From assembly GCA_022508785.1 (NCBI GenBank), contig JAFLUN010000005.1, forward strand, positions 1 to 32,523: a DNA stretch of 32,523 nucleotides. Direction: 5' to 3'. The position numbers were made by a program, and so were the translations under genes. The notes below the pieces were generated by a model. The model saw nothing but the letters and a program-made list of their open reading frames with translations, made no database searches and was not told the DNA's origin. Positions 1 through 32,523 of the stretch are shown here, piece by piece. The stretch is from Oscillospiraceae bacterium. Lineage in GTDB: Bacteria > Bacillota > Clostridia > Oscillospirales > Acutalibacteraceae. The stretch's first letter is position 1. Each line of letters starts with the position of its first letter.

Positions 1-53
1 ATTAAGCCTATGGCCGCAATTTTAAATAAAAATGAAATATCCATAATTTTTCC

Positions 54-563
54 TCACAACAATATTATCAACATCAAAAACACTATGCCGAATAAAAGGC
101 ACGAGCCTGTTTTAATTTTTCTTTCCTCTGATTTACTTGAACTTTCAATTTCCTGTTTAAAAAATTCTTTATATGTTTCACAGTTTAAAATTTGACCGTC
201 AACATCCGATTTTCCGAGCATTGAAAAATATCCGTTTAGTAAATTGCAGGAATACGGCGAAAAAAGATTTAGATTTTTGAAAGTTTGAAAGTTGTAATTT
301 GCAAAATCAACGGCAAATTCCTGTCTTTTAAAATCTTTGATAAATAACAGAAGCGGAAATTTTTCCGAATTATAAATATGCTGAAAAATTTCTTTTAAAT
401 CTAAGCTTTGATATTTAATACTGATTTCAATGTAGTCAATCATTAAAAAAACCTGACGAAGAGCCTCTGTTCTGTTTTTAATTTGCTTTATATAGCTTAT
501 ATTCACCAAAATTGCTGATACTGTCATTAAAAGTATCCCTGCCGTTTTCAGTAAGTTCATCAA
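54..563 (-). CDS. spoIIIAB: Stage III sporulation protein AB (SpoIIIAB)
   Basis: 169-aa ORF with N-terminal TM (MMNLLKTAGILLMTVSAILVNISY), helical middle and C-terminal TM, directly downstream of spoIIIAA. Confidence 0.85.
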   Translation of the reverse strand: MMNLLKTAGILLMTVSAILVNISYIKQIKNRTEALRQVFLMIDYIEISIKYQSLDLKEIFQHIYNSEKFPLLLFIKDFKRQEFAVDFANYNFQTFKNLNLFSPYSCNLLNGYFSMLGKSDVDGQILNCETYKEFFKQEIESSSKSEERKIKTGSCLLFGIVFLMLIILL

Positions 564-1470
564 GATCTACAACCTTTTTGATTTTTCCCGGGGAATTTGC
601 ACCCATAAGAAAAGCGATTTTAGTAAATCTGCCTTTTTTGCATAGATTTATTAAGTCTGCTCTTCTGTAAAAATCGTCTTCATTCGCGTGGGCGGTAATT
701 ATAAATTTTACTCCGCAGTTAACTCCGTAAATTATTTCTTTCGTCTCGCCGTCTAAGGCAACCTCGTCGCATATTATCACATCCGGTGACATGGTTCTTA
801 TCGCCATTGATATAGCCTTAGCCTTAGGAAATCCTTTGATTATATCGGTATTAGGTCCAAGAGCAGATGCGTCACCTGAAATTTCAAAGCGTTCGTCAAT
901 TACGCATACTTTGTAATATTTCCCCAGCCTTCCGTCAGAAATTTGGTAAGCGAGATCTTTAATAATTGTGGTTTTTCCTGACGACGGCGGGCCGATTATC
1001 ATTAAATTATTTATTTCACCTAAAAAGGAGGACTTAATCAAACTGTCCGATGAACCTTTTACAATTCTCGGTATTCGGATATTAAGGCAAGATATATCCT
1101 TTACTGATTTTAAACTTTCATTTTCATAAACCGCAGTGCCGCAAACGCCCACTCTGGCTCCGCAGGGCAAAGTGACAAATCCGTTCATAAATTCTTTTGT
1201 GTATGAATGAAGAGAATAACCGCAGCACTTATTGAGAGTATCGGTTATTTCATATTCAGCGGAAATCAGGCATTGGTCGGAGAGAATCTGTGTAAGTCTT
1301 CCGTTTTTTGTTATAAATGCACTTCCCTGCTGTGTTACTATTACTACCGGAGATTTTGTTCGCAGTCTTATTTCAAAAACCTCTGTATTTTGCAAGTTTT
1401 CAAGTGACTGTCTTATTCTCGGAGAAATGCACTCTAATATTTCTTTCGGAACGGGATTTTTAAACTCCAT
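478..1470 (-). CDS. spoIIIAA: Stage III sporulation protein AA (SpoIIIAA), secretion-ATPase-like
   Basis: Walker A IGPPSSGKTTIIKDLA, CVIDERFEISG, DVIICDEVA; ATG at 1470 preceded by AGAGGTG (the ORF track extends to a TTG at 1488). Confidence 0.92.
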   Translation of the reverse strand: MEFKNPVPKEILECISPRIRQSLENLQNTEVFEIRLRTKSPVVIVTQQGSAFITKNGRLTQILSDQCLISAEYEITDTLNKCCGYSLHSYTKEFMNGFVTLPCGARVGVCGTAVYENESLKSVKDISCLNIRIPRIVKGSSDSLIKSSFLGEINNLMIIGPPSSGKTTIIKDLAYQISDGRLGKYYKVCVIDERFEISGDASALGPNTDIIKGFPKAKAISMAIRTMSPDVIICDEVALDGETKEIIYGVNCGVKFIITAHANEDDFYRRADLINLCKKGRFTKIAFLMGANSPGKIKKVVDLDELTENGRDTFNDSISNFGEYKLYKAN

Positions 1471-1525
1471 TATTTTCACCTCTGTCAAAGAATATGAATC
1501 CTTGTCCGTATTTAGTACTTTTTTC

Positions 1526-1554
1526 TTGAAAAGCCATCACTTTTATGATAAAAT
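1526..1554 (+). promoter_or_regulatory. Putative sigma-A promoter for the YfhO-family gene (TTGAAA-N17-TAAAAT)
   Basis: TTGAAA 1526-1531, 17-nt spacer, TAAAAT 1549-1554, upstream of the TTG start at 1619. Confidence 0.6.
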
Positions 1555-1618
1555 AACCGCAGTGATTGTTGTATTTTTTAATTAGAAATCTTAACATATA
1601 TGAATTGGGGCGAATATT

Positions 1619-4444
1619 TTGGAACGATTAAAAAAGTTTTGCAAAAATAATATGTACACATTTATTACAGGCGGAATTGCTGTATTTATTATTCTGCTTG
1701 TATATTTTTGCTTTGACATTATTCCATTCGGTGACAGAACAATTTACCGAATGGATTTGTATCATCAATACGGGCCTCTTTTTTCAGAGCTTTATGACAG
1801 AATTGTAGGCGGAAAAAGCTTAATATATTCGTGGAACACAGGGCTTGGTATGCCGTTCTTGGGGAATTTTTATAACTATCTTTCAAGTCCACTTTCACTT
1901 ATAATTCTTTTATTCGGTCACAAAAACACGTTTGAGGCAGTAGCCGCTCTTATTGCAATTAAATCTGTGCTCTCTTCAATGTCAATGGCAAATTATCTGA
2001 AAAAATCACAGAAAGTAAATTCTCCCCTTATTTGTGCATTTGGCATTTTATATGCCTTTTCCGGGTATTTCATAGCTTATTATTGGAATGTAATGTGGAT
2101 AGACGCTATGTACATTCTTCCCTTTGTCGTTCTTGGAATTGAACGCATTATCGACAAAGGAAAAAGCGGAACATATCTTCTTTCTCTTGTCTACTGCATT
2201 TTCTCAAATTACTATATAGGCTATATGGTCTGCATTTTCTCCTGCGTATATTTTATTTACTATTATGTTTGCAAATTCGACGAGATAAAAATTAAAAGAA
2301 ACAATCTTCAAAGCAATACCCGTTTGGAAAAGATTAAAAATCTCTTTATTTTAAACAGCGGCGTGAAATTTGCGGCGGCGTCCGTTTGTGCGGCTCTTAT
2401 TCTTGTGTTTATGCTGTTTCCGTTAGTTTATATTCTGAGCTCGTCGTCGGCAACGAAAGGCACATTTCCCTCTGAATTTAAATTTTATTTTTCAATCTTT
2501 GATTTTCTTGCCAATCATATTGCAAGCCTTAATCCTACAATCCGCAGCAGCGGTGATATGGTTTTGCCGAATATTTACTGCGGAACGCTTACCATTCTGT
2601 TGATGCCGATTTATGTTTTTTCTAAAAAGATATCGTCAAAAGAAAAAATCGCCTCATCCCTGCTTTTGTTATTTATGTTTTTTAGCTTTAATATAAATTA
2701 TCTTAACTTTATTTGGCACGGGTTCCATTTCCCTAACGACTTACCGTACAGGCAGTCGTTTATGTATTCTTTTATTCTTGTTGTGCTTGCGTTTAAAGCA
2801 ATCAAAAACATAGAATTTACAGACAGAAAAACGATTATCGCATCCGCAATAGGTTTAATTGCCTTTATAGTTTTAGTGCAGAAAATAACCTCAAATAATG
2901 TAAATGACCTTTCGGTTTATTTGACAATTGCATTTGTTTTACTGTTCACTGTTATTTTAGGCTTAATGCAAAGCAAGAAAAATCAGGCATTTGCACTGTC
3001 TGTAATGGTTGCCTGCTCCGTAACTGCCGAAGCAGTGTCTGCCAGCACAGAGCATTATGTGGCAAATCAAACTAAATCTTCTTTTACAATTGATTATGAT
3101 GATTTTAAAAGTATTCAAAATACGGTTCATTCAAAAAATACCGACCTATTCTTCCGCGAAGAAACTACGAAATCAAGGGCAAGAATGGACCCGTCTTGGT
3201 TTGATTACAACGGTATTTCCGTATTTTCTTCAATGGCTTATGAGAAAACCGCAAACCTTCAAAAGTTTCTTGGACTTTACGGCAATAAAATAAACAGCTA
3301 CACTTACAATCCGCAAACTCCGATTTACAATTCACTTTTCTCGCTTAAATATGTATACGATAAAAGCTCGTATATAGGTGAAAATGATTACTACACAAAA
3401 ATCAGCGAAAACGATACTTTTGTAGCCTATCAAAATAACTACTTTTTAAATATTGCGTTCCCCGTTTCTGCTGATATCGAAAATTTACCTAATGCTGTTG
3501 ACTTGAAAAATGCCGTTGAATTTCAGGAAAAACTGTTTGAGGCAGCCACGGGAATTGACGGAATATTTAACCGCATTTATGACTATGAAATTCTTTACAG
3601 TAACATTATGACGGTTAGTGATTTTGAAAAGGAAAGCGAAGAAATTAAACTTTCCAAGCTTGATTCGGGAAGCTCAGCAGCCGCAACTATACTGATTAAC
3701 TCCCCTGTAAACGATAATGTTTACATTTATGTTTACTCTCGTAATGTGGAAAATGTGGTTGTTTATTCGCCTGTTATTCAAAATACGATGACCGTTTCAG
3801 ACGGGTATATTCTTGACCTTGGAAAGCACGAAATCGGTGATGAAATTTCCGTTGAAATTCCATTGAAAGATGATGTTTCTTCCGCCCAGCTTAATTTCTG
3901 TGCCTTCTCAATCGACAAAGAAAAGTTTATTGCTGGATTTGAAAAACTTGCGAACGGTCAAATTGAATATGAACAGTTCGACGAAACCTATATTATGGGT
4001 AAATATACTGCAGAAGAAAATGAAATTCTGTTCACATCCATCCCTTATGATAAGGGTTGGAATGTGTATATTGACGGTAAAAAGGTTTCCAAAGATAATA
4101 TAATAGCAATTTCAGACGCTCTTTTGGGAGTAAAAACTACTGCAGGCACTCACGAAATTGTTTTCAAATTTGAAATTCCCTATTATGCGCAGTGGATAAC
4201 CTTCTCCGCGGTATTCACGGTTATTTTGCTTTTGCTCTATATTTTAAAATCAAAAAAATTACTGTTCTTTAAGAAATGCAAAGAGAATATTTGGCAACGG
4301 GCAGATAATCCGCCGATTACAGAAACAGAAGAAATCATTATTGAAGCATCGACAGTAAACTTTGATGATAAAGAAAACGAAGATAATAGCCAAAATGATG
4401 TTATGTCAGATATTCAGTCTGATGATGATTTGACAACTGACTAA
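1619..4444 (+). CDS. YfhO-family polytopic membrane protein (GT-C-like glycosyltransferase-type)
   Basis: 941 aa, multiple TM segments, early DLYHQYGPLFSELYDRI motif and GTHEIVFKFEIP before the last TM, typical of the YfhO family; TTG start with upstream GGGG. Confidence 0.8.
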   Translation: MERLKKFCKNNMYTFITGGIAVFIILLVYFCFDIIPFGDRTIYRMDLYHQYGPLFSELYDRIVGGKSLIYSWNTGLGMPFLGNFYNYLSSPLSLIILLFGHKNTFEAVAALIAIKSVLSSMSMANYLKKSQKVNSPLICAFGILYAFSGYFIAYYWNVMWIDAMYILPFVVLGIERIIDKGKSGTYLLSLVYCIFSNYYIGYMVCIFSCVYFIYYYVCKFDEIKIKRNNLQSNTRLEKIKNLFILNSGVKFAAASVCAALILVFMLFPLVYILSSSSATKGTFPSEFKFYFSIFDFLANHIASLNPTIRSSGDMVLPNIYCGTLTILLMPIYVFSKKISSKEKIASSLLLLFMFFSFNINYLNFIWHGFHFPNDLPYRQSFMYSFILVVLAFKAIKNIEFTDRKTIIASAIGLIAFIVLVQKITSNNVNDLSVYLTIAFVLLFTVILGLMQSKKNQAFALSVMVACSVTAEAVSASTEHYVANQTKSSFTIDYDDFKSIQNTVHSKNTDLFFREETTKSRARMDPSWFDYNGISVFSSMAYEKTANLQKFLGLYGNKINSYTYNPQTPIYNSLFSLKYVYDKSSYIGENDYYTKISENDTFVAYQNNYFLNIAFPVSADIENLPNAVDLKNAVEFQEKLFEAATGIDGIFNRIYDYEILYSNIMTVSDFEKESEEIKLSKLDSGSSAAATILINSPVNDNVYIYVYSRNVENVVVYSPVIQNTMTVSDGYILDLGKHEIGDEISVEIPLKDDVSSAQLNFCAFSIDKEKFIAGFEKLANGQIEYEQFDETYIMGKYTAEENEILFTSIPYDKGWNVYIDGKKVSKDNIIAISDALLGVKTTAGTHEIVFKFEIPYYAQWITFSAVFTVILLLLYILKSKKLLFFKKCKENIWQRADNPPITETEEIIIEASTVNFDDKENEDNSQNDVMSDIQSDDDLTTD

Positions 4445-4458
4445 TTAAATTAAAGCAT

Positions 4459-4496
4459 AAAAGGCTGCCTCAGTATAACAACTGAGACAGCCTTTT
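4459..4496. terminator. Bidirectional intrinsic terminator between convergent yfhO-family gene and uvrA
   Basis: AAAAGGCTGcCTCAG-tataacaa-CTGAGaCAGCCTTTT, with A/T runs on both sides. Confidence 0.85.
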
Positions 4497-4503
4497 AAAA
4501 TTG

Positions 4504-7323
4504 TTATAACATTTTTTTAAGATACATTCCCGTGTAGGATTTTTTGCACTTTGCAACTTTTTCGGGTGTGCCTTGCGTAACGATTGTTCCGCCGCGGTCG
4601 CCGCCCTCAGGGCCTAAGTCAATAATGTGGTCGGCAGATTTGATAACATCAAGATTGTGTTCAATAACGATTACCGTGTTACCTGAATCAACAAGTCGCT
4701 GTAAAACGTCAATCAGCCTGTGAACATCCGCTGTGTGAAGCCCCGTTGTAGGCTCGTCAAGAATATAAACGGTTTTTCCCGTTGAACGCTTTGAAAGCTC
4801 TGTTGACAGTTTTACTCTTTGGGCTTCACCGCCTGAAAGAGTTGTTGCCGACTGACCGAGTTTAATATAACCAAGACCTACCTCGGCAATTGTTTTTAAT
4901 TTTTCACGGATTCTCGGCTGATTATCAAAGAAAATCAACGCTTCGTCAACGGTCATTTCAAGTACTTCGGATATGTCTTTACCTTTGTACTTAACCTCAA
5001 GAGTTTCTCGGTTGTACCTTGCGCCTTTGCAGACATCACAAGGAACATAAACGTCCGCCAAAAAGTGCATCTCAATTTTTTTAATACCGTCGCCCTGGCA
5101 GGCTTCACACCGTCCGCCTTTTACGTTAAAGGAATAACGGCTTGCAGTGTAACCTCTTATTTTTGAATCCTGCGTAGCGGCAAAAAGATTTCTTATATCG
5201 GTAAACACGCCCGTGTAAGTTGCAGGGTTAGAACGAGGAGTTCTGCCTATGGGAGACTGGTCAATATTTATTACTTTGTCTGTGTATTCCGTTCCCAAAA
5301 TTTGCTTAAATTTGCCGAGCGGCTTTTTTGCGCCGTTTAATTCGTTTGCAAGGCTCTTATAAAGAATTTCATTGATTAAAGAGGACTTACCCGAGCCTGA
5401 AACACCCGTAACGCAAGTGAATGTTCCGAGAGGAATATCCACGTCAATATTTTTTAAATTGTTCTCTTTAGCACCTATTATTTTAAGGAAGTTTCCGTTC
5501 CCCTTTCGTCTGACCTTTGGAACGGGAATTTTTTTAGTTCCCGAAAGATATTGACCCGTTATTGAATCTTTGCAGTTCATAATATCCTCGGCTGTGCCTG
5601 CGCAAATAACTTCGCCGCCGTGTACTCCCGCACCGGGGCCAATGTCAACAATGAAATCTGCCTCTCGCATGGTATCTTCATCATGCTCAACAACAATAAG
5701 AGTGTTACCCAAATCTCTCAAATGCTTTAATGTTCCCAAAAGCTTGTCGTTATCTCTTTGATGAAGCCCTATGCTCGGCTCATCAAGGATATAAAGAACG
5801 CCCATAAGGGAAGAACCGATTTGAGTTGCCAAACGGATTCTTTGGCTTTCACCGCCAGAAAGTGTACCTGAAGAGCGGGAAAGGGTTAAATACTCAAGAC
5901 CCACGCTTTGAAGGAATTTAAGTCTTGAAATTATTTCTTTGATTATTGATTCGCCGATAAATTGATCTCTGTCGGAAAGATTAAGATTTTCTATATATTC
6001 AATAGCTTTAGTGACAGAAAGCTCGCAAAATTCACTGATATTTTTCTTGCCCACCGTTACTGAAAGGACTTCGGGTTTAAGCCTTGTGCCTTTGCAGGCA
6101 GGGCATTCGCAGGTTGTCATTACCTGCTCAATTTCCCAGCGAGCCCAATCGCTTTTTGCTTCTCTGTAACGGCGCTCCATATTGTTTACGAGGCCTTCAA
6201 AACTATTGCTGTAAACACCTGTTCCGTAGAGTGTGGGGCGCTTCATATCAAGCTTTTCCTCTGTTCCGTAAAGCAAAGCGTTAATTCCCTCATCGGATAT
6301 ATCCTTCAGCGGAGTGTCAAGGGTAAAACCGTACTTTTTACCGAGGGCTTTATAATACATTTCGGCAATCGTGCCTGAATCCGCTTTACTCCAACCGCTG
6401 GCACAAATACCGCCGTTGGAAATTGAAAGATTTTTATTTGGCATAATAAGGTCAGGACTTACTTTAAGAAAAACGCCGAGACCAGCGCATTTTTCACACG
6501 CACCGAAAGGATTGTTAAAGGAAAACATTCTCGGTGACAACTCATCAATGCTTATTCCGTGCTCAGGGCAGGCATAATTTAACGAAAATAATTGCTCTTT
6601 CTCGCCCACAATATCAATTAAAACATTACCGCCTGATTCTTTTGTTGCAGTTTCAATTGAATCTGCAAGACGGGACCTTATATCTTCTTTTAAAACTAAC
6701 CTATCAACGATTATTTCAATATTATGTTTATTTTGCTTTTTAAGCTTAATGTCATCTGAAAGGTCATAAAGCTCACCGTCAATTCTCGCTCTTACAAATC
6801 CTTCCTTTTTGGCGTGCTCAAGCTCTTTAACATGCTCGCCTTTTTTGGCACGCACAATGGGTGCGAGAACTTGAATTTTCGTTCCTTCCGGATATTCAAA
6901 AACAGTGTCAACAATTTGGTCAACGGTTTGCTGCTTTATTTCTCTTCCGCAAACGGGACAGTGCGGCACACCGATCCGAGCATAAAGGAGCCTTAAATAA
7001 TCATAAATTTCCGTTACTGTTCCAACAGTTGAGCGAGGATTCTTTGATGTTGTTTTCTGGTCAATGGAAATTGCAGGCGAAAGTCCGTCAATTGACTCAA
7101 CATTCGGCTTGTCCATTTGCCCTAAGAACATTCTCGCATAGGAAGAAAGGGATTCAATATATCTCCTCTGCCCCTCTGCGTAAATTGTGTCAAAGGCAAG
7201 GGACGACTTGCCTGAGCCCGAAAGCCCCGTAAAAACGACAAGCTTGTCCCTCGGTATTTCAATATCAATATTTTTAAGGTTATTTTCTTTTGCACCTTTA
7301 ATTATAATTTTATCGTTGTACAT
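4504..7323 (-). CDS. uvrA: Excinuclease ABC subunit A
   Basis: 939 aa; two ABC ATPase modules ([38 protein letters not shown]), LSGGE signatures, zinc-finger CxxC pairs. Confidence 0.98.
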
Positions 7324-7329
7324 TTTCTA

Positions 7330-9279
7330 TTATTTCCCTGATTTCAATTTTTCAATTTTATCTCTTAAATATGCCGCGTGCTCAAATTCAAGAATCTTAG
7401 CGGCCGCTTTCATCTCTTCAGTAAGAACAGCAATCAGCTTCTGCTTTTCTTCCCGTGACATACGCTTGCCGGTTTTATCCTTCTTAGATATTTCAAGGAT
7501 ATCGCGAACATCTTTCTTAATAGTTTTCGGCACTATTCCGTTCGCTTCATTAAAGGCTATCTGCTTTTCTCTGCGTCGGTAGGTTTCGGAAATTGCCCGT
7601 TCCATTGAAGGAGTAACTGAATCTGCATACATTATTACTTTGCCGTTTTCATTTCGCGCCGCACGGCCGATAATCTGAATAAGAGATGTTTCCGAGCGCA
7701 AAAATCCCTCTTTGTCAGCATCAAGAATTGCGATAAGGGACACTTCGGGAATATCAAGACCTTCACGAAGAAGGTTAATGCCCACCAACACATCAAACTC
7801 GCCTAAACGCAAATCACGGATAAGCTCCATACGCTCAATGGTATCAATATCGTAATGCATATATTTTACTTTTATTCCGTGCTGTGAAAGATAGTCAGTT
7901 AGGTTTTCAGCCATTTTTTTGGTAAGAGTTGTCACAAGAACACGCTCTTGCTTTTCAGTTCTTAAGTTTATTTCAGATATCAAATCGTCAATTTGACCGT
8001 CAGTAGCGCGCACCTCAATTTCAGGATCAAGAAGTCCCGTAGGTCTTATTACCTGCTCTGAAGTGCAAACGCTTTTTTCAGTTTCAAAAGGTCCGGGCGT
8101 TGCGCTTACGAATATTTTTTGACCGACTTTAGAATAAAATTCGTCAAATGTTAAAGGTCTGTTATCGTAAGCAGAAGGCAGACGAAAGCCAAAATTTATA
8201 AGACTGTCTTTTCTTGAACGGTCACCGCCGTACATTCCTCTTACCTGCGGCAAAGTAACATGCGATTCGTCAACAAAAAGCAAAAAGTCCTTTGGAAAGT
8301 AATCAATAAGTGTAAAGGGTGGTTCGCCCGGTTTTCTGCCGGACATTACGGCGGAATAATTTTCAACCCCCTTGCAAAAGCCTGTTTCACGAAGCATTTC
8401 CATGTCATACTCAGTACGCTGACGAATCCGCTGTGCCTCAATAAGCTTGCCCTGCTTTTCAAATTCGGCAACAGAGCGCTCCATTTCTTCCGATATTTGT
8501 AACAGCGACCTTTCAAGCTTATCGGGCGAAATTACATAGTGTGAAGCAGGATAAACGGCAATGTGCGAGACAGTATTTTTAACAGAACCCGTAATCGGAT
8601 TTACCTCACAAATTCTGTCAACCTCATCGCCGAAAAACTCAACACGCACTGCCGTATCGCTTGAATATACGGGGAATATTTCGATAATATCCCCTTTTAC
8701 TCTGAATTTATTTCGAATAAAATTTATGTCGTTTCGCTCATATTGCATTGTTACAAGTTTTTTTATAACGTCGTCACGGCTGATTTCCATACCCGTTCTG
8801 AGTGACAGAACCATTTTTCTGTAATCAATCGGGTCGCCGAGAGAGTAAATGCAGGAAACGGAGGCTACAATGATTACATCTCGTCGCTCAGACAGAGCAG
8901 AGGTGGCTGAATGGCGAAGCTTATCAATCTCATCGTTAATGGAAGAGTCTTTTTCAATATAAGTGTCGGTTGTGGCAATATAAGCCTCAGGCTGATAATA
9001 GTCGTAATAAGAAACAAAGTATTCAACTGCATTTTCGGGAAAAAACTCTCGGAACTCAGAACAGAGCTGTGCCGCCAAGGTTTTATTGTGCGCCAAGACT
9101 AACGTCGGTCGGTTAACTCGTTCGATAATATTTGCCATTGTAAAGGTTTTACCGCTTCCCGTTACACCTAAAAGCACCTGCTCCATAGCCCCGTTGTTAA
9201 CACCTTGAACCAGTTTATCAATGGCAGACGGCTGATCACCCATCGGCTTAAATTTTGAATGTAAAATAAACTTATCCAA
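7330..9279 (-). CDS. uvrB: Excinuclease ABC subunit B
   Basis: [35 protein letters not shown]-terminal UVR motif; probable TTG start at 9279 ([10 protein letters not shown]) preceded by AAAGGCGGTG, shorter than the ORF track. Confidence 0.97.
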
Positions 9280-9297
9280 GGGAACACCGCCTTTCAA

Positions 9298-9311
9298 TAA
9301 ACATTTGTTCG
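9298..9311 (-). promoter_or_regulatory. Putative LexA (SOS) box upstream of uvrB
   Basis: Minus strand CGAACAAATGTTTA, close to the Firmicute LexA consensus CGAACnnnnGTTCG, just downstream of the -10. Confidence 0.7.
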
Positions 9312-9322
9312 ATAATATTGAT

Positions 9323-9351
9323 ATTATACAACAAAGATAATAAAAAAACAA
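9323..9351 (-). promoter_or_regulatory. Putative sigma-A promoter of uvrBA (TTGTTT-N17-TATAAT)
   Basis: Minus strand -35 TTGTTT (9346-9351), 17-nt spacer, -10 TATAAT (9323-9328). Confidence 0.65.
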
Positions 9352-9390
9352 GTAGCTACATAAATTTCCTGAAAAAATATGTAGCTACTT
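9340..9390 (-). terminator. Intrinsic terminator of the purine operon
   Basis: Perfect 13-bp inverted repeat AAGTAGCTACATA / TATGTAGCTACTT (9350-9362 and 9378-9390) followed on the minus strand by GTTTTTTTA. Confidence 0.85.
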
Positions 9391-9410
9391 ATATTTATTT
9401 AATATTCAGA

Positions 9411-12400
9411 TTATTTAAAGTACTTAACAGCAGCTTCAAACATCTTTATGTCATAATTGCCGGGAACATTCTTATAAAGACCTGCTCCCACACGCTCGCT
9501 GTGACCCATTTTACCGAATACTCTGCCGTCAGGTGACGTAATACCTTCAATAGCGTACATTGAATCGTTGGGATTAAACTGAATGTCGTTGGTAGCATTT
9601 CCGTTAAGGTCAACGTACTGTGTAGCAATTTGACCGTTTGCGGCAAGCTTCTTTATAAGCTCTTCGGAAGCTAAAAATCTGCCTTCGCCGTGCGAAATCG
9701 GAACTGAATACACATCCCCTACGTTAGTAAGTGACAACCACGGAGACTTGTTAGATGCAATTCTTGTTCTTACGATTTTTGACTGGTGGCGTGCAATAGT
9801 GTTAAATGTAAGCGTAGGACAGCTTTCATCGGTATCAATAATTTTACCGTAAGGCACAAGTCCCAGCTTAATGAGCGCCTGGAAGCCGTTACAGATACCG
9901 CACATAAGTCCGTCTCTGTTTTCAAGCAAATCGGTAACTCCGTCTTTAATTGCGGCGTTACGGAAGAATGCAGTAATAAACTTACCGCTGCCGTCAGGCT
10001 CGTCGCCGCCTGAGAAACCGCCCGGAATAAAAATCATCTGTGCCGTTTTAAGCTTATTTGCAAACTCCTCAACACTTGACTGAATTGCAGATGATGTGAG
10101 GTTTTTAATGACGATTATTTCAGGCTCTGCCCCTGCATCACGAACAGCCTTTGCGCTGTCATATTCGCAGTTTGTACCCGGGAACGCAGGAATAAGAACT
10201 TTAGGCTTTGCACACTTAATTGAAGGTGCAGGGTAACTCTCTGCTTTATAATTAAAGTTTTCAACCGTTGCAGCATTTTCGGTTATATTACAGGAATATA
10301 CACCTTCAAGCTTATTTTCGTAAAGATCGGAAATCTCTGCCATTTGTACTGTTTCATCAGCAAAAGTAAGAGCTGTTGCTTCTGTGATTTCACCGATTAC
10401 ATCGAGTTCTTCAGCATCGCTTACTTCGAGTAAGAACGAAGCGTAATTGTAACCGAAAACATCGTCAACAGAAAACTTATCATTAAATTTGAAGCCGAAG
10501 CCGTTTCCGAGACACATCTTCATTACAGCCTCTGCAATACCGCCAAGACCGGGTGTATAGCAGGAAACTGCATTACCGCTCTTTATAAGAGTGCTTACCT
10601 TTTCAAAAACGCCTAAAAGAGAATTTGTGTCGGGAAGACCGTCAGAATTATATTCTGGCTTAATTATAACAACCTTATTCCCTGCCTTTTTAAATTCGGG
10701 AGAAATAATATCGGTTGTCTTTTCGGTGGTAACTGCAAAGGAAACGAGCGTGGGCGGAACATCTAAATCTTCAAAGGAACCGCTCATTGAATCCTTACCG
10801 CCGATTGAGCCGATTTGCAACTCTTTTTGAGCCTCAAAAGCACCAAGAAGCGCCGCAAGAGGCTTACCCCAACGCTTACCGTCCTGACCGGGCTTTTCAA
10901 AATATTCCTGGAAGGTAAGATAAACATCCTCAAACTTTGCACCCGTTGCTATAAGCTTACAAACCGATTCAATAACCGCAAGATATGCGCCGTGATACGG
11001 ACTTTTTTCCATTATAAACGGGTTATATCCCCAAGACATAAGCGAACAGTCGTCAGTATGCTTTTCTTCGACGCTAATCTTTTGCACCATAGCCTGAATG
11101 GGCGTTCTTTGGTTTTTACCGCCGAATGGCATAAGAACCGTTCCTGCGCCGATAGTGGAGTCAAAACGCTCAGAAAGCCCTCTCTTTGAGCAAATATTAA
11201 GGTCTTCTGCCATAGCCTTAATATTATCTGTAAAGCTTCCGCTTACCTTTTTATTAAAGTCCTGAGGCTTTTGGGGAGTTATTACAATATGCTTATCCGC
11301 ACCGTTGGAATTAAGGAAATCTCTGCTGATATCAACAATTTTCTTGCCGTTCCAATTCATTGTAAGACGAGGATCTGCCTTGACAACTGCAACAGGAGTA
11401 GCCTCAAGATTTTCTTTTTCGGCAAGTGCCAAAAATGCATCTACATTTTCTTTTTCAACAACAACTGCCATTCTTTCCTGGGATTCGGAAATTGCAAGCT
11501 CTGTACCGTCAAGCCCGTCGTATTTCTTCGGTACTGCATTAAGGTCGATTTCAAGACCGTCGGCAAGTTCACCGATAGCAACAGAAACGCCGCCTGCACC
11601 GAAATCGTTACAACGCTTGATCATAAGGCAGGCTTCTTTATTTCTAAACAGTCTCTGCAATTTTCTCTCTTCGGGGGCATTACCCTTTTGAACCTCTGCG
11701 CCGCAGGTTTCAACAGAATGTGCATTATGCGCCTTTGACGAACCCGTAGCACCGCCGATGCCGTCTCTGCCCGTTCTTCCACCTAAAAGAATTACAACAT
11801 CACCAGGAGCAGGAACTTCTCTTCGTACATTTTCCTGAGGTGCGGCGGCAATTACAGCGCCTATCTCCATTCTTTTAGCGGCATAACCCGGGTGATAGAT
11901 TTCATCAACTATGCCTGTTGCAAGACCTATCTGATTGCCGTATGACGAATAACCTGCTGCAGCGGTAGTAACAAGCTTTCTCTGGGGAAGCTTACCGGGA
12001 ATGGTCTCACTTACTGGAACTGTCGGGTCTGCCGCACCCGTAACACGCATTGCGCCGTAAACATAGCTTCTGCCTGAAAGCGGGTCACGGATTGCGCCGC
12101 CTATGCAGGTAGCCGCACCGCCGAATGGCTCAATTTCAGTTGGGTGGTTGTGAGTTTCATTTTTAAACAAAAGCAACCACGGTTCTTTTACGCCGTCTGC
12201 TTCAATTTCAATTTTAACTGTGCAAGCGTTGATTTCTTCAGATTCATCAAGCTTAGGAAGTTTTCCGTTTACTTTAAGATATTTAACGGCAACGGTAGCC
12301 AAATCCATAAGGCAAATGGGCTTAGTTCTGCCAAGCTCTTTGCGAACCGAAATATAATCCTCATATGCTTTTTGCAAAAGCTCGTCTTCAAATTTTACAT

Positions 12401-13097
12401 CGTCAATAACCGTTAAAAAGGTCGTGTGACGGCAATGGTCAGACCAGTAAGTGTCTATCATACGAATTTCAGTAAGTGTCGGATCTCTGTGCTCTGTTTT
12501 AAAGTAATCCTGACAGAACTTAATGTCGTCTTTATCCATTGCAAGACCGTAATTTTCAACAAACTGAGCAAGCTCTTCCTCAGAATACGAATTAAATCCG
12601 TCAAGAGTTTTAACGGCGGTCGGAATTTCGTAGTTAACTTTGAGAGTATCAAACCTTTCAAGTGAGGCTTCTCTTGCTTCAACAGGGTTGATAACATACT
12701 TTTTGATTTCGGCAACATCGCTGTCATTCAGTTCCCCGTAAAGCGCATAAACCTTTGCAGAACGGATAATAGGTCTGTCGCCCTGGGAAATAATTTGGAT
12801 ACACTGTGCTGCTGAGTCCGCCCTTTGGTCAAACTGACCCGGGAGATATTCAACAGCGAAGACTATCGCATCATCAGTTGCAATTTCGTTTGTTGCAATA
12901 TCAAGCTGAGGCTCGGAAAATACAGTTTTAACCGCATAATCAAAAAGCTCTTCCGTTATATTTTCCGCATCATAACGGTTGAAAATGCGAACATCTTTAA
13001 GGTTTTGTATGCCGAGAAGATTTTTAGCGTCGTTTAATAAAGCCTTTGCTTCATTTGCAAGCTCTTTCTTCTTTTCAACAAAAATTCTGTAAACCAA
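9411..13097 (-). CDS. purL: Phosphoribosylformylglycinamidine synthase, single-chain with fused glutaminase
   Basis: 1228 aa; NETHNHPTEIEPFGGAATC, C-terminal glutaminase with FPGTNCEYDS and CGICNGFQ; TTG start with AAGGAGGAC. Confidence 0.96.
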   Translation of the reverse strand: MVYRIFVEKKKELANEAKALLNDAKNLLGIQNLKDVRIFNRYDAENITEELFDYAVKTVFSEPQLDIATNEIATDDAIVFAVEYLPGQFDQRADSAAQCIQIISQGDRPIIRSAKVYALYGELNDSDVAEIKKYVINPVEAREASLERFDTLKVNYEIPTAVKTLDGFNSYSEEELAQFVENYGLAMDKDDIKFCQDYFKTEHRDPTLTEIRMIDTYWSDHCRHTTFLTVIDDVKFEDELLQKAYEDYISVRKELGRTKPICLMDLATVAVKYLKVNGKLPKLDESEEINACTVKIEIEADGVKEPWLLLFKNETHNHPTEIEPFGGAATCIGGAIRDPLSGRSYVYGAMRVTGAADPTVPVSETIPGKLPQRKLVTTAAAGYSSYGNQIGLATGIVDEIYHPGYAAKRMEIGAVIAAAPQENVRREVPAPGDVVILLGGRTGRDGIGGATGSSKAHNAHSVETCGAEVQKGNAPEERKLQRLFRNKEACLMIKRCNDFGAGGVSVAIGELADGLEIDLNAVPKKYDGLDGTELAISESQERMAVVVEKENVDAFLALAEKENLEATPVAVVKADPRLTMNWNGKKIVDISRDFLNSNGADKHIVITPQKPQDFNKKVSGSFTDNIKAMAEDLNICSKRGLSERFDSTIGAGTVLMPFGGKNQRTPIQAMVQKISVEEKHTDDCSLMSWGYNPFIMEKSPYHGAYLAVIESVCKLIATGAKFEDVYLTFQEYFEKPGQDGKRWGKPLAALLGAFEAQKELQIGSIGGKDSMSGSFEDLDVPPTLVSFAVTTEKTTDIISPEFKKAGNKVVIIKPEYNSDGLPDTNSLLGVFEKVSTLIKSGNAVSCYTPGLGGIAEAVMKMCLGNGFGFKFNDKFSVDDVFGYNYASFLLEVSDAEELDVIGEITEATALTFADETVQMAEISDLYENKLEGVYSCNITENAATVENFNYKAESYPAPSIKCAKPKVLIPAFPGTNCEYDSAKAVRDAGAEPEIIVIKNLTSSAIQSSVEEFANKLKTAQMIFIPGGFSGGDEPDGSGKFITAFFRNAAIKDGVTDLLENRDGLMCGICNGFQALIKLGLVPYGKIIDTDESCPTLTFNTIARHQSKIVRTRIASNKSPWLSLTNVGDVYSVPISHGEGRFLASEELIKKLAANGQIATQYVDLNGNATNDIQFNPNDSMYAIEGITSPDGRVFGKMGHSERVGAGLYKNVPGNYDIKMFEAAVKYFK

Positions 13098-13101
13098 GAC
13101 T

Positions 13102-14370
13102 TTAGTCCTCCTTACAATTTAACGCTTTTTGACCGATATCGTGACGGTAATAAGCATTAGCGAAATGAATTTTGCCAACTGCTTCGTAAGAAGCTTTTAT
13201 TGCAGCTTCAAGTGAATCTTCAATACAAGTTACACCGAGCACCCGTCCGCCGTTTGTTAAAAGTTTGCCGTCTTTGAGAGCTGCGCCTGCAACAAATACA
13301 TTATTTTCAAGGCTTTCGGGAATGGTGATCTCGTAACCCTTTTCATATTTTACGGGGTAGCCTTCAGATGCCATAATAACACAGCATGCGTTTTTATCGG
13401 CAAATTTTACGTCGCAATCGGCTAAAGTTTCATTAGTAACCGCCATCATAACCGTAAGCAAATCGCTTTCTAAAAGTGGTAAAACCACCTGCGTTTCAGG
13501 ATCGCCGAAACGGCAGTTATATTCAATTACTTTAGGACCGTCAGAAGTTATCATAAGACCGAAATAAAGGCATCCTTTAAAGGTTCTGCCCTCCTGCTTC
13601 ATAGCTTTTATTGTAGGCAGGAAAATCTTTTCCATACACTCGTCGGCTACTGCCTTTGTATAATACGGATTAGGAGCGACAGTGCCCATACCGCCGGTAT
13701 TAAGCCCTGTATCGTTATCCCCTGCACGCTTATGGTCCATTGATGAAATCATAGGAACAACAACATTTCCGTCTGTAAAAGATAAAACAGAAACCTCAGG
13801 ACCTGTTAAAAACTCTTCAATAACGATATTGTCACCGCTCTTGCCGAATTGCTTGTCCTTCATAATAGAAACAACGGCATCCTTGGCTTCTTCTCTCGTA
13901 TTCGCAATTATAACGCCCTTGCCGAGTGCCAAGCCGTCAGCCTTAATAACGGTTGGAACGGGACAGCTCTCAACATATTCAAGGGCTTTGTCGGCATCCG
14001 AAAAAACTTCATACTGTGCTGTGGGAATACCGTATTTCTTCATAAGCTCTTTTGAAAAGACCTTACTGCCCTCGATTATAGCCGCATTTTTCCTCGGTCC
14101 GAAGCAATGTATACCCTTTTCTTCAAGCGCATCTACACAACCGAGCACAAGCGGATCATCAGGAGCTACAACAGCGTAATCAATTTTATTTTCAATTGCA
14201 AATTCAACGATTTTCTCAATATCAGTAGCGGCAATATTAACAAGCGTGGCATCCTTTGCCATTCCGCCGTTACCGGGAAGAGCAAAGATTTCAGTTACAT
14301 CTTTATTCTCTTTAATTTTTTTGATTATGGCATGCTCTCTTCCGCCGCCGCCGACAACCATTATTTTCAT
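13102..14370 (-). CDS. purD: Phosphoribosylamine-glycine ligase
   Basis: MKIMVVGGGGREHAI N-terminus, IKADGLALGKGV, YNCRFGDPETQ. Confidence 0.97.
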   Translation of the reverse strand: MKIMVVGGGGREHAIIKKIKENKDVTEIFALPGNGGMAKDATLVNIAATDIEKIVEFAIENKIDYAVVAPDDPLVLGCVDALEEKGIHCFGPRKNAAIIEGSKVFSKELMKKYGIPTAQYEVFSDADKALEYVESCPVPTVIKADGLALGKGVIIANTREEAKDAVVSIMKDKQFGKSGDNIVIEEFLTGPEVSVLSFTDGNVVVPMISSMDHKRAGDNDTGLNTGGMGTVAPNPYYTKAVADECMEKIFLPTIKAMKQEGRTFKGCLYFGLMITSDGPKVIEYNCRFGDPETQVVLPLLESDLLTVMMAVTNETLADCDVKFADKNACCVIMASEGYPVKYEKGYEITIPESLENNVFVAGAALKDGKLLTNGGRVLGVTCIEDSLEAAIKASYEAVGKIHFANAYYRHDIGQKALNCKED

Positions 14371-14389
14371 AGGTTTTACCTCGTTTTTA

Positions 14390-15574
14390 TTAGTGATGGA
14401 ACAATCTCATACCCGTAAATGCCATTGACATATTGTATTTATCGCAACATTCAATAACTGCATCGTCACGGATTGAGCCGCCCGGTTCAGCAATATATTT
14501 TACGCCTGAACGGTACGCTCTTTCAATATTATCTGAGAACGGGAAGAAAGCGTCGGAACCGAGGGCAACGCCGTCTTTTGTAGCAAGATAAGCCGCCTGC
14601 TCCTCTTTTGTAAAGGGTTCGGGTCTTTCTGTAAAATACTTCTGCCAAATTCCATCGGCGCAAACATCTTCTTCGTTTTGATTGATATAGCCGTCAATAA
14701 TATTGTCTCTGTCAGGTCTGCCGATATTCTCTTTGAAAGGAAGGTTGATAACCTTATCTGCCTGACGAAGGAACCAAGTGTCAGCCTTTGTGCCTGCAAG
14801 TCTTGTGCAGTGGATTCTTGACTGCTGACCTGCGCCAACGCCAATAGCCTGACCGTCAACTGCATAGCAAACTGAATTAGACTGTGTATATTTAAGAGTA
14901 ATAAGGGCAACTATAAGGTCACGAATTGCGGTTTCAGGCATATCTTTGTTTGCAGTTACAATATTTGAAAGGAGCTCTTTGTTGATTTCAAAATTATTTC
15001 TGCCCTGCTCAAATGTAATGCCGAAAACCTGCTTACGCTCCTGAGCATCGGGAACATAATTCGGGTCAATTTTAACGATATTATAATTGCCGTTTCTCTT
15101 TGATTTAAGAATTTCAAGTGCCTCAGGCTCATAACCGGGGGCAATAATACCGTCTGAAACCTCTCTCTTTATCATTTTTGCAGTTGTAACATCGCAAACA
15201 TCGGAAAGAGCAACCCAGTCACCGAAAGAACACATTCTGTCTGTGCCTCTTGCACGGGCATATGCACAAGCAAGCGGAGAATCGTCAAGACCTTCTATAT
15301 CGTCAACAAAACAAGCCTTTTTAAGAGTATCGGAAAGCGGAATGCCAACTGCCGCCGACGTGGGGCTTACATGCTTAAATGAGGTAACTGCGGGAAGTCC
15401 GAGAGCCTCTTTGAGTTCCTTTACAAGCTGCCATGAATTAAACGCATCAAGGAAATTTATGTAACCGGGTCTGCCGCAAAGAATTTCAATAGGAAGGTCA
15501 CTGCCGTCGTGCATATATATTTTTGAAGGCTTCTGATTAGGGTTACATCCGTACTTAAGTTCAAATTCTTTCAT
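14390..15574 (-). CDS. Stand-alone AICAR (phosphoribosylaminoimidazolecarboxamide) formyltransferase, ATIC C-terminal-like
   Basis: LKYGCNPNQKP, TSFKHVSPTSAAVGIPL, REVSDGIIAPGYE, KYTQSNSVCYAVDGQAIGVGAGQQSRIHCTRLAG, SDAFFPFSDNIERA, terminal LFHH; no N-terminal IMP cyclohydrolase domain. Confidence 0.92.
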   Translation of the reverse strand: MKEFELKYGCNPNQKPSKIYMHDGSDLPIEILCGRPGYINFLDAFNSWQLVKELKEALGLPAVTSFKHVSPTSAAVGIPLSDTLKKACFVDDIEGLDDSPLACAYARARGTDRMCSFGDWVALSDVCDVTTAKMIKREVSDGIIAPGYEPEALEILKSKRNGNYNIVKIDPNYVPDAQERKQVFGITFEQGRNNFEINKELLSNIVTANKDMPETAIRDLIVALITLKYTQSNSVCYAVDGQAIGVGAGQQSRIHCTRLAGTKADTWFLRQADKVINLPFKENIGRPDRDNIIDGYINQNEEDVCADGIWQKYFTERPEPFTKEEQAAYLATKDGVALGSDAFFPFSDNIERAYRSGVKYIAEPGGSIRDDAVIECCDKYNMSMAFTGMRLFHH

Positions 15575-15591
15575 TTCACTAACCTCAATTC

Positions 15592-16308
15592 TTATTTATT
15601 CTTGTTAACTATTCTTGAGTTGTATTTGCCTGTTTCAATATCAATATATCTTACGAATAATGAAACCTTGTTGTCTTCATTAAGATTTGACCAAATAAGG
15701 TCGGTGAGATCATCAATATCCACATCAGGAAGCTCTAATGTTTTAGGTTCACCCTCAAAGCTCGGAAGCGGATTACCGTCACACTTATATGTATGAATAA
15801 ACTTAGCTTTACCTGCAAGGGGATTTGAATAAGCGTAAGTGTATCTCTGGCATGAGCTGCCGTCGCCGTCTGCTGATTTTAAAATTGACATAGCAAAATT
15901 CATTTCACCGTTCTCACGGTGAATAATTCCTGAAATTCTCGGAGTGTAATTGGGAGCATCGTCTTCAAACTCTCTTGTGCGAAGAGCCTGCTCAAATGTC
16001 ATCTGCTTGTCCATAAGCTCATAAATTGTATCAGTCTGATCGCCGTTTGTAACGATAGTCTTATTACCGAGCACTTTTACGGGTGCATAAATAATAAGAT
16101 GCGGGTCAACCATCTTTGATTCGTCAAAAGCCTGTGTGCGAATACCTTCGCCGTCTTCTACAAAGACACGGTTTCTGCTGTTTTCGCTTCTGCCCATTAT
16201 AAAATAAGCAGTAACAGCCTTCTTACCGTCAGCACTTTTACCGATAATGATTCCCCTGCCGTGATAAGCAAGTGAATTAAGCTCTTCTTTAATAGATTTG
16301 ATTTCCAT
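15592..16308 (-). CDS. purO: IMP cyclohydrolase, PurO type (archaeal-like)
   Basis: YHGRGIIIGKSADGKKAVTAYFIMGRSENSRNRVF N-terminus typical of the PurO family; adjacent to the transformylase that lacks this activity. Confidence 0.85.
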   Translation of the reverse strand: MEIKSIKEELNSLAYHGRGIIIGKSADGKKAVTAYFIMGRSENSRNRVFVEDGEGIRTQAFDESKMVDPHLIIYAPVKVLGNKTIVTNGDQTDTIYELMDKQMTFEQALRTREFEDDAPNYTPRISGIIHRENGEMNFAMSILKSADGDGSSCQRYTYAYSNPLAGKAKFIHTYKCDGNPLPSFEGEPKTLELPDVDIDDLTDLIWSNLNEDNKVSLFVRYIDIETGKYNSRIVNKNK

Positions 16309-16330
16309 AATACAAGCTCCTTTTCAGAAT

Positions 16331-16942
16331 TTATTTTGAAATGATTTGCTTACATATTTTTTCAGTAGATTCGGGAAGGATTATCCATTCGGCATTTTCC
16401 ATAACCCTTTTTTGAAGGATTTCGGGAGTGTCGCCGTCCTTAACTTCAACTGCCTTTTGCATTATTATCTCTCCGCCGTCGGGTATTTCATTAACAAAAT
16501 GAACGGTTGCGCCCGTTACCTTAACGCCCTTTTTAAGTGCAGCCTCATGCACATGAAGACCGTAAAAGCCTTCACCGCAAAATGACGGAATCAAAGACGG
16601 ATGAACATTTAATATTCTGTTTTCATAATGCGAGGTAAATTTCTTACTCAAAATAGACATAAAGCCTGCAAGAACAATTAAATCAATGCCGTTTTCGTCA
16701 AGAATTTTTATAATTTCGTTTTCAAATGCTTCCTGAGAACCAAGCTGCTTTTTAAGAACGGTAAATGTTTTAATGCCTGCATTTTTTGCACGGGTAAGAG
16801 CAAACGCTCCGTCTTTATTTGAAATGACAAGCTCAATTTTGCCGCTGGAGATGATACCGCTTGCCTGTGCATCAATGAGAGCTTGTAAATTTGTTCCGCC
16901 GCCTGAAACCAGCACGGCTATTTTAGCTTTTTTGCTCGGCAT
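16331..16942 (-). CDS. purN: Phosphoribosylglycinamide formyltransferase
   Basis: IAVLVSGGGTNLQALIDA, ILNVHPSLIPSF, GATVHFVNEIPDGGEII. Confidence 0.97.
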   Translation of the reverse strand: MPSKKAKIAVLVSGGGTNLQALIDAQASGIISSGKIELVISNKDGAFALTRAKNAGIKTFTVLKKQLGSQEAFENEIIKILDENGIDLIVLAGFMSILSKKFTSHYENRILNVHPSLIPSFCGEGFYGLHVHEAALKKGVKVTGATVHFVNEIPDGGEIIMQKAVEVKDGDTPEILQKRVMENAEWIILPESTEKICKQIISK

Positions 16943-17543
16943 CTTTTTTACCTCCTAAAATGGACAGTAACGGGAATAACATTCCGCCTAACGAATTACC
17001 TAAAATAACAATCCAAATAAACACAAAAGCTCTTAGTGAAACCATACCAGAAACGGCAAAATAGAACATATCAGCAACAGAGTGTTCAAAGCCACTCAAT
17101 ATAAAGACGGGTATGCAGAGTATTATTCCCAAAGGCGTTTTATGGTTTTTGAAAATATCGACTGCAAGGAATATGAGTATTCCGCAGAAAAACGCCCTAA
17201 TAAATGTTTGGGGCATTTCCTGCTGGAGTTTTAATGTACAAGCGTTAAAACCTGCCTCGCGAAGCTTCAGTATTGCGTATGCAAGCGCATAACCGCAAGC
17301 TGTTGTTGCTATTACATTGCCCAAAAGCCCTGTAAGCAATACTGAAAATTCTTCTTTTCCGTGTTTTTCAGGTATGTAGCATATCTTTCCCGTATAAAGA
17401 GAATAGCCTTGATAACAAATGCAAACAAGTGCTACCGTAAAAAGCAGTGAGCCTACATATTTATTGTCACACGCAAGGTAAACTGCTCCGCCGATTGAAA
17501 TCAAAATACCTGCAAAAATTCCGTTAATTACTTTTTTTAGCAT
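16923..17543 (-). CDS. Small formate/nitrite transporter (FNT) family channel
   Basis: 206 aa, about six TM segments; SLYTGKICY resembles FNT signature [19 protein letters not shown] resembles FNT GFEHSIANMF with the central His; [11 protein letters not shown] near the C-terminus. Confidence 0.85.
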
Positions 17544-18577
17544 ATTTCTATTTTATTCTCGTATTTGATGATTTCGCCGATAATGTAAGCGTCCTCACCG
17601 TTAGCCCTTAAGATTTCAAGAGCCTTATCGGCGTCTTGTTTACCTACAACTATGCTCATACCAACGCCCATATTAAAGGTGTTGAACATATCTCTTTCAT
17701 CTATGTTGCCTTTTTTTGACAGAAGCTCGAAAATCGGCAAAACCTTTACTGATTTACGGTCGATTTTCGCGCATAAACCGTCGGGAATACTTCTCGGAAT
17801 ATTCTCATAGAATCCGCCGCCAGTGATATGTGAAATACCCTTAACTTTAACCTCAGAAAGAAGAGCGAGAACGGGTTTTACATAAATTTTTGTGGGCGTA
17901 AGAAGAGTTTCGCCAATAGATTTGCCGCCAAGCTCTGCCACGGGAGATTTAATGTCGCTGTTCTCAACGTCAAACACCTTTCTAACAAGAGAAAAACCGT
18001 TTGAATGAACGCCGCTTGAGGGAAGAGCTATGATAACATCGCCCTCAGCCATTGTTTTGTTATCAATAATCTTTGACTTATCAACAACGCCCGTGCAGTA
18101 GCCTGCAAGGTCATATTCGTCAACAGGATAAAATCCGGGCATTTCAGCAGTTTCACCGCCGATAAGCGCAGCGCCTGACTGAACACAGCCGTCACAAACA
18201 CCTTTAACAATATCTGCTATTTTTTCAGGGATATTTTTACCGCAGGCAATATAATCAAGGAAAAAGAGCGGTTTTGCGCCGCAGCAAATAATATCGTTTA
18301 CACACATTGCAACGCAGTCAATACCAACCGTGTCGTGCTTGTCCATTAAAAATGCAAGTTTTAATTTTGTACCTACCCCGTCAGTACCGCTTACAAGCAC
18401 GGGCTTTGTAATTCCCGTAAGGTCAAGCTCAAAAAGACCGCCAAATCCGCCTACATCAGAGCAAACGCCTGAAGTTAAAGTGGTAGCGATATGCTTTTTC
18501 ATAAGCTCAACTGCCTTGTAGCCTGCAGTAATATCAACGCCTGCCGCTGCATAAACATCCGATTTAGAATTGTTCAT
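17537..18577 (-). CDS. purM: Phosphoribosylformylglycinamidine cyclo-ligase
   Basis: [48 protein letters not shown]. Confidence 0.97.
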
Positions 18578-18581
18578 AATC

Positions 18582-20006
18582 TTATTCCTTTCCGTTCCAG
18601 CAATATGTGCAAAGCTCTTCTGGGTCTAAACCTATTGCCTTAATAATCCCCTCAAGGCTTTGAAATTCAAGGGAAGCCAAATGAAGCTTTTCGCAGATGT
18701 TTGCTCTAAGCTTTTTACCTCTTTCGGTAGAAGAATCTGCATACTCGTCAATATAATTAAAGCCGTCTTCACCCTCAAGCTCTACTATAACTCTTCTTGC
18801 AATAAGCTCCATATCGCTCGTTGCTCTTGAGAAATTGAGGTATTTGCATCCGTACATTATAGGCGGACAGGCTGAACGCATATGAACAGATTTTGCACCG
18901 TTTTCGTAAAGGAAATCAACCGTTTCTTTAAGCTGAGTACCTCTGACAATTGAATCGTCAACGAAAAGAAGATTTTTCCCTACTATCAAATCCTTAACGG
19001 GAATCTGCTTCATTTTTGCAATTTTATTTCTCTCAGACTGGTTTGTTGGCATAAAGCTCCTCGCCCAAGTGGGAGTGTATTTAATAAAAGCCCTTGCAAA
19101 AGGTATACCGCTCTGATTTGAATAACCGATTGCGTGAGGTGTGCCTGAATCGGGAACGCCGCCTACATAATCAACGCCTTCGCTGATGCCTGATTTCTTG
19201 TCAGCTTCAGCCATAATTTTACCGTTGTTATAGCGCATCATTTCAACGTTAACGCCTTCGTAGGTAGACGTTGGATAGCCGTAATAGCTCCAAAGAAATG
19301 CGCAGATTTTTTTCTTTTTACCGGGCTCTTTAAGCTGTTTTATTTCATCAGGCGTAATCTCAACAATTTCACCGGGTCCGAGCTCTTTAATAAACTCATA
19401 GCCAAGCTTTTCATAAGCAAAGGATTCAAATGAAACTGCAAAACCGTCCTCGTTTTTACCTATTTGAATGGGCAGTCTGCCGAATTTATCCCTTGCGGCA
19501 ATAATCGAGCCAGTTTGAGTGAGCAAAAGAATTGAAGCAGTTCCGTCAATTACTTTCTGCGCAAATTCAAGACCGCTCAAAAAGTCACCTTTTAAGCTTA
19601 TAAGAGAGGCTACAAGCTCGTTAGAGTTTACCTTACCGCCTGTCATAGCGTCAAAATGACCGCAGTCATTTGTAAGATACTTGTCGATAAGATAATCGGC
19701 GTTGTTTATAATACCTACCGTGCAAATGGCATATGTGCCTATTCTTGAACGGATAAGCAAGGGCTGAGGGTCAGTGTCGCTGATACAGCCTATTGCCGAG
19801 GTACCTTTCATTTCCTCTAAAACATGCTCAAACTTTGTACGAAAGGGAGCGTTTTCTATATTGTGAATTTTCCTCTGTAAGCCGATTTCTTTATCATACG
19901 CCGCAAGTCCGCCCCTGCGAGTGCCAAGGTGCGAATGATAGTCAACGCCGAAGAAAACATCTAACATACAGTCTTTTTTTGAAGCGATTCCGAAAAATCC
20001 TCCCAT
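18582..20006 (-). CDS. purF: Amidophosphoribosyltransferase (PurF) homologue with degenerate glutaminase domain
   Basis: PRPP-binding [14 protein letters not shown] and [22 protein letters not shown] present; N-terminus MGGFFGIAS lacks the catalytic Cys of the CGVFGI motif. Confidence 0.88.
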
Positions 20007-20021
20007 GAATTTTACCTCCGA

Positions 20022-20732
20022 TTATTCGCCGAAAATTCTGTGCATCATTTCTTTGTATGCATCTTCAACTCCGCCTAAATCTCTGCGGAAACGGTCCTTG
20101 TCAAGCTTTTCGTTTGTTTCCGCATCCCAGAAGCGGCAGGTATCGGGTGAAATTTCATCAGCAAGAACGATTGTTCCGTCTGAAGTTTTACCGAACTCAA
20201 GCTTAAAGTCAACAAGCTTAACGCCAAGACCGATAAAGTAATCCTTGAGAACCTCGTTTACCGTAAATGCCATTGACTTGATTGTGTCAATTTCTTCTTT
20301 AGTAGCAAGCCCGAGGGCGAGAGCGTGATAAGAGTTCATAAGCGGATCGTGAAGATCGTCATTTTTATATGAAAACTCAATTGTAGGCTCTGCGAATACT
20401 ATTCCCTCTTCAACGCCGAAGCGCTTTGCAAATGAGCCTGCAGAAATATTTCTTATAATTACTTCAAGAGGAACGATTGAAACCTTTTTAACGACTGTTT
20501 CGTTGTCGTTAAGCTCCTCAACAAAATGAGTTTTAATACCTTTTTTCTCAAGAATCTGCATAAGGTAATTTGACATACGGTTGTTAATAGCACCCTTGCC
20601 TACAATAGTGCCTTTTTTAAGACCGTCAAATGCAGTAGCATCATCCTTGTAAGAAACAATTACCAAATCAGGGTTTTCAGTAGCATATACCTTCTTTGCT
20701 TTTCCTTCGTAAAGTTGAACTGTCTTTTCCAT
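20022..20732 (-). CDS. purC: Phosphoribosylaminoimidazole-succinocarboxamide synthase
   Basis: [32 protein letters not shown]-type motif, [15 protein letters not shown]. Confidence 0.97.
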
Positions 20733-20757
20733 AATTAAAACTCCTTATATTTTTTTA

Positions 20758-21252
20758 TTATTTATTAAATTCAGCGCAGATTTTAGCATCCTTAGCCAAA
20801 ACTGCTTTTTTGTTTTCTTCACGCATTGCTATAAGTTTTTCCGCCAATTTTTCATCGGAAATCGCAAGCATTTGTGCCGCAAGAAGAGCCGCATTTCCGC
20901 CGCCGTTAATGGCTACCGTTGCAACGGGAATACCTGTGGGCATCTGAACAGTTGAAAGAAGAGCATCCATACCGTCAAGAGCAGAAGATTTGCAGGGAAT
21001 GCCTATTACGGGAAGGGTTGTATTTGCGGCAACTGCGCCTGCAAGGTGAGCTGCCATACCTGCTGCGGCAATAATTACTCCGTAGCCGTTTTCCTTAGCA
21101 GATTTTGCAAATGCTGCTGCCTCTTCAGGTGTACGGTGAGCCGAATAAACATGAACCGTATACTCAATTTCAAGAGAATTAAGCATATCTACACACTTTT
21201 GAATAATTGGCAAATCACTGTCACTGCCCATAATAATTCCGACTTTTTTCAT
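20758..21252 (-). CDS. purE: N5-carboxyaminoimidazole ribonucleotide mutase / AIR carboxylase catalytic subunit
   Basis: MKKVGIIMGSDSDLP, SAHRTPE, GMAAHL, QMPTGIPVATVAI; ATG at 21252 preceded by AAGGAGGA, shorter than the ORF track. Confidence 0.96.
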   Translation of the reverse strand: MKKVGIIMGSDSDLPIIQKCVDMLNSLEIEYTVHVYSAHRTPEEAAAFAKSAKENGYGVIIAAAGMAAHLAGAVAANTTLPVIGIPCKSSALDGMDALLSTVQMPTGIPVATVAINGGGNAALLAAQMLAISDEKLAEKLIAMREENKKAVLAKDAKICAEFNK

Positions 21253-21265
21253 AATAATCCTCCTT

Positions 21266-21311
21266 AAAAAAACAAAAAGACACACTTGAACCTTGAAGTA
21301 GGTTAAATGTG
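21266..21311 (-). terminator. Intrinsic terminator (riboswitch expression platform) upstream of purE
   Basis: RNA CACAUUUAACCU-acuuca-AGGUUCAAGUGUG (one bulge, one G-U) followed by UCUUUUUGUUUUUUU, ending just before AAGGAGG. Confidence 0.8.
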
Positions 21312-21383
21312 CCCAGACGGTCGGCTAAAGTAAAAAGTCCTTGCTCCTCTGTGGTGCTCCACATTCTTCCGTCAGTCGCAAAG
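21311..21383 (-). ncRNA. ZTP riboswitch (pfl motif)
   Basis: Minus strand GCGACUGACGGAAGAAUGUGGAGCACCACAGAGGAGCAAGGA...UUUAGCCGACCGUCUGGGCA; matches the pfl core layout (CUGrCGG ... GUGG-CCAC hairpin ... GGAGC ... GCCGnCCGyCUGGGC) with the GACGG/CCGUC pair compensated; located in the 5' leader of purE. Confidence 0.87.
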
Positions 21384-21410
21384 AACCAACCTTTTTTATC
21401 GAAAAAATTA

Positions 21411-21477
21411 TATCATAAATTCATTATACAAAGCATAATGTACGGCGTAGCCGATGGCAAAGCCCCAATTTATGATA
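21411..21477. repeat. 67-bp inverted-repeat, cloverleaf-like element (possible MITE/REP-like sequence)
   Basis: Perfect 11-bp terminal arms TATCATAAATT / AATTTATGATA enclosing three sub-hairpins CATTAT...ATAATG, CGGCgtaGCCG and GGCaaaGCC. Confidence 0.65.
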
Positions 21478-21531
21478 CAATGTTCTCAGAAACATACAAA
21501 ATCTTTGATTTTGCTTGTGTTTCGTGAGGTT

Positions 21532-21561
21532 ATTATACCATAAGATAAAAGAAATAGTCAA
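21532..21561 (-). promoter_or_regulatory. Putative sigma-A promoter of the purine operon (TTGACT-N18-TATAAT)
   Basis: Minus strand -35 TTGACT 21556-21561, 18-nt spacer, -10 TATAAT 21532-21537. Confidence 0.75.
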
Positions 21562-21711
21562 GGATTTTGACTGTTTTAAAGGGTGTTTACTTTCATAATT
21601 TTAACAGTATTTTTATGTAAGATTTTGTACGTTTTTGTTATATAAATGAAAGCAGTAAAACTACTATGCAAAACCCTGATGCAACAAAAAAATTGCCGTT
21701 GTAAAAGAAAC

Positions 21712-21750
21712 GAAAAATCATAATCACCTCAACAGAAGCGATTATGATTT
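21712..21750 (-). terminator. Intrinsic terminator of the pyrimidine operon
   Basis: Perfect 11-bp stem AAATCATAATC / GATTATGATTT followed on the minus strand by TTTTTCGTTTCTTTT. Confidence 0.75.
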
Positions 21751-21767
21751 AAAAATTTATTTTGCTT

Positions 21768-22184
21768 TTATTTTGCTTTTGTTTCGCAATAAAGACAACG
21801 GTATTCCTTATTACTCTTATCAGCAAGTTTGAAAATATGGTCAAGCTCTTGCTCGCAAGATGTAATACACCTTGGATTTTTGCATTTAATAACGTTAACA
21901 AGCGTTTCGGGCATATCTATTGACAGCTTCTCCACAAGCTCGCCGTTTTTGATAACGTTTACGGTAGCAGTCGGGTCAACATAACCGATAACATCAAGAT
22001 TTAAGTCAATGTCTGCATCAATCTTGATAATATCTTTTTTACCCATTTTCTTGCTTTGAACGTTTTTGATAATTGCGACAGAAACATCATGTTCGTCAAG
22101 CTTTAAAAGATCATAAAGCTTCATACCGGAGCCTGCTTCAATGTGGTCAATGACAAATCCGTTTTGAATTGAATCTATATTCAT
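21768..22184 (-). CDS. pyrI: Aspartate carbamoyltransferase regulatory subunit
   Basis: [19 protein letters not shown]-terminal zinc ligands CKNPRC...YRCLYC; follows pyrB. Confidence 0.93.
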
Positions 22185-23104
22185 ATTGTGCCTGCCTCCT
22201 TCAAAAGCTTAATGATAAGCGCCATACGCATATATTTTCCGTTTAGCACCTGTTTAAAATAGCACGCTCGCGGGTCTTCGTCAATTGCAACGCTGATTTC
22301 ATTCACCCTCGGAAGCGGGTGCATTATTGACAAATCAGCCTTTGCGTTTTTAAGCTTGTCCGGAGTTAAAATGTAGCTGTCCTTTAGTCTTAAATAATCT
22401 TCTTCATTAAAGAAGCGCTCACGCTGAACTCTTGTCATATAAAGAATATCAAGCTCAGGTAAAGAACCTTCAAGATCAGTTGTCTGAACATAAGGAATAT
22501 TTTTTGATTTTATTGAATCCCTCTTAACATAGCTCGGAAGCTTTAACTCCTCAGGTGAAATAAGAACAAATTTAATTTTGTTATATCTTGAAAGCGCATT
22601 TATAAGCGAGTGAACAGTTCTGCCGAATTTAAGATCACCGCAAAGTCCTATTGTCAAATTATCAAATCTGCCTTTTTCACGGTAAATTGTAAGCAAATCG
22701 GCAAGGGTCTGCGTTGGGTGGCAATGACCGCCGTCCCCTGCGTTTATGACTGGAATAGACGCCGCCTTTGCCGCAACATATGCCGCTCCCTCTTTCGGGT
22801 GGCGCATTGCGATAATATCGGCATAACAGCTTACTGTTTTGGCGGTATCTGCCACGCTTTCACCCTTTGATGCAGATGAGGACATTGCGTCTGTCATAGA
22901 AATAACATTGCCGCCAAGCTCATACATTGCCGCTTCAAAGCTCATTCGGGTCCTTGTTGACGGCTCAAAGAAAAGCGTGGCTAACTTTTTGCCGTGACAA
23001 ATTTCTGAGTACCTTTTAGGGTTATCAATAATGTCTATTGCTGTTTTAATAAGCCCGTCTAACTCTTCGGTAGTAAGGTCAACTATATCAATGACACTTC
23101 TCAT
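22181..23104 (-). CDS. pyrB: Aspartate carbamoyltransferase catalytic subunit
   Basis: [38 protein letters not shown]; start could be ATG 23104 or GTG 23134 (neither has a clear Shine-Dalgarno). Confidence 0.96.
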
Positions 23105-23117
23105 TTTTATCGCACAG

Positions 23118-23173
23118 CGATACCACAGTCGCACAAAAAGCCATAGAAAAACAGCTTTTCGTGCACGGTATCG
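23118..23173 (-). other. Intercistronic stem-loop between pyrE and pyrB
   Basis: CGATACC...GCACGAAAAGC-loop-GCTTTTTGTGC...GGTATCG; two nested inverted repeats (7 bp and 11 bp with one G-U). Confidence 0.6.
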
Positions 23174-23196
23174 TTCCTTTCGTTGTATTTTTCAAA

Positions 23197-23835
23197 CTAT
23201 TCCCCTATCCAGCTTTCATCTGACGGGTTATTTCTGAAAGCTATCAATCTCTTAATATCTTCAGCCTTTATATAACCCTCCTGTGCCGCAACCTCTGCAA
23301 TGCAGTCAAAGTTTGTCAGTGAAACATTTTTAACATTGGCCTCTTTCAGTCTGTCAAGACCTTTTTGCATACCGTAAGTGAAAATTGAAACAACACCGAG
23401 AACTTCTGCGCCTGCATCACGCAAAACATTAACTACTTCAATTACACTGCCGCCTGTTGAAATAAGGTCTTCAACAACTACAACCTTCTGGCCCTTTTCA
23501 AGCTTACCTTCAATTTGGTTCTGTCTGCCGTGGTCTTTAGCGCCTGAACGAACATAACCCATTGGCATACCGAGTAAATGCGCTGTTATTGCGGCGTGGG
23601 CAATACCTGCAGTTGAAGTACCCATAAGAACCTCTGCATCGGGATAATTCTCTTTGATAAGCTGAGCAAGTCCTTGTTCAACGTCTGTGCGAACCTCAGG
23701 TGCAGTAAGAGTTAATCTGTTGTCACAGTAAACGGGACTTTTTATTCCGCTCGCCCAAGTAAAAGGCTCTTCCGGGCGAAAGAAAACTGCTTTAATTTTA
23801 AGTAAGTCTTGTGCTATTAGATTTTTAAGCTCCAT
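23197..23835 (-). CDS. pyrE: Orotate phosphoribosyltransferase
   Basis: FTWASGIKSPVYCDNR, VLMGTSTAGIAHAA, VVVVEDLISTGGS. Confidence 0.97.
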   Translation of the reverse strand: MELKNLIAQDLLKIKAVFFRPEEPFTWASGIKSPVYCDNRLTLTAPEVRTDVEQGLAQLIKENYPDAEVLMGTSTAGIAHAAITAHLLGMPMGYVRSGAKDHGRQNQIEGKLEKGQKVVVVEDLISTGGSVIEVVNVLRDAGAEVLGVVSIFTYGMQKGLDRLKEANVKNVSLTNFDCIAEVAAQEGYIKAEDIKRLIAFRNNPSDESWIGE

Positions 23836-23853
23836 AGTATTCTCTCCTTAAAT

Positions 23854-24552
23854 TTAATCTACAAATTCTGCAACACATCTGTTATATGCGGCTACGGGGT
23901 CCTCTGCAGCAGTAATTGGTCTGCCGACTACAATATAATCCGAGCCAATCTTTTTGGCTTCCGCAGGTGTCATAACCCGTTTTTGGTCGCCGATGTCGCC
24001 GTCAGCAAAGCGTACGCCGGGTGTAACTGTAAGAAAATCTTTTCCGCAAGTATCATGCACCTTCTGTGCTTCAAGGGGTGAGCAAACAACGCCGTCGAGC
24101 CCTGCCTTTTTGGCATTTTCTGCATAGTGCATAACTACTTTATCAATAGGCTCGTGAATCAGCAAATCGTTTTCCATAGATTCCTGGTCGGTTGAAGTGA
24201 GCTGAGTAACTGCTATCAGAAGAGGTCTTGTACCGTCCTCTCTTGTTAATCCTTCGAGAGCCGCTTCCATCATTCGCACCGTGCCGCCTGCGTGAAGATT
24301 TGTGATATCAACATCCAAGTTTGAAAGCACGGACATTGATTTTTTTACTGTATTGGGAATATCGTGAAGCTTTAAATCGAGGAATATTTTATGACCTCTT
24401 TTTTTAATCTCTTTTACGATTTGAGGACCCTCAGCATAGAAAAGCTCCATACCTATTTTCACAAAGGGCTTACGCTCTGTAAACAAATCAAGAAATTCAT
24501 AAGTCTTTTCTGCACTTGCAAAGTCGCAGGCAACGATTACATCCTTACCCAT
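23854..24552 (-). CDS. pyrF: Orotidine 5'-phosphate decarboxylase
   Basis: VACDFASAEKTYEFL, IFLDLKLHDIPNTV, VTPGVRFADGDIGDQKRV. Confidence 0.96.
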   Translation of the reverse strand: MGKDVIVACDFASAEKTYEFLDLFTERKPFVKIGMELFYAEGPQIVKEIKKRGHKIFLDLKLHDIPNTVKKSMSVLSNLDVDITNLHAGGTVRMMEAALEGLTREDGTRPLLIAVTQLTSTDQESMENDLLIHEPIDKVVMHYAENAKKAGLDGVVCSPLEAQKVHDTCGKDFLTVTPGVRFADGDIGDQKRVMTPAEAKKIGSDYIVVGRPITAAEDPVAAYNRCVAEFVD

Positions 24553-25463
24553 TATTCTACCACTCCTATTATATCTTTAATTTCATTTATCTTATACCTG
24601 TCTAAAGTGCTCGGTAGCTCGTTTATAATGTCACGGCAGGCAAAGGGATTTACAAGGTTTGCGGCGCCGATTTCAACAGCAGTCGCCCCTGCCATCATCA
24701 TTTCAATAACATCTTCGGCAGTTGAAACACCGCCCATTCCAATAACGGGAATTTTCACAGCCTTTGACACCTGATAAACCATTCTTACGGCTACGGGGAA
24801 AATTGCAGGGCCTGAAAATCCGCCCATTTTATTCTTAATAATGGGTATTCTTCTGTTAAGGTCAATTCTCATACCGAGCATTGTGTTAATAAGGCTTATT
24901 CCGTCTGCTCCTGCAACCTCACACGCCTTTGCAATTGATACAATATCGGTAACATTTGGTGAAAGCTTAACTATTACAGGCTTAGTTGTAACGGCTTTTA
25001 CGGCTCTCGTAATCTCTGCGGCGGCTTTTGGGTCTGTTCCGAAGCTCATTCCGCCGCCGTGAACATTAGGACAGCTAACATTTACCTCAAACCATCCGAT
25101 TTGCTTTTCTGGGTCTAATTTTTCACAAGTATGCGCATAATCGTCAACGGAAAAGCCGCTAACGTTCGCCATTACAGGCTTGCTAAAGCATTTTTTCAGC
25201 TTTGGAAGCTCATTGGAAATCACTTTCTCCACTCCGGGATTTTGAAGACCAACCGCATTTATCATACCTGCAGTACACTCAGCAATTCTCGGCGTAGGAT
25301 TGCCGAAACGGCCTTCTTTAGTCGTTCCTTTAAAAGAAAAAGTACCTAAGCAATTTATATCATATAGTTCGGCAAATTCATAGCCAAAGCCAAAGGTGCC
25401 CGATGCAGGAATTACGGGATTGTCAAGCTCTATTCCGCAAAGATTTACGCTCAGTCTTCCCAT
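24552..25463 (-). CDS. pyrD: Dihydroorotate dehydrogenase, NAD-linked catalytic subunit (class 1B)
   Basis: VNLCGIELDNPVIPASGTFGFG, EVNVSCPNVHGGG, VKLSPNVTDI, GMGGVSTAEDVIEM; partner pyrK adjacent. Confidence 0.96.
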   Translation of the reverse strand: MGRLSVNLCGIELDNPVIPASGTFGFGYEFAELYDINCLGTFSFKGTTKEGRFGNPTPRIAECTAGMINAVGLQNPGVEKVISNELPKLKKCFSKPVMANVSGFSVDDYAHTCEKLDPEKQIGWFEVNVSCPNVHGGGMSFGTDPKAAAEITRAVKAVTTKPVIVKLSPNVTDIVSIAKACEVAGADGISLINTMLGMRIDLNRRIPIIKNKMGGFSGPAIFPVAVRMVYQVSKAVKIPVIGMGGVSTAEDVIEMMMAGATAVEIGAANLVNPFACRDIINELPSTLDRYKINEIKDIIGVVE

Positions 25464-26185
25464 AAAATTTCCTCCTTTTTAAGCACGGGACCGTCCTTGC
25501 AAATTCTTTTATAACCTGTTACCGTTTTGCAACTGCAACCCATACAAGCGCCGAAGCCGCATCCCATTCTTTCTTCAAAGCTAAATTGACCTGATGTTTT
25601 AGTTGCTTTGTAAACTGCTTTAAGCATTGGCTCAGGACCGCAGCAGAAGAAATATGAGTAATCCGAAGGCAGCGCATCGGTCACGAAACCTTTTGTGCCG
25701 TAGCTGCCGTCAACAGTTGTTACTTCTACCTCACAGCCAAGTGCTTTAAATTCATTTTCATAAAAAACTTCCGACTTTGTATTAAAGCCGAGAATTACTG
25801 ATACGCTTTTCCCCTGCTCTTTTAATTCCTTTGCAAGCATATACATGGGCGGGACGCCTACGCCGCCGCCGATAAGCAACGGCTTTTCACCGCTAAGAGA
25901 AATATCATATCCGTTTCCAAGGCCTGTAAGAACATCAAGAATTTGTCCTTCGGGCATTTTACTCATAATTTCGGTGCCTTTGCCGACCGCTTTATAAATT
26001 ATTGTAAGCGTGTTTTCCTCTCTGTCACAAACAGATATGGGTCTGCGCAAGAAAAGACCGTCAATTTTTATATTTACAAACTGACCGGGCGCTGTAATAT
26101 GGGAACAGTCGCCCGTCAAAGTCATTTTGTAAACATTACTTGTCAAGGGAGTATTTTCTTTTACCGAAAATAAAACTTGTTTCAT
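25451..26185 (-). CDS. pyrK: Dihydroorotate dehydrogenase electron-transfer subunit
   Basis: FAD motif LFLRRPISVCD, ERMGCGFGACMGCSCKT iron-sulfur ligands; start probably MKQVLFSVKEN at 26185. Confidence 0.94.
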   Translation of the reverse strand: MKQVLFSVKENTPLTSNVYKMTLTGDCSHITAPGQFVNIKIDGLFLRRPISVCDREENTLTIIYKAVGKGTEIMSKMPEGQILDVLTGLGNGYDISLSGEKPLLIGGGVGVPPMYMLAKELKEQGKSVSVILGFNTKSEVFYENEFKALGCEVEVTTVDGSYGTKGFVTDALPSDYSYFFCCGPEPMLKAVYKATKTSGQFSFEERMGCGFGACMGCSCKTVTGYKRICKDGPVLKKEEILWED

Positions 26186-26198
26186 ATATACCTCAAAA

Positions 26199-29100
26199 TC
26201 AAGCGTCGATAGTTGAAATTGTGAGAGTTGTTTCTTCAAGAACATCAAGAAGAACTCTTACCGTGTCAAGTGAAGTAAATATTGTTACATTGTTTTCAGT
26301 TGCGGCAGTACGGATTTCAATACCGTCCTCATAATGAACCCCTGAAAGAATTGCTCTTGTGTTTATAACATAACTTACATAGCCCGCACGGATTGATTCA
26401 AGAATTTCATCACTGCCCTCGCTGATTTTACCGCGAACACGTGTTCTTATTCCGTTTTGTTTGAGCACTGCGGCAGTACCGCTTGTAGCTTCAATGTTAA
26501 AGCCCATATTATAAAATCTTCTGATAAGCGGAATTGCCTCTTCTTTGTCTTCGTCTGCAAGAGTTACAAGAACCGTACCGTAGTTTTGAAGGTTCATTCC
26601 CGAAGCGGTAAGAGCCTTGAACATTGCTCTGTGAAGTTTGTCGTCATAACCTATTGCTTCGCCTGTTGATTTCATTTCAGGAGAAAGGTAAGCGTCAAGT
26701 CCCTTTATCTTGTTGAATGAGAATACGGGAACCTTTACGTAATAACGCTTCTTTTCCTGCGGATAAAGCTCGAATATGCCCTGTTCTTTAAGGCTCTTTC
26801 CTAAAATTACCTCTGTTGCAATGTCAGCAAGGGAATAGCCTGTTGCTTTTGAAAGGAAAGGAACCGTTCTTGAAGAACGCGGATTTACCTCGATAATATA
26901 TACATTTTCGTTTGCGTCAACAATAAACTGAATATTGTAAAGACCGATTATACCGATACCAAGACCTAATTTCTTAGCGTATTGAAGAATAATTCCCTTA
27001 ACCTTGTCGGAAATTGAGAATGTGGGATAAACGCTTATTGAGTCACCTGAGTGAACGCCTGTTCGCTCCACCAGTTCCATAATTCCCGGTACAAATACAT
27101 CCCTACCGTCGCAAATAGCGTCAACCTCGACCTCTTTACCCTGAATATACTTGTCAACAAGAACGGGCTTGTCTTCGTCAATTTCAACGGCTGTTTTAAG
27201 GTAATGCTTTAAATGCTCGTCCTTAGAAACTATTTGCATAGCTCTGCCGCCGAGAACGAAGGACGGACGAACGAGAACGGGGTAGCCAATTTCGTTTGCG
27301 GCTTTAAGTCCGTCTTCAATATTTGTAACTGCCTGACCTTTAGGCTGAGGAATGTTGAGGTCTTTAAGTATTTTTTCAAAGCTGTCACGGTTCTCAGCTT
27401 TCTCAATAGCTTCGCAGTCCGTGCCTATAATTTTAACTCCTCTGTCCATAAGAGGCTGAGCAAGGTTAATTGCAGTCTGACCGCCCAAGGATGCGATAAC
27501 GCCTTCGGGCTGTTCAAAGTCAACTATTGCCATAACATCTTCGGGAGTTAAAGGCTCAAAATAAAGCTTATCGGCAGTTGTGTAGTCGGTTGAAACTGTT
27601 TCGGGGTTGTTGTTGATGATTATTGCTTCGTAACCTGCACGCTTAATCGTTTGAACTGCGTGAACGGTTGAATAGTCAAACTCAACACCCTGACCTATAC
27701 GGATAGGACCGGCGCCTAAAACAACAATTTTCTTTTTGTCAGTAAGTCTTGACTGGTTTTTACCTGTGTATGATGAGTAAAGATAAGCGATATATTTGCC
27801 CGTATGAAGAGTATCAACCATTTTAAATATGGGAGTGATACCGTTATCTTTTCTCATTTTATAAACATCTGTTTCTTTAACATTCCATACATTTGAAATA
27901 AATTTATCTGAGAAGCCGAGAATTTTTGCTTCCTTAAGAACATCTACATTATTTACATTTGCTTTAATCTTTTCTTCCATATCAACAATTTTCTTGTATG
28001 ATTCAAGGAAGAGCTCGGTAATCATCGTAACTTCGTGAAGGGTTTCGATGCTTGTACCTCTGCGGAGGAGCTCAAAGATAGCATATACGTTATCATCTTT
28101 AAACTCCTTAACATATTCAAGAAGCTCACTGTCTGTAAACTCATCAAATTTAGCAAGATGGAAATGGCAAACGCCCGTTTCCAGAGAACGAACTGATTTT
28201 AACATACACTCTTCAAGAGTTGAGCCTATACCCATTACCTCACCCGTTGCCTTCATCTGTGTGCCGAGCGTGTTGGGAGCATCAGCAAATTTGTCAAAGG
28301 GGAAACGTGGGAATTTAGCCACAATGTAATCAAGGCTCGGTTCAATGGCAGCAGTTCCGCCTGCAACGGGAATGTCCTCAAGAGCCATACCCATAGCAAT
28401 TTTTGCCGTAACTCTTGCTATCGGGTAACCGCTTGCCTTTGATGCCAATGCAGAAGAACGGGAAACTCTGGGGTTAACTTCTATAAGGAAATATTCACTT
28501 GAATTGGGATTAAGCGCAAACTGAACATTACAGCCGCCCTCAATTTTAAGCTCACGAATAATTTTAATTGCGCTGTCGTTAAGCATTTTAAGGTCATGGT
28601 CATTAAGTGAGAGAATTGGGGCTACAACTATTGAGTCGCCTGTATGAACACCTACGGGGTCAATATTTTCCATACCACAAATTGTAATAGCATGGTCATT
28701 TGAGTCACGCATTACCTCAAACTCGATTTCTTTGTACCCCTTAACGCTCTTTTCAATAAGAACCTGGTGAACGGGTGAAAGCTTAAATGCGTTCATTCCG
28801 ATAGAAACAAGTTCTTCTTCATTGTTTGCAAATCCGCCGCCGGTACCGCCCAAAGTAAATGCAGGGCGAAGAACTACCGGGTAACCTATTCTTTCAGCGG
28901 CCGCCTTAGCTTCCTCAATGCTGTATGTAATCTCAGACGGAATAACGGGCTCGCCTATTGATTCGCACATTTCTTTGAACAGTTCTCTGTCCTCTGCTCT
29001 TTCAATGCTTTCGCTTGAAGTGCCGAGAAGCTTTGTGCCGCATTCTTTGAGAATGCCTTTCTTTTCAAGCTGCATTGCAAGGTTAAGACCTGTCTGACCG

Positions 29101-29372
29101 CCGATTCCGGGAACTATAGCATCAGGGCGCTCGTAACGGAGAATTTTTGCGATATATTCAAGAGTTAACGGCTCCATATAAACCTTATCAGCAATTGAAG
29201 TGTCTGTCATAATCGTTGCAGGGTTTGAGTTGCAAAGAATTACCTCGTAACCTTCTTCTTTAAGCGCAAGGCAAGCCTGAGTGCCTGCATAGTCAAATTC
29301 GGCGGCCTGTCCGATTACTATGGGGCCTGAGCCGATAATCAATACCTTTTTTACATCTGTTCTTTTAGCCAT
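26199..29372 (-). CDS. carB: Carbamoyl-phosphate synthase large subunit
   Basis: Duplicated ATP-grasp halves ([26 protein letters not shown] and [26 protein letters not shown]); ATG at 29372 preceded by GGAGGAC. Confidence 0.97.
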   Translation of the reverse strand: [1057 protein letters not shown]

Positions 29373-29392
29373 TGTTTTGTCCTCCATATATA

Positions 29393-30592
29393 TTAAAATA
29401 ATTTATAAACTGTTTTACCTTGGCAAACTGTCAGCAAACATTTTCCGTAAACCTCTGTGTTTTCAAAGGGAGTTGATTTTCCTTTTGAAAGAAATTCACT
29501 CGGGTTTATAACTGTTTTTTCGTTAAGATTCCAGACCGTACAGTCGTCTCCAAGGGGTATATCAAATCTTTTTCGGGGATTTACCGCCATAAGCTCAACT
29601 GCTTTTTTAAGAGATATAATATTTTTCTTAACAAGGTGTGTGTAGATGAGCTGAAATGCGGATTCAATTCCGACTATTCCGAAAGAGCTGTCACGAAGAC
29701 CCTTAGATTTTTCCTCATCACTGTGGGGAGCGTGGTCTGTCGCTATCATGTCGATAGTTCCGTCTTTTATCCCCTCAATTAAAGCCGCTCTGTCCTCAAG
29801 TGAGCGCAACGGTGGGTTCATCTTAAATTTTCCGTCTTCCTGCAAATCTTCATCAGTTAAAATCAAATAATGAGGAGCTGTTTCGCAGGTTACATTTACA
29901 CCCTCTGCCTTGGCTTTCCTTATAAGCTCAACGCTTTCTTTGCAGGAAATGTGGCAAACGTGATAGGCACATCCTGTTTCTTTAGCAAGTCGCAAATCAC
30001 GCTCAATGGGTTTCCATTCGCTTTCCGAGCAGATTCCCTTATGTCCGTGCGCTTTAGCGTAAACTCCGTCGTGGATATAACCGCCGTGAAGAAGTGAATT
30101 GTCCTCACAGTGAGCAACAATAATTTTGCCGAGAGCCTTTGCCCTAAGCATAGCTTCACGCATCATTTCTTCATTTTGAACTCCCTTTCCGTCATCTGAA
30201 AACGCTATAACGCTACTTGCCATAGTGAACATATCGGAAAGCTCTTCACCATTTTGCCCTACCGTAATTGAGCCGTAAGGGTAAACGTTGATAACAGCAT
30301 CATTTTTTATAATGTTTAGCTGTTCGTCTAAATGCTCGGCACTGTCGGGAACGGGATTTAAATTTGGCATTGTACAAACCGCGGTATATCCGCCATGTGC
30401 AGATGCCAATGAGCCAGATTTTATGGTTTCTTTATAAGAAAAACCCGGCTCACGAAAATGCACATGCACATCGCAAAAGCCGGGAAAAACAACACAATTT
30501 TCAAAATCCAAATCGGCAAAATCACCGTTACAAAGTACAGCGTCCGAGAGTTTATCAATACAAATTGTCTTTAATTTAGAATACTGTTGCAC
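29393..30592 (-). CDS. pyrC: Dihydroorotase
   Basis: PGFCDVHVHFREPG, KMNPPLRS, ATDHAPHSDEEK; GTG start at 30592 with AGGAGGG. Confidence 0.96.
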   Translation of the reverse strand: MQQYSKLKTICIDKLSDAVLCNGDFADLDFENCVVFPGFCDVHVHFREPGFSYKETIKSGSLASAHGGYTAVCTMPNLNPVPDSAEHLDEQLNIIKNDAVINVYPYGSITVGQNGEELSDMFTMASSVIAFSDDGKGVQNEEMMREAMLRAKALGKIIVAHCEDNSLLHGGYIHDGVYAKAHGHKGICSESEWKPIERDLRLAKETGCAYHVCHISCKESVELIRKAKAEGVNVTCETAPHYLILTDEDLQEDGKFKMNPPLRSLEDRAALIEGIKDGTIDMIATDHAPHSDEEKSKGLRDSSFGIVGIESAFQLIYTHLVKKNIISLKKAVELMAVNPRKRFDIPLGDDCTVWNLNEKTVINPSEFLSKGKSTPFENTEVYGKCLLTVCQGKTVYKLF

Positions 30593-30605
30593 TGTGAACC
30601 CTCCT

Positions 30606-30642
30606 ATAAAAAATACCTTACCGACACACAGCCGATAAGGTA
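30606..30642 (-). terminator. Attenuator-like intrinsic terminator in the pyrC leader
   Basis: UACCUUAUCGGC-UGUGUG-UCGGUAAGGUA followed by UUUUUU, immediately upstream of AGGAGGG and the pyrC GTG. Confidence 0.8.
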
Positions 30643-30740
30643 CAAGCTACACAAACATAACCAATGTGTAAACACAATGGGTGCTTCTATACTCAATCTT
30701 GTCGACATCACTGTATCGAATTAAAGATTTGATTTAAGAA

Positions 30741-30769
30741 ATTATATCATTTTGGCAGAATGCTGTCAA
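30741..30769 (-). promoter_or_regulatory. Consensus sigma-A promoter of the pyrimidine operon (TTGACA-N17-TATAAT)
   Basis: Minus strand TTGACA 30764-30769, 17-nt spacer, TATAAT 30741-30746. Confidence 0.85.
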
Positions 30770-30797
30770 CATATAAAAACAAATATTTTTAAAAAAT

Positions 30798-32099
30798 TTA
30801 TCTGATAATTTTATATATCAGCGGCTTAGGCTCAGGTTTTTTGGAAGAAACCGTTATTGAAGAATTATACATTTTTACAGCATCATTGAAATCTGCATTG
30901 TTATTCGTTAAAAGAGTTGCGATTTTTTCGCCTTTTCTAATTTCATCGCCCGTCTTTTTATAAATCAAAATACCTGCTGAAAAATCAATGCTGTCTTCTT
31001 TTGAGGCTCTTCCTGCGCCTAAAATAACACTTGTAAGACCGATTTTTTCCGTGTCCATTGAAGCAATATAGCCGTCAGTTTCAGCCACTATATCACGGGA
31101 AAATTCAGCTTTCCTGAAAAGGTCTGTATTATCAATATATTTGGTGTCACCACCCTGAGCTGAAATCCATTCTTTCATTTTCAGGAAGGCTTTTCCGCTA
31201 ATAAGCGTATCGTTTACCATTTTTAAGGCATCGTCATAAGATATTGAATAAACAAGAGAAATCATTTCAGATGCAAGTGATACGCAAACCTCTTTTAAAT
31301 CGTTGTCCAATTCACCTTTAAGAACCTTCACAGCCTCAATAACTTCAAGGGAATTACCGATTGCCGAGCCTAAAGGTCTGTCCATATCAGTAATGAGAGC
31401 CGCTATATTTCTGCCGCAGCCCTTTCCGATTTTTACCATTTCCCTTGCAAGAATTTCTGCATCTTCAAGAGTTTTCATAAAAGCGCCGCTGCCGCATTTA
31501 ACGTCAAGAACAATATTGTGTGAGCCTGCGGCAATTTTTTTGCTCATAATGCTTGACACAATAAGCGGAATACTGTCAACTGTTGCGGTAACATCTCGCA
31601 AGGCGTAAAGCTTTTTGTCGGCAGGTGTTAAATTCCCGCTTTGACCGATAATTGCCATGCCGACCTTTTCAATTTGTGAAATAAACTCTTCTTGAGACAG
31701 AGTAGTTTTATAGCCCGGAATAGACTCTAATTTGTCAACAGTTCCGCCCGTATGCCCAAGACCTCTGCCGGACATTTTTGTAAGCTTTCCGCCCAAAGCG
31801 GCTACAATGGGAGCTACAATAAGGCTTGTTTTGTCGCCTACTCCCCCGGTTGAATGTTTGTCGGCAGAAAGATTTCCAAACATTGATAAATCCACCGTAT
31901 CGCCTGATTTTGCCATGGCTTCGGTCAAAATTACGGTCTCTTTTTCCGTCATACCCTTAAAATATACAGCCATGCAAAAGGCAGAAGCCTGATAATCGGG
32001 AATTGAGCCTTCGGTATAACCTTTTACAAAAAAGTTTATTTCCCTTTCGTTCAGTTCCTCGCCGTTTCTTTTTTTCTCAATTATATCGTACATTCTCAT
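30798..32099 (-). CDS. pdp: Pyrimidine-nucleoside phosphorylase
   Basis: LSADKHSTGGVGDKTSLIVAP, MSGRGLGHTGGTVDKLESIPG, DVKCGSGAFMKT. Confidence 0.94.
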   Translation of the reverse strand: MRMYDIIEKKRNGEELNEREINFFVKGYTEGSIPDYQASAFCMAVYFKGMTEKETVILTEAMAKSGDTVDLSMFGNLSADKHSTGGVGDKTSLIVAPIVAALGGKLTKMSGRGLGHTGGTVDKLESIPGYKTTLSQEEFISQIEKVGMAIIGQSGNLTPADKKLYALRDVTATVDSIPLIVSSIMSKKIAAGSHNIVLDVKCGSGAFMKTLEDAEILAREMVKIGKGCGRNIAALITDMDRPLGSAIGNSLEVIEAVKVLKGELDNDLKEVCVSLASEMISLVYSISYDDALKMVNDTLISGKAFLKMKEWISAQGGDTKYIDNTDLFRKAEFSRDIVAETDGYIASMDTEKIGLTSVILGAGRASKEDSIDFSAGILIYKKTGDEIRKGEKIATLLTNNNADFNDAVKMYNSSITVSSKKPEPKPLIYKIIR

Positions 32100-32110
32100 A
32101 ACAACACGCC

Positions 32111-32518
32111 TTATTTAATATGTTTAGGATTAAATGAAAACGGCAGAATATCCGAAAGCTTGTATTCGGTAAAGCTGTTTGCGCCGTTTACAACCAATAT
32201 TACAAAACCATCTTCGCAAAACTCAGCCATAACCTGACGGCAAACACCGCACGGCGGAAATTCACCTGAGATTTCGCCGTTTTTACCGCCTGCAACGGCA
32301 ATTTTTACGAATTTCCTTTCACCCTCGCTAACTGCTTTAAATATCGCTGTACGCTCAGCGCAAACGGTCGGTGAATAGGAAGCGTTCTCAATATTGCAAC
32401 CCGTATATACTTTACCAGATTGTGTAAGCAACGCGGCGCCTACACGGTAATTTGAATACGGCACATATGCATTATCCATTGCATTGATCGCAAGAGCGAC
32501 AAGCTTTTCATTTGTCAT
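32111..32518 (-). CDS. cdd: Cytidine deaminase
   Basis: AYVPYSNYRVGAALLT, NIENASYSPTVCAERTAIFKA, PPCGVCRQVMAEF. Confidence 0.96.
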   Translation of the reverse strand: MTNEKLVALAINAMDNAYVPYSNYRVGAALLTQSGKVYTGCNIENASYSPTVCAERTAIFKAVSEGERKFVKIAVAGGKNGEISGEFPPCGVCRQVMAEFCEDGFVILVVNGANSFTEYKLSDILPFSFNPKHIK

Positions 32519-32523
32519 AAAAT

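Follow-up and report, generated by a model that had tools for sequence, protein, structure and literature searches.

Does the leader of the purine operon in this genome carry a genuine ligand-responsive switch and, if so, in which direction and over which genes does it act? We addressed this in a 32,523-nucleotide stretch of an Oscillospiraceae bacterium contig (the window), for which a reading of the letters had proposed a ZTP riboswitch with a terminator ahead of purE (the original prediction). That prediction assigned the leader to the pfl/ZTP family and named cmscan as the check; the search returned an RF01750 (Rfam ZMP-ZTP) match at 21389–21304 on the minus strand (62.4 bits, E = 5e-8), exceeding the gathering score of 39 bits across the full model (positions 1–86 of 86). 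It was the sole ZTP match when the host genome (1.73 Mb, 92% complete) was searched with RF01750. The matched RNA comprises P1 (GGUUCUUUGC/GCAAGGACUU), P2 (GUGG/CCAC) and P3 (GCC/GGC), and further features placing it in the family are the pseudoknot between the P1–P2 internal loop and the P3 loop (GACGG/CCGUC) and the purine and formyl-THF synthesis genes downstream (purE to purL). In an alignment of 29 sites from the host bacterial family, we found compensatory changes in 9/9 counted P1 pairs, a P1 covariation score of 0.500 (0.213 when shuffled; ≤0.147 for slid versions), and an intact pseudoknot and P3 throughout. Judged from sequence and covariation, the aptamer is a real and correctly named ZTP riboswitch.

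The pseudoknot had been described as a compensatory version of the commoner GGCGG/CCGCC, and indeed both strands are altered relative to the Rfam consensus. Since the altered pair is A-U in 28/29 aligned family sites (G-U in 1/29), GACGG/CCGUC is the family norm and no peculiarity of the window. Pseudoknot bases unlike the consensus could also mark a class variant with altered ligand specificity, yet the change is compensatory, occurs in nearly all aligned family sites and stands ahead of several kinds of gene, and the operon itself encodes a ZMP-consuming enzyme; we regard such a variant as extremely improbable. Across the family, RF01750 matches over the cut-off were present in 88 of 200 sampled genomes, and purE-headed operons formed the commonest class among the 60 best family ZTP sites. 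Other sites lead fhs or purO/AICARFT, some lead an ORF read as IMP dehydrogenase followed by an FNT (formate/nitrite transporter) gene and purO, and many lead ORFs of ~743 aa that coincide with PFL-family matches. A ten-gene purine operon under a ZTP switch is thus a common arrangement in the host family, and the riboswitch itself adds a well-formed example to a known class.

Features of the purine operon, its leader and its downstream neighbours in the window.
Feature	Position	Strand	Evidence
ZTP (pfl) riboswitch aptamer, P1-P2-P3 + pseudoknot	21304..21389	-	RF01750 62.4 bits, full model; P1 covariation 9/9 pairs
Pseudoknot 5' strand GACGG	21369..21373	-	partner strand 21316-21320; cells 100% paired, 29 family sites
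Pseudoknot 3' strand CCGUC, in P3 loop	21316..21320	-	RF01750 match and family alignment
GGGC common to P3 3' arm and terminator 5' arm (switch point)	21311..21314	-	overlap conserved in family
Intrinsic terminator: hairpin 21314-21278, U-tract 21278-21266	21266..21314	-	fold -16 to -17 kcal/mol; 1/500 shuffles equal
Shine-Dalgarno AAGGAGG of purE	21259..21265	-	read from sequence
purE	20758..21252	-	PF00731 6.5e-63
purC	20022..20732	-	PF01259 7.4e-92
purF paralog without catalytic Cys (MGGFFG start)	18582..20006	-	TIGR01134 170 bits, cut-off 350
purM	17537..18577	-	PF02769/PF00586; operon position; 71-91% identical in the operons of most relatives
Compact formate/nitrite transporter (FNT) channel, 206 aa	16923..17543	-	PF01226 7.5e-25; aligns with solved FNT structures
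purN	16331..16942	-	TIGR00639 206 bits, above cut-off
purO-like IMP cyclohydrolase	15592..16308	-	PF07826 2.7e-71
Stand-alone AICAR formyltransferase (ZMP-consuming)	14390..15574	-	NF005492 691 bits, above cut-off
purD	13102..14370	-	GARS_A/N/C
purL, single-chain FGAM synthase	9411..13097	-	GATase_5, AIRS_C and FGAR-AT linker domains
uvrB (7330-9351), uvrA (4504-7323)	4504..9351	-	UvrB/UvrA equivalogs; same direction as purL

Immediately 3' of P3, the leader folds as GGGCACAUUUAACCU-ACUUCA-AGGUUCAAGUGUGUCU and runs on into a U-tract (UUUUUGUUUUUUU, last stem U included) and then AAGGAGG; the expectation of a hairpin and U-run running directly from the aptamer to the Shine-Dalgarno was borne out. 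The window terminator had a z of -2.55, and among 500 dinucleotide shuffles of the window tail only one matched the real structure, with its 5' arm starting at the P3 GGGC. As the stem begins with that same GGGC, P3 and the terminator are mutually exclusive. This shared segment likewise fits membership in RF01750; overlap of a terminator with the 3' part of the aptamer is common, though not universal, in the ZTP class. The overlap between aptamer 3' end and terminator 5' arm, also part of the original prediction, extends well beyond this locus: a P3-sharing terminator (-10 kcal/mol or better) was found at 51/60 sites (the window and 59 family relatives) vs 151/1800 shuffles (8%), and such a terminator was also present at 35/40 further sites on named clostridial genome contigs. 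The window stem contains G-U pairs and a bulge, owing to which its terminator may leak.

Because the P3-sharing terminator recurs and the published geometry of the class goes with an ON response, we infer ligand-dependent antitermination, and we put the probability of a standard transcriptional ON switch ahead of purE and the purine operon at roughly 93%. The original prediction had spoken of a ligand-bound/terminated switch; the overlap that it invoked holds, and the direction of control, which it left ambiguous, is read here as ligand preventing termination. Alternatively, the aptamer could bind ZMP/ZTP and act mainly on translation through access to the Shine-Dalgarno, with the hairpin serving as a weak attenuator. 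The Shine-Dalgarno does lie directly 3' of the U-tract, but it is outside the terminator stem, and a U-tract follows the P3-sharing hairpins throughout the family; translational control as the main mode is therefore very unlikely.

In the transcriptional ON switch that we favor, a shortage of 10-formyl-THF would stall AICAR formyltransferase and raise ZMP/ZTP. Binding of ZMP/ZTP by the nascent leader would then lock the GACGG/CCGUC pseudoknot and P3, leaving the downstream strand unable to capture the P3 GGGC, such that no terminator would form and purE to purL would be transcribed. In the ligand-free leader, the terminator stem would nucleate and displace P3, and transcription would end just 5' of the Shine-Dalgarno. 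The AICARFT and PurN supplied by the operon, and probably formate passage through the FNT channel for Fhs, would relieve the shortage.

Domain matches confirm the ten co-directional genes of the original prediction, in the order purE, purC, a purF paralog, purM, an FNT channel gene, purN, purO, AICARFT, purD and purL. The description of a full purine operon holds for this purE-purL extent and fails for the word "full": the canonical purF resides on another contig (C61), the FNT channel is included, and purB, purK, purA and guaB are all absent from the ten operon genes. The purF-like ORF of the operon scores well under the cut-off of the PurF family (TIGR01134, 170 vs 350 bits), and its product starts with MGGFFG, without the N-terminal Cys nucleophile of PurF, whereas the canonical PurF on C61 has ECGVFG and scores 511 bits. 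Of 26 other or related operons, most encode the GGFFG form, as do 38/43 loci from named contigs. Going by its sequence, this Cys-less protein is perhaps an ammonia-dependent or regulatory paralog; a literature search for Cys-less PurF paralogs returned no paper relevant by title.

The FNT channel raises a separate question of how it is tied to the switch. The ORF belongs to the FNT family (PF01226 88.1 bits, cut-off 34.6) and its product aligns, the GFEHS segment included, with FNT proteins of solved structure. Since its FocA score (TIGR04060) is far under the equivalog cut-off (41 bits vs 290), we did not file it as FocA. A genome-contig scan seeded with ten such FNTs yielded 80 loci, chosen for similarity to the window channel, of which 46 had the purM-FNT-purN order and 43 a ZTP aptamer detected by a model built here (with one weak match among the 43, at 26 bits and E = 0.004). 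Rfam confirmed the aptamer in all 8 loci checked. In two of these FNT-selected loci (L136, L152) and in a family locus (L110), the FNT gene lies directly behind a ZTP aptamer.

The window's genome contains fhs and, at 92% completeness, gave no PFL match. Among ZTP-positive family genomes, an FNT was held by 12/15 PFL-negative vs 10/75 PFL-positive genomes (Fisher p = 7e-7, without tree correction), and with one genome per genus by 9/11 vs 7/47 (p = 4.5e-5), a comparison made on incomplete assemblies and with PF02901, which covers other glycyl-radical enzymes besides PFL. This distribution is consistent with a channel that would substitute for PFL by taking up formate for 10-formyl-THF. We consider the odds slightly in favor of a broader reading, in which the ZTP regulon of this clostridial group has a compact FNT of its own, dedicated to formate import for Fhs, and the switch controls one of two alternative formate sources, PFL (making it) or FNT (importing it), the FNT gene standing either directly behind a separate ZTP switch or in the purM-purN interval. 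A full-text literature search for a ZTP riboswitch or purine operon paired with a formate transporter returned nothing; the gene-association list of Kim 2015 lay outside its coverage, so we claim no novelty for the link. A THF riboswitch (RF01831, 85.7 bits; locus L112, 2779–2882, minus strand) was also observed close to an FNT gene in a different genome of the family, which may once more link these channels to control by folate.

The flanks bear on where the transcript begins and ends. Downstream of purL, terminator scans revealed no convincing minus-strand terminator in the purL-uvrB gap and a strong terminator-like hairpin 3' of uvrA (4497–4458), and purine-operon transcription may extend into uvrBA (DNA repair). 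Some relatives, too, have uvrB/uvrA in the vicinity of ZTP sites. On the other side, pyrI is the last of the upstream pyr genes and is followed by a terminator-like hairpin (21750–21715). The best promoter match, TTGACT-18-TATAAT at 21561–21532 (11/12, with TG), has its -10 inside a dispersed palindromic repeat at 21542–21471 (minus strand; core TATAATAACCTCACGAAACAC...GTGTGTTTCGGAGAACATTGTATCAT). The genome holds 14 other matches to this repeat, some partial, and some copies stand in tandem ~95–225 bp apart. Between the promoter match and the aptamer, a long strong hairpin ending in TTTTTT (~21486–21400, minus strand) could be either an upstream terminator or what remains of a repeat, and the leader region 21545–21395 folds with a z of -5.9. 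Since this T-run hairpin intervenes, the start site is uncertain, which leaves the identification of the riboswitch untouched. In a permissive Rfam search of the leader for a second regulatory RNA, all matches were to eukaryotic families or sub-threshold, and were taken as chance.

How does this locus compare with characterized systems? Descriptions of both the mechanism and the gene class go back to Weinberg 2010 (PMC2864571), in which the pfl motif was reported with a terminator overlapping its 3' part and an association with purine and formyl-THF genes, other purine steps included; validation as a ZTP riboswitch came with Kim 2015, as summarized in a later review (PMC7266159). The window RNA is an ordinary example of this class, which it resembles in aptamer sequence and structure, overlapping terminator and purine/formyl-THF genes (PMC2864571), and it differs from the RF01750 class in heading a ten-gene, purE-first operon with an FNT channel and a Cys-less PurF, and from the consensus GGCGG/CCGCC in its GACGG/CCGUC pseudoknot. 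Less expected are the recurrence of a compact FNT within or directly behind ZTP-controlled units and the Cys-less PurF in the same operons, which suggest that uncultured gut clostridia have little-noticed parts of the one-carbon and nitrogen supply to purine synthesis. Among individual RNAs, the Thermosinus carboxydivorans ZMP riboswitch is a transcriptional ON switch whose P3 nucleotides pair downstream as a terminator without ligand (PMC7337938); the window RNA would share its ON logic and has the same P3-sharing terminator, although the T. carboxydivorans RNA was characterized experimentally and the window RNA is known from sequence. In the Clostridium beijerinckii pfl ZTP riboswitch, the terminator forms by strand displacement with an invading strand that carries wobble pairs and bulges (PMC10085676), and wobble pairs and a bulge are also present in the window stem; unlike the C. 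beijerinckii RNA, studied as a pfl leader, the window RNA precedes purE.
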